The notes under the pieces: generated by a model
What the model was told of the DNA's origin: nothing
The model's database searches: none
Seen by the model: the letters and a program-made list of their open reading frames with translations, nothing else
Made by a program: the position numbers and the translations under genes
Assembly (NCBI RefSeq): GCF_004319545.1
Contig: NZ_CP036313.1
Span: 4,652,501-4,716,500, forward strand
Length of the DNA stretch: 64,000 nucleotides
Source of the DNA: Desulfobacter hydrogenophilus
Lineage (GTDB): Bacteria > Desulfobacterota > Desulfobacteria > Desulfobacterales > Desulfobacteraceae
Direction: 5' to 3'
Part shown: positions 1-64,000 of the stretch, piece by piece
Numbering within the stretch: position 1 is the first letter of the stretch
How the letters are laid out: the number at the start of each line of letters is the position of its first letter

Positions 1-1436
<1,436 letters not shown>

Positions 1437-1544
1437 GATAAATAAAAAAATATTATTACCATGAACATGTCTGGTTTATTTCAATCCCAGAACGAAAAAA
1501 CCGTATTTAGACGCAGATGAGTGACTTTGCATCCAAACACAACA

Positions 1545-2852
<1,308 letters not shown>

Positions 2853-3040
2853 TTATTTAACGTTTGCACCGAATTGTCTGAATTAAGACTCAGTCTCTTA
2901 ATATCAATTTGCCAGGGTACATTCAAGGTCTTATCCCACTTTTAATTTGGCAAGCTTGTGCCAACTTTTTAATACATTTTATCCGGTTCATTAAAAGAGA
3001 ATAAAAGCATATACAGCACATGAAGTAAGGCTGCAATACC

Positions 3041-3069
3041 TTGACAAAAAAAGGGCAGTCCTATATTAA
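3041..3069 (+). promoter_or_regulatory. Candidate sigma-70 promoter for adk
   Basis: TTGACA at 3041-3046 and a -10-like TATATT/TATTAA at 3062-3069 give a spacer of 15-17 bases. It lies about 180 bases before adk in the divergent eno-adk gap, so the transcript would carry a long leader. This rests on sequence match alone. Confidence 0.45.
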
Positions 3070-3246
3070 GATTTGTTGATACAGTTATGGGCATATCTTA
3101 CATTTTTCATGACAAGAAGGCCCTGCATCAGATTATGAAAGAACGCCATGCAGTGATCAGTTCTTTTATTTTAAAATATTACGATTTTTTATTATGTCGG
3201 ACGTGTCCCGACAGGACATAAATATAAACAACCTCAAGGAGTAAAG

Positions 3247-3915
3247 ATGAACATCTTATTTTTCGGCCCCAACGGCAGCGGCAAAGGCACCCAGGGAAAA
3301 ATCCTGAAAGACAAATACAATATGGCCCATGTTGAATCCGGTGCAATTTTCCGCGACAACATCAAGGGCGGCACTGAACTTGGCAAAAAAGCCAAAGAAT
3401 ATATTGACAAGGGCGACCTGGTGCCTGATGAAATCACGATTCCCATGATGATCGACCGTATCAAACAGGATGACTGTAAAAACGGCTGGCTGCTGGACGG
3501 TTTTCCAAGAAATAAAGTTCAGTCTGAAAAACTGCATGCCGCACTGAACGAACAGGGCATCAAACTTGACTATGTTATCGAAATGCTGCTGGATCGTGAA
3601 ATTGCCAAAAACAGAATTATGGGCAGACGGTTGTGCGAGAATGACAACAACCACCCCAACAATATTTTCATTGATGCCATTAAGCCCGACGGAGACAAAT
3701 GCCGGGTATGCGGTGGTGCACTGAGCTCCCGTGCAGATGATCAGGACGAGAACGCCATCGACAAACGCCACTCCATTTATTATGACACGGAGACAGGCAC
3801 CCTGGCCTCTTCTTATTACTTCAGAGATCTGCCTGATGCAGATTTCAAATATATCACGCTGAACGGCGAACAGGCACTGCCCGATGTAACGGCAGAACTG
3901 ATTTCCAAACTGTAA
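3247..3915 (+). CDS. adk: Adenylate kinase
   Basis: Catalyses ATP + AMP = 2 ADP. The P-loop reads FGPNGSGKGTQ (residues ~6-16), followed by the AMP-binding region with ESGAIFRDN, and LLDGFPRN near residue 80. The lid has Cys near residue 131 and a CRVCGG pair, which suggests a partly metal-binding lid, but it carries a longer insert (DNNHPNNIFIDAIKPDGDK) than the standard four-Cys lid. At 222 residues it is of normal size. RBS AAGGAG precedes the ATG. A strong terminator follows, so it is a single-gene unit. In sulfate reducers adenylate kinase recycles the AMP made during sulfate activation to APS; that link is general knowledge. Confidence 0.95.
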   Translation: MNILFFGPNGSGKGTQGKILKDKYNMAHVESGAIFRDNIKGGTELGKKAKEYIDKGDLVPDEITIPMMIDRIKQDDCKNGWLLDGFPRNKVQSEKLHAALNEQGIKLDYVIEMLLDREIAKNRIMGRRLCENDNNHPNNIFIDAIKPDGDKCRVCGGALSSRADDQDENAIDKRHSIYYDTETGTLASSYYFRDLPDADFKYITLNGEQALPDVTAELISKL

Positions 3916-3926
3916 AAAGATAGCTT

Positions 3927-3959
3927 ACCCGGACGCATAAATGCGTCCGGGTTTTTTTA
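3927..3959 (+). terminator. Terminator of adk
   Basis: ACCCGGACGCAT, a 2-base loop and ATGCGTCCGGGT, followed by a T run. This is a near-perfect 12-bp stem directly after the adk stop codon. Confidence 0.9.
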
Positions 3960-4100
3960 ATTCAAAAAATTTAACAAATATCAAATCCCTCCATTCATAT
4001 CATGGCTATAAAAAGCCATTTAAGAATTGCTGCACCAACCATTTTTTTCTTGCCTTAACGCATTAAATTTGTTAGAAAGCTCGTTTATAAATATTTTCGT

Positions 4101-4284
4101 ATGAAAGTTAGCATACGTTTTTGAATTACTTTCATGTTTTGTTGTGGGTTGTATCTCGATGCCAATAGACCAAGTCAACCCAAGACTCTTTATATGAAAA
4201 TCAAAACAATTATTGAATTGCTTTCATATTGCGTTATGGATTAGACTTGGTATTGATAGACAGGATCTGTCCATGGCTGCTATA
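4101..4284 (+). repeat. Two-hairpin dispersed repeat, tandem pair upstream of rpsU
   Basis: Two diverged copies (4101-4181 and 4191-4284) of an element of about 95 bases that recurs at 28714-28808 and 60018-60112. Each copy starts with ATGAAA, reaches a matching TTTCAT about 25 bases later, then has a GTTGTGGGTT-like stretch and GATAGACCAAG or similar. The second copy ends with CCATGGCTG. The pair fills the space before rpsU, so it could be its leader RNA or simply a repeat insertion. The rest of 3960-4310 shows no gene. Confidence 0.7.
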
Positions 4285-4315
4285 TTTAAATTTATTTTGA
4301 AAGGGGCGATGCTGC

Positions 4316-4525
4316 TTGAAAGAAATTACTGTCACAGTTATTGACAATGACGTTGAAAAAGCGTTACGCATTCTGAAGAAAAAAATTCAGAATGACGGAC
4401 TGTTTAAACGTCTCAAGGTTAAGAAACATTTTGAAAAACCTTGTCAGTACAGAAGACGTAAGATGAGAGAGGCAATGAGAAGACAACGAATTGCCGCCTC
4501 AAGATCTCGCAGAAGACGTAGCTAA
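4316..4525 (+). CDS. rpsU: 30S ribosomal protein bS21
   Basis: Small-subunit ribosomal protein near the anti-Shine-Dalgarno region of 16S rRNA, involved in initiation. The 69-residue product has typical bS21 features: KEITVTVIDNDVEKALR at the N-terminus, the RLKVKKHFEKP core and a very basic Arg-rich C-terminal tail. The start is TTG at 4316 behind GAAAGGGG; the ATG at 4309 is in another frame. The gene sits between the dispersed repeat pair and its own terminator. Confidence 0.95.
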   Translation: MKEITVTVIDNDVEKALRILKKKIQNDGLFKRLKVKKHFEKPCQYRRRKMREAMRRQRIAASRSRRRRS

Positions 4526-4538
4526 GTATTAAAAAGAC

Positions 4539-4576
4539 CCCGGCATATCAAATTGGCAGATATGCCGGGTTTTTTT
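4539..4576 (+). terminator. Terminator of rpsU
   Basis: CCCGGCATAT (4539-4548) pairs with ATATGCCGGG (4560-4569), followed by seven T. The folC start codon is only 14 bases further on. Confidence 0.9.
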
Positions 4577-4589
4577 ATGGACATTTTTC

Positions 4590-5891
4590 ATGACCCCCCC
4601 CGCCTATAAACTGTGCCTGGAAAAAATTTACAAACTAGGCCGGTTTGGTATCAAGCTTGAGCTGGATACCATTTCAAATATTCTTTCACAACTCAAGACC
4701 CCTCAGAATAATTACAACATGGTTCATGTGGCCGGAACCAACGGCAAGGGATCCACGGCGACCTGTATTGCGGCAATCCTCAGCGCTGCCGGGTTTAAAA
4801 CGGGTATCTACACAAGCCCTCACCTGGTCCGATTCAATGAACGCATCTGCGTGAACGGGCAACAGATCAGTGATGCAGATGTGGTCAGTGCATACGAGGC
4901 GGTGAACGCTGCCGACAATGGATCGCGCCGGGCCACCTTTTTTGAAATTGTCACGGCCATGGCCTTTTATCATTTTGCCAAAGAGACGGTGGAATGGGCG
5001 GTCATTGAAACCGGCATGGGGGGCAGATTTGACGCCACCAACGTTATTACGCCAAATGTCAGTGTTATCACCAACCTTTCCATTGAGCACAGCGATTACC
5101 TTGGACATACCATCAGGGATCTGGCCCGGGAAAAAGGCGGTATCATAAAACCAGGAGTGCCTGCAGTTACGGCCGTATCCCAGCCATCGGGAATGGACAA
5201 GCTGACTAAGATCTCCAACGATAAAGGATCAGCCCTTTACCTGTTCAAAAATGACTTTTTTATCCGCAAAATCCCTGACCAGCCAGCATATAATTACAAG
5301 GGACTTTATCAAAAGTTTAAAGGTCTGACCAAACCTTTACCCGGAGAACACCAGCGGGAGAACCTCGCTTTGGCCCTGGCGGCCGTTGAGCTTATTTTTG
5401 AACAAAACAAAGAAACAGATCCACGATATGAACTGACCCAGGAATTAATTCATAAAGGGCTTGCCCGGGTCCATTGGCCTGGCCGCCTTGAAAAAGTCAT
5501 GGATCACCCCCTGGTTATCCTGGACGGGGCCCACAATCTCAGGGCATCTGTTCTGCTGGGCAAATACCTCAAGCAGACTTTAGGGAATAAAAGACTGACA
5601 CTTGTCATCGGCATCCTGGATGATAAACCCTATGAAGCCATGCTGGCCCAACTTTTGCCCAGGGCCCAGCGGGTTATTGTAACCAAAGCCAAAATCGACC
5701 GCAGCATTGAGTCTGCAGTATTGGCCGCAGCAGTCAAAAAAATATTCAAAGGGGACTTGCAGGTTATCGAAGATGTACAAGATGCGGTATCTTACGCAAT
5801 TTTGACGAGTTGTAAGAACGACGCCATCTGTATTGCAGGTTCCCTTTATGTGGCCGGCGAGGCTAAGGAAAAATTTGATAGCCTCAAATAA
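4590..5891 (+). CDS. folC: Bifunctional folylpolyglutamate synthase/dihydrofolate synthase
   Basis: Adds glutamate to dihydropteroate and lengthens the polyglutamate tail of folates. The 433-residue product shows the family P-loop region MVHVAGTNGKGSTATC (residues ~44-59), TSPHLVRFNERI, the ETGMGGRFDATN motif and the C-terminal-domain motif ILDGAHN. Length is normal. The ATG at 4590 has no clear Shine-Dalgarno site and lies right after the rpsU terminator, so read-through past rpsU or a promoter inside that terminator region may drive it. One-carbon folate metabolism would be important if the host uses the Wood-Ljungdahl route (inference). Confidence 0.94.
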   Translation: MTPPAYKLCLEKIYKLGRFGIKLELDTISNILSQLKTPQNNYNMVHVAGTNGKGSTATCIAAILSAAGFKTGIYTSPHLVRFNERICVNGQQISDADVVSAYEAVNAADNGSRRATFFEIVTAMAFYHFAKETVEWAVIETGMGGRFDATNVITPNVSVITNLSIEHSDYLGHTIRDLAREKGGIIKPGVPAVTAVSQPSGMDKLTKISNDKGSALYLFKNDFFIRKIPDQPAYNYKGLYQKFKGLTKPLPGEHQRENLALALAAVELIFEQNKETDPRYELTQELIHKGLARVHWPGRLEKVMDHPLVILDGAHNLRASVLLGKYLKQTLGNKRLTLVIGILDDKPYEAMLAQLLPRAQRVIVTKAKIDRSIESAVLAAAVKKIFKGDLQVIEDVQDAVSYAILTSCKNDAICIAGSLYVAGEAKEKFDSLK

Positions 5892-6343
5892 CCTACCCAT
5901 TTAAAAGTGGCGACCATTGTAGGACAAATGTTTTAAAATTTTAATTGGGCATCTTAATTTCTTACTCATTCATAGCGGCTTAGTGATGGAGAGTCCTATC
6001 TCGATTCGCATATATTCCAGACGGTTCCGCCCTTGTTTTCTGCTAATACTTCTGTTAATACTGTATACATCAATAGAATTCACGTATGGGAGTTGCATCC
6101 CATAGTTCATAGTATGGGTATTTCCATTTCCTAACACCCAACAGCTCGCCCGAAGGGCGATAATTTAACGGCCATGCCGGGCGCATCAAACGGATCAAGT
6201 AATCTACGGTCCTAAATTCACGCACGGCGCCGGTCAGCACCACGATTATGCCATCAAATATTGAAATAAGGAGGTGATGCGTTAAAAATTTTATGGTTAA
6301 AAATGTATAAATACGCCAACTATTTAAGAAGGAGGATCATGAC
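5892..6343 (+). other. Intergenic region without a clear gene
   Basis: About 450 bases. A GC-rich stretch near 6150-6260 looks like decayed coding sequence; one frame before a TGA at about 6270 reads FTHGAGQHHDYAIKY. I could not assign it to a family with any confidence. A small hairpin CGCCCGAAGGGCG is present near 6148. The final bases hold the strong AAGGAGG-type RBS of the next gene. Confidence 0.4.
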
Positions 6344-7729
6344 ATGAAAAAGAAAAATATGTTCATTAAATGCTTCAATATCTGGATTATGTTGCTCGTT
6401 GGAATAAGCGCGACAGCAGTTTATGCACAGCAAGCTAAAGTCGTTTCCAGCTATGGGCCGATAAACCAAACAGAAACCTTCGAGCAAATCAAAGCGGCAC
6501 GCATGGCAGTGAAAAGCGAGCGTGCCGAACGCCAAAAAAAATTATTAAACGCACGATATGACCTTTCAAAAAAGACAACGGATGAGGTCACAATGTCGGG
6601 AGGAAAGCCCATCCCAGTCGGACCGACAGCGAACCTTCACGGAACAACCTGGGAAAAGCTTGATAAAATGACTCCCGAACAAATAAAAAAACAAGGGTTA
6701 TTCCCTTACAAGCCGTTACCTTTTGCTGACCATGCTGAAGGAGGTATGCTTTTCCCGGAGATGATCACAAAATCTTTGCCCAGGCTGGTTCGTTTTGACT
6801 TGGATTTCGACCTGCCCGAACATATTCTTCCAGACCCTGTCCCAGCAATTTATCTGACCACCCGTCCCGACCTTGGCGATGTGGCAAAGGGACGACTGAT
6901 TACCATCGAAAATTATTATGAAATCTTTAACGGTATTTTGAACCCCAAACAGCTTGAGGGTCTCAGGCTCCTGGTTACCCAATTCCCCCAACAACAATTT
7001 AACGCGACCGAAGACCGCCGAACCGACCGGCCTGACGGCATGTTGGGCGTAACCTGTTTCGATTGTCATGCCAATGGCCATACTAACGGCGCCAACCATC
7101 TAGTTGGTGACATTCGACCCCAGGAATTTAGGCACCGCATTGAAACCCCTACCTTGAGAGGAATGAATATCCAGAGACTTTTCGGTTCCCAGCGTGCGCT
7201 TAAAACCGTAGAAGATTTCACCGAATTTGAACAGCGCGCCGCTTACTTTGACGGAGACATCTGCATGGCTGTTAAAAAAGGGGTTAATGTTCTTGAAAGA
7301 GGCTCCCAGGTACACGCCATGGCAGAATTTCTTGCAATTCTCGATTTTCCTCCAGCCTCTAAGCTCAACATTTACGGAGAGCTGGACCAGACCAAGGCGA
7401 ACGATAGCGAACTGCGCGGTGAGACGCTTTTCAACGATAAGGCTAGATGCGCCGTATGCCACCCAGCCCCATACTACACTGATAATAATATGCATAACCT
7501 CAAAGCAGAGCGTTTTTACAAACAAGAACTGGCAAATGATATGATGATGGCCCACGATGGCCCCATTAAGACGTTCCCCTTGAGAGGCATCAAAGACTCC
7601 CCCCCATATATGCACGACGGAAGATGTTTCACCCTTGAGGATACAGTGGAATATTTTAATCTTATTCAGCAACTTCACTTGAAGGCTCAGGAAAAAGAGG
7701 ATCTGGTTGCTTTCTTGCGCGCTTTATAG
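6344..7729 (+). CDS. Periplasmic diheme cytochrome c, CcpA/MauG-like
   Basis: A secreted diheme protein of the bacterial cytochrome c peroxidase/MauG superfamily; in that family the two hemes reduce peroxide or oxidise a partner. The 461-residue product has a signal peptide (lysines then IWIMLLVGISATAVYA, cleavage near residue 28) and two heme sites, CFDCH at ~238 and CAVCH at ~369. The C-terminal FPLRGIKDSPPYMHDGRCFT stretch (~407-426) is typical of the superfamily, with the Met as a possible axial ligand. The N-terminal ~200 residues are not recognised. RBS AAGGAGG precedes the ATG. It appears monocistronic. The exact substrate is unknown. Confidence 0.8.
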   Translation: MKKKNMFIKCFNIWIMLLVGISATAVYAQQAKVVSSYGPINQTETFEQIKAARMAVKSERAERQKKLLNARYDLSKKTTDEVTMSGGKPIPVGPTANLHGTTWEKLDKMTPEQIKKQGLFPYKPLPFADHAEGGMLFPEMITKSLPRLVRFDLDFDLPEHILPDPVPAIYLTTRPDLGDVAKGRLITIENYYEIFNGILNPKQLEGLRLLVTQFPQQQFNATEDRRTDRPDGMLGVTCFDCHANGHTNGANHLVGDIRPQEFRHRIETPTLRGMNIQRLFGSQRALKTVEDFTEFEQRAAYFDGDICMAVKKGVNVLERGSQVHAMAEFLAILDFPPASKLNIYGELDQTKANDSELRGETLFNDKARCAVCHPAPYYTDNNMHNLKAERFYKQELANDMMMAHDGPIKTFPLRGIKDSPPYMHDGRCFTLEDTVEYFNLIQQLHLKAQEKEDLVAFLRAL

Positions 7730-7749
7730 GAATATTTAGGTGGGTCAAA

Positions 7750-7779
7750 TGAGGGGCAGAGGAGTGCCCCTCATTTTTT
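7750..7779 (+). terminator. Terminator of the diheme cytochrome gene
   Basis: TGAGGGGCA, a short loop, TGCCCCTCA, then TTTTTT. Confidence 0.9.
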
Positions 7780-7906
7780 GTGCGAGGTGCACATATCCAA
7801 AAAACGTATTAATACGAAGGTCTGCAAAAATGGATTTACGGCCTGAAGTCCCAAATTGTAAAAAAACCGGGGTTAAAAATTTGGAGCATCGTTCAATCGG
7901 CATCAT

Positions 7907-8110
7907 GTGTCCAAAATGAAATCGGGATCAAAAAAATTATCCAGTATTGACATTCAGCGGCAATTGAGGCATAAGAATGCAACCATGATGGATCACGACT
8001 TAAATGAACTGGGAAATGAAAGCAATGCCGCAAGTGTCATTGAAAAAATTCAGGCCCATCCCAGATTAAAAAGTGTAGTCATCCTTCAAAAAAATGATTT
8101 GGCATCCTAA
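7907..8110 (+). CDS. Small hypothetical protein
   Basis: Encodes 67 residues from GTG at 7907, or 64 from ATG at 7916. There is no signal peptide or membrane segment. The sequence is polar and largely helical (SSIDIQRQLRHKNATMMDHD, then ASVIEKIQAHPRLKSVVILQ). No family is recognised. It lies just before tRNA-Arg, and the RBS is weak (GGAG about 20 bases upstream). Codon use is plausible but it may not be translated. Confidence 0.4.
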   Translation: MSKMKSGSKKLSSIDIQRQLRHKNATMMDHDLNELGNESNAASVIEKIQAHPRLKSVVILQKNDLAS

Positions 8111-8128
8111 GCGTGTCAAAAAGTTTAT

Positions 8129-8204
8129 GCGCCCGTAGTGCAGTGGATAGCACGTCAGCCTCCGAAGCTGAAGATCGCTGGTTCGATTCCAGCCGGGCGT
8201 ACCA
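8129..8204 (+). tRNA. tRNA-Arg (anticodon CCG)
   Basis: Cloverleaf read by eye. Acceptor GCGCCCG pairs with CGGGCGT, the D arm is GTGC/GCAC, and the anticodon stem TCAGC/GCTGA encloses loop CTCCGAA with anticodon CCG at 8162-8164. The T arm is GCTGG-TTCGATT-CCAGC, with discriminator A and an encoded CCA. It decodes CGG. Confidence 0.95.
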
Positions 8205-8220
8205 TCTATAACAACCAACC

Positions 8221-9474
8221 ATGAAACCATTCCATAGAACAGGCTTACGCATCGGACTGATCTCCTACCGGTCCAACCCCCATTGCGGGGGACAGGGTGT
8301 TTATATCCGTCATTTAAGCCATGCGTTGTCTGATCTTGGTCACCGGGTGGAAGTTATTGCCGGCCCCCCAAACCCTTTAGTCAATGCCGGTGTCAACCTT
8401 ACCATGCTCGACACCCTGGATTTATATAACCCGGAAAATTTATTCCGAACGCCCCGTATTGAGGAACTCAAAGACCCGGTCAACCTCATTGAATGGCTTG
8501 ACATCTGCGCCATGGGATATCCCGAACCCATGACATTCGGCATGCGGGTGAAGCGATATATGAAGGGCAGGACAAAAAGCTATGACATTATCCATGACAA
8601 CCAAAGCCTTTCCTACGGTATGTTGGCCCTTGCCCGGGACCTGCCCATAACCGCCACGATCCATCATCCCATGACCGTGGACCGCCGCCTGGCGGTCAAA
8701 GCCACCAGGTCTTTTTATAAAAAACTTAAAACCCTTCGCTGGTACTCCTTTATCGGCATGCAAAAACGTGTTGCCCGAAGAATACCGTCCATAATCACGG
8801 TATCCGACAGCTCCAAAACAGATATTGCCAAAGAATTTAAAATCCCCGCATCAAGATTCAAAACCATTCCCAACGGCATTGATCTGGATAATTTTTTCCC
8901 CCTGGATCATGTAAAAAAGGACTCCGGCCGCCTGATCGTCACCAACAGTGCGGATATGCCCCTAAAAGGCTTATACCACCTGCTTTACGCAATTAAAGGG
9001 GTGTTAAAGCACAGGAATGTCTCCTTAACGGTCATTGGCACACCCAAAAAGAACGGTGGCATCGAAAATCTGGTTAAAAAGCTTGATCTTGTCCGCCATA
9101 TAGACTTTACCGGCCGCATTGACCACCAGCGGTTTGTCCGGGAATATGCAAAATCCCAGATTGCGGTGGTACCCTCCATGTACGAAGGATTTGGTTTACC
9201 GGTTGGGGAGGCCATGGCCTGCCGGGTACCGGTAATTTCCACAACCGGCGGAGCCTTGCCCGAAGTGGCAGGAGATGCGGCAAAACTTGTCCCCCCCGGG
9301 GATGCCAAAGCGCTTGAAAAGGCCATCATTGAACTACTTGATGATGAAAAGCAGCGTGAAGATCTGGCCTGCCGGGGCTATGAACGGGTAACAAGAGAAT
9401 TTACCTGGGAAAAATGCGCCATACGCACGGCCCAAGTCTACCGGGAGGTGATAAATGATTACCGTGGACTTTAA
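8221..9474 (+). CDS. Glycosyltransferase family 4 protein
   Basis: A GT-B retaining glycosyltransferase likely to act on a lipid- or glycan-linked acceptor in envelope polysaccharide synthesis. The 417-residue product has the N-terminal Rossmann half with a GGQGVYIRHL loop near residue 23. The C-terminal nucleotide-sugar half contains PSMYEGFGLPVGEAMACRVP (~318-337), including the family E-x7-E motif, then GGALPEVAGDAA. It overlaps the downstream methyltransferase by 20 bases, so the two are translated together. The acceptor and sugar cannot be told from sequence. It begins 17 bases after tRNA-Arg. Confidence 0.85.
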   Translation: MKPFHRTGLRIGLISYRSNPHCGGQGVYIRHLSHALSDLGHRVEVIAGPPNPLVNAGVNLTMLDTLDLYNPENLFRTPRIEELKDPVNLIEWLDICAMGYPEPMTFGMRVKRYMKGRTKSYDIIHDNQSLSYGMLALARDLPITATIHHPMTVDRRLAVKATRSFYKKLKTLRWYSFIGMQKRVARRIPSIITVSDSSKTDIAKEFKIPASRFKTIPNGIDLDNFFPLDHVKKDSGRLIVTNSADMPLKGLYHLLYAIKGVLKHRNVSLTVIGTPKKNGGIENLVKKLDLVRHIDFTGRIDHQRFVREYAKSQIAVVPSMYEGFGLPVGEAMACRVPVISTTGGALPEVAGDAAKLVPPGDAKALEKAIIELLDDEKQREDLACRGYERVTREFTWEKCAIRTAQVYREVINDYRGL

Positions 9475-10168
9475 ACGTCTGGGCATTGCCCCCGGCAATC
9501 GGGTTCTGGACATCGGATGCGGCGAGGGCCGCCACACCATCAGGGCCTGTCGGGAATCCGGTGCCATCTGCATTGGTGCGGACTTTAAATTTGACAACCT
9601 GCTCACCACCAAAGGCAAACTTGAATTTCACGAGGGGTTAAATGACCTATCCTGCAGGAACTGGGGGTTGTCCGCCATGGATATCATGGCGCTTCCCTTT
9701 GAGGATAACAGTTTTGATGTGGTGATCTGCTCGGAGGTTTTGGAGCATATCCCGGATGACGAAAAAGCTGTTTCAGAACTGATTCGAATCGTCAAACCGG
9801 GCAAAACACTGGCCGTAAGTGTTCCCCGGGCCTGGCCCGAATGGATCTGCTGGCAGCTGTCGGATGAATATCACAACGCCAATATGGGTCATGTGAGAAT
9901 CTACGGCAAACAAGAAATTATTGAAAGAATCAGGGGCAAAGGCCCAAAGTACCTGGGTTGTCATTATGCCCACAGCATCCACAGCCCCTATTGGTGGCTC
10001 AAATGCCTTGTGGGGGTGACCCGCACGGATTCGCTCGCCGTAAATCTCTACCACAGACTCTTATTATGGGACCTCATGAAAAAGCCGGCACTGACCAGCA
10101 CTATTGACCACCTGCTTAACCCGGTACTTGGGAAAAGCCTGGTTCTGTATTTCAAAAAACCGATTTGA
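9455..10168 (+). CDS. Class I SAM-dependent methyltransferase
   Basis: A Rossmann-fold methyltransferase of the UbiE/methyltransf_11 type. It has motif I VLDIGCGEGRH (~20-30), an acidic motif II region (GADFKFDNLL), MALPFEDNSFDVVICSEVLE (~75-94) and the post-motif IVKPGKTLAVSVP. The 237-residue length is normal. The start lies inside the end of the glycosyltransferase gene behind GGGAGG, indicating coupling; methylation of a sugar or glycolipid made by its partner is an inference. Nothing in the sequence identifies the substrate. Confidence 0.8.
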   Translation: MITVDFKRLGIAPGNRVLDIGCGEGRHTIRACRESGAICIGADFKFDNLLTTKGKLEFHEGLNDLSCRNWGLSAMDIMALPFEDNSFDVVICSEVLEHIPDDEKAVSELIRIVKPGKTLAVSVPRAWPEWICWQLSDEYHNANMGHVRIYGKQEIIERIRGKGPKYLGCHYAHSIHSPYWWLKCLVGVTRTDSLAVNLYHRLLLWDLMKKPALTSTIDHLLNPVLGKSLVLYFKKPI

Positions 10169-10177
10169 ACAGGGCTT

Positions 10178-10319
10178 AGAGCCTGTTTAAAATTGCTACA
10201 TTGTGGTCGCTTGGCATTTTTTGTTTCTTGATTTTCATTGCTGTACAGTGAATTTTTACCATTTTTATTAAATTTAAACTCACAGCGTACTACGCTGTGG
10301 TATTTTTTAAACAGACTCT
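10178..10319. repeat. Short inverted-repeat element
   Basis: AGAGCCTGTTTAAAA (10178-10192) is matched in inverted orientation by TTTTTAAACAGACTCT (10304-10319), enclosing ~110 bases with no open frame. Near the right end is a perfect palindrome CACAGCGTA-C-TACGCTGTG (10281-10299). It fits a MITE-like insertion between the convergent methyltransferase and PagL-like genes, and its right end touches the latter's stop codon. Confidence 0.6.
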
Positions 10320-10852
10320 TAAAAGAACCAGGTCAGGGTACCTATCAAAATATCAATGCCATCGTTAGGCTCTTTTAAAGCGGCGTTAGAATAATGCATG
10401 TAGCGAAAACTGATATCCATATTTTTGATTCTGATACCAGCCCCAACCCTGTCTTCAAACAGAAAATTTGAAGAGAGATCTCTGTTATCGATAATATAAT
10501 TGTCCAGATAAGCAGCACCAATCCCCGCCTCTATATATGGATACCAGGTCGCATTTCCTACATTAAATACATACTGGAAGACCGGAGACAATGCGACTGC
10601 GTTCACATCATCACCCCCGTTTTTCCAGCGGTTATAGGAAAGTTCAAAATAACCGCACACATAACCGGTTTTGCTCTCAATCCATTTTACATGCCACTGT
10701 TTTAAAATTCCTGCACGATAAATATCAATATTATCAGCACTTTGACCATACCCCAAGGAAACGCCCCATCCGCTAAGCCCGGAAAGGTCCTGAGCTGCGG
10801 CACAGGTACTTGTACAAATAAAACAAATCAATAAAAACAGAAATTTTTTCAT
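10319..10852 (-). CDS. Lipid A 3-O-deacylase-like outer-membrane protein (PagL family)
   Basis: PagL enzymes are 8-stranded outer-membrane barrels that remove the 3-O acyl chain of lipid A. The 177-residue product has a signal peptide (KKFLFLLICFICTSTCAAA, cleavage near 20), amphipathic beta strands and the active-site stretch FRYMHYSNAALKEPNDGID, and it ends in a C-terminal Phe. His and Ser of the triad are present. The position matching the catalytic Glu of Pseudomonas PagL appears to be Asp, by my alignment from memory. It ends inside an inverted-repeat element and is convergent with the methyltransferase gene. Confidence 0.75.
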   Translation of the reverse strand: MKKFLFLLICFICTSTCAAAQDLSGLSGWGVSLGYGQSADNIDIYRAGILKQWHVKWIESKTGYVCGYFELSYNRWKNGGDDVNAVALSPVFQYVFNVGNATWYPYIEAGIGAAYLDNYIIDNRDLSSNFLFEDRVGAGIRIKNMDISFRYMHYSNAALKEPNDGIDILIGTLTWFF

Positions 10853-11077
10853 ATTTTCCCTTTTTTGCGAAACCTATTCTGCTACCGGAAAAAGCTTTGC
10901 CAACAGCATTGGATATAAAGATAATTGCGGTACTCAATACACTATTCTCAGACAAAAATAAATATTTGCCATAAATTTTTTCTCAACTAAAAATCATGAG
11001 GAACAATGATGTCCCTCAAACGGAACAAAAGCCCTAAACACAGCAACTTTCATTCGGAAATCAAAGCAGGTTTACCC

Positions 11078-11106
11078 TTGACATAAAATTGGCGGGAGTT
11101 TATATC
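11078..11106 (+). promoter_or_regulatory. Candidate promoter of the dsrMKJOP operon
   Basis: TTGACA (11078-11083), a 17-base spacer and TATATC (11101-11106), 69 bases before the first gene. A second TTGACA lies at 11134. The match to the sigma-70 consensus is good; no operator was recognised. Confidence 0.55.
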
Positions 11107-11174
11107 CTTCTAACAATTGCGCAAAATAACCCGTTGACATTTTATAAATATTATAAATTAAAGATTACTATACA

Positions 11175-11684
11175 TTGAAAAAAACTATAGAAAAAAACCG
11201 GGATCAACTGCTGGACAGTTGGTTTCATGCCACCATCAATACCTATCCTGCAGAATCTGCAAGGATTTTGGGCAAAAAATCCGATCGTTTTGATAATCCT
11301 ATAGGAGGCATAACCAGGGAAACCCTTGAAGAAGTTTTAAACCTTATTACAGAAAACTTCAGCAGGGAAAGTCTTGAAAAAGCCCTGGATCCGGTTATTC
11401 GGATTCGTGCTGTTCAGGCATTCGACCCTGCAAATGCCGTAAGTTTTGTGTTTGCATTGAAGGAAATCGGAGAAAGCGTCATTGAAAAGGCAGATATGAT
11501 AAAATTTTATCGCCTGGTGGACGAAATTGCCCTGGCTGCTTTCAACCGGTACATGAAATGTAGAGAGGATGTTTTCCTTTTAAAGGCCACGGAGAGCAAA
11601 CGACGCATCCATCGGGCCTTTGAAAGGGCAGGTTTAGTAGCGGAGCTGTCAGAGGAAGACCTCTTAGGCTCCAAACAATCTTAA
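11175..11684 (+). CDS. RsbRD N-terminal domain protein, first gene of dsr operon
   Basis: A soluble 169-residue protein resembling the RsbRD_N sensor domain, a helical globin-like fold found at the N-terminus of stress regulators and histidine kinases. Here it stands alone without an output domain. Visible features are LLDSWFHATINTYP at the N-terminus, then GGITRETLEEVLNLI and the RIRAVQAFDPANAVSFVFAL helix. It starts with TTG at 11175 and no strong RBS. dsrM follows after 54 bases on the same strand, so it is probably co-transcribed; such a gene before dsrM is, to my knowledge, recurrent in sulfate reducers. A sensory or assembly role is inference. Confidence 0.7.
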   Translation: MKKTIEKNRDQLLDSWFHATINTYPAESARILGKKSDRFDNPIGGITRETLEEVLNLITENFSRESLEKALDPVIRIRAVQAFDPANAVSFVFALKEIGESVIEKADMIKFYRLVDEIALAAFNRYMKCREDVFLLKATESKRRIHRAFERAGLVAELSEEDLLGSKQS

Positions 11685-11738
11685 CATGTATGGCGCGATA
11701 TTATCGGGTCATACATAAAATAATGAGGTGGTTATAAC

Positions 11739-12746
11739 ATGAATCAAAGGTACTTGATCCCCCTTACTGCTGTCTTTCTGCTCTTCCTGTTGGCGTACAC
11801 AGGGGTTGAGGGACTTGGGCTTCAGGTGGTCTTTGGTGTACTGATTCCGTACTTGGCAATTGCCGCATTCCTGATTGGCTTTGTGATCAAAGTCAAGGGA
11901 TGGGCAGCCTCTGCCGTGCCGTTTAGGATTCCTACAACCTGCGGCCAGCAGAAATCTTTGCCATGGATTAAACAGAACACCATTGACAACCCGAACACAT
12001 CAGCCGGCGTTTTTGTAAGAATGCTCCTGGAAATTTTTACTTTCAGGTCATTGTTCAGAAATACAAAGGCGGCGTTTAACCGAAATGCTTCCAACAAACT
12101 CACTTATTCCTGGGAAATTTTTCTGTGGGTAGGTGCGCTTGCATTCCACTACGCATTCCTGGTAGTTCTTCTCAGGCACTTAAGATTTTTCACTGCGCCT
12201 GTTCCCGGATTCATTCAGTTGCTGGAAAATATGGACGGCATTATACAACTTGGTCTTCCCGGGCTGTTCGTTTCCGGGCCTGTCCTTCTTCTGGCAACGC
12301 TTTTCCTTTTAAGCCGCAGAGTTCTTGATGCAAAAGTCAGTTATATCTCCCAAGCTGCTGATTATTTCCCCTTGTTCCTGATCATCGGCATTGCCGCCAC
12401 CGGAATTGCCATGCGTTATTTTACTAAAGTGGATATCATTGGCATCAAGGAAATGACCATGGGATTGGTTACCTTCCACCCCCACATTCCCGAAGAAGTC
12501 GGCGGGCTGTTCTACGGCCATCTTTTCCTTGTGAGTATCCTGTTTGCCTATTTCCCCATGAGCAAACTGATGCACATGGGCGGCGTCTTTTTAAGCCCCA
12601 CACGGAACATGGCCAACAACAGCCGGGCCAAACGGCATATTAACCCCTGGAACTATGACGTGCCCATCCATACGTATGAACAGTATGAGGACCACTTCAG
12701 AGACAAAATGATTGAAGCCGGCCTGCCGGTGGATAAAAAGGAGTGA
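11739..12746 (+). CDS. dsrM: DsrM, membrane b-type cytochrome of the DsrMKJOP complex
   Basis: NarI-like membrane subunit that exchanges electrons between the quinone pool and DsrK in the complex that reduces the DsrC trisulfide during sulfite reduction. The 335-residue product has two N-terminal hydrophobic segments (residues ~1-20 and ~28-48), a connecting region, then four more segments with several His residues for heme b (in the FHYAFLVVLLRHLRFF stretch ~134-149, and HPHIPEEVGGLFYGHL). RBS GAGGTGG precedes the ATG. It is followed 3 bases later by dsrK. Confidence 0.93.
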   Translation: MNQRYLIPLTAVFLLFLLAYTGVEGLGLQVVFGVLIPYLAIAAFLIGFVIKVKGWAASAVPFRIPTTCGQQKSLPWIKQNTIDNPNTSAGVFVRMLLEIFTFRSLFRNTKAAFNRNASNKLTYSWEIFLWVGALAFHYAFLVVLLRHLRFFTAPVPGFIQLLENMDGIIQLGLPGLFVSGPVLLLATLFLLSRRVLDAKVSYISQAADYFPLFLIIGIAATGIAMRYFTKVDIIGIKEMTMGLVTFHPHIPEEVGGLFYGHLFLVSILFAYFPMSKLMHMGGVFLSPTRNMANNSRAKRHINPWNYDVPIHTYEQYEDHFRDKMIEAGLPVDKKE

Positions 12747-12749
12747 TAG

Positions 12750-14408
12750 ATGGCTGACGAACTTACACCGGATGAAGCATTAGACAAAATTAACTTTCAT
12801 CCCCGGTCTAACTCCAAGTCCCGCAACTGGCTTGACACCACAAAATCCGTTCAGATCCGGCCGGGCATGTACTGCTATGCGGCCAAACCGGAAAGTGTTG
12901 AGACTTTGGGCCTTCCTTATGCAAGATCGTGGAATCCCACAGACGAAGACTGGAAACTGCCGGAAAACTGGCAAGAAATTCTGCACGAAGGGATCAAGGA
13001 ACGGCTGGAGCGTTTCCGTACATTTAAAATATTCATGGACATCTGCGTGCGCTGCGGCGTCTGTGCAGACAAATGCCATTTTTTCCTGGGAACCGGCGAT
13101 CCCAAAAACATGCCGGTACTGCGGGCCGAATTGCTGCGGTCTATTTACCGCAATGATTTCACCTTTGCCGGTAAGCTCCTGAAAAATATCCCAGGAGGCA
13201 AGCGCCTGTTAGGTTCCAGGGAAATGAGCTTGGAAGCACTCAAGGAGATGTGGTACTACTTTTTTCAGTGTACGGAATGCCGGCGCTGTTCAGTGTTCTG
13301 CCCCTACGGCATTGACACGGCCGAAATCACAATCATAGGCCGTGAGTTGCTCAATCTTTTGGGCCTGAATATTGACTGGATTGCCACACCGGTTTCCAAC
13401 TGTTACAAGACCGGCAACCATTTAGGCATCCAGCCCCACGCCTTCAAAGACATGCTCGATTTCTTTGTCGAAGACATCGAAGAGATCACAGGGGTTGACT
13501 GTACGCCCCAGTACCAGAAAAAAGGCGCAGATATCCTTTTTGTTACGCCTTCAGGTGACGTATTTGCCGATCCCGGCACCTATACCTGTCAGGGCTATCT
13601 GATCCTGTTCAAATATCTCAAAGAGAAATACGGACTGGATGTCACTTGGTCAACCTATGCCTCTGAAGGTGGTAACTTCGGGTTCTTCACCTCCCATGAG
13701 ACCATGAAACGACTCAACGCCAAAATGTACGTCGAAGCCAAACGTCTGGGCGTCAAGTGGATTCTGGGCGGGGAATGCGGTCATATGTGGCGGGTTATTA
13801 ACCAGTATATGGACACCATGAACGGCCCTGCCGATTTCCTTGAAGTGCCGGTGAACCCCATCACGGGCACCCGGTTTGACAATGCCGCGTCCACCAAGAT
13901 GGTTCACATCTGCGAATTCACAGCCGACCTGATCAAGCACGGCAAGCTGGAACTTGACAAGAGCCGCAATGCCAACCGGATCCTGACCTTCCACGACTCC
14001 TGCAACCCTGCGCGTGGCATGGGAATTCTGGACGAGCCCAGGTATTGTATCAAGGCATGTGCAGACCATTTTTATGAAATGCCACCCAATACCATCCGTG
14101 AACAGACCTTCTGCTGCGGTTCAGGTGCCGGGCTCAATGCCGGCGAAAATATTGAATTGAGAATGGCCGGTGCCCTTCCCCGGGCCAATGCTGTTAAATA
14201 TGTTCATGAGAAATTCGGGGTCAATTCTTTAGCCACCATCTGCGCCATTGACAGAGCAGCACTTCCCACCATGTGTGAGTACTGGGTGCCTGAAGTCGAT
14301 GTCATCGGCGTTCACGAACTTGTGGGCAATGCGTTGATTCTACCGGGTGAAAAGAAAAGAACCGAGGACCTGAGAATGGAACCCCTGCCCGGGGTAGAGG
14401 AGGAATAA
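12750..14408 (+). CDS. dsrK: DsrK, HdrD-like iron-sulfur catalytic subunit
   Basis: Cytoplasm-facing subunit proposed to reduce the DsrC trisulfide with electrons from DsrM. The 552-residue product has two ferredoxin-type [4Fe-4S] sites, CVRCGVCADKC (~98-108) and CTECRRCSVFCP (~174-185). Cys-rich HdrD-type segments follow, including CGHM near 344, HDSCNPARG near 415 and CCGSGAGLNAG near 454, the site of the heterodisulfide reductase-type non-cubane cluster. Length is typical. It sits tightly between dsrM (3 bases) and dsrJ (1 base). Confidence 0.95.
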   Translation: MADELTPDEALDKINFHPRSNSKSRNWLDTTKSVQIRPGMYCYAAKPESVETLGLPYARSWNPTDEDWKLPENWQEILHEGIKERLERFRTFKIFMDICVRCGVCADKCHFFLGTGDPKNMPVLRAELLRSIYRNDFTFAGKLLKNIPGGKRLLGSREMSLEALKEMWYYFFQCTECRRCSVFCPYGIDTAEITIIGRELLNLLGLNIDWIATPVSNCYKTGNHLGIQPHAFKDMLDFFVEDIEEITGVDCTPQYQKKGADILFVTPSGDVFADPGTYTCQGYLILFKYLKEKYGLDVTWSTYASEGGNFGFFTSHETMKRLNAKMYVEAKRLGVKWILGGECGHMWRVINQYMDTMNGPADFLEVPVNPITGTRFDNAASTKMVHICEFTADLIKHGKLELDKSRNANRILTFHDSCNPARGMGILDEPRYCIKACADHFYEMPPNTIREQTFCCGSGAGLNAGENIELRMAGALPRANAVKYVHEKFGVNSLATICAIDRAALPTMCEYWVPEVDVIGVHELVGNALILPGEKKRTEDLRMEPLPGVEEE

Positions 14409-14409
14409 G

Positions 14410-14805
14410 ATGAGTAAAAATATGATTATGGCAGGACTTGTGTTATTTGTGCTCGCCGTTCTTTCTCCGTTCTGGTTCAACTTGATCACAAGCACACAGG
14501 CAGCGCCTAAACCGGAACTGCTTGGAAAAGCAGCAACAGTCAAGAAATGTGTTCTGGACAAATATGAAATGCGGGCAGAGCATATGTACTTGCTGGATGT
14601 GTGGCGTGATTCTGTTGTGCGCACCGGCGACCGCAAATACACCGGAACCAACGACGAGACCTTTAACATGAGCCTGTCCACAGGTGAAAACTCCTGCCTG
14701 GGCTGCCATGAAGATAAAGCGAAATTTTGTGACAGCTGCCACGACTATGCCTCTGTGAGCCCCTATTGCTGGGATTGTCACACCAACCCCAAGGAGATTG
14801 AATGA
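14410..14805 (+). CDS. dsrJ: DsrJ, triheme periplasmic cytochrome c
   Basis: Periplasmic electron-transfer subunit of DsrMKJOP. The 131-residue product has an N-terminal hydrophobic segment (MAGLVLFVLAVLSPFWFNLI) acting as an uncleaved anchor or signal. Three CxxCH heme sites are packed in the last 40 residues: CLGCH, CDSCH and CWDCH. One heme of DsrJ is known to have unusual His/Met/Cys ligation; a Cys upstream (KKCVLDKYEMR) is available for that. It overlaps dsrO by 4 bases. Confidence 0.93.
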   Translation: MSKNMIMAGLVLFVLAVLSPFWFNLITSTQAAPKPELLGKAATVKKCVLDKYEMRAEHMYLLDVWRDSVVRTGDRKYTGTNDETFNMSLSTGENSCLGCHEDKAKFCDSCHDYASVSPYCWDCHTNPKEIE

Positions 14806-15626
14806 TGATAAAGAGCAGAAGAAGCTTTCTTAAAGTAGCGGGTATTGCTGCCATCGGAATGGGTGCTGCTCCGGTAATGAATCTTGCCGCATCAGACTCC
14901 CACGGCAGCACCCAACCGAAAACAGCGAAAAACGAAGAGGCCCTGCATGCCAAACGCTGGGGTATGGTCATTGATACTTCCAAGCTGACCGAAGAAGTTG
15001 TTGAAGCTGTCAAAAAAGCCTGTCATAAATCCCATAACGTACCGGATTTCAACATTGAACCGGATGCTGAAAAATATTCCGGCAATCGCCCGGCCAGGGA
15101 TGGGCAGGAAATTAAATGGATCTGGGACGAACATTTCCACTATGCTTTTCCGGACAAGGAAGACGAGTTCTTAGCTGAAAAATTCCATGATCTTCCCTTC
15201 CTGGTGACCTGCAACCATTGTAAAAACCCGCCTTGTGTCCAGGCATGCCCGACCCAGGCAACGTTCAAACGAGAAGATGGCATCGTGCTTATGGACTACC
15301 ACCGCTGCATTGGCTGCCGGTTCTGCATGGCGGCCTGTCCATACGGTTCAAGGAATTTCAACTTTACGGATCCGCGGCCCTTCATTGAAGAGACAGACCC
15401 GGATTTCCCTACCCGTACAAAGGGTGTGGTTGAAAAATGCAACCTGTGCGCCGAACGGTTGGCCAAAGGTGAGCAGCCCCATTGTGTGGAAGCAAGCGAA
15501 GGCGCCATCGTTGTCGGAGACCTGGAAGATCCTGATTCTGAAATCAGAAGCCTTCTGGCCGAACATTATACAATCAGACGTAAACAATCCCTGGGTACCG
15601 AACCCAGTGTTTACTACATCGTTTAA
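14802..15626 (+). CDS. dsrO: DsrO, Tat-exported ferredoxin-like subunit
   Basis: Periplasmic iron-sulfur subunit that carries electrons between DsrJ and DsrP. The 274-residue product begins with a Tat signal (RRSFLKVAGIAAIG, residues ~5-18). Its clusters are bound by CNHCKNPPCVQACP (~141-154), CIGCRFCMAACP (~171-182) and CNLCAERLAKGEQPHC (~211-226), the DMSO-reductase beta-subunit pattern. It overlaps dsrJ by 4 bases and is followed by dsrP after 11. Confidence 0.94.
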   Translation: MMIKSRRSFLKVAGIAAIGMGAAPVMNLAASDSHGSTQPKTAKNEEALHAKRWGMVIDTSKLTEEVVEAVKKACHKSHNVPDFNIEPDAEKYSGNRPARDGQEIKWIWDEHFHYAFPDKEDEFLAEKFHDLPFLVTCNHCKNPPCVQACPTQATFKREDGIVLMDYHRCIGCRFCMAACPYGSRNFNFTDPRPFIEETDPDFPTRTKGVVEKCNLCAERLAKGEQPHCVEASEGAIVVGDLEDPDSEIRSLLAEHYTIRRKQSLGTEPSVYYIV

Positions 15627-15637
15627 GAGAGGCGACT

Positions 15638-16795
15638 ATGCTTGAGATAGCTATTAAAGGAAGTAAAAAATATTGGTTGTGGATTGCCCTTTTGCTCGCT
15701 GTCATGGGTGCAGGCGCCATTGCCTACGCTGATCAGTTCCTGAACGGTCTGGTGATCACGGGCATGAGCCGGGACGTCTCCTGGGGATTTTACATTGCCA
15801 ATTTCACCTTTCTTGTGGGTGTTGCCGCAGGTGGTGTTATGGTGGTTATCCCATATTACCTGCATGATTATGAACGGTTCCACAGAATCACGATCTTAGG
15901 TGAATTCCTGGCAGTTGCCTGCCTGGTCATGTGCCTGCTGTTCATCGTTGTGGACTTAGGCCAACCCATCCGTATGCTGAATGTGCTCTTGTACCCCACT
16001 CCCCACTCCATGCTCTTTTGGGACATGATTGTTCTCAACGGGTATCTGTTTTTAAACATTGTTGTGGGCTGGAAGGTGCTTGAAGCCGAAAGAAACCAGA
16101 TAGAACCGGTGTGGTGGACCAAACCCCTTGTGTATCTCTCCATCCCCTTTGCCATCGGCATCCATACAGTAACTGCATATCTGTACTGCGGTCTGCCCGG
16201 TCGTGGTTACTGGTTGACGGCGATTCTGGCCCCCAGATTCCTTGCCTCTGCATTTGCTGCAGGTCCTGCGTTTCTGATCATCCTTTGTTACATTATCAAA
16301 AAATTCACTAAGTTTGATCCAGGCTGGGAAGCTATGCAGACCTTGTCAAAAATTGTCTGCTACGCCATCATTGCCAACCTGTTCTTCTTTGCTTGTGAAG
16401 TTTTCGTGGTTTACTACTCTGGCATCCCCGGTCATTTGTCCCATATGCAGTACCTGCTGTTCGGTCTGCACGGCCACAACATGATGGTACCCTGGATGTG
16501 GAGCGCCCTTATCCTTATGGGTTTAGGCGCCATATTCCTGTTGATTCCCAAACTGAGAAACAATCGCGCCCTGTTACCTGTCACCTGTGCCATGATATTT
16601 TTCGGTGCCTGGATCGACAAGGCGCTTGGCATGATCGCCGGTGGTTTTGTTCCTTCTCCGCTGCATCACGTTAATGAATATGCACCCACACTCCAGGAAG
16701 GGATTATTGCCATGGGTGTATACGGCGCAGGCTTTTTTGTACTGACCATCCTGTACAAACTTGCCACCACAGTTAAAGAAGAAGTTCGCGGGTAG
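15638..16795 (+). CDS. dsrP: DsrP, NrfD-family integral membrane subunit
   Basis: NrfD/PsrC-type quinone-interacting membrane protein. The 385-residue product has about ten hydrophobic segments; conserved-looking stretches include LVVGLGQP-like VVDLGQPIRM near 103, PTPHSMLFWDM near 117 and GIHTVTAYL. It works with DsrO and DsrJ as the second electron module of the complex. It is the last gene of the operon and is followed by a strong terminator. Confidence 0.94.
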   Translation: MLEIAIKGSKKYWLWIALLLAVMGAGAIAYADQFLNGLVITGMSRDVSWGFYIANFTFLVGVAAGGVMVVIPYYLHDYERFHRITILGEFLAVACLVMCLLFIVVDLGQPIRMLNVLLYPTPHSMLFWDMIVLNGYLFLNIVVGWKVLEAERNQIEPVWWTKPLVYLSIPFAIGIHTVTAYLYCGLPGRGYWLTAILAPRFLASAFAAGPAFLIILCYIIKKFTKFDPGWEAMQTLSKIVCYAIIANLFFFACEVFVVYYSGIPGHLSHMQYLLFGLHGHNMMVPWMWSALILMGLGAIFLLIPKLRNNRALLPVTCAMIFFGAWIDKALGMIAGGFVPSPLHHVNEYAPTLQEGIIAMGVYGAGFFVLTILYKLATTVKEEVRG

Positions 16796-16834
16796 TTTAA
16801 AAACGTTCATCTGCGATATTTAGCTGATATTATT

Positions 16835-16866
16835 AAAGGGGGCTTTTTCATAAAAGCCCCCTTTAT
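16835..16866 (+). terminator. Terminator of the dsrMKJOP operon
   Basis: AAAGGGGGCTTTT, loop TCAT, AAAAGCCCCCTTT, followed by TATATTT. This is a very stable stem 40 bases after dsrP. Confidence 0.9.
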
Positions 16867-16872
16867 ATTTAG

Positions 16873-16995
16873 TGTTTGAACGAAAAGTCACCCATCTGCG
16901 GGTTGCAGCAAAATTTACAACCCTCACATACTTTAGTATGCTCCGATTACAAATTCTTCTGCGCCTTGCATCTGGGCAACTTTTCGTCCAAACAC
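16873..16995. repeat. MITE-like inverted repeat, copy 1
   Basis: Arms of 37 bases (16873-16909 and 16959-16995) starting GTGTTTGAACGAAAAGT and its inverted match GTGTTTGGACGAAAAGT. They enclose about 50 bases with the small palindrome CATACTTTAGTATG. A related copy lies at 32362-32435, and more distant relatives at 33458-33619 and 38313-38460. It sits directly after the dsr terminator and before a radical SAM gene. Confidence 0.75.
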
Positions 16996-17018
16996 GGATC
17001 TTTGTTAAGGAATTACTT

Positions 17019-18719
17019 TTGAGTTTTTCTGTTATTCAAAATATTATTATCACACCGAATTCTCTCGTTGAAGACTTAAAAAACAAAATTCTTGCAGCCC
17101 TTTTTTCAAAAAATACAAATCAGCTCAAAACTCTAATTGGTTATGCCACGGACAAGGCAAAAAATCCCGAGATCGGAGAAACTGATGAAAAGTATTTACG
17201 CCAGACACTGACCGCCCTTATCCGGCACAAACATCTGCTTGATAAGGCAACTGGTTTAAAACAACAGACACAACATCTTAAAAATTTGCTTGCAGATAAA
17301 GTCCGCCAGGCTGATCCCGGCCACATGGCATATGAAACGTGGGAAAAAGGCCTGGACCTTGTCCCCTGGCAGCGTCCTTATATATTTAGTGAGGCCATTA
17401 CCTTTCAGATGACTTCGGGCTGCTCCAATTTCTGCCGCCGCTGTAATGAGTGGGCTTTGCCAAAAGTCCGGCGTCATTTCAGCTTCGCTGCCGTGAATGC
17501 ATTTATTGATACATTTATAGCACATGGGAACAAGGACTTAGCCCTTTACGGCGGATCAGACCCTTTGGATTGGTGTGATTTTCCCCATGACATCACCCAT
17601 GTACTGAGCCGTCTCGGAAAAACCTGCCAATTCAGTCTGCTGACTAAAATACCAAGGGGGAAAGGCGACCTTGCAAAAGCCCTGATAAAGGCCGGTATCC
17701 CCATGTCTGTAAGCCTGACCGACCGCAACCGGGACAGGATACGGTATTTTGAAAAACAGATGGGACAAGTTTTCACCAAACAACATGCCACTGCCGATCT
17801 TCTGATTCCGGCCGGTCTGGATGAAGATTTTGCCACGGTCAAGCCCTCCATTACAGACGGCTACGGCACTGAAATTTCCCTGGACGGATGTTTTGCCATC
17901 ATCCCGGCATTTACCAGTGCATTGCACCCCTTTGGCCATAAAAAAATCAGGCTCACGGCCAAAACCACGTTTATCCCCAGAAAAAAAATTGGCCGCCCTG
18001 CCCTTTTAGTGGATTATTTCAAACCCCTTGAAGTGGTCACTGAACAGGGTTTTTCCATTTTACCTGGGCTTTTGGATGTTCAGGTGGAAAACATTCTTTT
18101 TGATAATGGCCGGGATGAACTGACCCCCCCGGGCATGAGAAGCATCAGGGAATATTTTGATATTTTTTCAGACAAAGCACGGCTGAAAAGAAAAAGTCTG
18201 ACGCCTTCGGTGGTCAAACGAATAAAAAACAGGTATCTGTCTGCCGCGCGTTTCCATGACCTTTCTTCCGACAAGCAGACAGCCATGAAAATCGAAATCC
18301 TTGACCATGTCCGGTTTACAAAAAAAGATATCGTTGCACGGGCAAGGACCTGCAGTATATCTTTTTTTCTTGCCGCCATATGTGCCTATATTCAGGATCA
18401 GCCTATAAAATGCCGGATTATCCGACATCTCACCCAGCAGGAGCATATGCAGCTTAGGGAACGGTTCCAAAACCTTGACCCAGCCCCCCCCATCGCAGAA
18501 AGACTTGAAAACCCGGACACAGACCCATGGCTTCTGTTCAGGTATTATGCGTTGACCCTGATTCATGATGGACCCACAAAGCAGGTAGAGGCATTTATCC
18601 AGGCCTGCCCCGCAGCATTTCATCCGGAAAAGGACCGGTTTATTCCGGCTGCTTTAGACCCAAAAATCACCCAAAAATCACCCAAAAATCACCCAAAAAT
18701 CACCCAAATAATTTTATAA
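17019..18719 (+). CDS. Radical SAM superfamily protein of unknown function
   Basis: A 566-residue protein from the TTG at 17019 (AAGG eight bases upstream). The longer frame from 16872 would translate the MITE-like repeat and is rejected. The CSNFCRRC motif (C135, C139, C142) is the CxxxCxxC cluster site of radical SAM enzymes. A glycine-rich ALYGGSDPLDW follows at the place of the SAM-binding GGE-like motif. The first ~110 residues are helical (LVEDLKNKILAALF and others); the part beyond residue 300 is not recognised. The C-terminus is encoded by 11-bp tandem repeats and may be variable. It stands alone, so substrate and pathway are unknown. Confidence 0.65.
   Translation: MSFSVIQNIIITPNSLVEDLKNKILAALFSKNTNQLKTLIGYATDKAKNPEIGETDEKYLRQTLTALIRHKHLLDKATGLKQQTQHLKNLLADKVRQADPGHMAYETWEKGLDLVPWQRPYIFSEAITFQMTSGCSNFCRRCNEWALPKVRRHFSFAAVNAFIDTFIAHGNKDLALYGGSDPLDWCDFPHDITHVLSRLGKTCQFSLLTKIPRGKGDLAKALIKAGIPMSVSLTDRNRDRIRYFEKQMGQVFTKQHATADLLIPAGLDEDFATVKPSITDGYGTEISLDGCFAIIPAFTSALHPFGHKKIRLTAKTTFIPRKKIGRPALLVDYFKPLEVVTEQGFSILPGLLDVQVENILFDNGRDELTPPGMRSIREYFDIFSDKARLKRKSLTPSVVKRIKNRYLSAARFHDLSSDKQTAMKIEILDHVRFTKKDIVARARTCSISFFLAAICAYIQDQPIKCRIIRHLTQQEHMQLRERFQNLDPAPPIAERLENPDTDPWLLFRYYALTLIHDGPTKQVEAFIQACPAAFHPEKDRFIPAALDPKITQKSPKNHPKITQIIL
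18662..18705 (+). repeat. 11-bp tandem repeat in the 3' end of the radical SAM gene
   Basis: Four exact copies of AAAAATCACCC, plus partial units at both sides. Eleven is not a multiple of three, so gain or loss of a unit would change the last codons and the stop position. Confidence 0.9.
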
Positions 18720-18883
18720 GTTGAAGACCTATCGAAGCCTTGAATCCAAAGTTAAAGCCTGCGTGGAATACCTATAAAAAAGTTCCTGAAACCATCGGCA
18801 GGCAGCCGAGGATCTACTCTACCCAAAATTTATGGACGCACATTTAACAATTTGGCAAAAACTATTTGACTCAAATTGAGCCC

Positions 18884-18919
18884 CCCTGATATACACAATA
18901 TCTTGTGTGTATATCAGGG
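18884..18919. other. Perfect 14-bp hairpin in gene-free spacer
   Basis: CCCTGATATACACA (18884-18897) and TGTGTATATCAGGG (18906-18919) with an 8-base loop and no T run. It could be a regulator site, an RNA hairpin or an insertion-element end. The rest of 18720-19090 holds nothing I can recognise. Confidence 0.6.
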
Positions 18920-19093
18920 AGACAGTAATATTCGAGACGTTTAAAAACGTTTGATATTTCTTTAAACAAAAAAGCAAGTACCGATCCCCATATATAAATG
19001 ATGAAGTCTGCATTTGCCTTTCATCGTGATAAGTGTTTCACTACATGAGAAAATATTTTAAACCAATTTATACAATCAACCAGGAATTTTGCT

Positions 19094-19444
19094 ATGTCAG
19101 CTCAAGAAAATATCTGTCCCAAATGTAATTCACCTTATGCCTATCCCGATGGCATGTTGTGGATATGCCCTGAATGCTCCCATGAATGGACACCTGATCA
19201 GGCGTCTGATACACCCACGGAAGATGCACCACAATTCCGCGATGCCAATGGCAACCCTTTGCAGGATGGCGATACGGTTACCACCATCAAAGATCTTAAG
19301 GCCGGAAAAGACACAATGAAATTAGGCACCAAGGTTAAAAATATCAAACTTCTTGATGAGCCTGTAAATGGCCATGATATTTCCTGTAAGATCCCAGGGT
19401 TTGGCGCCATGTACCTTAAATGTTCCGTTGTTAAAAAGGCGTAA
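19094..19444 (+). CDS. PhnA/YjdM-family zinc-ribbon protein
   Basis: 116 residues from ATG 19094. The N-terminal zinc ribbon has the CPKCNSPYAYPDGMLWICPEC spacing (two CxxC pairs, residues ~8-28). It is followed by the small beta-barrel PhnA domain with FRDANGNPLQDGDTVTTIKD and the LKLGTKVKNIKL-like region ending in YLKCSVVKKA. The family was named for alkylphosphonate use, but YjdM is not a phosphonate enzyme and its role is not settled. It appears to be a single gene with no phn genes nearby. Confidence 0.85.
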   Translation: MSAQENICPKCNSPYAYPDGMLWICPECSHEWTPDQASDTPTEDAPQFRDANGNPLQDGDTVTTIKDLKAGKDTMKLGTKVKNIKLLDEPVNGHDISCKIPGFGAMYLKCSVVKKA

Positions 19445-19455
19445 CAAAAAAATCA

Positions 19456-20298
19456 ATGTTGACGAACTCATTTCAACATATACCAGGTATTGGGGCGGTA
19501 ACAGAAGAACAGTTATGGGCATCCGGATTATTAAACTGGCAACATATTAAATCTGAAAATACTTTGAAAATCTCACCCAAACGTTTTGAGACTATTGCTG
19601 CACACACGCGTGAATCTTTTAATCATCTTGAAAACAATAACCCCATCTATTTTGCAGATCTTTTACCCGCAAAGGAACACTAGCGCCTATTCAATGAATT
19701 CCGAAAGTCCACAGCATTCATCGATATAGAGACAACAGGTCTTAAGCTGTATGGTTTTGAGATTACAACAATTGCACTCTATGACGGGAAAAATATCAGA
19801 TATTATATACAGGGGCAAAATCTTGAAGAATTCATAGAAGACATTCAAAATTACAATGTCATAGTTACGTACAACGGTAAAACGTTTGATGTGCCGTTTA
19901 TCGAAGATCAATTCGGAATTCAACTGAATCAAGCCCACATAGATTTGAGGTATGTTCTAAAAAGTTTAGGATATTCCGGTGGTTTGAAACGCTGTGAAAA
20001 GGCTCTGGGATTAGACCGTGGTGATCTGGATGGGGTTGATGGTTATTTTGCTGTTTTCTTATGGTATGATTATCAGCAGAACAAAAATAAGAAGGCTTTA
20101 GAAACCCTTTTGGCCTATAATATTGAGGATGTCGTTAACCTGGAATCGTTGATGGTGATGGCATACAATATGAAAATAAAGGACACGCCTTTCAACGGGA
20201 CCCATGAGTTGCCCCTGCCGAAGATGCCGGAAATACCATTTAAGCCGGATCTTCAAACAATAGACAGGATTAAAACCACTATGGCCGGGTTCATATAA
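19456..20298 (+). pseudogene. YprB-like RNase H-fold exonuclease gene interrupted by in-frame TAG
   Basis: The frame opens at ATG 19456 (FQHIPGIGAVTEEQLWASG, a helix-hairpin-helix-like start), meets TAG at 19681-19683 after 75 codons, then continues unbroken in the same frame to 20298. The second part contains AFIDIETTGL (DEDD exonuclease motif I), VTYNGKTFDVPFIE (motif II) and AYNIEDVVNLE (motif III), as in the YprB family. Together they would make 280 residues, a normal length. From memory, homologues have Trp at the stop position (EHWRLF), so one G-to-A change of TGG explains it. Read-through is possible. The downstream part has no obvious start codon before motif I. Confidence 0.8.
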
Positions 20299-20312
20299 AA
20301 ATCAAAAATAAA

Positions 20313-20341
20313 TTGACAATACAGACAAATAGTTATAGTAT
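20313..20341 (+). promoter_or_regulatory. Candidate promoter of the rplU-rpmA-obg operon
   Basis: TTGACA at 20313-20318 and TAGTAT (20336-20341, 17-base spacer) or TATAGT (20334-20339, 15-base spacer), about 55 bases before rplU. The spacer to the nuclease gene shows no terminator. Confidence 0.5.
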
Positions 20342-20396
20342 GCAGAGTTTTTTTAGGTACCCGATATATGATGTCAGATTGTAAGGAGATAAACCC

Positions 20397-20708
20397 ATGT
20401 ATGCAGTAATCAGAACCGGGGGCAAACAATACAAGGTCCACGAAGATCAGGTTTTGAAAGTTGAAAAACTTGAGGGTAGCGAAGGATCAAAAATCGAATT
20501 TAACGATATCCTTTTATACTCCGATGGTGAGACCGTAACCTTAGGTGCGCCCCAGATTGAGAGTGCAAGCGTCAAAGCGTTGATCGTGGAACAGGGCCGG
20601 AGCAAAAAACAGCTTGTATTTAAATACAAGCGACGCAAAGGCTACCGGAGAATGAGGGGCCATAGACAGCATTACACTGAAATCAGAATTGATTCCATTT
20701 CAGCTTAA
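20397..20708 (+). CDS. rplU: 50S ribosomal protein bL21
   Basis: Large-subunit protein that binds 23S rRNA. 103 residues: MYAVIRTGGKQYKV at the N-terminus, the IEFNDILLYSDGE core and the C-terminal KYKRRKGYRRMRGHRQ stretch with HYTEIRI, all typical of bL21. RBS AAGGAG precedes the ATG. First gene of the usual rplU-rpmA-obg set. Confidence 0.97.
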   Translation: MYAVIRTGGKQYKVHEDQVLKVEKLEGSEGSKIEFNDILLYSDGETVTLGAPQIESASVKALIVEQGRSKKQLVFKYKRRKGYRRMRGHRQHYTEIRIDSISA

Positions 20709-20777
20709 GTGTTTGTCCTTATTTTTTATCCTCAAGGTATATTAAATTTGTAACGTGTTAGTAAAAGAGAGAGAGAC

Positions 20778-21032
20778 ATGTCACATAAAAAAGCAGCAGG
20801 CAGTTCAAAAAACGGTCGTGATTCAAACGCCCAACGGCGGGGCGTAAAAAAATTCGGCGGAGAGCAAGTCGTCGCCGGTAATATTATTATCAGGCAGTGT
20901 GGCACCAGAATTCATCCCGGCAACAATGTCGGTATGGGCAAAGACTTTACCCTTTTTGCCAAAATTGACGGTGTCGTGACCTTTGAACGAAAAGGTCGTG
21001 ACAGAAAAAAAGTCAGTGTATATGACGCGTGA
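20778..21032 (+). CDS. rpmA: 50S ribosomal protein bL27
   Basis: 84 residues with the bL27 N-terminus [16 protein letters not shown], whose tail reaches the peptidyl-transferase centre, and the [20 protein letters not shown] core. RBS GAGAGAGA precedes the ATG. Its TGA overlaps the GTG start of obg by 4 bases, indicating translational coupling. Confidence 0.97.
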
Positions 21033-22039
21033 AATTTGTTGATGAGGCCATTGTTACGATCAGGTCCGGAAGCGGCGGTGCAGGGTGCGTCAGTTTCCGG
21101 CGTGAGCGTTTCATTGAAAAAGGTGGGCCTGACGGCGGAGACGGCGGCGATGGGGGGGATGTCATCCTTCGGGTGGATCCTTCCAAACGGACCCTGTATG
21201 AATATCGCCGCCAAAAACGCTTAAGTGCAAAAAACGGAGCCTCCGGCCTCGGGCGGCAGAAACATGGCAAAAACGGTAGCCATTGCATTCTGACACTTCC
21301 ACCCGGTACCATTGTCTTTGATGCCCAAACTTCACAGGTTATTGCAGACCTTACCGATCCCGACAAAGAAATAGTTGTGGCCCAGGGCGGTATGGGCGGA
21401 CGGGGCAATAAACGGTTTGCCTCATCCACCAACAGGGTACCCAGATTTGCCCAACCCGGAATCCCGGGCGTTGAGATGAAGCTTCGTTTGGAACTCAAAC
21501 TCATGGCGGATGTAGGGCTTGTGGGCCTGCCCAACGCAGGCAAGTCCACCCTGATTTCGGCCATGTCCGCGGCCCGACCCAAAATCGCTGACTATCCCTT
21601 TACCACACTGAATCCCACCATTGGCATGGTGGAAGCGCCCTTTGGCGAACCCTTTGCCGTGGCTGACATTCCCGGATTGATAGAAGGTGCCCATGAAGGG
21701 GTGGGGCTTGGGATAAAATTTCTTAAACACATTGAACGTACCGGTATTCTGGTACATCTTATTGATTCCGGCGACATTGATCCGGAAAATCCGTTGGCAC
21801 AGTTTCAGCTTATCAACAATGAACTGTCAATGCACAGCGATACCCTGGCAAACAAAACCCAAGTTGTAGTGCTCAATAAACTTGATCTCACGGGCACAAA
21901 AAACCGGGTTGAGGCCTTTAAAGACGCTTTGCCTGATCAAACTATTTTTACCATTTCCGCAGCTACGGGCGAAGGCGTTAAACCTTTGATCAAACACCTG
22001 GCTCAACTTCTTCAAGCATTAGCACCTGAAGACAAGTAA
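21029..22039 (+). CDS. obg: GTPase Obg/CgtA
   Basis: Ribosome-associated GTPase for 50S maturation and stress signalling. 336 residues from GTG 21029: glycine-rich Obg fold at residues ~1-158 ([30 protein letters not shown]), then the G domain with [10 protein letters not shown] (G1, ~165), the [16 protein letters not shown] switch II region, NKLD (G4) and ISAATGEG (G5). It lacks the extra C-terminal OCT domain of some Gram-positive homologues. Confidence 0.97.
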
Positions 22040-22073
22040 TCGTGCAGGGCAACGTTTAACGGACACAGCCAAG

Positions 22074-22718
22074 ATGAAGGCAGGACTTTTCGGCGGCACA
22101 TTCAATCCGATCCACAACGGCCATTTAGGTGTTATCCAATATGTTAAGGCACAGTACGCCTTTGACACAATCATCCTTTACCCGTCTGCCCTGCCCCCCC
22201 ACAAACCGAACCTGAACCTGGCCTCCGCCCGGGACCGACTTACCATGGTTAAAAGCGCCGTTAAAGATCTGAAAGGGTTTCGGGTGTCCGACATTGAACT
22301 GCAACGCACAGGTCCATCATTTACCATTGATACCATCTCCCAGTTCAAAACCATCTTTGGCAGCCACACCCGTTTTCATCTGCTGTTAGGTTCCGATGCT
22401 TTTTTTGACACACCCTCTTGGAAACAGGCCCATAAAATTTTTGGGGCACTGCCCGTGATCGTGATGCAACGCGGTGAAAGAACCGGCATGGGACCTTTTG
22501 CATCCTTTATTGACGAACACGTTTCAAAAGGCTACAAACTTAAAAACGATAATATTTTTATCCATGACCGGCTTTTTCCCATCCGCATCTGCACTGTTCC
22601 AAGGATTGATATTTCATCGACACAGATACGGAATCGAATCAAATCCGGCAAATCGATCTCAGGCCTTGTACCTGAAGATGTTGAGACTTTTATCAGAACA
22701 AAGGATTTATATAAATGA
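22074..22718 (+). CDS. nadD: Nicotinate-nucleotide adenylyltransferase
   Basis: Makes nicotinate adenine dinucleotide from NaMN and ATP in NAD synthesis. The 214-residue product has GLFGGTFNPIHNGHLG (nucleotidyltransferase HxGH site, residues ~4-19) and the C-terminal DISSTQIRNRIKSGKSI signature. It is fourth in the rplU operon and overlaps rsfS by 4 bases. Confidence 0.95.
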   Translation: MKAGLFGGTFNPIHNGHLGVIQYVKAQYAFDTIILYPSALPPHKPNLNLASARDRLTMVKSAVKDLKGFRVSDIELQRTGPSFTIDTISQFKTIFGSHTRFHLLLGSDAFFDTPSWKQAHKIFGALPVIVMQRGERTGMGPFASFIDEHVSKGYKLKNDNIFIHDRLFPIRICTVPRIDISSTQIRNRIKSGKSISGLVPEDVETFIRTKDLYK

Positions 22719-23107
22719 TCGCCCTTGAAAAGGAATATATCCCCTATCTTGCCCCAATATTTGACCGGAAACCCAAAAGCGTAACCGCACTAATGGTTGG
22801 TAAACTCACCTCCTACACAGACATGGTGGTCATTGTAGAGGCTGGATCAAGCAGGCAGGTAACCTCCCTTTCCGAACATATTATAAAATCCCTTAAAGGC
22901 ACAAAAAGAAAGGCAACCGGCGTAGAAGGCGTCAAGGAGGGCCAGTGGGCGCTTCTGGATTTCGGGCACCTGATCATCCATGTTTTCGAATCAGATGCCA
23001 AAGCGTTTTACGACCTTGAAGGACTGTGGAGCGATGCCGAACAGGTTGATCTGAGTGAATTTAATACCCAGACACCAACAGATATGGAGGATGACGATGG
23101 GTTCTGA
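22715..23107 (+). CDS. rsfS: Ribosomal silencing factor RsfS
   Basis: Binds uL14 and blocks subunit joining when nutrients are low. The 130-residue product has the family core: LMVGKLTSYTDMVVIVEAGS, then GVEGVKEGQWALLDFGHLIIHVFE (~70-93) and the DLEGLWSDAEQVDL end. It overlaps nadD by 4 and gpmI by 11 bases; nadD-rsfS pairing is standard. Confidence 0.93.
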   Translation: MIALEKEYIPYLAPIFDRKPKSVTALMVGKLTSYTDMVVIVEAGSSRQVTSLSEHIIKSLKGTKRKATGVEGVKEGQWALLDFGHLIIHVFESDAKAFYDLEGLWSDAEQVDLSEFNTQTPTDMEDDDGF

Positions 23108-24647
23108 ACAACAGCCGGTCAATATTTTGATGATTCTTGACGGATGGGGCATCAGTCTATCGGAAACAGGCAATGCCGTAGCTGCGGCCAATACACCGTT
23201 TTTGGACACGCTTCTGGTCGACTTTCCAAGCACAACGCTTAAATGTTGCGGTGAGGCCGTGGGCCTTCCTGACGGCACTATGGGCAACTCCGAGGTGGGG
23301 CATATGAACATCGGGGCCGGTAGAATCGTGGCCCAGGATTTTGTCCGGATCAACACGGCCATCCGGGATAATAATTTTTCCTCTACCCCGGCGCTCGTTT
23401 CAATCATGGACAAGGTCAAACAGGCCGGCAAAAGCCTTCATCTTTTGGGATTGCTTTCCGATGGCGGAGTCCACTCCCACATCAATCACCTGTTTGCTTT
23501 AATAAAAATGGCAAAGGATAAGGGCATTACAAAGCTTTATATCCACCCCATCATGGACGGCCGGGACACCTCTCCCACATCAGGTATTGATTTTCTAAAA
23601 CAGCTTGACGAAAAAATCCATGACCTTGGCACAGGAAAGGTGGCCACCATGACAGGGCGCTTCTGGGCCATGGACAGGGACACGCGCTGGGAACGGGTAC
23701 AAAAAGCCTTTGAACTTTATACCCAAGGCAAAGGTGTTGATGCTTCGGATCAGACTCCTGCCCAGGCCATCCAGGCCGCCTATGACAGGAAAGAAACCGA
23801 TGAATTCATCAAACCGGTATACTTTTGTCCGGGTAATGAAGGAAATGTTGAAGAAGGGGACGGTGTCATTTTTTTTAACTTCCGGGCAGACCGGGCAAAA
23901 GAGATCACCCGGGCGTTCACGGAAAAAAACTTTAACGGATTTCAGCGCACGGCAAATCCTGCACCTATTAATTTTGTATGCATGACCCAGTATGACGAGC
24001 ACTTTGACCTGCCGGTAGCCTTTGGCCCTCAACACCTGGACAAAATTTTCGGGCAGATCCTAAGCGAAAATGAAATCCCCCAACTTCGCATTGCAGAGAC
24101 TGAAAAGTACGCCCATGTCACCTATTTTTTCAACGGTGGTGATGAGGCAATTTTTGACGGAGAAGAGCGCATACTCATCCCCTCTCCCCGGGATGTGGAC
24201 ACCTATGACCAGAAGCCTGAAATGAGTGCAGACAAAGTGGCGGACAAAGCTTGCGAGCAGATCAGTTCAGGCAAATTTCAATTTGTGGTGCTTAACTTTG
24301 CCAACATGGACATGGTGGGTCATACTGGTATATTTGATGCGGCGGTAAAGGCATGCGAAACCGTGGACAGGTGTGTAAAAAAAGTGGTGGAAGCCATCTG
24401 GGAAACTGGCGGCACTGCTTTTATCACGGCAGACCACGGCAACTCTGAACAGATGCTGGCCCAAGACGGGTCACCCTATACTGCCCATACCTTAAATCCG
24501 GTGAGGTTTATTGTTGCCGCCAAACGAGCTCCAACCATTACGCTGATGGACGGCAAACTTGGAGATATTGCGCCTACCATACTCCAAGTTCTTGGAATAG
24601 AGCAGCCTTTAGAAATGACAGGTCAATGTCTGATCCAGGGTAAATAG
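23097..24647 (+). CDS. gpmI: 2,3-bisphosphoglycerate-independent phosphoglycerate mutase
   Basis: Mn-dependent mutase that interconverts 3- and 2-phosphoglycerate. I place the start at 23097, six bases after GGAGG, giving 516 residues. Landmarks are LMILDGWGIS (metal site), MGNSEVGHMNIGAGRI with the phosphorylated Ser, HIHPIMDGRDT, GRFWAMDRDTRWER and TADHGNSEQM. It is the last gene of the rplU-led run and supplies the step before eno. Confidence 0.95.
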   Translation: MGSEQQPVNILMILDGWGISLSETGNAVAAANTPFLDTLLVDFPSTTLKCCGEAVGLPDGTMGNSEVGHMNIGAGRIVAQDFVRINTAIRDNNFSSTPALVSIMDKVKQAGKSLHLLGLLSDGGVHSHINHLFALIKMAKDKGITKLYIHPIMDGRDTSPTSGIDFLKQLDEKIHDLGTGKVATMTGRFWAMDRDTRWERVQKAFELYTQGKGVDASDQTPAQAIQAAYDRKETDEFIKPVYFCPGNEGNVEEGDGVIFFNFRADRAKEITRAFTEKNFNGFQRTANPAPINFVCMTQYDEHFDLPVAFGPQHLDKIFGQILSENEIPQLRIAETEKYAHVTYFFNGGDEAIFDGEERILIPSPRDVDTYDQKPEMSADKVADKACEQISSGKFQFVVLNFANMDMVGHTGIFDAAVKACETVDRCVKKVVEAIWETGGTAFITADHGNSEQMLAQDGSPYTAHTLNPVRFIVAAKRAPTITLMDGKLGDIAPTILQVLGIEQPLEMTGQCLIQGK

Positions 24648-24770
24648 TGCCCAACCGGAAACTGTCAATTTTGCCGCCCGCCTTGCACTCGACAAAATGT
24701 ATAGATTTTCGTTTAGACATAAAATTAAATAATATTAATAATGATTTTTCAATTTAACAGTTTATAAATT

Positions 24771-25283
24771 ATGATACTTGATCAAGTTACCGACTATATT
24801 ACCGGCAAAGAGATAGACAATGTCGGCGCTGAGGCCAGCCGCCAGATTTTTGAAAAATTCCTGGTGGAAACCAAAGGATATGCCAAATCAGATATTCTTG
24901 TGGACGTCCCGTTAACCGTGCAGTTCAAGGGCGAAGACTATCCATCCGTGATTGATCTCATTGTAAGCGTGGAAGACCGCCCCTTTATGGCCATCACCTG
25001 TGTGGCAGGGTCCATTGGATCCTATGAAAGGGAAATCCTGGCCGGAGCCAGGCTGCTCTATGACCACATCGTTCCCTTTGCCGTATCTACTGATGCCAGA
25101 GATGCTATTATCAAAGATGCCTGCACAGGAAAAACCATCGGACAGGGACTTGATGCCATTCCAAATCATACCCAGGCCCAGGCGCTGCTAAAGGGAATTG
25201 AAGCCACGCCCCTTGATCCTGAGAAAAAAAGCGGTGAAATGATTATCTACAGATCTTTCAACCTGGAAAAAATCAACAAATAA
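24771..25283 (+). CDS. Solo HsdR N-terminal-like (HSDR_N_2) domain protein
   Basis: 170 residues resembling the type I restriction R-subunit N-terminal domain, a PD-(D/E)XK nuclease fold, but with no helicase or methylase partners nearby. A possible nuclease-like core is seen at YPSVIDLIVSVEDRPFMAIT (Asp near 64, then a hydrophobic strand), followed by GSYEREILAGARLL. Stand-alone proteins of this kind are common in Desulfobacterota, to my knowledge. Restriction function is unlikely without partners. It has its own start 120 bases after gpmI with no clear promoter. Confidence 0.6.
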   Translation: MILDQVTDYITGKEIDNVGAEASRQIFEKFLVETKGYAKSDILVDVPLTVQFKGEDYPSVIDLIVSVEDRPFMAITCVAGSIGSYEREILAGARLLYDHIVPFAVSTDARDAIIKDACTGKTIGQGLDAIPNHTQAQALLKGIEATPLDPEKKSGEMIIYRSFNLEKINK

Positions 25284-25410
25284 CGACAAATCGTCGATTT
25301 CAATCAAGCAGGGTCTGAATTTCCGGAATGGTGAAAATTAGACCCTCCAGGTTAACTGCATCATCACACACAAACGCGGGCATCATTTTTTTGTGTGCAT
25401 CAATTCTCCT

Positions 25411-25525
25411 GTTTTAATCTGCGATCCTTAGAATTTTAAGTCGCCTTCAAGACGCGTTACTGTAATCATATTGTTCCTGATGCTCAGTGACGCAACGCGG
25501 AAGACGGCTTAGAAGGAAAGTCATA
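25411..25525. repeat. Solo MITE end and adjoining inverted repeat
   Basis: TTTTAATCTGCGATCCTTAG (near 25413-25432) matches, in inverse orientation, the end of the MITE-like elements at 32.3 and 33.5 kb. Directly after it, TTAAGTCGCCTTCAAGACGCGTTAC and GTGACGCAACGCGGAAGACGGCTTAGAA form an imperfect inverted repeat with a ~30-base loop. The remaining bases of 25284-25552 contain no gene I can support. Confidence 0.5.
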
Positions 25526-25552
25526 TGGATGGTTTTGTTTTGATTGCGAGCC

Positions 25553-26230
25553 TTATGCTTTTGGCACATCCTTGCCACAATGTTTGCATACAGTGGCCCG
25601 CTTTTTAATAATCTCGGCACAGAAGGGACATTCCCTGGTAAAATGGCGTTCATGGAGCTGCTCAATGGATTTTTTAACCCCTTCCTGTAATACCGGGGTC
25701 GGGAACTTATGATTGATCAGATGCTCCACAGCCGTGGCATCACCTAACTCTCCCACCATTTCTACCGCTTTCAGCCTCGCCTTGGCGGGAATATTGGGGT
25801 CCAGGCAAATTTTTAAAATTTCATCCCAGTCTTTGGAAATATAATAATCAGTAAGAATGGAAAAGGTCTTTTTCAGCAACTCTTTTTTACCTTGTTCCGC
25901 CACAAGGGCTGCATCATCCAGAACAGAGCCGGTGCCGCCGAAGGGACTGAACACGGGCATGTATTCAAAATGGTCGGCGCCCGGTTCGCAAAAGCACCGG
26001 TAGGAGGCGGTGGTCTCCATGGATTTTTCCATATGCTCCCATCCCTTCTTATAAGAAGGACAGTCATCGTTAAAACAGACAAACAGATAGGGGGTCTGCC
26101 AGCCCAGGCCGTCGGAAAAATTGATGGCCGGAATCTCCCACAGGGTCATGGGTTTATCGCAATGGGGACAATGAGGCTTGTCCATTTCTATATATTTTTC
26201 AAGCAGTTCTTCTCTGGTTTCAAATGCCAT
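25553..26230 (-). CDS. Double zinc-ribbon protein with HEAT-like middle
   Basis: 225 residues from ATG 26230 (AAGGAG seven bases upstream; the longer frame to 26263 lacks support). An N-terminal CPHCDKPM Cys pair is followed by CFNDDC and a Cys-containing loop (RCFCEPGADH). The middle contains a short helical-repeat part (IPAKARLKAVEMVGELGDAT). The C-terminal ribbon reads CPFCAEIIKKRATVCKHCGK. The family is unknown to me. It follows the carboxyltransferase operon on the same strand, with a hairpin between. Confidence 0.6.
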   Translation of the reverse strand: MAFETREELLEKYIEMDKPHCPHCDKPMTLWEIPAINFSDGLGWQTPYLFVCFNDDCPSYKKGWEHMEKSMETTASYRCFCEPGADHFEYMPVFSPFGGTGSVLDDAALVAEQGKKELLKKTFSILTDYYISKDWDEILKICLDPNIPAKARLKAVEMVGELGDATAVEHLINHKFPTPVLQEGVKKSIEQLHERHFTRECPFCAEIIKKRATVCKHCGKDVPKA

Positions 26231-26291
26231 TGTTTTCTCCTTATTATAGTGGTTCCGGATCACAAACCGGCAATAACTAGCATAATAAGCA

Positions 26292-26321
26292 CAGAGGGAT
26301 GGTTGTCAAACCATCCCTCTG
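26292..26321. terminator. Strong hairpin between the carboxyltransferase operon and zinc-ribbon gene
   Basis: CAGAGGGATGGTT / AACCATCCCTCTG with a 4-base loop. T residues are denser on the plus-strand side (TTGTGTTTT), but the genes on both sides run minus, so it may act as an mRNA-stabilising or weak terminating structure. Confidence 0.5.
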
Positions 26322-26410
26322 TTGTGTTTTAAATACTCAGCGTCTAAAAGGGAACCCGTGTTAGGACAAAAAAGGCCCAGATGCAAGCGGGTTGACTTTT
26401 TATTCAATAA

Positions 26411-28429
26411 TTACTCTATGGTTGCCAGCACATCATCCTTGGCCACGGAATCACCTGACTTGAAATTGATGGCGGTGATCGTTCCGTCGGCTGTTGCCCG
26501 AAGTATATTTTCCATCTTCATGGCCTCGATCACCACAACGGTATCGCCTGCATTCACCGTATCCCCCACATTTTTCTCGTACTTGACAATCATGCCGGGC
26601 ATGGGCGCCAAGACAGGCGTCCCGGAACCTGCAGCCGCCGCAGGCTTGGGTTTAGATTTTGGTCCAGGTGCGACCGGTTTTGATGGTGCAGGGTTCGGAA
26701 CCGATGCCGCCGGGACTGCAGGGGGTGGTGGTGCCATAGGGGCGGCTGCAGGCGCAGCAGCCGCAAGCGAAGCATAAGAGATCACAGGGGAACCGCCCAT
26801 TTCATCGACCCCCACCTCAAAACATTCACCGTCCACAAATACATTAAAGGTTCTTGCAAATTCGCTTTTTTCAGGAAGATCCACAGCCGGTTCGATGAGT
26901 TTACCGGCCTTGGCCTTTTTAATCATATCTTCCTGTTTTTTAACATCTTCCAGGGTAATGGGTTTGACCGTGTCAGGCACCTGTTCCTTGCCGTATTTCT
27001 GCAGCAGGTATTTTTTGCCGGTGACGGGGAACAGGGCACAGAGAATAAGATCCTCCTCATCCACAGCTAGGTCACCGATCTCTTTTTTGGCTTTTTCAAG
27101 TTCCGGTGTCAAAACCTCAGCCGGACGGCAGGTAATAGGTTCTTCACCTCTTTCATAGCCCTTAAGCGCTTTTTTCTGCAATTTGGCATCAATGGGAGCC
27201 GCCGTTTTGCCGTACAGGCCGTAACACAAATCCTTGACCTGGGCTGTAATCATTTTATAGCGCTCTTCCTTGGTATCAAAAAGTACATTGTTCACCGTCT
27301 GGGTACCCACAATCCGGCTGGTGGGTGTCACAAGCGGAATCTGGCCCAGTTCTTTTCTAACCCTGGGCAGTTCTTTGTACACCTCATCAATTTTATCCAG
27401 GGCATCCATTTCCCGAAGCTGTTTAATCAGGTTGGCACGCATGAAGTCCGGCGTCTGGTTCAGAAGCACATCAATATCAATTAAGGAGACCCTGGTGTCA
27501 TCCAGCAGGTGTTTATACTTGGGTATCACCTCTTTCTCCAGGGTCTCATTGATCCGGGTAAGGGCCTTAATATCAAATCCCGTATCCCGGTTGGTTCCCA
27601 TGAGACTCATCACAAAGGGTTCAAGCGCGGCATGGGATGTTCTGTATGCATAGGGCGTCATGCAGGTATCAATGATGTCAACCCCTGCTTCTACAGCCTT
27701 AAGATGGGTCATGGGGGACATGCCCGAAGTAAAATGGGAATGCAGGTGAATCGGAGGGGTGACCTCTGCCTTCAACGCTTTTACCAGCTCAAAGGCGTCA
27801 TAGGGAGCCATAAGCCCTGCCACATCCTTGATGCAGATGGAATCGGCACCCATATCCTCAAGGGCTTTGGCCTTTTTTACATAATAGTCCAGGTTATACA
27901 CCCCTTTGCCCAGGCGGGGCTCTGTCAGGGTATAACAGATGCAGCCCTGGAAATGCGCACCAGATTCTTTCATGACGGGTACCACGGTTTCAAAATTTCT
28001 GTAATCATTGAGCGCATCAAAGGTTCTGAAAATATCCAGCCCGTTTTCCACGGTTTTTTTAACAAAAAGTTCGGCCAGATCATCAGCATAGTTACGGTAC
28101 CCCACAAGTTTCTGGCCGCGCAGCAGCATGGAAATTGGGGTTTTCTTGAAATACCGTTTCAGGGTGCGAAGCCGCTGCCATGGATCTTCATTAAGGTACC
28201 GGTGCATGATGTGAAAAGAGTCCCCGCCCCAGACTTCCACAGCCCAGAACCCGATTTCATCCATCTGCTCGGCCACAGGGATCATATCCTCGGTACGGCC
28301 CCGGGTGGCAAACAATGACTGCTGGCCGTCCCGCAGGGAAAGATCCTGAATCTTCAGGGGATTTTTTGCCTTAGGTCGCGCTTGGGAATAATCCATCTCA
28401 ACCATTTTAACTTCATTGTGATCGGTCAT
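26411..28429 (-). CDS. Pyruvate/oxaloacetate carboxyltransferase with fused biotinyl domain (OadA/PycB type)
   Basis: A 672-residue carboxyltransferase of the oxaloacetate decarboxylase alpha, pyruvate carboxylase B and transcarboxylase 5S family. The catalytic barrel has LSLRDGQQSLFATR (~28), FRTFDALNDYRN, SICIKDVAGLM with the carboxyl-lysine region, and IHLHSHFTSG. An Ala/Pro-rich linker (~555-605) leads to the biotinyl domain with EAMKMEN near 638. With the 12S-like gene at 28805 it could form a methylmalonyl-CoA:pyruvate transcarboxylase (5S and 1.3S parts fused). Oxaloacetate decarboxylase or pyruvate carboxylase B are alternatives, but no membrane beta subunit and no biotin carboxylase are nearby. 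Last gene of the cluster. Confidence 0.85.
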   Translation of the reverse strand: MTDHNEVKMVEMDYSQARPKAKNPLKIQDLSLRDGQQSLFATRGRTEDMIPVAEQMDEIGFWAVEVWGGDSFHIMHRYLNEDPWQRLRTLKRYFKKTPISMLLRGQKLVGYRNYADDLAELFVKKTVENGLDIFRTFDALNDYRNFETVVPVMKESGAHFQGCICYTLTEPRLGKGVYNLDYYVKKAKALEDMGADSICIKDVAGLMAPYDAFELVKALKAEVTPPIHLHSHFTSGMSPMTHLKAVEAGVDIIDTCMTPYAYRTSHAALEPFVMSLMGTNRDTGFDIKALTRINETLEKEVIPKYKHLLDDTRVSLIDIDVLLNQTPDFMRANLIKQLREMDALDKIDEVYKELPRVRKELGQIPLVTPTSRIVGTQTVNNVLFDTKEERYKMITAQVKDLCYGLYGKTAAPIDAKLQKKALKGYERGEEPITCRPAEVLTPELEKAKKEIGDLAVDEEDLILCALFPVTGKKYLLQKYGKEQVPDTVKPITLEDVKKQEDMIKKAKAGKLIEPAVDLPEKSEFARTFNVFVDGECFEVGVDEMGGSPVISYASLAAAAPAAAPMAPPPPAVPAASVPNPAPSKPVAPGPKSKPKPAAAAGSGTPVLAPMPGMIVKYEKNVGDTVNAGDTVVVIEAMKMENILRATADGTITAINFKSGDSVAKDDVLATIE

Positions 28430-28460
28430 AATATCCCTACATATAATATCTTTTATTTTA

Positions 28461-28679
28461 TCATTTAAGCATTCTTTGCCGTATCATTGCATTGGCATTC
28501 ATAATCGCCTGCCGTCCGGAAAGGCCCCAAAGGTTCATCTGCCCAACCGGGGCAGAAGCTAAAGATTTAGCAGCAGCATCGGCAGCCTGGTTCTGCATTG
28601 CAACAACGGCGGCCTCCTCTTCTGTTCTAATGTACATTTGAACAGCAGCCATGGCAGCAGCCAATCTTTTATTTTTCAT
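28461..28679 (-). CDS. Small Ala-rich protein inside carboxyltransferase operon
   Basis: 72 residues, mostly helical and alanine-rich (RLAAAMAAVQMYIRTEEEAA, then AAAKSLASAP), with no membrane segment. It lies between the 12S-like and 5S-like genes on the same strand, with a GGAGA-type RBS. The position and the AAxAAVxxYIxxEEEAA stretch recall the soluble tail of OadG/MmdC-type assembly subunits and the epsilon subunits of acyl-CoA carboxylases. A linker or assembly role is inference. Confidence 0.65.
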   Translation of the reverse strand: MKNKRLAAAMAAVQMYIRTEEEAAVVAMQNQAADAAAKSLASAPVGQMNLWGLSGRQAIMNANAMIRQRMLK

Positions 28680-28713
28680 GAAAAAGGTCTCCTTGGCTTT
28701 TTAAACGATCTTT

Positions 28714-28808
28714 TTATATGAAAGTTCCAATAAGTCACTGAATTACTTTCATGCTTTGTTGTGGGTTGATCCTGGTGTTGATAAGCCAGGTCAGCCCATG
28801 GTAGTTAA
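28714..28808 (+). repeat. Two-hairpin dispersed repeat, copy B
   Basis: TATATGAAAGTTCCAATAAG at the left, ACTTTCAT 25 bases on (8-bp pairing with ATGAAAGT), then GGGTTGATCCTGG pairing with CCAGGTCAGCCC. It is near-identical to the copy at 60018-60112 and diverged from the pair before rpsU. It lies between mmdA and the small gene and ends at the mmdA stop codon. Confidence 0.8.
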
Positions 28809-30358
28809 ACCGGTATATTTCCGTGTTTCTTGGCCGGTCGATATTCCCGTTTGTCAGCCACTGCCTCAAGGGCATCAATGAGCCTTAGCCGGGTTTCACT
28901 CGGCACGATCACCGCATCCACGTACCCCCTTGCTGCGGCACAATAGGGATTGGAAAACTGTGTATTGTATTCGTCTATTTTCTGCTTGCGTGTGGCTGCC
29001 GGGTCTTCGGCATTTTTAATCTCCCTTGCATGAATGACGTTTGCCGCCCCTTCAGCCCCCATGACTGCAACTTCGGCCGTAGGCCAGGCAAAGGCCATGT
29101 CCGCACCAAGATGTCTGGAACACATGGCTATATAGGATCCACCGTAGTCCTTTCTTGTGATCAGCAAAAGCTTGGGCACAGTGGCCTCGGAGTAGCACCA
29201 CAACAGTTTTGCCCCGTGCCGAATGACCCCGCCCCACTCCTGGTGGGAACCAGGTAGGTAACCTGGCACATCGGCAATGGTAAGCAAAGGGATGTTAAAG
29301 GCGTCACAAAACCGGATAAACCGAGTGGCCTTGTCAGATGCATCAATGTCCAGGCAACCAGCCATAATCATGGGCTGATTGGCAATGATGCCAATAGGAC
29401 GGCCGTTGAGCCGGGCAAAACAGATCACAATGTTTTGGGCAAAATATTGGTGGGGTTCGAAAAAATAGCCGTCATCGACGATGGCGGCAATAATCTGTTT
29501 GATATCATAGGCCTGGTTGGATCTGTCCGGAATAATGGTGTCAAGGACTGGAGCCATGCGATGCGGGGAATCGTCCGTGGGTTTGACCGGTGGGTCTTCC
29601 ATGTTGTTGGACGGCAGAAAGGATAAAAGCTGCTTAATTTGTTCAATGCAGTCTGTATCAGACTCACAGGCGAACTGGGCCACCCCGGATTTTTCGTTAT
29701 GGGTCATGGCACCGCCAAGAGCCTCAGAGGAAATTACCTCGCCGGTGACTGCCTTAATAACATTGGGACCGGTGATGAACATATACGAGGATTCTTTGAC
29801 CATAAAAATAAAATCGGTCATGGCCGGAGAATAAACCGCCCCGCCTGCAGTGGGGCCCATGATGGCCGAGATCTGCGGGATCACACCCGAAGCCGCGGAA
29901 TTACGAAAAAAAATTTCGCCGTAACCGGACAAGGCGTCAATGCCCTCTTGAATCCTTGCACCACCTGAATCGTTCATCCCTATAACAGGGGCACCGGCTT
30001 TTATGCCCAGATCCATGACCTTGCAGATTTTTTGAGCCTGCATTTCTCCTAAAGATCCAGCCGCGGCCGTAAAATCCTGGGCATAAGCAAAGATCAGACG
30101 ACCATCCACCTTTCCGTGACCGGTTATGACACCATCTGCGGGAATTTCCTTGTTTTCCATACCAAAATTAGTGCACCGGTGGGTCACGAACATGTCCAGT
30201 TCCCTGAAGGTACCGGCGTCAAACAGTAGGGCGAGACGCTGCCTGGCGTTAAGAACGCCCTTTTCACGACGTTTAGTCAGGGCTTTTTCACCGCCCATGG
30301 CCTTAATCTTTTTCTCTTTTAGCCTAAATTCCTGAATTTTGTCGGAAGTGACTCCCAT
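28805..30358 (-). CDS. Acyl-CoA carboxylase carboxyltransferase subunit (MmdA/PccB/transcarboxylase 12S type)
   Basis: 517 residues of the propionyl/methylmalonyl-CoA carboxyltransferase family, with two crotonase-like halves. The first oxyanion region has MNDSGGARIQEG (~112-123) and GPTAGGAVYSPAM. The second has DVPGYLPGSHQEW and KDYGGSYIAMCSRHLGAD. It ends AKKHGNIPV, typical of MmdA/PccB. First gene of the three-gene minus-strand cluster. It would take CO2 from methylmalonyl-CoA and pass it, via the biotinyl domain of the downstream subunit, to pyruvate (inference), linking propionyl-CoA metabolism and oxaloacetate supply. Confidence 0.9.
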   Translation of the reverse strand: MGVTSDKIQEFRLKEKKIKAMGGEKALTKRREKGVLNARQRLALLFDAGTFRELDMFVTHRCTNFGMENKEIPADGVITGHGKVDGRLIFAYAQDFTAAAGSLGEMQAQKICKVMDLGIKAGAPVIGMNDSGGARIQEGIDALSGYGEIFFRNSAASGVIPQISAIMGPTAGGAVYSPAMTDFIFMVKESSYMFITGPNVIKAVTGEVISSEALGGAMTHNEKSGVAQFACESDTDCIEQIKQLLSFLPSNNMEDPPVKPTDDSPHRMAPVLDTIIPDRSNQAYDIKQIIAAIVDDGYFFEPHQYFAQNIVICFARLNGRPIGIIANQPMIMAGCLDIDASDKATRFIRFCDAFNIPLLTIADVPGYLPGSHQEWGGVIRHGAKLLWCYSEATVPKLLLITRKDYGGSYIAMCSRHLGADMAFAWPTAEVAVMGAEGAANVIHAREIKNAEDPAATRKQKIDEYNTQFSNPYCAAARGYVDAVIVPSETRLRLIDALEAVADKREYRPAKKHGNIPV

Positions 30359-30455
30359 AATTCACATTTCTTCTTAAAATTATATAGTTATAGAATGGAT
30401 TTATTTATCTAACTGTTTTCAAACTAAAATAGCCTATGCTACCGGAACTAAAACA

Positions 30456-31205
30456 TCACTGTGTCAGGGTAAAACGCCATGCGCAGAACCAAGTTTCAGG
30501 ATGGGGATCCGGTGGGCACCCGATACATTCGGTTTTAATTCTGTCATCAACGCCTTCGGCAAAACAAGCGTACTCAACAAGACCGCCCGACTTGCAGGGA
30601 TAATCATCCAGTCCCTTGCGGATCCTTGCCCGCTGGACCCTGCATTCATTCATCTGGAAAACAAAACTGTCCTCAGTTTCTTCCACAATGCTCTGCTCGT
30701 TAATGAATGCGTACATCCTAAAATTTAACGCTTTTTTCAAACCCTCAAGTCCCGGATGTTTGCCCAGGCTCAGAATATTTTTTATACGGTGGGCTTCAAA
30801 GGGGGAAAACCGGGCCCAACAGGAGTCATTGCACCGCTTGGCATCGTTCATACCGTGCTCAAATTCCACGGCCTGGAACCAGACCCCATCATTGGCCAGC
30901 CAGGATTTTCCCACGGCTGCCATCAGTTTTTCGGTTGTGGCGTCATCCAATGACATCAATGCTTTGGGCATACCCTGCTCCAATTCAAACTCCAGGGTGC
31001 GCGACAGATGTTTCATGAGAATGGCAATTGAAGATTGTGTGGCCGTATCCAGAGCGGTAAGTGCCTTTTCCATGCCCATCTGATGCTGAACCTCATTGAA
31101 CCAGAGGCCGTAATGTACAACAATACGGGTAAACATGTCGATCAGCTGTTTTTTCTGCATATCAGGGGTAAGGTCCTGGGCTTGGAACGGAGTGGAATCT
31201 TGCAT
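30456..31205 (-). CDS. DUF6125-like cysteine-rich protein
   Basis: 249 residues, probably soluble. The N-terminal half is helical (MFTRIVVHYGLWFNEVQHQM near 25). The C-terminal half has conserved-looking CRVQRARIRKGLDDYPCKSG, ECIGCPPDPHPETWFCAWRF and an N-terminal CNDSCWARF, giving Cys and His residues fit for metal or thiol chemistry. I recognise it as the DUF6125 type seen in anaerobes; its reaction is unknown. It lies upstream of the carboxyltransferase cluster on the same strand, ~100 bases away. Confidence 0.6.
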   Translation of the reverse strand: MQDSTPFQAQDLTPDMQKKQLIDMFTRIVVHYGLWFNEVQHQMGMEKALTALDTATQSSIAILMKHLSRTLEFELEQGMPKALMSLDDATTEKLMAAVGKSWLANDGVWFQAVEFEHGMNDAKRCNDSCWARFSPFEAHRIKNILSLGKHPGLEGLKKALNFRMYAFINEQSIVEETEDSFVFQMNECRVQRARIRKGLDDYPCKSGGLVEYACFAEGVDDRIKTECIGCPPDPHPETWFCAWRFTLTQ

Positions 31206-31462
31206 GAATCGTCCTCCTTGTTATACGTTTGCACACAAATTACTCAAAGTCGTTCCCGGTGTCAAGATGCTTTGTTTCCAAAGCAGGGTAATCGCATGTA
31301 ATTTTTTTTAATGCATATTCTTGCTTTCTTTACCACGAAGAACACGAAGTTCAGGAAGATTTCAGGGACTTAAACTTTGTTTCCACCATGACTTTCATGG
31401 TCAATGAAAGGATATTGTTTATATGTGATTTACATTATTTTTACATAATATTTGAGCACCAA

Positions 31463-32308
31463 TTACTCAATAAGCCTACGAAAAACATCCAGCTCTTTTT
31501 TTGAATAGTGAAAAAACCGGTCATGGACATTATCGGCAAAAGTTTCAAATTTCTCATACCCTGCCCTATCCAGGGAAGCCGAATAAAGATTGACCACCAG
31601 ATCATGGGCAATATAATCTTCACTGACCTCAATGAAGCCTTCATCCCGGGTCCAGGTAGCCTTTGAGTCTGCCCCCCGGGACACAACACCGGACACGGCA
31701 TGGCAGCGATCCACGATCACGGATAAAAACCGCTCTTTTTTTTCCGCCATGTACCGTTGAAGCCTGCGGTGGGGCACAAGGTCGTCATAAACATTATCTG
31801 AACCGAAATAGATGCCGCGAAGCATCACGCCCCGGTCAAGGGCGGCATCCAGTTCCCCGGTCAAAGCGCAAAGTTCTTCATCCCAGATGGATACGGCAAT
31901 GCGCTCTTGTGCCCCCTTGATCAGGACAGCCAGAAAGGACAGGATGTTGTCCCGCCCCTGAATCACGACCAGCCGGTTGTCCTGTTTAGGTTCCCGGTAC
32001 AGCCGGCCTGCATACTCGGTCAAATCCTGAAAAATCTCCTGAAACCGGGATCGAAGCTTTCTGATAAAAATCTCCGGGTCCATGGGTGTATATGCCTTTG
32101 TTTTTCCGTCATCTTGTTCAAACACCATCTGCTTGCCAATCAGACTTTTAAGCACCTCATAAATCCGGGACCGGGGAATACCAGAGGCCTTGCTCAGGGC
32201 ATATCCATTCAGGGGATACTCTTCCAGAAGCGCCAGATATGCCTTGCATTCATAGACAGAAAACCCTAAAGCTTTCATATGTTCGGTGATCTGTGCAGCC
32301 TTATCCAT
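31463..32308 (-). CDS. TrmB-family transcriptional regulator
   Basis: 281 residues. The N-terminal winged helix is SVYECKAYLALLEEYPLNGY, then SKASGIPRSRIYEVLKSL (~39-56), the TrmB signature. It is followed by a short coiled linker and the phospholipase D-like sensor domain (VVIQGRDNILSFL...), with NLYSASLDRAGYEKFETFADN near the end. TrmB proteins usually sense sugars or metabolites. It lies downstream of azlCD on the same strand in reverse order (azlC, azlD, regulator), separated by a MITE-like repeat, so it may regulate that exporter; this is unproven. The 250 bases after it carry no gene; ACCACGAAGAACACGAAG at ~31331 is a common genomic motif. Confidence 0.8.
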   Translation of the reverse strand: MDKAAQITEHMKALGFSVYECKAYLALLEEYPLNGYALSKASGIPRSRIYEVLKSLIGKQMVFEQDDGKTKAYTPMDPEIFIRKLRSRFQEIFQDLTEYAGRLYREPKQDNRLVVIQGRDNILSFLAVLIKGAQERIAVSIWDEELCALTGELDAALDRGVMLRGIYFGSDNVYDDLVPHRRLQRYMAEKKERFLSVIVDRCHAVSGVVSRGADSKATWTRDEGFIEVSEDYIAHDLVVNLYSASLDRAGYEKFETFADNVHDRFFHYSKKELDVFRRLIE

Positions 32309-32325
32309 AATATAAATCCGCCAAT

Positions 32326-32435
32326 GATAGTGACTTAGGACTGCAGATTAAACAAATATCCGTGTTTGGACACAAAGGTATCCATATGTAAATTTTTATG
32401 CAACGCCGCAGGTGGGTGATTTTTTGTTCAAACAC
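32326..32435. repeat. MITE-like inverted repeat, copy 2
   Basis: Begins with TAGTGACTTAGGACTGCAGA, the same end as the 33.5-kb element. GTGTTTGGACACAAAGG (32362 on) is inverted to the right end TTGTTCAAACAC (32424-32435). On the minus strand the right arm matches the left arm of the 16.9-kb copy (GTGTTTGAAC, then TCACCCA-CTGCG). It supplies the last codon and stop of azlD. Confidence 0.65.
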
Positions 32436-32736
32436 TGCTTAACACCAGCCAGGCAACTGCCACGGCCCCAAGCACGGGAACGATGATGCCCCCTTTGAAA
32501 AGGCCGTAGACCAGGGTAAAGCCCATGCCTGCCACACCGGCCCAGGGCAGATCCGGTGTGGCAGTGAAAGCGCCCGGGATAATCAGGGCACCGATGGCAG
32601 CCACAGGGATACACTTTAAAAAGGCATCCAGGCGGCCGGGTATTCGGGCATTGCTGAAAAAAAGGAACGGAGCCAGTCGCGGAAGATAGGTAACAGCGGC
32701 CATGCCGAAAATCAGAGGGATCAGACTTCTATCCAT
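32428..32736 (-). CDS. azlD: AzlD-family membrane protein
   Basis: The small partner of AzlC in branched-chain amino-acid export. 102 residues with four hydrophobic segments: IPLIFGMAAVTYLPRLAPFL, then VAAIGALIIPGAFTA, AGVAGMGFTLVYGLF and IIVPVLGAVAVAWLVL. It overlaps azlC by 8 bases. Its stop codon lies in the end of a MITE-like repeat, suggesting the original C-terminus was trimmed or replaced by a few residues. Confidence 0.85.
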   Translation of the reverse strand: MDRSLIPLIFGMAAVTYLPRLAPFLFFSNARIPGRLDAFLKCIPVAAIGALIIPGAFTATPDLPWAGVAGMGFTLVYGLFKGGIIVPVLGAVAVAWLVLSSV

Positions 32737-33448
32737 GGGTATTGTCTTTCTTTATAAAATCAGGGTTCAAAAAGGCGCCTGCAGACGCAACCAACAGAAT
32801 GCAAACGATAATACTCCACCCTTTTGGCAAAACATCCACCGTAACCAGAAACCAATTGAACAGTCCTGAAGCAAGCGCCAGAACCAAAGAACGCAAAGAG
32901 GTTTTCAGTTCCGGCATAAGAATGGCTAAAAGAAGGGCATACAGGGCTACGCCCATACTCTGGGTGAGAATGGCAGGCATAAATCTTCCCAGCACAAATC
33001 CCGCCAGAGTCCCGGACACCCACCCGGTATAAGCGGTTAATTCCAGAAGCATGACAAACTGTCTGGTCAAAATTTTCCGGGTAAAGGACATCACGGAAAA
33101 GGTTTCATCGGTCACGCCAAACGCCATGGGCAGATAATATTTTACCGCTTTTTCACAAATCCGGGTGGACAGATAGGCGCTCATGAGAAAGTGCCGGAAA
33201 TTCACCAGCAAAGTGGTCAGGATAATACCCACCGGCCCCATGCCCGTGGCCAGCAGATTTAGGGCGATGAATTGGCTGGCACCGGCAAAGACCACAATGG
33301 AAAACAACATGGCTTCCCCAAATGTGGTTCCTGTGGTTCTGGCCAGAACCCCAAAGGCCACAGCGGCCGGAAAATATCCGATAAATATGGGAATACCGGC
33401 TTTCAGGGCGTCCCGGGTGTCTGAGTGCTGCATCGATATTCTCTCCAA
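32729..33448 (-). CDS. azlC: AzlC-family branched-chain amino acid permease
   Basis: Multi-spanning inner-membrane subunit thought to export branched-chain amino acids (YgaZ/AzlC). The 239-residue product has about seven hydrophobic segments. The N-terminal GIPIFIGYFPAAVAFGVLAR and FAGASQFIALNLL are typical, as is the RHFLMSAYL stretch. First gene of azlCD; a MITE-like repeat starts 9 bases upstream, so its promoter may lie in or beyond that repeat. Confidence 0.9.
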   Translation of the reverse strand: MERISMQHSDTRDALKAGIPIFIGYFPAAVAFGVLARTTGTTFGEAMLFSIVVFAGASQFIALNLLATGMGPVGIILTTLLVNFRHFLMSAYLSTRICEKAVKYYLPMAFGVTDETFSVMSFTRKILTRQFVMLLELTAYTGWVSGTLAGFVLGRFMPAILTQSMGVALYALLLAILMPELKTSLRSLVLALASGLFNWFLVTVDVLPKGWSIIVCILLVASAGAFLNPDFIKKDNTHG

Positions 33449-33457
33449 ATCAAATTT

Positions 33458-33619
33458 AGGACCGCAGATTAAATAAGTTGGGCAGAAATAACGCCGAATT
33501 TTGGTTCATCTACAAGGCGCATTAAAGGTTGAATAGCAGGCCTATTGGGCCTTTGATGCAACGAAGTAGATGGGCCAAAAGGCAAGCTATTTCGTTCAAG
33601 TTATTTAATCTGAGGTCCT
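33458..33619. repeat. MITE-like inverted repeat, copy 3
   Basis: Ends AGGACCGCAGATTAAATAAGT (33458 on) and ACTTATTT-like inverse GTTATTTAATCTGAGGTCCT (to 33619). The imperfect inverted repeat continues inward (GGCAGAAATAACGCC / TTGCCTTTTGGCCCATCTAC). Related to the copy at 38313-38460. No open frame inside. Confidence 0.75.
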
Positions 33620-33710
33620 TAGTGACTATTACAGTAACCACTATCTGGTCGTCAAGACAAAAAATTTTTAGTTTTAAATTTCAATTGTGTTAGAGCCATG
33701 AGAATAAAAA

Positions 33711-33782
33711 TAATGATCATTTGACCATTATTTTTCTTGACAGCACAACAGGGCGACCTATATTATGATCAAATGATCAAAA
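33711..33782 (+). promoter_or_regulatory. Promoter with palindromic operator candidates
   Basis: TTGACA at 33737-33742 and TATTAT at 33761-33766 (18-base spacer; TATATT at 33759 is an alternative). Upstream is TAATGATCA-TT-TGACCATTA (33711-33730). At the start-site side is TGATCAAATGATCA (33766-33779). The two symmetric sites flank the core promoter, as expected for a repressor that bridges or covers it. Confidence 0.6.
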
Positions 33783-33875
33783 CAATTAACGGAAGCGTCC
33801 GTGGAAGATACGGACGGCACCGTAACAGACAGGGTCAGCAGCCCTGATAATATAAAAAAGAAAGGAGAAAATATC

Positions 33876-34187
33876 ATGCCTGGATTTAATCAGACAGGAC
33901 CACAAGGATTAGGACCCATGACTGGAAGAGGACAAGGGGTTTGCGGAAACCGCAACATGACCGGTGCCGGATACGGAACTGGCTATGGCGCAGGTTATGG
34001 CGGACGGGGATGCGGCCGAGGATTTGGTGGTGGCAGAGGTATGGGTCGCGGCATGGGCCGCGGGTTTGGCCTCGCTGCTGCGCCTGGGGCGGTAAATGAA
34101 ACCACACTTCAGGACAGGGCCAGAATGCTGGAAGAAGAGCTCAACGCCATTAAGGCACAGTTAAATACCATGCCTGAAGACAAATAA
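33876..34187 (+). CDS. DUF5320-like glycine/arginine-rich small protein
   Basis: 103 residues from ATG 33876 (AAAGGAG 7 bases upstream; the longer frame from 33801 lacks an RBS). It has the start MPGFNQTGPQGLGPMTGRGQ, a Gly-Tyr-Arg-rich middle, and a C-terminal helix with coiled-coil character (RARMLEEELNAIKAQLNTM). Proteins like this accompany NifX/NifB-type iron-molybdenum cofactor and ParA/MRP ATPase genes in anaerobes, but no such gene is adjacent here. The function is unknown. It has its own promoter and terminator. Confidence 0.75.
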   Translation: MPGFNQTGPQGLGPMTGRGQGVCGNRNMTGAGYGTGYGAGYGGRGCGRGFGGGRGMGRGMGRGFGLAAAPGAVNETTLQDRARMLEEELNAIKAQLNTMPEDK

Positions 34188-34200
34188 TCTTTTGATACAG

Positions 34201-34235
34201 ACCCGGGCGAAAGGGAAATTCCTTTTCACCCGGGT
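34201..34235 (+). terminator. Terminator of the DUF5320-like gene
   Basis: ACCCGGGCGAAAGG / CCTTTTCACCCGGGT, a long stem followed by TATCTATT. It is stable, though the T run is poor. Confidence 0.65.
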
Positions 34236-34331
34236 TATCTATTAGATTTGAACTCTAACCCTGCAAGTGAGGTTAGGCCCATGATCGGAATAAAACCTTT
34301 CATATGGAAAGTTTTATTTTGAGCTTGGGCC

Positions 34332-35942
34332 TTACATCCTGGCATACCGGTTCCGGCCTGCCTTTTTGGCAAGATACATGGCTGTATCTGCAGCATTAAT
34401 CAAACTGTCAATATCCTCACCATTTGTGGGATAGATGCTGATACCTATACTGGCCCCAACAGACTGATTTGTTGTTTCCCCTTGGCTGTCAATCTGAATG
34501 GTCTGGCCGATCACATCTATAAGTTTCTGGGCCACAGCATTAACTGTCTCATCGTCTTTGACATCGGCAAGCAGAGCGACAAACTCATCCCCTCCCATTC
34601 TAGCCACAGTATCGCCCCTGCGCAAGGCAGTTGTCAGGCGCAGGGCAGTTTGTTTTAAAACAATATCGCCGGCCTCATGGCCGAACCCGTCATTAATCTG
34701 TTTGAACTTATCCAAATCTATAAAAAGAACAGCGATCTTTTGTTTACTTCTTTCCGCCTGAGCAAGAAGTTGCGCAAGCCTGTCGTAAAGAAGCTTACGG
34801 TTAGGTAAATCGGTTAACGTATCACGGGTGGCCAGATTTTTAAGTTCCAGTTCAGCCTGTTTGCGTTTAAAAGCCGCATCTGCCGCTAACCAGCAGCCGA
34901 CCCCGATTAAACCCAACAGCATGAAATTAGTCGTTATAAAAAGTCGCAGATCAGGATAGATGTGCGCGTTCAGCGCGCGGGCAGGGACATGGGAAACAAT
35001 TTTCCACACGTAACCCCTTGCGGAAAGATGTGACGCGCTTTTTGAAAAGGCCTCGGGGGAACCGGTACTGGATCGAAGCCCTTCAAACAACGGATGAATG
35101 CTCACAAAACTAAACAAGCCGTCATGGGTAGCAAACTGGCCGCTATCCTGGACGGATATCTTTTGCCACGCCAGAGGATAATCTTTAGCAAAATTGGCAT
35201 TTTTCTTTTCAGGGAACATAAACCCAAATTCTTCTGCCGGGTTAATGCTGCGCAAATAAAATCCATCCTTATTCAGCAGCAAAACATTCCCTGTAACATT
35301 TTTATTTAATTTGTCCAAATCTTCAAGAATATGCCCACCTAAAAAGTTGATAATGACCATACCGGATTTTCCACCATCCTTGTTAAAAACCGGGATTGCA
35401 AAACGAATCATTGGTTTTTTCGGCTCTTCTACCTTGCCGTGTTCAACATTAAGATCAAATGGAGAAATAAAAAGTTCTCCCCTGGCCAAACTCATTGTAT
35501 CCCGGAAATAATACCTTTGGGATTTATTCTGTAACCGATCACGGGGTAAGGCAACTGGATTGCCGGAATTCCAATCCACCCTGACCATCTCCATGCCGTT
35601 GTGGCCAATAAATCTTAATTGATCATATTTTTTCTTATTACGGGCAAACACGAGAAATGCCTCCTCCACCCGATACAAGTCAAGGTCTGTGCTGTCAACA
35701 AACAAATCCTGGAGAAAATAGTCCTCAGCAAGAAGTGTCAAATCAGAGACAATGGCCTGGATATCATGGCGGATTATCTCCTCTTGTTGTTCAATATTGA
35801 TGATCTCATGGGCTTTGAAAGTGTTGATTCTTGCCTGGTTGGCAGTTAAATAAAAGGCGATGGATATACCGAGGAAAAGAATGATAGAAACAAGATAGAG
35901 CCGTAAAAAATAAAAACCGAAATATCCCAATTTGAGCCGCAT
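34332..35942 (-). CDS. Membrane diguanylate cyclase with periplasmic sensor
   Basis: Makes cyclic di-GMP from two GTP. In the 536-residue product a first membrane segment (LYLVSIILFLGISIAFYL, ~14-31) is followed by a periplasmic double-Cache-like sensor (~35-325), a second membrane segment (FMLLGLIGVGCWLAADAAF) and the GGDEF domain. The active site reads ARMGGDEFVALL near 450 and is intact. RRGD sits five residues before it, matching the inhibitory RxxD site, so product feedback is likely. The ligand is unknown. It is monocistronic, upstream of a bidirectional terminator. Confidence 0.88.
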   Translation of the reverse strand: MRLKLGYFGFYFLRLYLVSIILFLGISIAFYLTANQARINTFKAHEIINIEQQEEIIRHDIQAIVSDLTLLAEDYFLQDLFVDSTDLDLYRVEEAFLVFARNKKKYDQLRFIGHNGMEMVRVDWNSGNPVALPRDRLQNKSQRYYFRDTMSLARGELFISPFDLNVEHGKVEEPKKPMIRFAIPVFNKDGGKSGMVIINFLGGHILEDLDKLNKNVTGNVLLLNKDGFYLRSINPAEEFGFMFPEKKNANFAKDYPLAWQKISVQDSGQFATHDGLFSFVSIHPLFEGLRSSTGSPEAFSKSASHLSARGYVWKIVSHVPARALNAHIYPDLRLFITTNFMLLGLIGVGCWLAADAAFKRKQAELELKNLATRDTLTDLPNRKLLYDRLAQLLAQAERSKQKIAVLFIDLDKFKQINDGFGHEAGDIVLKQTALRLTTALRRGDTVARMGGDEFVALLADVKDDETVNAVAQKLIDVIGQTIQIDSQGETTNQSVGASIGISIYPTNGEDIDSLINAADTAMYLAKKAGRNRYARM

Positions 35943-36035
35943 TGTTTACTCCTGCCTGATCTAAAGTGCGAAATGGCCTGTTCTGATTCCGATACATGTC
36001 ACTTTATCATATACAGTCTGGGAAAAAATAGGAAA

Positions 36036-36082
36036 AATAAAAAAATCAGCCGTCGGTCGGCAAGTCCGACGGCTGATTTTTT
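36036..36082. terminator. Bidirectional terminator
   Basis: CAGCCGTCGG (36047-36056) / CCGACGGCTG (36066-36075). T runs follow on both strands (ATTTTTT on plus; ATTTTTTTATTTTT on minus). It ends the 36194-38107 gene. An AAGGAGG-like sequence at 36093 has no frame after it. Confidence 0.8.
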
Positions 36083-36193
36083 CAAGGATAATAAGGAGGT
36101 TATTCAGCCATTTTTTTTATTCAAAAAACGACGTTAAGAACAACCTATCATAATTTTATTATTTGTCAATAAAAAAGTTTTTCAAACATAACT

Positions 36194-38107
36194 TTATCTT
36201 ATTTTAGCTAAAATCCGGGATGCCCATTTGGTATCACCCAGACGACCTGAAACGCTGGTGCTTAACTGGGACAATGTATCATTGCTCAAGGCGTTAAGCT
36301 CTGCCTCTTCATACACGGCAGCCGCATTTTCAGCATCTTGGGCATCGACCAGAAAGGCTTCAGCCAAAAAGATCTGGTCGCTGAATTCGGTCAGTTTTTG
36401 GCGACCCAGGACCAACAGTTCTGAAAGAATGGTCTTGTCCGAAGTCTGCTGTTTAACCAACGCCACCAGAGCGGCATAGTCCTGTTTACTACGGCAAAGG
36501 CCTTCAGCGGATTTATACAGAGCTAAAGCTGCGTCCTTGTCTCCAAGCAGGTTCAGGGTAGCACCGCCTGCAAAGGTAAAGTCGTAAACGGTCTTGGCTT
36601 TGCCGGCTACGCCACTGACAAGTTTTTGTGCCCACTCTTTATCATTGAACTTCTGAATGGCCACAGCGGCAAGTTTCATGAGATCGCCGTTGCCCGTAGC
36701 CTTTTTCTCCAGGCCTTTATAGATCTCTTTGACCCAGGCACTGTCCCCAAGGGTATCCTGGATGGCATTGGTCAGGGTGTTGTAATCACCAAAGCTTTTG
36801 CATTTGTCCAGAAGTGCCGTATAGATCTCTTTAATCCATTCCGCATCATTGAGATCTGCATGGATGGCAGCAGCAAGCTTAATAAAATCGCTGAAATGAA
36901 TGGTAAGGTTTTCGGACTTTTTATACAGTTTGGCTGCATAAAATTTATCACCGGTTTCTTTAAACACTTTAACGGCCAGAGTGCGCATGGGTGCACAATT
37001 GGTGATTTCATTTTCCCGAAGGGCAAAATTATCGTACATTTTGCCGAACTCTTCACGCTTGGCTTTCTGGAAAGCAATGGCGTCGGTCCATGCTTTGTCG
37101 TCCTTGGCCACATCAAGAATGGCATCAGCGGTTTTAATGAAATCCGCATTATTTTTCACGGCAGCCTGGGCCTGTTTCAATACGGGCAGGGCAGCAGCGG
37201 TATCCCCCAGGTCATTGGCCATGGCCAGGGCCAGGGAAACCAGTTGTGCGCAGTCCGGATTGGTGGCAGCCGCTTTCTGGTATACGCCTGAGGCAAATGC
37301 CTTGTCACCGGTATTTTCGAAACTTGCTTTGGCCAATTTCAGGTATTCATCAAACTTTGTATACTTATCTTCGGCTTTTTTATAAATTGACAGCGTAAAA
37401 TCATTGTCATCCAGCTGTTCTTTAACGATCACGGCAAACTTGAGCAGCTCATCCCCTTTTTCCAGGGACCCAACGGCTTTTTCATAAATGGCCCGGGCAA
37501 AATCTTTATCTCCCAGATCTTTTATGGCGCCTGCGGCAAGGGCGCTGAATCCGTCAGCTGTGGTGGCGGCAGCCATGCCTTTTTCATAAATTTCTGTGGC
37601 TTTATCCTTGTCCTTGGTGGTATCCAGAATAGATTTGGCAAAGGAGACAAAATCCTCGGGTTTGGTACACTTTTCAAAGGCTTTGTCCATAACCTGTTTG
37701 GCCATTTCTGGATCGGTTTTAGTAAGCTCATTGCTCAAAGTAAGGAAATCGGTGAGCTTGGTGCATTTGCCCATGGCAGCCTCATTCATCTCCTTGGCCA
37801 TATCATCCAGGCCAAGCTTGCCTGCAGCAGTACCAAGGCCTATGAAATCTGCAGCGCTCATGCACAGCATTTTGGCGTTGGAAAGAAAGTTGCCCACCAC
37901 GTCATCATCACCGATAAACTCTTTGGCTGCCTCGGCATAAACCACAGCCTCATCATAGGTCTGGGCCCATTCAGCACCCTCTTCCATCAGCTCAACCGCC
38001 CAGTCCTTGTCATCCAGACCTTCTACGATCTCCTTGGCCACACCAATGTACTCTTCCGGCGCATCACAGCTTTCCGCTTTTTCTTCCAGTTCTTCTTTGA
38101 GTCCCAT
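36194..38107 (-). CDS. Long acidic helical-repeat (TPR/Sel1-like) protein
   Basis: 637 residues with no signal peptide or membrane segment, made almost wholly of ~33-37-residue helix-turn-helix repeats. The recurring pattern is K(x)D(x)FA(x)IYEKA...(F/L)xxLA, for example GDKDFARAIYEKA, GDTAAALPVLKQA and GDSAWVKEIYKGL, so about 17 repeats. It is strongly acidic at the N-terminus (KEELEEKAESCD). It probably forms a solenoid scaffold for protein binding; I do not recognise a named family. It is a single gene with RBS GGAGA, between a gene-poor spacer and a strong terminator. Confidence 0.7.
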   Translation of the reverse strand: MGLKEELEEKAESCDAPEEYIGVAKEIVEGLDDKDWAVELMEEGAEWAQTYDEAVVYAEAAKEFIGDDDVVGNFLSNAKMLCMSAADFIGLGTAAGKLGLDDMAKEMNEAAMGKCTKLTDFLTLSNELTKTDPEMAKQVMDKAFEKCTKPEDFVSFAKSILDTTKDKDKATEIYEKGMAAATTADGFSALAAGAIKDLGDKDFARAIYEKAVGSLEKGDELLKFAVIVKEQLDDNDFTLSIYKKAEDKYTKFDEYLKLAKASFENTGDKAFASGVYQKAAATNPDCAQLVSLALAMANDLGDTAAALPVLKQAQAAVKNNADFIKTADAILDVAKDDKAWTDAIAFQKAKREEFGKMYDNFALRENEITNCAPMRTLAVKVFKETGDKFYAAKLYKKSENLTIHFSDFIKLAAAIHADLNDAEWIKEIYTALLDKCKSFGDYNTLTNAIQDTLGDSAWVKEIYKGLEKKATGNGDLMKLAAVAIQKFNDKEWAQKLVSGVAGKAKTVYDFTFAGGATLNLLGDKDAALALYKSAEGLCRSKQDYAALVALVKQQTSDKTILSELLVLGRQKLTEFSDQIFLAEAFLVDAQDAENAAAVYEEAELNALSNDTLSQLSTSVSGRLGDTKWASRILAKIR

Positions 38108-38312
38108 AATCTCTCCTTATTTGGTTTTGTTTAATGATTTACGGGTGATATTCGTTAATTAATTATTTTCAACGGGAAACGCACGTCAGCACGCAATCAT
38201 TCCATGGGGTAACCAGCAATATATAAACTTCCACGACTCTAATAACATACTGATATAAAAACAGACAATGGGGATTTTGAATAAAGTTAAATTTTTTAAG
38301 AATCGAAGATAG

Positions 38313-38460
38313 AATAAATTGGACAAAATTGCGCCGACCAGTATTTAAAATCGGGGGCTCATATACACGACAAATCAAAGGTTTAATATCATATTTCAGG
38401 CCTTTAATGCAACGTAGCAGATGCGCTAAAGGGCAAATAACTTCGTTCAATTTATAAATT
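38313..38460. repeat. MITE-like inverted repeat, copy 4
   Basis: ATAAATTGGACAAAATTGCGC at the left and GGCAAATAACTTCGTTCAAT at the right are inverted. The inner CCTTTAATGCAACGTAGCAG matches CCTTTGATGCAACGAAGTAG of the 33.5-kb copy. The surrounding 38108-38890 contains no gene I can support. Confidence 0.65.
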
Positions 38461-38891
38461 TGGCCACAGGCATACATGCAGTATTTCGAGGACCAAATTT
38501 ATTTTCCAACGTATAAATTGGGGAAATTAGTATTCTGTAACAGCCTGTCGACAGGCCTTATGATTATCACTATTTCAGATGTTAATACATATAGCATTCG
38601 CCAGGACAGCTTCTTGACCCCTTTAATGCTTAGATAAAACTAACTTGTTTATTGACAAACAATATATTGACTTGTATCTTCGCTTTCAAAAAGAAAATTC
38701 GCCATAATACATATCCGCTTTTATTTTTACAAACAGCTAAAAATTAAAAAATGAATCCATTACCCGAAATACAAACTGGATACCGCACATGTCATGGATA
38801 TCCGGAAATATTCGGGAGCGAAGGCCCTTTTGACAATCTGTTGAATGTGCTTAAGGGTGAAAAAATAGAATTTAACAGCAAGTAATGAGCA

Positions 38892-39041
38892 GATAAAAAA
38901 TCTGCCCTGCAAATGAAACAGGGCGCAAAGGCAGGGGCCGAAGAAACCGCCCAGATTTCCGGATGTCTCAACGAGCAGGCCATCCGGCTTGAACAATCCA
39001 TGGATATGTTTCAATTGAAAAATAAAACCCATCGCATATAA
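38892..39041 (+). pseudogene. C-terminal remnant of a methyl-accepting chemotaxis protein
   Basis: The frame reads MKQGAKAGAEETAQISGCLN and EQAIRLEQSMDMFQL before TAA at 39039. The AEExAxISxxLxxQAxxLEQSM pattern is the tail of a chemotaxis receptor signalling domain. Stops lie just upstream in the same frame, and nothing of the rest of a receptor is visible before it. The minus-strand frame across it is a shadow. Confidence 0.55.
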
Positions 39042-39047
39042 GCTTTT

Positions 39048-40067
39048 ATGGACCCTGACAATTCTTACATCCTGTGCCCAAACAGACCGTTTATTAAACA
39101 GTTCTCGCTGATTTTTTTCATTATAATAATTATTGCATTAGGCCTTTCTTTTGTCACATACGGTACAGCCCATGCCAACCCCTTTACCCGGAAAAACACA
39201 AATCCTGTGCCCCAGCGCCAGGATGATTCTTTGCAACCGGCACCCAAAATTTCCAAATCCCCAACGCCGGGCTCAGCTGTCCCAGACTCAAATATTATGG
39301 AACGAATCATTTTTTTCCAGATGAAAATCAAGGAAAAAATGACAGTCCTTATCAGGCAGGCAAAAAAAACCGGAGAAACCGGGCCGCTTTTATGGGTTCT
39401 GGCAGCGGCCTTTGCATACGGGATGGTGCACTCTGCCGGTCCCGGCCACGGCAAGGCCCTTGCCTTATCTTATATTGTCTCGATTAAGCCAACGCTTCCC
39501 CGGGCCCTTGCCTTTGGCAACATCCTGGCCATCAGCCATGGGATGTCCGGAGCAGCGCTGGTTTTTTGCGTCAAATTTCTTCTGCAGGCATCCATTTCAG
39601 GCACCCTTGCGTCGGTCACCCGGACCACCCAGATTGCAAGTTATTCACTGATTATTATTCTGGGACTATTTCTTTTTTTGCGTAAACTGCCGGTGTGGAA
39701 AAAATTTAAACCGGTTAAAGATACGTCTGTTGAAGACACCGGGGCAACCGTGGATGCCAAGTCCATTTTACCAGCTGTTTTCATTGGCATGATTCCCTGC
39801 CCCGGCGTTGTGTTAGTTGTTCTGTTCTGTCTGTCATTAGGGTTGCCCGGCTTAGGCATTATGCTGGCCTGTGCCATCACCCTTGGCATGGCATCAACGC
39901 TCTCCTTGGTCGTGCTGACGGCCATGGCCGGGAAAGTCGCTCTTCTTGCTCCCCTGCCCCGGCGTTTCTCTTTTTCAAAAAATGCAGGAGATATACTTGA
40001 AGCACTGGCAGGTTTAATCCTTTGCGCAATCTCTTTTATGCTTCTTCTCACAGTTTTAAATCCTTAA
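39048..40067 (+). CDS. Nickel/cobalt transporter, NicO/RcnA-like
   Basis: 339-residue inner-membrane protein. It has an N-terminal hydrophobic segment (FSLIFFIIIIIALGLSFVTYG), then a ~65-residue polar part, then six hydrophobic segments. Family features are HSAGPGHGKALALSYIVS near 129 (the H-x-GPGH-like metal region), ISHGMSGAALVF and the IPCPGVVLVVLF motif. In this family the protein moves Ni or Co out of, or sometimes into, the cell; the direction cannot be read here. No metal regulator is adjacent. It starts 7 bases after the chemotaxis-receptor remnant. Confidence 0.8.
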   Translation: MDPDNSYILCPNRPFIKQFSLIFFIIIIIALGLSFVTYGTAHANPFTRKNTNPVPQRQDDSLQPAPKISKSPTPGSAVPDSNIMERIIFFQMKIKEKMTVLIRQAKKTGETGPLLWVLAAAFAYGMVHSAGPGHGKALALSYIVSIKPTLPRALAFGNILAISHGMSGAALVFCVKFLLQASISGTLASVTRTTQIASYSLIIILGLFLFLRKLPVWKKFKPVKDTSVEDTGATVDAKSILPAVFIGMIPCPGVVLVVLFCLSLGLPGLGIMLACAITLGMASTLSLVVLTAMAGKVALLAPLPRRFSFSKNAGDILEALAGLILCAISFMLLLTVLNP

Positions 40068-40255
40068 AAATATACCGGTCAGGTCCATTACTTGCCGATA
40101 TAGGGATGATCCCTATTAAAAATTTGCCTGAAATGGTTTTGTATGTTGAGCGGCAGTGGTCTTGTTTCTTGATCAGTTTCTTTTCATTTATTGACTCTTG
40201 TCCCCCAAATTGCATAAAAGATTAGGATTAAACAAACTTATATGAAACCCAAAAT

Positions 40256-42768
40256 ATGACTGATTTGATCCTCACAGAAAAATTTTCAGTGGCCTCTGAT
40301 TTTGCTAAAGCATTAGGAGTAAAGACCAAAAGCGAAGGATACTTTATCAGTAAGGCCTTTATTATTACCTGGGCCGTTGGCCACCTGGTGACCCTCTACG
40401 AGCCTGAAGACTATGACAAGGCCATGAAGAGGTGGCGTTTGGATACCCTGCCACTAATCCCGCAATCCTTCGAATACAAGCCGATCAAGCAAAGTTATAA
40501 GCAATTTAAAATCATCAAGGCCCTGTTACTCAAGCAAAATTTTGGACGACTCATTATTGCAACCGATGCTGGACGTGAAGGAGAAGTTATTGCACGGACC
40601 ATCCTGATGAAAGCCGGGTTCCTGGATAAGAGCCGAATCCTGAGATTCTGGACCAGTCAGGCGTTAGTACCGGAAGTTGTCAGGTCGGCTATGGCGAATT
40701 TAAAGCCCATCACCGATTATGACCGGCTCTGGCGGGCAGGATATTACCGTCAGGTATCTGACTGGCTCATCGGCATGAACTGCACCCGGGTACTTACAGT
40801 CCGATTAAAAGATCTCTTTTCAGTGGGGCGGGTCCAAACAGCGGTACTGGCTCTGCTCGCTGACCGGAAAAAGGAGAGAGAACAATTTAAACCTGAGCCC
40901 TATTGGACTCTGAAAGCTACTTTTTTTAATGACAAAGGAGAGTGGACCGGCACCTGGTTCAGGCAAAAAAACACCCGACTGACAAAACAAAAGGATGCTC
41001 AGGCCATTTATAAGCGCCTGACCCAGACCACAGATCCTGGAGAGGTGCTGACCGTAAAAAAAGAGGAGAAAACGGAACTTCCCCCGCTTCTCTTTTCCCT
41101 GACTGATCTCCAGCAGGAAGCCAATAGACGATTCGGATTTTCTGCAAAAAAGACCCTTAACCTGGCCCAGGCATTGTATCAGGATAAAAAGTGCCTATCC
41201 TATCCGAGAACCGATTCAAGGGTGATGGGCACCCAGAATTTAGAAATGGTTAAAAAGATACTTGAAACACTGGAAAAGACCTATCCTGAGCTGTTGGCAG
41301 GCATCAATCCCACACAGGTCTCCCTGTCAAACAAAAGAGTGTTCAATGATGCAAAACTGACCGACCACCATGCACTGATTCCTTTTAAGCCGGTTCCTCC
41401 CAGGGCCAGTACAGATGAGAAAAAGTTATTTGACCTGGTGATCCGGCGATTTGCCGCGGCCTTTCATTCTCCATGTCGTTTTGAAAATACTCGTGTTGTA
41501 ACCCGCCTCAACAGAGAAACTTTCCAGACGCTGGGAAAGGTCATCCTGTCAAAGGGCTGGCAGCAAGTCTTCCAGGTGAGAATCAAGGATGAAAAAACGG
41601 TAGAACATTTACCACCTTTGGCACCAGGTGATAAAGCCCTGGTCAAGAAAATAGACCTCAATGAAAAAAAAACCATCCCACCTCCCGACTATACAGATTC
41701 GCTACTCTTAAAGGATATGACCAATCCAGGGCGATATGTTGCCGAAGAGGCGGTAAAAAAACTTTTCCGAGGAGATATCGGCATCGGCACCCAGTCTACC
41801 CGGGCCCAGATCATTGAAACGCTTATCACAAGGAATTATGTGGTCCGATCCGGCAAACAATTGGTGGCAACAGAAAAAGGGGGTTATCTGGTGGATTTAC
41901 TCAGGAAGTGCCCTGTCTCTTCAGTGCTCACATCACCAGATGAGACGGCTCGTTGGGAGATGAGCCTGAACAACATTGCTTTAGGAAATCAAGATAACAG
42001 CCATTTCTTGACCAGGATTAAAAGCTTTGTTTCCCAGTCCGTAGATGAGCTTAAGTCAACTCCTTTTAATATAAAAGAATTTAAAACCGAGACTATTGTT
42101 GTAGGTAACTGCCCTGACTGCAATAATGAAGTCCGAGAGACCCGCAAGGCTTATGCTTGCAGCAATCAAGACTGTCAATTTGTCATATGGAAAAAGATAG
42201 CAGGTAAAACCATCTCTGCAAAAATGGCAACCAATCTTCTGAAATATCGGAGATCAGGTCCCTTTAACGGGTTTCGCTCGAAAAAAAAAAGCAGTTTTCA
42301 GCCTGTCTGGTTATCAAGAAGGAAAATGGGCGACATCAGGTTACATTTGATTTTGACAGGCCTGGTACTGGACAGGATGTTGAGCCGGCTTCTGGTTCAA
42401 GAGTATCCTCAGGACAAGAATCTAATAAAAAATCAGAAATCCCGACAGATTTATCAGCTTTCGTCTGCCCGGTCTGCGCAGGCAGGATCATTGAAGGGAA
42501 AAAAGGGGTTGGATGCGCTAATTGGCGTCCTGAACAAGGGAACTGCAGGTTTGTGATCTGGAAGGAAATCTTGGGGAAAAAACTGACCATAAAAAATATA
42601 GAAACACTTCTGGCAGGCAAAACCACAAGGCCTTACGTGTTCAAAGACAGGAACAACAATAAATTCAAAGCAAAATTAAGAATGATAAAAGATCCAGAGT
42701 TCTTTATCGAAGTTCTACCCATGGAAGGTGAAACAGTATCTCGCTCCAAGGTTTCCTGCACCAGGTAA
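40256..42768 (+). CDS. topB: DNA topoisomerase III (type IA), frame broken at an A10 run
   Basis: Relaxes and decatenates DNA by single-strand passage. The toprim domain starts MTDLILTEKFSVASDFAKAL and includes ATDAGREGE (~103). The catalytic Tyr lies in LSYPRTDSR (~318), and TDHHALIPF follows. The zero frame ends at 42556 with an unlike C-terminus. At 42281-42290 ten A residues let translation shift by -1. The shifted frame continues to 42768 with a second zinc-ribbon-like part (CPVCAGRIIEGKKG, then CANW) and FVIWKEI, matching the first ribbon (CPDC...C...C, FVIWKKI). The joined product would be 837 residues. Whether this is a mutation, a sequence error or real slippage is open. Confidence 0.85.
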
Positions 42769-43036
42769 TTGATCATCAAAAAAAGGCAATGCTGTCGTTG
42801 CGATCAGTATACCACAATAAAATTGAAGGCATCCAAACTTTATGAGGAACAATATCCCAGGTTATTTCCCATGAGGAATTTTCTTCTTTGATCTCATTGG
42901 GGCAAAATTAAAACAAATTACAACGAAGGCGACAACTTGCTTGACACGCGCCGAATGGTAAGCAGATAGTTTTATGAGATTTATTCAGAAGCCCCTTAAG
43001 CAATAAAAAAATAACATCGAAGCTTGATATTTTGGT

Positions 43037-43081
43037 TATTTTGGGGTCGGACCAGTTATTTTGTATTTTGGGGTCGGACCA
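43037..43081 (+). repeat. Direct repeats of a GGGGTCGGACC motif
   Basis: TATTTTGGGGTCGGACCA occurs at 43037-43054 and again at 43064-43081. This motif is, from general experience, found next to REP-associated tyrosine transposase genes, a remnant of which follows. The stretch 42769-43036 shows no gene. Confidence 0.7.
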
Positions 43082-43154
43082 AGCAAGACAACCTAATTAT
43101 TTAATATTATAAATAATAATTTTATTTACCTACCTTTTCAGCCTCTTAGAAGGG

Positions 43155-43406
43155 CTATTTTGATATCAAAAAGGGCTTTCTAAGAAAATCGTCTATATCC
43201 CAATAAAACTTATTATCGAAATCTAATTCAAAATTCCCATAAGGTGCTTGTTCTTCTTTTAGTTCAAACCCAGTTCCTGATTTAATTTCTTCGCGTCCTT
43301 TGGCCTTGTCCCCAAGAAGTGCTTTGGTCTTTTCTATAAATTGTTTATCCCCAACAGCAATACTTCTTGTCCACGCAGGATCTTTTTTGTTTGTTTGATC
43401 TAAAGC
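43155..43406 (-). pseudogene. C-terminal remnant of a REP-associated (Y1-type) transposase
   Basis: The minus frame from 43406 reads [20 protein letters not shown] and KQFIEKTKALLGDKAKGREE before TAG at 43155. This resembles the C-terminal tail of RAYT-type transposases (WTxSIAVG...FIEKxKxxLG). The HUH catalytic part is absent. It begins within the last codons of selO, so the two broken genes are fused head to tail. Confidence 0.6.
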
Positions 43407-44653
43407 TCTGCAAAGCCATGACGTATTTGATCCAATTGTTCCAAAGCTTCAGTATCTTTTGCAAGTAGCGGTCTCACTGCAGTCCAAAACATGTGGTAAT
43501 TGGCTTCTGCTGCGACTGGCTGATTGAAGAAGGAAAAGTGTTCCCCGCCGCCGGTCCATGGTTGAAACCCGGGGTCGAAGATTTCACAGAATCCAAATGG
43601 TCCATAGTCGAGGGTAAAGCCACCAGTGGCGCAGTTGTCACTATTATAATTACCCTGGCAGTACCCAATACGCTGCCAATTGGCCACTAATGACGTAAGC
43701 CGGCGGCGAAAAAGCTTAGCCAACTCAACCACTTGATCCGCAAAAACAAGGTCTTGATTAATATCGTTTTGGTATTCTCGGTCAATTAAATGCGACACAA
43801 TCATGCGCAACTCTTCTAAGGCGCTTTGATGCGCATTACCGCGAACCCGGCGGGCAAATAACTCTAACTGACCAACGCGCAAAAAAGAGGGTGCAACGCG
43901 AGTTGAAATAGCCGCAGGATTATCCACTATAATATCAGGATCGCTGGAATGAGAGTCTTGGGAGTACCAGGGCCGGGTAACGCGCTCGGATTTAGATACA
44001 TACAGGGTTAGAGATCGCGTTGTGGGAACCCCCAGGGCGTGCATATACTCTTGCGCGAGAAACTCACGCACACTTGAACGAAGAACTGCGCGCCCGTCGG
44101 CACCACGGCAATAAGGCGTTGTACCGCCACCCTTTAGTTGCATTTCCCAACGCTGTCCATTAAATACCCCTTCAAAGACAGATATCGCCCGGCCATCGCC
44201 ATAACCATTGCCGGTACCAAATGGACATTGGTGGGTATACTCGGTGCCGTAAATTGACAGGGCATAGCCGGTTGCCCAGCCAATCTTACGCATAGGCTCG
44301 TGCGCTGCTGAGAGATCACCAGAAAATACCCGGCAAAATTTTGCATCATTTACCAACTCGTCGCTCAACCCAAGCTCATTAAAAAAAGTGCTGCTATGGG
44401 TTACATATTCCGGTTCTGGAAGCGGCGTGGGAGTCACCGGTACGAAGTGACCGGAAAAAACCTGACGGGTACGGTGATCATCACCATCTCCGGTGGCATC
44501 AGGATCGGCATTTAAGGTATCCATTAAAGAATAATCAGCTAATCGCACAAACTCATCGAAAGTCGATATGCTCTGCTGAGCAGATGGTTTAGACAATGAC
44601 ATTGTTGCAAATACCTCGCTATTGGGGAGCGCGCATTGAGCGCTATTAAACAA
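43400..44653 (-). CDS. selO: SelO-family protein adenylyltransferase, C-terminally truncated
   Basis: SelO transfers AMP to protein Ser/Thr/Tyr (redox stress), with a kinase-like fold and inverted nucleotide. The 417-residue product has [59 protein letters not shown] with nucleotide-binding residues, the metal-site NSDN and LDYGPFGF (DFG-like). The family is usually ~480-600 residues; this copy stops at IRHGFAEL exactly where a transposase remnant begins, so the C-terminal part is lost. The kinase-like core looks complete, and activity is uncertain. Selenocysteine is not encoded. Confidence 0.85.
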
Positions 44654-44764
44654 GATTACAGTAGCACCTCACGTATTGGTTGGGAGCAAGAATCAGTATT
44701 ATCGGCATAAGAGTTCTTGCCCCCTACATAAGATTCAGTTGGAAATTAAGCTATGGATGCACTT

Positions 44765-45244
44765 CTAATCTCGTTTATACCGCCCTACCAGCCGGTTCAT
44801 CCCGATGAGTTGGGGTTCTATTTTCGCCAGAAAGTCCCACAAACTCAATCCTTGCTCCAGGTCAACCGCTTCTTTTAATGCCAGCACCCAGAAATAATAA
44901 TAATGAAATCCATGTCCGTTGGGGGGCATGGGACCATTGTATCCGACTTCACCGAAATCGTTTTTACCGCTGCTAAATTGTGCTGTACCTTCTTCCAAAC
45001 TGTTGACATCTCCTGGAATATTATACAAAACCCAGTGAACAAATCCATATGTGCCATTTGGAGAAACCAGCGGTGCATCCGGGTCATGGCAGATAATGGC
45101 AAATGCCTTTGTACCGTCCGGGGCATCTGTCCATGACAATGCCGGTGATACATCTTCACCTTCACCGGTATATCTTGATGGAATTAAACCGTCTTGATTA
45201 AACGCACTGCTTTTTAGCTGCATTGCTGATGGTGCAAAACCCAT
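44765..45244 (-). CDS. YbhB/YbcL-family PEBP-like protein
   Basis: 159 residues of the bacterial phosphatidylethanolamine-binding/Raf kinase inhibitor-like family. Motifs are SPALSWTDAPDGTKAFAIIC, HDPDAPLVSPNGTYGFVHWV (DPDAP and GxxHW) and YNGPMPPNGHGFHYYYFWV, which line the anion pocket. There is no signal peptide, so it is cytoplasmic; the role is unknown in bacteria. Single gene with RBS GGGAGGG. Confidence 0.93.
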   Translation of the reverse strand: MGFAPSAMQLKSSAFNQDGLIPSRYTGEGEDVSPALSWTDAPDGTKAFAIICHDPDAPLVSPNGTYGFVHWVLYNIPGDVNSLEEGTAQFSSGKNDFGEVGYNGPMPPNGHGFHYYYFWVLALKEAVDLEQGLSLWDFLAKIEPQLIGMNRLVGRYKRD

Positions 45245-45482
45245 AATTTCCCTCCCTTTTAAATAATTTTGAAGATATTGCGTATTTTATACCGAAACAT
45301 ACAATTTTGCACGTCTCAACTCAGTGTCAAAAGACTACACCTCTGAAAATCTTACTTTTTCAAACGAATAAACACAGTAGATTTTCCCTGTTAATCGTTA
45401 ATAGGGCATCCTAACAGTCAAGGATTTTTGCATAAATAAGACTGAACTCCGCTGGAATTCCACCAGCGCACCCATCACACCC

Positions 45483-45775
45483 TTAAACATTAAGCCCCAG
45501 TCTGGCAAAGGACCGGGAGACATGCCCGGTTCCGATTCCCAGATCAAGCAGGCTCTCCCCGGGTGGGGACATATTCAAACCCCATCCCCAAAAGGGCGTC
45601 AAATGAGAACCCGTATCCAGTCATGGATATGGGCTATTTCCTACTTGCTACCCAGAACATAATAAGGGATACCGGATTTTGCCCTCAATAACCGATCATA
45701 TATTTCTATCATCCTAACGTGGGCTCTGCCCGACCTGTAGGTGTCCGGATTGTCGTTTTGAAAAATTCTGTTCAT
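45483..45775 (-). pseudogene. Decayed class I methyltransferase remnant plus small open frame
   Basis: The minus strand 45572-45483 reads MSPPGESLLDLGIGTGHVSR and SFARLGLNV, then TAA: a clear SAM-methyltransferase motif I in a gene with no other intact part. Just upstream, 45775-45641 is an open frame of 44 residues (start MNRIFQNDNPDTYRSGRAHV, end YYVLGSK) that I do not recognise. The whole 45245-45850 spacer otherwise has no gene. Confidence 0.5.
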
Positions 45776-45855
45776 TGCAATCATACCTAAAAAATAAATT
45801 ATAGCATAAAACTATATGAACTATAATACTTTGTTACCGTTGCCTAATTTATTTC

Positions 45856-45884
45856 TTGACACCATTTTACATCCAGGCTATTAG
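45856..45884 (+). promoter_or_regulatory. Candidate promoter of the MoxR-VWA operon
   Basis: TTGACA (45856-45861), 17 bases, TATTAG (45879-45884), 54 bases before the MoxR-type gene. Confidence 0.5.
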
Positions 45885-45937
45885 CTTAACTTCAGAGAAT
45901 GTCTACATGAAACATTATACAATTCTAAGGAAACCGG

Positions 45938-46921
45938 ATGAAATCATCACAAATCTCCGAAGCACTGACCGCTCTCTTTTCCATCGGGCAACCCGCTTTT
46001 GTCTGGGGGCCGCCGGGCATTGGAAAAAGCCAGGTAGTCCAACAGACCGCACAGGCCCTCAACCTCAAACTCATTGACATCAGAGCCATTCTCCTTGATC
46101 CCGTGGATTTAAGGGGGCTTCCCAGAATTAATGCCGACGGACTTTCACAGTGGTGTGCCCCGGCGTTTCTGCCCAAACAGGGCAAGGGAATACTTTTTCT
46201 CGATGAACTCAATGCGGCGCCGCCCCTGGTCCAGGCAGCTTGTTACCAGTTGGTTTTGGATCGCCGCCTGGGAGAATACGAACTGCCGGCAGGCTGGTCC
46301 GTTACAGCGGCCGGCAACCGGGAAAAAGACAGAGCAGTCTCCCACCGCATGCCCTCGGCCCTGGCCAACCGGTTTATCCACATTGATTTTGAGGTGGATG
46401 CCGACCAGTGGACAACTTGGGGCGCCAAGGCAAAAATAGCTCCGCAGGTTCTGGCCTTTATCAAATTCAGGCCCGAGCTGCTCCACGACTTTGACCCGAA
46501 AACCGACACCAAAGCGTTTCCCTCCCCAAGATCCTGGGAATTTGTCTCGAAACTCATGTCGTCCCCACCGGAACCAGACATATTAAAATCCCTGGTTGCC
46601 GGAGCCGTAGGGCCGGGCGCCGGAGCGGAATTCTGCGGATTCCTGGACCTTTGGGGCCAACTGCCCTCTGTGGATAAAATCCTGGCCGACCCCATGGGGA
46701 TCAATATCCCCAAAGACCCGGCCGTGCGCTATGCCCTTTGCGAAATGATGGGATCTGCTCTGACTCCGGAGAATGCAGACGATATCCTTTCCTGGGCCAA
46801 CCGCCTGCCGGCTGAATTCTCCGTATTGCTCATGCGTGAAGCCGTAAGAAAGGATGCAAGTGTCATTAATACCCAGGCCTTTGCCGGCTGGGCAAAAGCA
46901 AATGCCCAGGTGCTGGTGTAA
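45938..46921 (+). CDS. MoxR-type AAA+ ATPase
   Basis: 327-residue AAA+ protein of the MoxR group that works with VWA-domain partners as a metal-insertion or protein-remodelling chaperone. Walker A is VWGPPGIGKSQ (~22-32), Walker B ILFLDELNAA (~86-95), sensor 1 VTAAGNREKD (~124) and an arginine-finger region SALANRFIHID. The helical C-terminal part runs to residue 327. RBS AAGGA. The next gene starts 3 bases after its stop and is the VWA partner, now split by a transposon. Confidence 0.88.
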   Translation: MKSSQISEALTALFSIGQPAFVWGPPGIGKSQVVQQTAQALNLKLIDIRAILLDPVDLRGLPRINADGLSQWCAPAFLPKQGKGILFLDELNAAPPLVQAACYQLVLDRRLGEYELPAGWSVTAAGNREKDRAVSHRMPSALANRFIHIDFEVDADQWTTWGAKAKIAPQVLAFIKFRPELLHDFDPKTDTKAFPSPRSWEFVSKLMSSPPEPDILKSLVAGAVGPGAGAEFCGFLDLWGQLPSVDKILADPMGINIPKDPAVRYALCEMMGSALTPENADDILSWANRLPAEFSVLLMREAVRKDASVINTQAFAGWAKANAQVLV

Positions 46922-46924
46922 TTC

Positions 46925-47047
46925 ATGAACGATCTCTTAAAAAAAAACGAATGCGCAGGGCCGAACGCGAAAGCCCTGGAAAAGTTAAGCCGCGCCAGGG
47001 CCTCAATGATACTGGACCACCCATTCTTTGCTTCACTGGCCTGGTAA
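46925..47047 (+). pseudogene. 5' fragment of VWA-like (DUF2201) gene, cut by transposon
   Basis: ATG at 46925 opens the partner of the MoxR-type ATPase: MNDLLKKNECAGPNAKALEK, then ARASMILDHPFFASLA. The host sequence ends at 47041; the transposon adds Trp and a TAA at 47045. The rest of the gene continues at 51395 in a compatible frame, so precise excision would give a 433-residue protein. Confidence 0.85.
47033..47041 (+). repeat. Target-site duplication, left copy
   Basis: TCACTGGCC, repeated exactly at 51386-51394 on the other side of the transposon. Both copies are in the host VWA gene, and the gene needs only one. Confidence 0.85.
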
Positions 47048-47102
47048 GATTCAAAAAGTGTAACGCGTACCCCGCAGTTTCATGACGAAATAATGTAACG
47101 GG
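47042..47102 (+). repeat. Transposon left end with two transposase-site copies
   Basis: TCAAAAAGTGTAACGC (47051-47066) and GAAATAATGTAACGGG (47087-47102) are two copies of one motif, matched by two inverted copies at the right end. Next to them, ATCCCGCC-like words recur (about 47108-47170: ATCCCGCC three times), which may be a further protein-binding tract. Confidence 0.8.
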
Positions 47103-47237
47103 CAGATATCCCGCCGCTATATCCCGCCAATCAAATAAAAAATCATACCCCGCCTATCCCGCCGATAGACCTCGCCGCTGCTTCTTTCAAAATTTGGTAC
47201 ATATAATCTCCCTGATTCAAATTTTGGAGAAGAAATA

Positions 47238-47615
47238 ATGGCAAAGAATTCACGTGGAAGACGACCTTGCTCTATTTGCCGGAAATGGTTCACCCCTGAT
47301 GTAAGACAAAAAGGGCGGCAGAAAACATGTCGTTCGGCTTGCCAAAAAGAGCTTCATCGAAGGCAATGTGAAAAGTGGAACAGGAAAAACAAAGCTGTTT
47401 GCAAAAACAATTATCTGGCAAAAAAACTTGAAGAAGCTGAGGAGCAACAAACATCTGGGAACCTTCCTTCGCTTTCATATCAAAAACAGACAAAACCTGT
47501 TTTGCCAATGGAAGTCATTATAGCAGAATACGGGATCAAGCCGGCAATTATCATTCAATATCTGGTTACCCAGGTTATCAGCCATAACAATGAAAAAATA
47601 CAGGGATTCCCATAA
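47238..47615 (+). CDS. Transposon zinc-ribbon protein
   Basis: 125 residues. The N-terminal ribbon is CSICRKWFTPDVRQKGRQKTC (Cys residues near 11, 14, 31 and 35), followed by a basic, helical stretch rich in Lys/Arg (KELHRRQCEKWNRKNK), fit for DNA binding. The C-terminal half has a hydrophobic helix (VIIAEYGIKPAIIIQYLVTQ). Similar small CxxCxxxF zinc proteins are linked to transposons in Desulfobacterota and Planctomycetes, as I recall. It is the first gene of the element and is separated from the others by a tandem-repeat tract; it may bind the ends or the repeats. Confidence 0.7.
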   Translation: MAKNSRGRRPCSICRKWFTPDVRQKGRQKTCRSACQKELHRRQCEKWNRKNKAVCKNNYLAKKLEEAEEQQTSGNLPSLSYQKQTKPVLPMEVIIAEYGIKPAIIIQYLVTQVISHNNEKIQGFP

Positions 47616-47634
47616 AAGACCCTCTGGCATAAAC

Positions 47635-47830
47635 GACTAATCGAGTATAGATTTTAAGATACATGATTGGAATAACTCATTGTAATATAAAGGGATATTA
47701 ACAGACTAATCGAGTTTTGATTCTAAGAGACATCATGAGGATAACCAACTGATAATACAAGTAGATATCAACAGAATAATCTCTATCTCAGTTTAAGAGG
47801 CAACTGACAGGCGACTCTAACCGGTGATAT
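47635..47830 (+). repeat. Degenerate 70-bp tandem repeat inside the transposon
   Basis: Three units starting GACTAATCGAG (47635), GACTAATCGAG (47704) and GAATAATCTCT (47774), a period of 69-70 bases. Units one and two agree along their whole length (ATT-TAAGA-ACAT, then ATAAC, TAATA-AA, GATAT-AACA); unit three is more diverged. It lies between the zinc-ribbon gene and the CHC2 gene, with no open frame. Confidence 0.75.
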
Positions 47831-47869
47831 AAAAAAGCACCTGAAATTTTAAAAATAAGGAGGTGTCTT

Positions 47870-48226
47870 GTGAAAAACAGATTTTCATCCCGGCAATTAT
47901 TTGAACTGAGAAACAATATCCCTGTAGATGTGTTGATCAGGGACCATTTACAGATTCTATCCAAGATTAGAGATGGTTATTTTCGTTTTCTATGCCCTTT
48001 GTGCAATGAATTTCAAACCGCTGTAAATCCAGCCACGAACCTGGCCAGGTGCTTCAGATGCGAAAAAAATTTTAATACCATTGACCTTGTCATGAAAATC
48101 AAGGGCTATGGATTTAGGGATAGTGTCTTGTTTTTGAAACAAATAAATACTGTACCCCAGGTTCAGGCCGCAAAATTGACGGCCCTTGCCGCTATGGTCG
48201 GCAGGCCTATGCCGGGAGGGCAGTGA
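47870..48226 (+). CDS. Solo CHC2 (DnaG-type) zinc-finger protein
   Basis: 118 residues from GTG 47870 with AAGGAGG seven bases upstream. It resembles the N-terminal zinc-binding domain of DnaG primase: helical NIPVDVLIRDHL, then RFLCPLCNEFQTAVNPATNL and ARCFRCEKNFNTIDLVMKIK (Cys pairs C-x2-C and C-x2-C), then the GYGFRDSVLFL helix. There is no TOPRIM or polymerase part. DnaG uses this finger to recognise template DNA. In the transposon it may recognise DNA during target choice or repair (inference). It overlaps the next gene. Confidence 0.7.
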   Translation: MKNRFSSRQLFELRNNIPVDVLIRDHLQILSKIRDGYFRFLCPLCNEFQTAVNPATNLARCFRCEKNFNTIDLVMKIKGYGFRDSVLFLKQINTVPQVQAAKLTALAAMVGRPMPGGQ

Positions 48227-48228
48227 GT

Positions 48229-48786
48229 ATGGAACGGCTGCTTGAGCTTGAAACCCTGATTGGTCGAAATCAAGAATGTTTTTACAAAATCGGCCAAGCC
48301 TTGAAAGAAATTCGTGAGAATCGTTTGTACAAGCAGGCTCTGTTTGAGTCATTTGAGGCATATACCAGGGCACGGTGGGATATGGGCAAAGCCCATGCTT
48401 ACCGGCTGATTCGAGCCTATGAAGTAATTTACAACCTGTCTCCAATTGGAGACAAACTGCCGGCCAACGAATCCCAGATCCGCCCCCTTACTCAAATGGA
48501 TTCCATAGAACAACGCCGTATCTGGAGGGCGATTATAAACAGTGGCATGGAACTGACCGCACGAAATATCAAAAAATTTATTGAGGACCAGAAAACGGCT
48601 CCGGTAAGTAAACCGGATCTGACAGATCGAATTACCCATGAATACATGGCTGTTGTAAAGGCAATGCTTGAACAGGTCCGTGTGGCTCAGCATGATCATT
48701 GGCAGAAGACCTCCCGCCAGGCAGCATTGTTGTGGCATCGGGTCATATACGAAAAGATTGTATCAAAGGGGGCAGATAATGGATGA
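48229..48786 (+). CDS. Transposon ParB/KorB-like helical protein
   Basis: 185 residues from ATG 48229, 8 bases after GGGAGG; GTG at 48223 is an alternative. It contains a helix-turn-helix-like core YTRARWDMGKAHAYRLIRAY (~43-62) followed by LSPIGDKLPANESQIRPLTQ and a helical EQRRIWRAII stretch. This pattern recurs in ParB/KorB-like plasmid and phage proteins, as I remember. A DNA-binding accessory role is likely. It overlaps the transposase gene by 8 bases. Confidence 0.6.
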   Translation: MERLLELETLIGRNQECFYKIGQALKEIRENRLYKQALFESFEAYTRARWDMGKAHAYRLIRAYEVIYNLSPIGDKLPANESQIRPLTQMDSIEQRRIWRAIINSGMELTARNIKKFIEDQKTAPVSKPDLTDRITHEYMAVVKAMLEQVRVAQHDHWQKTSRQAALLWHRVIYEKIVSKGADNG

Positions 48787-50446
48787 CCTGACTATTGATG
48801 ACCGCTTTCATTTACTGCTGCACAAAAAAATCATGAATAAAACCGGATCTACCAAGAGACGGTCCAAAAAATATTACAAGGACCAGTACAAGAAAACCGG
48901 AATTATCCCGGCGCCCCTTTTACTGGTTGAAAAAGGAATTATGGAAGGCCGTAAGTGCAGCGGACGGCCCAGAGCAATAGATGAGCAAACCAAAAGACGG
49001 TTTATTGAGATGGTCAAGGCGTCATGCGACCCCTCATCCCAGGGATTCATTTTTATCACCCGGAAAGCCAGAACCATTAAAAATTATCATCACTGGCTTG
49101 AACAAGAGCTGGGCAGAACCATCAGTCTTCCGGCACTTCGGCGATGTGTCAAAAGGGAAAATCTCAAATTTTACCTGGAAAAAGAGGATAAGCAGGATCA
49201 GGTCCCGGTAATGCATGCCTTCAAGTCGGTGCCGGTATTTGCTTTGATCCAGGTTGACGGCTGTAAATTTCAATATTTAAGGATCAGAGATGAACACGGT
49301 AACTGGCAAAAACCACAGGTAATTGAAATATTTGATACCGCTTCCAGGAAAATGTTTATTCTGGACTTTTATTTTACCGAAAGCAGCCTGAACTCTGTGG
49401 ATCTTTTTACCCGTTTTTTGTTGAGTACCCCTTTGCCTTTGCAAAAAATTGGTATCAGACCTGACCAGGCAAAAGGATTTTTAAATCTAAAACGCCCCAT
49501 CAATGCCATTAACCTGAAGCATTCTACACCGCAAGGCTTCTATTTGGCACCGGATTTTTCAAAGGCGTATTCACCCAAAGATAAGGCACATCTAGAATCT
49601 TCACACCGGAGCCTGCACAATTTTGAAATACGTATTATCAAAGCCTTTGAGGACAGGATTGTGAAAACCGTTACCGAATATGACTTCAAGCGGGGAAGAA
49701 AGGAAAAAATTACTGTAACCCTTCTTGATATAAGCCTTCAGGAACTAAGGAGCAGCACTATGCTCAGCGAATATCGTAACGAACATAATCATACACAACA
49801 TTATTTTACCGAAGACGGGGTGGTCAGTGCCTGGGTGCCGGCACAGAAATTTGATGATTTTTTATCAAACCAGGCAGATACCCTGAATTTTACCCCGGAC
49901 CAGGTTCAGGAATATATGAAATACGGCTACAGGAAAATCAAAGCCACCGTATCCAAAACCAGGACCATCCGCCATGACAAGCGCGATTATTATGTGACCC
50001 GTGGTGCAGATAAGTTCAGCAAACATAAAAGCACACCGGTGAAAATATCCAAATACAAGGACAAGCTTTTTATTTTTGAGCAGGGTGAAGACGGTATACT
50101 GTTGGGCGAAGCCATTGCAAAAAAGCCGTTTGACAGACCGCCGGCACCAGAACCTTCGCCTGTGCCGCCTGATGAACTTGACACCATTATCGCTCTTTTA
50201 GAAAAGCACAATATGGCCGTTGACCGGCCTGTTTTAGTCGACGTTTTTCATAAGGGCCTCACCCTGGCCCGGGCGGAACAAGTGCTTGATCATAATCAAT
50301 CAAGGTACGCGGATTACACAAAAAAGATAAACCAGCCGGATGACCGTAAAAATCAGGCCCTGTTCAATGCATTTATGCTTGATTGCCAAAAATCGTTAAA
50401 TACGAACCATGTAGCCATTTATGCATCCCATGGAGACATAACATGA
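48779..50446 (+). CDS. DDE transposase (retroviral-integrase fold)
   Basis: 555 residues from ATG 48779 (AAAGGGGGC upstream; the longer frame overlaps the previous gene deeply). N-terminal DNA-binding helical part (~1-150), catalytic core with D160 in IQVDGCKF, D229 in IRPDQAKGF and E273 in KAHLESSHRSL. The spacings (69, 43) fit the rve/Mu A-type core. A beta-barrel and C-terminal region follow, ending with a helical stretch (LDTIIALLEKHNMAVD) that may touch the ATPase. It would cut the TG/CA ends and join them to target DNA. Stop overlaps the ATPase start. Confidence 0.85.
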   Translation: MDDLTIDDRFHLLLHKKIMNKTGSTKRRSKKYYKDQYKKTGIIPAPLLLVEKGIMEGRKCSGRPRAIDEQTKRRFIEMVKASCDPSSQGFIFITRKARTIKNYHHWLEQELGRTISLPALRRCVKRENLKFYLEKEDKQDQVPVMHAFKSVPVFALIQVDGCKFQYLRIRDEHGNWQKPQVIEIFDTASRKMFILDFYFTESSLNSVDLFTRFLLSTPLPLQKIGIRPDQAKGFLNLKRPINAINLKHSTPQGFYLAPDFSKAYSPKDKAHLESSHRSLHNFEIRIIKAFEDRIVKTVTEYDFKRGRKEKITVTLLDISLQELRSSTMLSEYRNEHNHTQHYFTEDGVVSAWVPAQKFDDFLSNQADTLNFTPDQVQEYMKYGYRKIKATVSKTRTIRHDKRDYYVTRGADKFSKHKSTPVKISKYKDKLFIFEQGEDGILLGEAIAKKPFDRPPAPEPSPVPPDELDTIIALLEKHNMAVDRPVLVDVFHKGLTLARAEQVLDHNQSRYADYTKKINQPDDRKNQALFNAFMLDCQKSLNTNHVAIYASHGDIT

Positions 50447-51105
50447 AAGAGGATTTTATCAGTGATAAACGAAGGGTCTCATACTTGGCTGCCACTTATA
50501 ACCGGATCTACAGAGGCCAAAGCGTGCTCATGGAGGGTGATTTTGGTGCAGGAAAAACTCGGTTTTTAAAATTGCTGCATCCCAAAAAGCTCCATGCTGT
50601 ATGGGTTGAGTCTCTGTTCAACATACATGAAACCCTGGCCGCGATACTTAAGGAATTAAATTATGAGGCCACCGCCACCTACCGCCGAACTCCCCAGTAC
50701 CTGAAAATGATCTGTAATCTCTCCAATTGTTTTATCATTATAGATGAGGCCAATGACTTGGACACCCGGGTTTGGCCATATCTTAAACGGATTATTGATG
50801 CCGGGGTTCCCATCGTATTTGCAGGACTTCCGAATGTGAGAACTTATTTGAGCCGGAACCATCCTGATATACTCAGCCGGTTGAAAACCCTGATTTTGTA
50901 TCCCATAGAGGTCGAGGACTTCATTGAAAAATACAAAGATATCCAGCAGGAAGCCGTTGAACAGATTTATATGTCCGTTAAGGGCGATATGCGCAAATTT
51001 AAAGAAATCTGTACAGACTGCCGGGACAGGGCAAAGGAGTTAAACCACCAATTTGTTGATATTAATCTTGCCCTGGAATTTATATCAGATCTCCCTCCTC
51101 AATAA
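50443..51105 (+). CDS. MuB/TnsC/TniB-type AAA ATPase
   Basis: 220 residues from ATG 50443, which overlaps the transposase stop (ATGA). Walker A GDFGAGKTRF (~32-41), Walker B NCFIIIDEAND (~95-105), a sensor region IVFAGLPNVRTYL and an Arg-finger candidate DILSRLKTL. Such ATPases bind target DNA, activate the DDE transposase and give target immunity. It lacks the long C-terminal extension of TnsC. Last gene of the element; about 150 bases of non-coding DNA follow before the right-end sites. Confidence 0.85.
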   Translation: MKEDFISDKRRVSYLAATYNRIYRGQSVLMEGDFGAGKTRFLKLLHPKKLHAVWVESLFNIHETLAAILKELNYEATATYRRTPQYLKMICNLSNCFIIIDEANDLDTRVWPYLKRIIDAGVPIVFAGLPNVRTYLSRNHPDILSRLKTLILYPIEVEDFIEKYKDIQQEAVEQIYMSVKGDMRKFKEICTDCRDRAKELNHQFVDINLALEFISDLPPQ

Positions 51106-51258
51106 TCCTTACCACAACTTATCTGCATTAACAGGCCATCCTTGGTATAATCCGAGGTTGGCCTGCCTGTATTTTATCCTCATATGTTTTGACGCCGATT
51201 TCTGTTTGATTCATTTTTGAAAAACGCCAAACCACAGATCATTATTGAATTTTTCTTA

Positions 51259-51385
51259 CGCCGTTACATTATTTTGTAACTCTGCTTTTATTGGTGTTTC
51301 GCTACAACAAGTTTAAATCAAAAACAAATTTGACATTTTTGTTAGAATCTTAAATCCATAATACCGTTACATTATTTGAATCTCA
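51259..51385 (-). repeat. Transposon right end with two inverted transposase-site copies
   Basis: CGCCGTTACATTATTTTG (51259-51276) and TACCGTTACATTATTTGA (51362-51379) are the inverse of the left-end motif AAATAATGTAACGG. The last bases GAATCTCA mirror the left TGxxAAGATTC. The inner copy is ~110 bases from the end against ~45 at the left, so the ends are asymmetric. Confidence 0.8.
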
Positions 51386-51394
51386 TCACTGGCC
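51386..51394 (+). repeat. Target-site duplication, right copy
   Basis: TCACTGGCC, identical to 47033-47041. Confidence 0.85.
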
Positions 51395-52579
51395 CTGCGC
51401 CTGAAATTTAAAGAAGATACAAACTGCGCCACAGCCTGGACCGACGGTAAAACTTTTGGCTACAACCCCAATTATATAAATATTCTCCCCCGGGAAAAAC
51501 TGGTGGGACTGACGGCCCATACCGTGATGCATCCGGCCTGCGCACATCACCTGCGCCGGGGAGACCGGAATGCAGACACCTGGAACAGTGCCTGTGACTA
51601 CGCCATCAACCCGATTCTCCTCGAAGCCGGCCTCATCCTGCCGGACGGGTTTCTCTATGACCCAATTCTTGAGGGCAAATCCGCCGAGCAGGTTTACACG
51701 CAACTGACACAGGGAGATGCCGACGAAAGCCACGAGGAAAAAAAATCTGACGAAAGCCAAACCACCCCGTCCCCGGCGGAAAGCCATGAGCAAAACCAGG
51801 AAGATCAAAAAGAAGACTGGAATCAAATAGAAACCGCAAAGCCATCCGAACCGGACACCCCTGAACCGGATAACCCGGATCACGGCCCTGCCGGAGAGGT
51901 CCGTGATGGAGACACAGCCCCGTCCCCGGGCGGCACAGAAGAAACTGAAACCGACTGGGAACAGGCCCTGGTCCAGGCCGCTGCCACCGCCCGGATCATG
52001 GGTCAATTGCCCAAAGGGGTGGATATCTTTATCAAAGAACGGTTCAGTCCGTCTTTACCCTGGACCGACCTTCTGGCCCGGTTCATTCAGCAGTCCGCCC
52101 GCAGTGATTACACTTGGTCCCAGCCCAACCGCCGGTACATCCACCAGGATATTTACTTCCCGGCCCTGGTCTCGGACCAGTTGCCGGAAATGGCCGTTGC
52201 AGTGGATACGTCAGGAAGTATCCGGCCCGAAGAACTGGAACGTTTCAGTGCGGAGCTTTCGGCCATTCTTTCCATGAATCCTGCCAGAGTCCATATCCTG
52301 TTCAACGATCTTACCGTCAGCCGTTACGAAACGGTTTGCCCCTGGGACCTGCCCTTTGACTTCACTCCGAAAGGGGGCGGCGGTACCGATTTCAGGCCGG
52401 TATTCCAATTTATTGATGAAAACCAGATCACCCCTTTCTGCCTGATCTTTTTTTCAGACATGGAATGCCGGCTCTTTCCTGCCCAGGCACCAGACTACCC
52501 GGTCCTCTGGATCAGGACCGGACAGGGAGATGACCCTGCCCCCTTTGGAGACATGATTAATTTAATAAGCGAGAAATAA
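51395..52579 (+). pseudogene. 3' fragment of VWA-like (DUF2201) gene
   Basis: Continues the gene begun at 46925: LRLKFKEDTNCATAWTDG, then a putative metallopeptidase-like domain LVGLTAHTVMHPACAHHLRR. I would expect HExxH there; here it reads HTVMH. A long Glu/Asp/Pro linker (~130-200 of the fragment) leads to a VWA domain with the metal site AVAVDTSGS and FFSDMECR. A shorter product could start at GTG 51503. The MoxR-VWA pair usually acts together, so the transposon probably disables the unit. Confidence 0.8.
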
Positions 52580-52581
52580 GT

Positions 52582-53043
52582 ATGAAAATCAGCTGGGAAA
52601 TAAAGAAAAAAAGAGGAAATTACAGGCCTGTCCTAACCTACACAATGACCCTTGAATCATTTGAAAAATCCCTGGCCATCCATGCCGTATCCGTGAAGAG
52701 CTTTATTCCACGGCTCCCAAGGCCCCATGAAAATTTCTGTCTACCAGGAGAAAATGAACGCCATCCGCACTGGATCCCGAAACGGTTCCATATCTTCCAG
52801 GTTCCTTATTTTAAAGCCGGGGAAACCAGCGGGTTTATCCGCCTGCCCTATAGGGAATCGGGTAAATACCCTGAAGTAGAAACCTCCTTCAGGCAATTGC
52901 GGGACACATACGAGGAAAAGGTCTGCGAAGCTTATGGCCAGGGCCCATTTGAAAACCGGGGGAATCTTGATATCAGTGCCGAAACCCGGGAGCATGTCGC
53001 TGCCAAAGTAACCGCGAATCGCCTCCTTGCTATTTTCAATTAA
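52582..53043 (+). CDS. Hypothetical third gene of the MoxR-VWA operon
   Basis: 153 residues, 2 bases after the VWA gene, so the same operon. Soluble; KISWEIKKKRGNYRPVLTYT at the start, a Pro/His-rich middle (FIPRLPRPHENFCLPG) and GFIRLPYRESGKYPEVE. No motif or family recognised. It may be a substrate or adaptor of the ATPase-VWA pair. The upstream transposon likely separates it from its promoter. It converges on the TonB-receptor fragment with a 4-base overlap. Confidence 0.65.
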   Translation: MKISWEIKKKRGNYRPVLTYTMTLESFEKSLAIHAVSVKSFIPRLPRPHENFCLPGENERHPHWIPKRFHIFQVPYFKAGETSGFIRLPYRESGKYPEVETSFRQLRDTYEEKVCEAYGQGPFENRGNLDISAETREHVAAKVTANRLLAIFN

Positions 53044-53627
53044 GGGCCAGGAAAACACTCCCAGGTAAGCTTGATATCGTCCCCGTCATCCGGTGCTTCC
53101 CCGTCCCGGTCATACCCGTCCTTGTGCCGGAGGCTGCCTGATAAAAGAAATCCCACATCCCCGGCCTTTAAACCCACCAGGGCTTGCCCCACACCAAGTT
53201 CGCCCTCGGAATAGGTGGACTGCCCCACTTCCCCTGTGGCTTCCAGGGTAAATTTCCCAGGGGTTTTGCGGGTGATCAGGTTCACCACCCCACCGATGGC
53301 ATCATTGCCGTACAAGGCTGATGCCGGCCTCCGGAGCACTTCAATGTGGTCGATCATATCCACGGGGATCTGCTCCATTCCGGTAAAAAATTTGAACCCT
53401 GCGGCCATACGCCGACCGTCAATGAGCACCAGTGTATGTTTGGTGCCGGTTCCCCTGATGGACGGACGCATGTTCCGTCCCGTCTCCATGGTCACCACCA
53501 GCCCGGCTGCATCCTGGACGGCATCGGCCAGGGTCTGGGCGTTCATATCCACAATATCCTGGCGGGTAATAATTTCCACAGATCCCGGGGCCTCTTTATA
53601 TCTTATTGAGGATGGATTACACGGCAA
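53040..53627 (-). pseudogene. TonB-dependent receptor, plug-domain fragment
   Basis: 195 residues covering the plug: EAPGSVEIITRQDIVDMNAQ, then GLVVTMETGRNMRPSIRGTG, VLIDGRRMAAG, DHIEVLRRPASALYGNDAIG and GVVNLITRKTPGK, followed by two barrel strands and an abrupt end. A receptor would need ~600-700 residues and a signal peptide, so both ends are missing. It may have been the receptor served by the TonB system downstream; siderophore, corrinoid or metal chelate cannot be decided. Confidence 0.85.
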
Positions 53628-53690
53628 ATCCCAGATTGTCCTTATCCAACCGAAGAAGGGCTAAAGGCTTTTTGCTGTGGATAGAACGGA

Positions 53691-53938
53691 TCAGGCCACC
53701 TTTCCAGGCTCCGAAGTAATTGGAAGATGTCCCAACATTCTTGCCTTTTTTAATGTCCCGGGGTTGATGTGGAACTGCCGTTTGAAGGCGCTGCAAAATG
53801 GCTGATATTGGTATCGCCTACCTCTCCGGCAACCTCGGTAACGGACATGTCGCCTTCCCGGAGCAGATACCAGGCTTTTTCCATTTTTACTTTCTGAAGA
53901 TAGGTATAATCGCTTTTGAAGAAAGCCGGATAGTTCAT
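53691..53938 (-). pseudogene. AraC-family regulator C-terminal remnant, frameshifted
   Basis: In one minus frame KVKMEKAWYLLREGDMSVTE, then VAGEVGDTNISHFAA; near 53800-53840 the match moves to another frame, FKRQFHINPGTLKKARML. This is the second helix-turn-helix of an AraC protein (family: VAxxVGYxNxSHFxxxFKRxFGxxP). The N-terminal part is absent. Its place beside a TonB-receptor fragment fits a decayed receptor-regulator pair. Confidence 0.7.
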
Positions 53939-53986
53939 GACATACCGAAATTTTAAATTTTAGCAACACTACCTGCGAGCCATAAG

Positions 53987-54022
53987 GAAACAGCCGCCGG
54001 GGGATTACCGGCGGCTGTTTCA
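53987..54022. terminator. Perfect 14-bp hairpin after the AraC remnant
   Basis: GAAACAGCCGCCGG / CCGGCGGCTGTTTC with a 7-base loop. The T stretches are short on both strands, so a bidirectional terminator is likely but not certain. 54023-54250 contains no gene. Confidence 0.65.
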
Positions 54023-54263
54023 ATGGGACTACGCTGAGAAAATTATGGGCCAGTTTGCACTTGTAAAATAACACTGACAGGAACATATGATATATTTTGT
54101 TATATGCCAATTAAAAAGTTTATTTCTTTGAGTTAATTAATTCAATACGCTATTTAATGAGGAACTTATTTTTTTAAAGAGAACAAAAATATTAGTTGCA
54201 ACAAATAAATTTATGAGCTATATAGCGCCAAAAAAGAAATTATTCAATTCAAGGAGGTTCACT

Positions 54264-55040
54264 GTGCCCCAAAAAATGTCCCCATTCCTTTCAGCAGGAC
54301 TGGCTGCCCTGCTCTTTTTCACGCCCTGCGCGGCAATTGCCGCAGCCTCCGTCACAGGAGAAATACGCACGGACATTTCCAAAACCATGGATACCGAAAA
54401 GCATGTCCAGAATATGAAAACCAACTGGAAGGATGAAGCAAGGGAGCTTGCCGACCGGCTGGAGCTTCTGGAAAAAGAAGCTGTCGACCTTGAAAACTAT
54501 CTTAAAAAGCAAAACCTGCGCCTGACCCTTGAAGAGAAAAAATATGAGGAAAACCTGCGGCGGGACAAAGAGACCGCCCGGGTGAAAAGCGAGCTGTCCG
54601 GTTTTCTGGACCGGGTGCTGGTATCCCTTGAAGCCGGCATTGCGGCAGACCTGCCTTTCCTTGCCCAGGAACGGGCCGGCCGTATTGCCTCTTTAAAAGA
54701 AATGATGGTAGACCCGGAAGAATCGCCGGCAGAAAAATTCAGACGGGTATTTGAAGCCCTGCAAATTGAAGCCGAATACGGCACCACCATTGAAGTCACC
54801 CAGGAAACCATCAGTCTCGGCGGCAGGGATATCCTTGTGGATGTGTTCCGCCTGGGCCGGGTATCCCTGCTCTGCCAGTCTCTGGATCAGAAAAAAAGCG
54901 CTGTATTTGATCCGGCGGCAGCCCAATGGCAGCCACTGCCCGAAAGCCAAAATCGAGATATAGCCCAAGCCATTGCCATGGCCCGGCTGGAAAGAAGTAT
55001 TGAACTGGTAAAACTGCCCCTTGGTAAAATTCTGAAATAA
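54264..55040 (+). CDS. DUF3450-family periplasmic coiled-coil protein
   Basis: 258 residues from GTG 54264, seven bases after AAGGAGG; a longer frame from 54213 lacks an RBS. Signal peptide SPFLSAGLAALLFFTPCAAI (cleavage near 27), then a long coiled coil (ELADRLELLEKEAVDLENYL and following, ~45-110) and a globular end. DUF3450 proteins are regularly the first gene of TonB2-type ExbB/ExbD/TonB/TPR operons and may span the periplasm to help energise receptors. Followed after 26 bases by the long ExbB. Confidence 0.85.
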   Translation: MPQKMSPFLSAGLAALLFFTPCAAIAAASVTGEIRTDISKTMDTEKHVQNMKTNWKDEARELADRLELLEKEAVDLENYLKKQNLRLTLEEKKYEENLRRDKETARVKSELSGFLDRVLVSLEAGIAADLPFLAQERAGRIASLKEMMVDPEESPAEKFRRVFEALQIEAEYGTTIEVTQETISLGGRDILVDVFRLGRVSLLCQSLDQKKSAVFDPAAAQWQPLPESQNRDIAQAIAMARLERSIELVKLPLGKILK

Positions 55041-55066
55041 AACGCACGAGGTAAGGATTCCTGACA

Positions 55067-56479
55067 ATGAAAAAACGAATCATAATTTCCATTCTCGCCT
55101 GGGTTTGTATAGGCCTTATTGCCGGGTCCGGCCATGCCCGGGATATGCGCCAGGCGGCCGTGGAAGCAAAAAAGCAGCTGCATCAAGCAAAACAGAACCT
55201 TAAATCCGTTACGGCGGATATCCAGAAGGACAAGGCCACCCTGACCCGGGAAATAAAGAGCCTATCCGACCGGGTAGCAATCCTCAACACCAGCATAAAA
55301 GAGAAAACCGACCGCATCACCTATTTTACCCTGGAAAATCAAAAACTGGCAGAAAAGGCCGCCCAGGGCCAAGCGGAACTGGATGAACTTTCCGGTGCCG
55401 TGCGGGTGGCCGCAGGCAACCTCAAATCACTGCTCACAGCATCTGTTTACACGGCCAGGGATAATGGCCGACTGGATAAACTTACCCCCATGCTTGACAC
55501 CAACCGGTTTCCGGGCCTGGACGACATGGGGGCCATAGCCGATCTTTTTATGGAAGAGATGACCCTGACCGCAGGCATCGATTTGGAAACCATGGCATTT
55601 GTTTCCGACACCGGCGAACAGGTAAAAGGCGAAGTTCTTACCCTTGGCGGTTTCACCAGTGCATACCGCGCAGGGAAAAAAACCGGATTTTTAAATTACT
55701 CCCCGGAAACCGGCCGACTTTACGCCTTATCCGCACTACCCAAAAGAAGCATACAAAAAAGCCTGTCAACATACATGAACGGGAACTCAGACAGTGTTTA
55801 CATCGATATTTCCCGGGGCGGTGCCCTGCGCCAGATCACCCACCGGCAGACCCTTAAAGACCAAATCGAAAAGGGAGGCATGCTGGTCTGGCCCATCCTG
55901 GCCCTGGGAGTGTTTGCCGTATTCATCGGCATTGAGCGGAGTCTATTCCTGAGCAGGGTTCATTCCAATACGGATAAAGTGATGGGAAAGGTCAACCAAT
56001 TGGCGGCCCAGGGGGCCTGGGAGGAGTGCGATCAAATGGTTGAAGCTAAAAAAATCCCGGTGCACAATGTACTCAAATCGGGACTCAATGCCAGGCAGGA
56101 ATGTCGGGAAACCGTTGAAAGCGTTCTCCAGGAGTCCATTCTCAAAGAACTGCCAAGGCTTGAGCGATTTTTGCCCATGCTCAACATCATGGGCGCCATT
56201 GCCCCGCTGCTGGGCCTGCTGGGCACGGTCACCGGCATGATCTCCACCTTCCATGTCATCACCCTATACGGCACCGGCGATCCCAGGATGATGTCAGGGG
56301 GGATCTCCACGGCCCTGGTCACCACCATGCTGGGCCTAGGCGTGGCCATCCCCATCATGCTGCTGTATACCTTCCTTACCCGCCAGGTGGACCACGTCAT
56401 CGGCGATATGGAAGAAAAAGCCGTGACCCTGACCAATATTATTTTCAGGGAGGCCTGTACCTGTGAATGCGCTGAGTAA
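55067..56479 (+). CDS. MotA/TolQ/ExbB proton channel with periplasmic N-terminal extension (TtpC-like)
   Basis: 470 residues. Signal/anchor (IIISILAWVCIGLIAGSGHA), then a periplasmic coiled coil (KKQLHQAKQNLKSVTADIQK, ~27-115), a ~130-residue globular part, then the MotA/TolQ/ExbB unit. That unit has three membrane segments: MLVWPILALGVFAVFIGIER, NIMGAIAPLLGLLGTVTGMI and ALVTTMLGLGVAIPIMLLYT. Such long ExbB forms (TtpC) occur in TonB2 systems. It overlaps the next exbB by 17 bases. Confidence 0.88.
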   Translation: MKKRIIISILAWVCIGLIAGSGHARDMRQAAVEAKKQLHQAKQNLKSVTADIQKDKATLTREIKSLSDRVAILNTSIKEKTDRITYFTLENQKLAEKAAQGQAELDELSGAVRVAAGNLKSLLTASVYTARDNGRLDKLTPMLDTNRFPGLDDMGAIADLFMEEMTLTAGIDLETMAFVSDTGEQVKGEVLTLGGFTSAYRAGKKTGFLNYSPETGRLYALSALPKRSIQKSLSTYMNGNSDSVYIDISRGGALRQITHRQTLKDQIEKGGMLVWPILALGVFAVFIGIERSLFLSRVHSNTDKVMGKVNQLAAQGAWEECDQMVEAKKIPVHNVLKSGLNARQECRETVESVLQESILKELPRLERFLPMLNIMGAIAPLLGLLGTVTGMISTFHVITLYGTGDPRMMSGGISTALVTTMLGLGVAIPIMLLYTFLTRQVDHVIGDMEEKAVTLTNIIFREACTCECAE

Positions 56480-57065
56480 CCAGACAGAACAAATCTTCAC
56501 CTACCTGAGCCAGGGCGGTTTGGTCATGGTTCCGCTGATATTCTGCTCTTTTGTCATGTGGACCTTGATCCTGGACCGGGTGCTTTTTTTTTCCCGGCTG
56601 GAAAAAAAAGACATAGAGCTTCACACCCTGGTCAGAATCATGGAAAAAGGAAACCTGCCGGGAAAAGTCAGGGGCATGCGGGCCAACCTGGTCCGGCACC
56701 TAATGGCCAACCGCACCCGGAACACTGCAGTGGATAAAGGAATTGTAGATCAATGCGCCATGGCCATGCGCCCTTATCTTGAACAGTACCTTGCCGCCAT
56801 TGCGGTTCTGGCGGCCGTATCTCCTTTGTTCGGCCTGCTTGGCACCGTCACAGGGATGATCACCACCTTTGACGTGATTACCCTTTTTGGTACAGGCAAT
56901 GCAAAAGCCATGGCCGGGGGCATCTCCGAAGCCCTGGTCACCACCCAGAGCGGCCTGGTGGTCTCCATTCCCGGATTTTTCATGAGCGTCTTGCTTTACA
57001 AACAGTCGGCACGGGCAAAGTCCAGGCTCACCGAAGCCGTATCCATCCTCAAAAGGAGTCTGTAA
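56463..57065 (+). CDS. exbB: ExbB-family proton channel protein
   Basis: 200 residues with the three-segment ExbB/TolQ topology: GGLVMVPLIFCSFVMWTLIL, then VLAAVSPLFGLLGTVTGMIT and SEALVTTQSGLVVSIPGFFM. Forms the proton-driven motor with ExbD that powers TonB. Its stop overlaps the ExbD start (TAATG). Confidence 0.93.
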   Translation: MNALSNQTEQIFTYLSQGGLVMVPLIFCSFVMWTLILDRVLFFSRLEKKDIELHTLVRIMEKGNLPGKVRGMRANLVRHLMANRTRNTAVDKGIVDQCAMAMRPYLEQYLAAIAVLAAVSPLFGLLGTVTGMITTFDVITLFGTGNAKAMAGGISEALVTTQSGLVVSIPGFFMSVLLYKQSARAKSRLTEAVSILKRSL

Positions 57066-57487
57066 TGATAAATGTACGCGGTTCCCTGCGCATGAGGAAC
57101 AAGGAAATGGGCATCAACATGTCCCCCCTCATCGACCTGGTATTTCTTCTGCTCATATTTTTCATGGTTACCACAAGTTTTGTCAGGGAAACCGGCATTG
57201 ACGTCCAGCGCCCTTCGGCCTCCTCGGCTGCCCTGACGGAAAACGGAAACATTCTTGTAGCGGTATCGCCGGAGGGAAGCATCCACTTTGACGGCCGGCA
57301 AATCGATATCCGGAGCCTGCGGTCCCATATCACCCGGGCCTTGTCCGAAAACCCCGAAGGCGCTGTGGTTATTGTGGCGGACAAAATCAGCTACACCGGT
57401 AAAGTGATCCAGGTCATGGACCAATGCCGTTTGGCCGGTGCCAAACAGGTGAGTATCGCCGCCTCCAAAGATAACGGCGGTGCCTGA
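57065..57487 (+). CDS. exbD: ExbD/TolR-family protein
   Basis: 140 residues with one membrane helix, NMSPLIDLVFLLLIFFMVTT (~20-39), that carries the conserved Asp, and a periplasmic domain ending VIQVMDQCRLAGAKQVSIAA. Sits between exbB and tonB with one-base overlaps on both sides. Confidence 0.95.
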   Translation: MINVRGSLRMRNKEMGINMSPLIDLVFLLLIFFMVTTSFVRETGIDVQRPSASSAALTENGNILVAVSPEGSIHFDGRQIDIRSLRSHITRALSENPEGAVVIVADKISYTGKVIQVMDQCRLAGAKQVSIAASKDNGGA

Positions 57488-58191
57488 TGGAGACCGAGGC
57501 ACGCAGACAGGTTCGCAGGTCCTACCTGATCCAGGCCTTTTTCGGAGCGGCCCTGATCAACCTGGCCCTGTTCGGTATACTGCCCGGGCTCATCCACATG
57601 GACAAAACATCTAACGACCTTGAAAGCCTGAACACCGTCAATTTTATCCGGTTAAAAAACCAGCCTCCGCCCCCTAAGCCCAAAAACACCCCGGATAAAA
57701 AAAAAGAGCCGGAAAAAGCGCCGGAAAAAATCCACAGAATAGCCCGCCAAAAGCAGATGGTACCCAAAAAACAATTACAGCTTAACATGCCGGCTTTGGA
57801 CCTTGATATTGATCCCAGGATTTCCGGGGGAATCCCCATGATTGCACCGCCCAAGGCCCCTGTGCCCCAAACCGCCGCATCGGATTTTAACGCCGTCATG
57901 GATGAAACTGCCGTGGACACCATTCCCGTTCCCAAATTCAAGCGCAGTCCGCAGTATCCTTACCGGGCCAAACGCATGGGCATGGAAGGGGAAGTAAAAA
58001 TAAGATTCCTGGTCAGCAAAGAGGGTGAGGTATCCCAGATCGAAATCCTGGAATCCAATCCCCCGAAAGTATTTGACCAAAGTGTACTCAATGCCGTTTC
58101 GTCTTGGAAATACACCCCGGGCGAACTCATGGGCAGGAAGGTGGCCACCCGGGTTACCACCAGCATCATCTTTAAACTGGAGGGACAATAA
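57487..58191 (+). CDS. tonB: TonB energy-transducing protein
   Basis: 234 residues: a membrane anchor (YLIQAFFGAALINLALFGIL, ~13-32), a Pro/Lys-rich periplasmic spacer (QPPPPKPKNTPDKKKEPEKA) and the C-terminal domain with SPQYPYRAKRMGMEGEVKIR (YP-A box, ~157-176), then SVLNAVSSWKYTPGELMGRK. It contacts the TonB box of outer-membrane receptors. The only receptor gene nearby is a fragment. Confidence 0.95.
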   Translation: METEARRQVRRSYLIQAFFGAALINLALFGILPGLIHMDKTSNDLESLNTVNFIRLKNQPPPPKPKNTPDKKKEPEKAPEKIHRIARQKQMVPKKQLQLNMPALDLDIDPRISGGIPMIAPPKAPVPQTAASDFNAVMDETAVDTIPVPKFKRSPQYPYRAKRMGMEGEVKIRFLVSKEGEVSQIEILESNPPKVFDQSVLNAVSSWKYTPGELMGRKVATRVTTSIIFKLEGQ

Positions 58192-59411
58192 TGAAGCAAT
58201 GTATGGAAGGATTCACAGTTTTTTTGTTTCTGATAACTATTTTTTCCGGCACTGCGGCCTATAGCCAGCCCAAAGAGGCTCCTCAAGGGGCCTGCCCCGA
58301 TGAACAGACCCTGACCCGGGATGCACGACTCTTTCTTTCAGAGGCCCAGAAGTTGATGGCCGAAAACAAATTGAATCAGGCCAGTAAGCAGCTGACCCAA
58401 TTCATTGCCCAGCACCCCGATGAAAACCATGCCTATGTTACTTTCACCTTGGCAGGACTCAATTTGGAGATGGGAAAAATGGAAACAGCCGTCGCTTTTT
58501 ACGAAAAAACCCTTGCGTTGTGTCCGGCCTATGCCCCGGCCTGGCAGAACCTGGGAAAAATCTGCTACGATCTGGGACGCTTTGAGCGTGCAGCCCAAGC
58601 GTTGGAAAAAACCTGGGAATTGACCGGGCGCACCAATCACACCCTGCGCTTCCATTCGGCGGTGGCAAGGCTGTCTGCTAAGCAGCCTGCCAAGGCCCTG
58701 CCCCACCTTGAATTTCTCACCTCGGGCCAGGCCGGTCCCCCTGAAGAAAACTGGGTCAAATTAATGGTCCAGCTTTCCATTGAAAACAAAAAATCTGCCA
58801 AAGCCCTTAAAACCGTAGAACGCCTTCTGGCAATTCCCAATGCCAAACCCTATCTGCTCCGCCTTGCCGCGTCCTTGAACCTGGCTCTTAACAACCATAA
58901 AAAAGCGGCCCAAAACCTGTCGGCCTACGGCCTTATCACTCCCCTTCCCCTCAGGGAGCAGACCCTGCTGGCCGACCTTTACAATAACATTGGCATCCCG
59001 GCCCTGGCCGCGAAAAACTATGAAAAGGCCCTGGCGTTAAAATCCAGCCTCAAACTCTACGAGCGACTGGCATCGGCCTGGTTTGATGCGTGCGAAATGA
59101 ACAAAGCCCTGGCTGCAGTGAAACAGGGCCTCAAAGCCTATCCCCATTCCCATGCCATGTGGAAGCTTAAGGGATGGATCCATTACGAAGCAAAGGTCTT
59201 CAATAAGGCCTCAAGCGCCTTTGCCAAAGCCCTTGTGCTCAACAAAAAGGATGCCAAATCCCTGTTCATGCACGGCCTGTGCGCCTGCCGGGCCGGCCAC
59301 ACCGACCAGGCCCGCAAAATACTGAAACAGGCGGCCGCCCACCGCCGCTACAAAACCCAGGCCATGGCTTTGATTCGGCAAATGGATGCAGTTGATACAA
59401 CCAAGGGGTAA
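58191..59411 (+). CDS. Tetratricopeptide-repeat protein of the TonB operon
   Basis: 406 residues. A signal peptide (FTVFLFLITIFSGTAAYS) places it in the periplasm. TPR-like repeats follow, for example ENKLNQASKQLTQFIAQHPD, then METAVAFYEKTLALCPAYAP and FERAAQALEKTWELTGRT, with more at the C-terminus (FNKASSAFAKALVLNKKDA). It overlaps tonB by one base. TPR proteins close TonB2-type operons and may hold the complex together; role inferred. Confidence 0.85.
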   Translation: MKQCMEGFTVFLFLITIFSGTAAYSQPKEAPQGACPDEQTLTRDARLFLSEAQKLMAENKLNQASKQLTQFIAQHPDENHAYVTFTLAGLNLEMGKMETAVAFYEKTLALCPAYAPAWQNLGKICYDLGRFERAAQALEKTWELTGRTNHTLRFHSAVARLSAKQPAKALPHLEFLTSGQAGPPEENWVKLMVQLSIENKKSAKALKTVERLLAIPNAKPYLLRLAASLNLALNNHKKAAQNLSAYGLITPLPLREQTLLADLYNNIGIPALAAKNYEKALALKSSLKLYERLASAWFDACEMNKALAAVKQGLKAYPHSHAMWKLKGWIHYEAKVFNKASSAFAKALVLNKKDAKSLFMHGLCACRAGHTDQARKILKQAAAHRRYKTQAMALIRQMDAVDTTKG

Positions 59412-59561
59412 GGCCCACCCCCCACTTTTCTTGGCTGAGAAATTATAACATATAAACGCTCATCGCGGATTAGTTTGAAAACGTTGGATCTACATTCTTC
59501 TCTATATCAAGAAAGGTGGAAATAATTCTCCATCTGATAAGACCTTTGTCACTTTTTTCAT

Positions 59562-59705
59562 ATGATGGCTTTGTGCCGGCGGGACGTCCCATCATCCCCA
59601 GCGGTACCATATACCCGGATGCGTGACTGGATCGTTCTGGGCGTTCTCAACGGATTGGTGGTGACCTTGATTTCCCTGGTTTTGAGGATCACAAATAGCT
59701 CTTAA
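59562..59705 (+). pseudogene. Fragment with one membrane segment
   Basis: Encodes 47 residues; the second half (RDWIVLGVLNGLVVTLISLV) looks like the last membrane helix of a permease. The first half is not convincing coding sequence. Probably the 3' end of a lost transporter gene. 59412-59560 shows nothing. Confidence 0.35.
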
Positions 59706-59708
59706 ATA

Positions 59709-59869
59709 AGGGCCATGGAAACAATAAAATCCACCATGCAGCTTGTCTTTTTACCTGGTTTCTGCGTTGCGTCAATGCGCAGACAGCCCAATATATTCGC
59801 ATTGACGCGCCTTGAAACCAGGCAAAAATCCGTCGCTCTATTGGTGGATTTTAAAATTTCCATGACCCT
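59709..59869. repeat. Long inverted-repeat element
   Basis: Arms of about 70 bases: AGGGCCATGGAAACAATAAA with ATCCACCA, CCTGGTTTC and GCGTCAATGCG on the left, and the inverse ending TTTTAAAATTTCCATGACCCT on the right, around an 18-base centre. It would fold into one long hairpin. There is no open frame; it is unlike the 16.9/33.5-kb family. Confidence 0.75.
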
Positions 59870-60017
59870 AAAGGAAGAACTGTCTTTGTAAAAAATAATC
59901 CTATGTTAAGACTCAGTGTCACAAAAATGCCCGGGAAAAACATTCCAGCAGATATCAGGAACCTTGCGTAATGTATTCCCGGACACATAAATCCTTATTA
60001 TTTAATAGACATTTTTT

Positions 60018-60112
60018 TATATGAAAGTTTCAATAAGTTACTGAATTACTTTCATGCTTTGTTGTGGGTTGAGCCTCGGTATTGATAGACCAAGCTATCC
60101 CATGGCTGTTAT
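60018..60112 (+). repeat. Two-hairpin dispersed repeat, copy C
   Basis: TATATGAAAGTTTCAATAAG, then ACTGAATTACTTTCATGCTT and TGTTGTGGGTTGA, GATAGACCAAG, CCCATGGCTGTTA. Closest to copy B at 28714-28808. It lies downstream of the DUF1328-like gene. Confidence 0.8.
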
Positions 60113-60136
60113 GCCGAATAATGTCTAATATAAGAA

Positions 60137-60307
60137 TCAGGTTGGTGGTGGTGTCCGCCTGCCCATTATCAATGAAACAATGAAAACGATTAAGAATATA
60201 AAAAACAGTATTTTTGCGATCCCCGCGGAAGCACCGGCAATTCCGCCAAAACCAAGAACGCCTGCTACAAGCGCAATGATTAAAAATAATAGAGCCCAGG
60301 AAAGCAT
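60137..60307 (-). CDS. DUF1328-family small membrane protein
   Basis: 56 residues from ATG 60307, AAGGAGAT seven bases upstream. Two hydrophobic helices ([18 protein letters not shown] and [19 protein letters not shown]) joined by [10 protein letters not shown], the standard DUF1328/YtjA pattern, with a short RRTPPP tail. Cytoplasmic-membrane protein often found in stress-induced sets; function unknown. It follows the BON-domain remnant, whose frame runs into it. Confidence 0.9.
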
Positions 60308-60312
60308 AAGAT

Positions 60313-60533
60313 ATCTCCTTAAGTTTATTGTTCACACGGTATACACAGCTGGTATTTTCAGCCAGCTTGTGCGCCATTTGTTTTTCGACTTCGGATGAAA
60401 CCATCCCGCTGAGCGTTGCGACTCCGCCGTCTGCATCGACATCAATATTCATTCCACTGATTTTTCGATTCCACAGCAGGTTTGACTATACTCTTGCAAC
60501 GGTTCTCGCATTGCCGACGGTCTCTTTAAAACC
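60313..60533 (-). pseudogene. BON-domain protein remnant with in-frame TAG
   Basis: Reads GFKETVGNARTVARV, TAG (60488-60486), SNLLWNRKISGMNIDVDADG and GVATLSGMVSSEVEKQMAHK, ending VNNKLKEI. This is a BON (osmotic-stress/phospholipid-binding) domain, usually preceded by a signal peptide that is not visible here. The frame has no stop at the domain end and runs into the next gene. Confidence 0.6.
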
Positions 60534-60646
60534 TGTTGAATGTTCTTTCCGAGCAGGGGGGAAAACTTTAATGTTGTCAACAACTCCCAGGACTTATATT
60601 AAAGCAGCCCTTCGACTTCTTCATCATGTAAGGTATCTCGGAGTTA

Positions 60647-60928
60647 TCAGTTCGTGGTATCCTTTATCTTATCTCCGGCGTCTTCTACAGTATCACCGGC
60701 TTTCTCAATAGCACTATCCATTTTCTCCTTGGCTTCTTCCATAGTATCACCGGCTTTCTCAATAGCACTATCCATTTTCTCCTCGGCTTCTTCTACAGTT
60801 TCACCGGTTTTCTCAATAACGTTATCCACTTTCCCCCCGGCATCTTCCATTGGACCCTCTTTTTCACAACCCATGAGCATCAATGCTGTTGAGAATAGCG
60901 ACACTACAATTAATTTTTTTAGATTCAT
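60647..60928 (-). CDS. Lipoprotein with repeated helical segments
   Basis: 93 residues. Signal IVVSLFSTALMLMGC with the lipobox LMGC, then KEGPMEDAGGKVDNVIEKTG and two near-identical 16-residue units (EKMDSAIEKAGDTMEE / EKMDSAIEKAGDTVED), encoded by 48-bp tandem repeats. Acidic, amphipathic helix likely lying along the membrane or binding other proteins. Forms a loose stress-type group with the BON and DUF1328 genes downstream. Confidence 0.8.
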   Translation of the reverse strand: MNLKKLIVVSLFSTALMLMGCEKEGPMEDAGGKVDNVIEKTGETVEEAEEKMDSAIEKAGDTMEEAKEKMDSAIEKAGDTVEDAGDKIKDTTN

Positions 60929-61019
60929 AACTCTTCTCCTAATTCAGGTTTACGTTTAAGTCCTAAACTGAGCACGACTTTCTGTTATTCTCAAATTACT
61001 TCCTGTAATAATTCTATTG

Positions 61020-61640
61020 GGTAAACCTCCACCTCCGGTGGAGGACTCGAAAAGTTTGACAGTTCCGGGAGTTGAAAATAAACAACCTTCCTTAAGTTAG
61101 CCGCTCAAAGCTATTAAAGGAAGGTTGTATGAAAGATTATAAAAGTTTAAAGCATTCAAAGTGGTATTGCAAGTATCATGTGGTTTGGATTCCAAAATAT
61201 CGGAAGAAAGTTATTTACGGGCAATTACGTCGGGAACTGGGGTCAATACTACATGGTTTGGCAAAACAAAAAGAATGCGAGATCGAAGAAGGACATTTGA
61301 TGACAGACCATGTTCATATGCTGATCTCCATTCCACCCAAATTTGCCGTGGCTCAGGTAGTTGGGTTCATCAAGGGGAAAAGTGCTATTCAGATAGCACG
61401 TCAGTTTTGTGGTAAAAAAAGGAACTATAATGGTGAAAAATTTTGGGCCAGAGGTTATTTTGCATCAACAGTAGGAATCGACGAACAAATTGTTCGAGCA
61501 TATATCCGGCATCAAGAAAAAGAGGATCAACGTTGCGAACAGATGAACTTGTTTGATTAAACCGCGCCTTTAGGCGCTTTTAAAAGACCGCTTTGAGCGG
61601 TTAACAATCAAGCCCCCAGTTTCACTGGGGGTCATGACTT
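61020..61640 (+). mobile_element. IS200/IS605-type insertion sequence
   Basis: Subterminal hairpins flank a single Y1 transposase: CCTCCACC-TCC-GGTGGAGG at 61026-61044 and CCCCCAGT-TTC-ACTGGGGG at 61613-61631. Two more small hairpins follow the gene (GCGCCTTTAGGCGC and ACCGCTTTGAGCGGT). No inverted terminal repeats or target duplication are expected for this family. The exact ends are approximate. Confidence 0.85.
61129..61560 (+). CDS. tnpA: IS200/IS605-family Y1 transposase TnpA
   Basis: 143 residues. HUH motif in DHVHMLISIPPKF (~63-75) and the catalytic Tyr region near YIRHQEKED (~124). N-terminal KYHVVWIPKYRKKVIYG is typical. Full length with AAGGAAGG-type RBS. It moves single-stranded DNA by peel-and-paste. 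No TnpB partner is present. Confidence 0.95.
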   Translation: MKDYKSLKHSKWYCKYHVVWIPKYRKKVIYGQLRRELGSILHGLAKQKECEIEEGHLMTDHVHMLISIPPKFAVAQVVGFIKGKSAIQIARQFCGKKRNYNGEKFWARGYFASTVGIDEQIVRAYIRHQEKEDQRCEQMNLFD

Positions 61641-61680
61641 TTTTAAATGAGTATAGTTAACCATATTCAAAGGGAAATAT

Positions 61681-61845
61681 ATGTATACGTTCAATCCCAG
61701 AGAAAGAATGTCTGGAATTAAAAACCAGGCAGGCTATTGGAAATCCATACAGCAAAAAGCTTTTTTGCTGGAAAAGGGATTCAATCAAGAAATAATAGTG
61801 TCGTTCTTATATCATGATAAATCTTATTTGGGGGGTTGGTTTTAA
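61681..61845 (+). CDS. Short open frame, possible fragment
   Basis: 54 residues, MYTFNPRERMSGIKNQAGYW at the start and LYHDKSYLGGWF at the end. RBS AAGGGA about 12 bases upstream. No family recognised; it may be a remnant left by nearby mobile elements. Confidence 0.3.
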   Translation: MYTFNPRERMSGIKNQAGYWKSIQQKAFLLEKGFNQEIIVSFLYHDKSYLGGWF

Positions 61846-61916
61846 CTTCGTCCAACAGTCTGCCATATCATACCGTAACTGGTATATTTAAACTATTAGA
61901 TCAGTATGTTATCAGC

Positions 61917-63020
61917 TTATTTTTCAAGATCTGACCCCATTTCGTTTGGGTTGGGTACATCCTTCGCACTTGCGCCCTGTTCTTCTGCGATAGATCGAGC
62001 CCACAATTTGTCATCGGTTTCGACCATCAAACCCTCCTGATCTTTACCCCGCACTGGGCTGTATGACAACTCTGTCAGCAGAGCAAAATGATCCGAACCA
62101 AAGTAAGGCAAACGTTTAATCGAACTTACGGTAAAATGATGACTGTGAAACAGATGATCCAACGGCCAACGGACAAATGGGTATTTGGCATGAAACGTAT
62201 TGAACATTCCCCGTCCCACCCGCGGATCCAGTAATCCGCTGAGCTTGCGAAACAAGCGTGTCGTTGCTGACCAGGCTACATCATTGAGGTCTCCTGTCAC
62301 GACAACAGGCTGATCACTGTCCACTATGCTCCGGGCAACAATCACCAGTTCCGCATCCCGTTCCTCAGATTCGGGATTCTCTTTGGGGCTGGGGGGAGCA
62401 GGATGAAGAAAATGCGTGCGTACCAGGTCGCCCGAGCGCAACTTGATTTGGACGTGCATTGAGGGAATATCGTCCTCAACAAGGTATGATATTTCCGTGT
62501 TCTCAAGCGGCAAGCGAGAGTATACATGCATGCCGTAGAGATTGTCCAAGGGACATTTAATGCTGTAGGGCATGTCAGCTTGTAGCGTATCGAGATGACG
62601 TTGCCACCACTGATCAGACTCCAGCGTCACGAGTACATCCGGCGCGTATTGGCTGACCAGTTTCAAAAAAGCGTCGAATTGCCTGTTGGGTGTTAATACG
62701 TTGGCCGTGAGAATGCTGAGTTTGCGATCGGGGTTAGGATTTTTTGTCGTTTTAACTTCTGATCGCCAGAGAACCGTGTATGGCATGATCCACCACAGCT
62801 GCCAGGCCAAGCACACCAGTGTGATACTAATGAGAGTCCAAGTCTGGTTTTTTGCAAGGTCCAGCGAAATGACTTGTATCAGGATTAATAATGATGCAGC
62901 GGCCGCCAGTTGCATGCGTGGAAAGTCCATTCCCCTTACCAGCCAATGAGGATGGCGCCATAAAGGTAATAGCGTAGCCGTAACCAACATGGCGGTAGCA
63001 ATAACAATCGGTATCTCCAT
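61917..63020 (-). CDS. Membrane-anchored endonuclease/exonuclease/phosphatase (EEP) family protein
   Basis: 367 residues. Three N-terminal hydrophobic segments (IVIATAMLVTATLLPLW, LAAAASLLILIQVISL, TLISITLVCLAWQLWWIM) precede an EEP domain: LTANVLTPNRQFDAFL, then VLVTLESDQWW (catalytic Glu), VVTGDLNDVAWS (GD-LND), RWPLDHLFHS and FGSDHFALL (C-terminal DH pair). All expected catalytic residues are present. Substrate may be nucleic acid, sugar phosphate or phospholipid. Related YafD/YaeF-like proteins share the anchor-plus-EEP plan. It sits between mobile-element pieces. Confidence 0.85.
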   Translation of the reverse strand: MEIPIVIATAMLVTATLLPLWRHPHWLVRGMDFPRMQLAAAASLLILIQVISLDLAKNQTWTLISITLVCLAWQLWWIMPYTVLWRSEVKTTKNPNPDRKLSILTANVLTPNRQFDAFLKLVSQYAPDVLVTLESDQWWQRHLDTLQADMPYSIKCPLDNLYGMHVYSRLPLENTEISYLVEDDIPSMHVQIKLRSGDLVRTHFLHPAPPSPKENPESEERDAELVIVARSIVDSDQPVVVTGDLNDVAWSATTRLFRKLSGLLDPRVGRGMFNTFHAKYPFVRWPLDHLFHSHHFTVSSIKRLPYFGSDHFALLTELSYSPVRGKDQEGLMVETDDKLWARSIAEEQGASAKDVPNPNEMGSDLEK

Positions 63021-63164
63021 GATTTACCCCGTTTTAGCCGTTCTACAGCGGGCGCGGCTTTTTGTGTTTCGCTGCAAGAGCCTTGTGTGTGCTGGCACGG
63101 CACATGTTCTTAAAAGTGAGTCAAATGTATAAAATTCCAATACATTTGGCAAGTCTTAGACCCA

Positions 63165-63400
63165 GCCTGATGGAGGACAAGGGTGTAGTGGTATGGCAAC
63201 GGGGTCTCGGTGACGATGCTTCGAAAGGGAGCCGTCCTGCTGAGGCAGGGCACCACAAAAGTAAGGGATGACGTACAGAAATCGGGTATGAGGCGCATAG
63301 ACCGGGACGAGCCGGCACAACAAGGTAAAGTCCTCTATCCATTATAGGGTGTATCCGTAAACCCGGCATTCACGTACTGAAAGGCATGTGTTTACCCCGG
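63165..63400 (+). other. Probable 5' RNA part of the group II intron
   Basis: GC-rich, stem-forming sequence before the RT fragment (for example CGGGGTCTCGGTGACGATGC near 63200 and GGGATGACGTACAGAAATCG near 63265), as found in domain I of bacterial group II introns. The usual GUGYG 5' end is not certain: GTGTAGTGG at 63183 is a weak candidate. No open frame of its own. Confidence 0.45.
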
Positions 63401-63804
63401 GAGGTCTCCTATGTGCCAACAAAGGAGACCCTGGAGTATACGGTATGAAAACCCGTCAACTTGGGAGCTACCTGGCAAAGTACTGGCCTGAAATCGAGCG
63501 AGACCTGCTTAACTGTAAGCATAAACCGCTGCCGGTGAAAAGGAAGGAAATTCCCAAACCGGACGGCGGTGTCCGTTTACTTGGAATACCCGCAGTGCTG
63601 GACCGGTTTACCCGGCAGGCCATCTCCCAGATCCTGGAACAGGTATGGGAGCCCTTTTTCTCTGAATGCAGCTATGGATTCAAGCCAGGCAGATCCGCAC
63701 ACGATGCGGTAATGCAGGGTAAAAGGTACATGGTTAAAGGTTATCCATATGTCGTGGATATGGACCTGTCAAAATTTTTCGACCGTGAAGCTCAAACTCG
63801 ATGA
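63388..63804 (+). pseudogene. Group II intron reverse transcriptase/maturase, internal fragment
   Basis: Reads ANKGDPGVYGMKTRQLGSYL, then IPKPDGGVRLLGIPAVLDRF, ECSYGFKPGRSAHDAV and the first catalytic-Asp region VDMDLSKFFDR. It matches domains 0-3 of group II intron RTs, but the usual N-terminal helix before ANKG is missing, and after FFDR (63787) the sequence changes to EAQTR and stops. The YADD site, the maturase (X) and any endonuclease domains are absent. Confidence 0.85.
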
Positions 63805-64000
63805 TCCAGTTTTTTTGAGGGAAGACCAGGTAATCAGTATTGAAAAATGCAAAGGCTGGTCAAGTCGATGCTATAATACCAATTTTCCAAACTGATATCT
63901 CACTCATCGGTTGGCCAGCCTTCAATGAGCAGAGTAAAATAAATGTTATTTGAATACAATAGTTCAATTGCAGTATAACACCTCATTTATGAAAATAAGG
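63788..64000. other. Unassigned sequence with inverted repeat at window end
   Basis: Begins abruptly where the RT homology ends. AAAGGCTGGTCAA (63851 on) is inverted to TTGGCCAGCCTT (63911-63922). No open frame. It may be the end of another insertion element continuing past the window. Confidence 0.4.

Follow-up and report, generated by a model that had tools for sequence, protein, structure and literature searches.

Transposases regulated by an AAA ATPase (Mu, Tn7, IS21 and CASTs) serve as models for target choice, and few selector types are known. Mu has TG...CA ends, an internal operator/enhancer region and a 5-bp target duplication. Tn7-like transposons also have a 5-bp target duplication, and the ends of Tn7 carry longer site arrays. 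An excerpt of PMC10293859 describes modular target selectors in Tn7-like elements and N-terminal domains of TnsE that resemble the primosome protein PriB. IS21, as given in an excerpt of PMC10122671, has two repeats per end and a DDE plus AAA+ pair.

Boundaries and target duplication of the element

The window analyzed here, a stretch of 64,000 bp from Desulfobacter hydrogenophilus, contains a transposon whose limits were determined by comparing its copies in the same genome. The element, its ends and the host gene that it interrupts are as follows.

46925..47041, + strand, 5' piece (39 codons) of the host gene (DUF2201/VWA), from the joined-flank frame and uninterrupted relatives
47036..47041, no strand, target duplication (6 bp, CTGGCC), left copy
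47042..51388, + strand, whole transposon with TG...CA ends
47042..47065, + strand, left terminal inverted repeat (arms 83% complementary), containing end site L1 (47054-47065)
47089..47100, + strand, end site L2, 35 bp inward of L1, with equal spacing in relatives
51262..51273, - strand, end site R2, 103 bp inward of R1, with similar spacing in relatives
51365..51388, - strand, right terminal inverted repeat, containing end site R1 (51365-51376)
51389..51394, no strand, target duplication (6 bp, CTGGCC), right copy
51395..52579, + strand, 3' piece of the host gene (DUF2201/VWA), from the joined-flank frame and uninterrupted relatives

The genome of D. hydrogenophilus holds 11 copies, ten of them identical and the eleventh, L019, interrupted by an insert. 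Since the right end, ...GAATCTCATCA, is common to all 11 copies including L019, the element ends at 51388, its last TCA is element sequence, and its length is 4347 bp. A preliminary description of the window had placed the transposon at 47042..51385 within a 9-bp duplication; the left boundary was correct, whereas the right one fell three bases short and the duplication is 6 bp, CTGGCC, the extra TCA being part of the element. When 47042-51388 and one 6-bp copy were excised, the joined gene was identical to that obtained earlier. The joined flanks yield the 433 codons first reported, and the resulting VWA gene matched its relatives, being uninterrupted in congeners.

An exact 6-bp duplication flanks 10 of the 11 copies, more than expected from a chance of about 1 in 4096 per copy. 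In six genomes it was present at 34 of the 48 copies with both flanks, while a 5-bp duplication, the Tn7-type length and also that of Mu, was seen at one. The duplications in these genomes were mostly centered on CG or another pyrimidine-purine step. No tRNA targets were found at ten of the own-genome loci (L012-L021). Uninterrupted elements of this family measured 4.1-4.8 kb, and the same gene order and end motif recurred, as had been anticipated, in several independent insertions and genomes, although with 6-bp rather than 9-bp duplications. The transposon is thus real and recently active in sulfate-reducing bacteria.

All four copies of the single end site, inverted and two at each end, were found where they had been noticed before, and in both the window's element and its relatives the two sites of each end have a near-fixed spacing. 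The TG...CA ends recall those of Mu, whereas the two main sites per end differ from the longer arrays of Tn7. A phage or plasmid origin was considered and rejected, as the transposase had no match in plasmids, phages or viral contigs.

The transposase and ATPase core

The two core genes of the element are listed below.

48779..50446, + strand, DDE transposase, 555 aa (PHROG 310, E 5.6e-8), with fold matches to TnsB, retroviral integrase, MuA and IstA
50443..51105, + strand, AAA ATPase, 220 aa (AAA_22, E 1e-6; PHROG 296, E 4.1e-12; hhalign to MuB and TnsC)

The five ORFs lie in the order originally described. The genes from ORF B through ORF C and the transposase to the ATPase overlap, and the reported ATGA coupling of the last two was found. 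The DDE triad assigned in the preliminary description (D160, D229 and E273) is invariant in all 14 aligned relatives. PHROG 310 and PHROG 296 cover MuA/MuB-type proteins and both core proteins of the element, a homology that is remote at the E values above, and PHROG 310 detects TniA of Tn5053/Tn402 as well as the transposase. In direct profile comparison the transposase gave no match with TniA or with R721 TnsB and no significant match with MuA.

TnsB was the top Foldseek match of the transposase and its rows ranked above IstA. However, retroviral integrase cores scored about as high as the AAA-regulated relatives, so that the fold matches single out no one branch; the kinship to TnsB in profile and fold is remote and common also to MuA, IstA and integrases. 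Judged from sequence profiles and predicted structure, the transposase is probably a remote relative of MuA/TniA/TnsB. The ATPase is MuB/TnsC-like in its sequence, aligning with R721 TnsC in hhalign but reaching only E 0.083 against TniB. The earlier reading of a Mu/Tn7 logic therefore holds at the level of profiles and predicted folds, with no one branch singled out.

The five proteins had no match to TnsA, TniQ/TnsD, TnsE or a resolvase among the sequence profiles of Pfam and NCBIfam. A DDE transposase and AAA ATPase without a recognized TnsA is also the arrangement of Mu, and type V-K relatives are not known to have TnsA either. The element differs from Mu in that its five proteins matched no phage structural family (Pfam, PHROGs) and in its accessory proteins, namely the zinc-finger-like ORF A, the CHC2 protein and ORF C. 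Tn7 and CASTs share with it the best Foldseek match, TnsB, and an alignable TnsC, but are set apart by the missing TnsA, TniQ/TnsD and TnsE matches, the 6-bp duplication and the lack of cargo in the window's element. From Tn5053/Tn402 the element differs by the absence of a TniQ or TniR resolvase match and of a direct TniA match, and by the TniB value given above.

It is improbable that the element is a divergent IS21 family member that gained three genes. Two repeats per end and a DDE plus AAA+ pair are shared with the IS21 pattern of the excerpted PMC10122671, and because IstA is among the fold matches of the transposase the two may be remotely related. Against IS21 membership, Foldseek puts TnsB before IstA, the proteins of the element had no match to the NCBIfam IS21 model at E up to 1, and L198, a remote relative in another genome from the same taxonomic order, matched that model (E 1.1e-13) below the model cut-off. 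Moreover, IS21 has istA and istB alone between its ends, whereas here three further upstream ORFs are conserved in relatives and the transposase was accompanied by ORF C in 33 of the 34 elements examined.

Accessory genes and the three-repeat array

Ahead of the core lie three genes and an array of direct repeats.

47238..47615, + strand, ORF A, 125 aa, CxxC...CxxxC zinc-finger-like protein of no Pfam family
47635..47843, + strand, three direct repeats with a period of 69-70 bp, unit GACTAATCg-N10-TTTAAGAGgCAT..., candidate operator/enhancer
47870..48226, + strand, ORF B, 118 aa, CHC2/DnaG-type zinc finger (PF01807, E 1.1e-7)
48223..48786, + strand, ORF C, 187 aa helical protein with 606 homologs at E 0.001

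Cysteines C11, C14, C31 and C35 of ORF A were invariant in 9/9 aligned sequences. The CHC2 zinc finger first noticed in ORF B was borne out by the Pfam match; it consists of four cysteines, CPLC...CFRC, invariant in 10/10 aligned sequences. Among the elements, the genes ahead of the core are swapped as modules: a helix-turn-helix protein sometimes stands in place of the CHC2 protein, as in elements of the L103 type, another protein replaces ORF A in some elements, and no CHC2 gene was detected in L095 and L103. This exchange recalls the modular target selectors of Tn7/CAST in the excerpted PMC10293859.

The three conserved 69-70-bp repeats were present in 24/24 elements with ORF A and in 0/9 without it. 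The position of the array recalls the internal operator/enhancer region of Mu, and its linkage to ORF A offers a handle on copy-number control. The array was rejected as a structured RNA, since 15 sequences gave no consensus pair and nothing in Rfam matched above the gathering score. It was rejected as a CRISPR too: identity between the two most similar units was 79% across 47 bases, and inspection of the alignment by eye showed no constant repeat with variable spacers. A promoter ahead of ORF B, TGATATAAA and CTGACA downstream of the third repeat (picked by eye), was also rejected; the scan listed neither and gave no clear excess.

The ORF A-linked array and the modular exchange of genes before the core are new beyond the first finding. 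No description of the transposon or its array was found in open-access literature, Pfam, NCBIfam or PHROGs, and as far as these reach the label 'apparently undescribed' stands. A missing NCBIfam match is weak evidence here, since NCBIfam leaves phage Mu A and R751 TniB unnamed too.

Proposed mechanism and target choice

Most probably, the element transposes autonomously and belongs to the Mu/Tn7/IS21 class. The transposase would bind L1/L2 and R1/R2, pair the ends and join them to both target strands with a 6-bp stagger, while the ATPase would assemble on target DNA and recruit and activate the transposase, like MuB, TnsC and IstB. Since neither a resolvase nor a TnsA-like nuclease for the second strand was recognized, replicative transposition (copy-and-paste, cointegrate-type) is the favored outcome, although this step is the least certain; host recombination may later separate or rearrange the copies. 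ORF A may bind the array, which directly precedes the operon, and so regulate the operon, in the manner of the Mu operator/enhancer. Target choice or control may fall to ORF C acting with the exchangeable protein, be it of the CHC2 or the helix-turn-helix type.

Cut-and-paste transposition is a possible but rather doubtful alternative; both strands would then be cut by the transposase, either unaided or with the help of a nuclease from the host or the element, and no cointegrate would form. Most tabulated copies (34/48) are clean insertions with exact duplications, and among PHROGs an HNH endonuclease profile weakly matched ORF A (E 0.0014); however, this match spans residues 7-61 only, ORF A is swapped for another protein in some elements, and the five proteins lack a TnsA family match.

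As to target choice, the PF01807 match of ORF B might point to replication forks: a CHC2 protein of primase zinc domain origin would bring the ATPase to lagging-strand DNA, as proposed for the PriB-like domains of TnsE (PMC10293859, excerpt). Seven of the 11 own-genome copies lie inside 882 kb including the GC-skew terminus region (p 0.026, with the arc picked after seeing the data). We consider this unlikely, as elements without a detected CHC2 gene occur (L095, L103) and the co-directional copies numbered 3/11, 9/11 and 5/11 in three genomes, with no consistent orientation; fixed-orientation, TnsE-like fork targeting was thus not supported. For these counts GC skew was taken from 20-kb samples, and the skew alone, with no use of dnaA, served to locate origins and termini. 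G679 was excluded because its skew lacks a clean single switch, and the count for G280 is the least sure because its skew-defined arms are unequal.

More tentatively, the replicative Mu/Tn7/IS21-class transposon preferred here could represent a new family of TnsB/TnsC kind, in which a plug-in slot beside ORF C, filled by a primase-derived CHC2 protein (in most members seen) or a helix-turn-helix protein, sets target choice or timing, together with an ORF A/three-repeat switch before the operon. If so, the slot would define a type of target selector with no kinship to TniQ, TnsE, TnsF or Cas effectors. With its compact size, recent activity, TnsB/TnsC-like core, exchangeable accessories and lack of a recognized TniQ, the family is a small natural test system, and swapping CHC2 for helix-turn-helix proteins while the core stays closely related addresses directly how targets are chosen. 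The element in the window carries no cargo. Some ORF C homologs bear the precomputed Pfam label PF01672.

Copies of the transposon and its boundaries

Multiple recent insertions of the transposon were evident in the host genome (5.16 Mb, 3 contigs), which contained 11 mutually 100% identical transposase copies and 11 places with both element ends, plus one lone left end. The copy in the window was delimited as follows:

47042-51388, transposon, 4347 bp

Ten copies were identical over the full 4347 bases. The eleventh (L019, at C1 4.08 Mb) had an extra 1547 bp within the ATPase gene, so the ATPase is broken in one of the 11 copies. The insert, at the point equivalent to window position 50790, had near-inverted ends and an ORF resembling an IS4-type transposase, a label given by eye without a family search. 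A 9-bp target duplication had been proposed in the preliminary description; since the right end GAATCTCATCA was identical in all 11 copies, the duplication is 6 bp. It was exact in 10 of the 11, the exception being L018 (AAACAT vs AACGAT).

The lone left end (L033, C1:296288-296310; 1289-1311 in L285) was identical over 23 bases and was followed, some 37 bases further on, by another site-like sequence. No matching right end was found in 13 kb. This left end adjoined a resolvase-like gene as well as a protein of 1025 aa that resembles a Tn3-type transposase (labels by eye).

Interrupted host gene

When the element and one 6-bp copy were removed, the joined segments 46925-47041 and 51395-52579 read through as an uninterrupted 433-codon frame, as had been described, with the break after codon 39. 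The joined VWA gene was matched in 8 of the 21 genomes searched, the host included. One relative (G295) carried an uninterrupted homolog (72% identical, residues 1-433), and four others (G291, G293, G252 and G292) gave one-piece matches through the break, starting at residue 15 or 16 and reaching about residue 430, so the expected agreement with uninterrupted relatives was found. G296 matched in two pieces, of which that at 16-176 crosses the break, and the G298 match started only at residue 116.

End sites and target duplications

The end motif was searched in 53 loci, some being one element under two names; one or both ends were absent in many, often through a contig stop. In the 17 loci from 13 hosts with both ends placeable (two mismatches allowed), end-site offsets were 13 and 48 at the left end (45 in G280) and 13 and 113-117 at the right, confirming that several independent insertions share the ends. 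Short direct repeats TATCCCGCCG were present immediately inside the left end (window 47107-47176), and CCCCGC or CCCGCC runs were seen near left-end sites in the flank strings of several relatives.

Six genomes with few contigs contributed 53 copies to a tabulation of target duplications. For 48 copies the two flanks could both be read, and 34 of these had an exact 6-bp duplication.

Exact 6-bp duplications in six genomes (genome; copies; exact duplications/readable copies)
Host; 11; 10/11
G010; 3; 2/3 (third copy: 5-bp duplication)
G280; 11; 4/10
G293; 3; 3/3
G679; 14; 5/10
G692; 11; 10/11

The table excludes a G679 copy cut by a contig end, copies occurring singly in genomes such as G678 and G681, and L250, a twelfth copy in G692 that belongs to another subfamily and also had a 6-bp duplication. 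Outside these genomes, only L080 among 8 loci with both flanks had a 6-bp duplication; most of the 8 were short metagenome contigs, in which copies may be merged, and one (L088) was a decayed copy on a complete chromosome.

Some copies without a duplication showed rearrangement: the oppositely oriented L233 and L234 had swapped hexamers with each other, and one hexamer was common to L075 and L164. Two G280 copies (L077 and L167) had a common left flank (330 identical bases before the element) and different right flanks; two G679 copies (L225 and L228) had a common left flank of at least 20 bases, the right flank of L225 being unread. Such pairs are perhaps recombination duplications or one-sided events.

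The 34 duplicated hexamers had a preferred centre, with a central CG in 15 (random average 1.6) and a central pyrimidine-purine step in 24 (random average 7.8). Neither count was reached in 10,000 random draws, in which control hexamers for G010 and G293 were taken from other genomes in the set.

Gene modules and the three-repeat array

The element core is ORF C (a helical protein), the transposase and the ATPase, and the preceding genes appear to be exchanged as units, as judged from the following variants. In L095 and in L103, a complete element with both ends on a single contig, ORF A (zinc-finger-like), the array and the CHC2 protein (ORF B) were replaced by A', a different zinc-finger-like protein, and an HTH_36-like protein (weak match in L103, E 0.025). 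A' was followed by the CHC2 protein in L076 (the G280 element) and L084. L058 had the helix-turn-helix (HTH_36-like) protein before ORF C, where its contig begins. L085, L086, L087 and L113 had the CHC2 protein, with A and A' both absent by BLAST.

The array lies between ORF A and ORF B and consists of three directly repeated units that recur every 69-70 bp. It was first counted in 22/22 elements with ORF A and 0/13 without; for 5 of the latter, the sequence upstream was shorter than 700 bases. In a second set, L226, L239 and L250 were added and the partial loci L049, L081, L090, L115 (which had ORF A and the array) and L120 were dropped; ORF C was present in 33 of its 34 elements. The array was then present in 24/24 elements with ORF A and 0/9 without, 8 of the 9 having >1.2 kb upstream. 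Because the elements share common descent, a single gain within one clade could account for most of this association. In the transposase tree (FastTree, printed without support values for the nodes concerned), L095 and L103 fell within the ORF A clade. Both lacked ORF A, the array and ORF B at once, a joint absence that links ORF A and the array more closely.

Proposed mechanism and genomic placement

The kind of machine is already known, and gene overlaps were observed in the element. By analogy with MuA/MuB, TnsB/TnsC and IstA/IstB, a transposase multimer would bind the left (L1, L2) and right (R1, R2) end sites, the ATPase would sit on target DNA, and strand transfer would occur with a 6-bp stagger. 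Because neither TnsA nor a resolvase was recognised, replicative transposition appears likelier than cut-and-paste. We propose that ORF A and the array may act as a regulator, and that the CHC2 or helix-turn-helix protein, together with ORF C, may influence target choice or timing.

TnsE of Tn7 is described in one report as having PriB-like domains and is proposed there to target replication forks (PMC10293859); the orientation of CHC2-bearing elements relative to forks was therefore examined. Insertion was not consistently fork-oriented, with co-directional copies numbering 3/11 in the host, 9/11 in G280 and 5/11 in G692. The host copies clustered toward the terminus defined by GC skew, seven of 11 lying in 882 kb (C1 3.8-4.7 Mb, 17% of the chromosome; p 0.026, arc chosen afterwards).

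Distribution of the family

No name or description of the family was found in Pfam, NCBIfam, PHROGs or the open-access literature searched, NCBIfam being a weak test of novelty that also missed MuA and TniB. As far as these sources tell, with ISfinder outside this scope, the transposon family is so far unnamed.

Of 7994 candidates scored, 694 qualified as transposase homologs with an E value no higher than 0.001. Among the best 120 of these, the closest named relative was from a Desulfobacter postgatei bin (94%), and many contigs were about element-sized, which would fit a collapsed multi-copy repeat. Within the host's order, 22/291 genomes and 17/138 genera had a match (host included). A phylum-level search of 395 genomes, whose share outside that order is shown only in part, gave 3 matches, all in the same order, that in G061 being weak. 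Scanning named genomes yielded 35 loci, mostly labelled Desulfobacterota of the Desulfobacter group; three were labelled Desulfobulbaceae, Desulforhopalus and Desulfobulbus, and two, in metagenome bins labelled Neomarinimicrobiota and Methanosarcinaceae, may be binning errors. Plasmids, phages and viral contigs gave no transposase match.

The G061 element (L198) matched the family profile at three places (E 2.2e-5) and had minus-strand ORFs at 901-2181 and 85-891. The NCBIfam models for IS481 and IS21 both matched its transposase, each below cut-off, and a 268-aa ORF resembled an AAA ATPase by eye.
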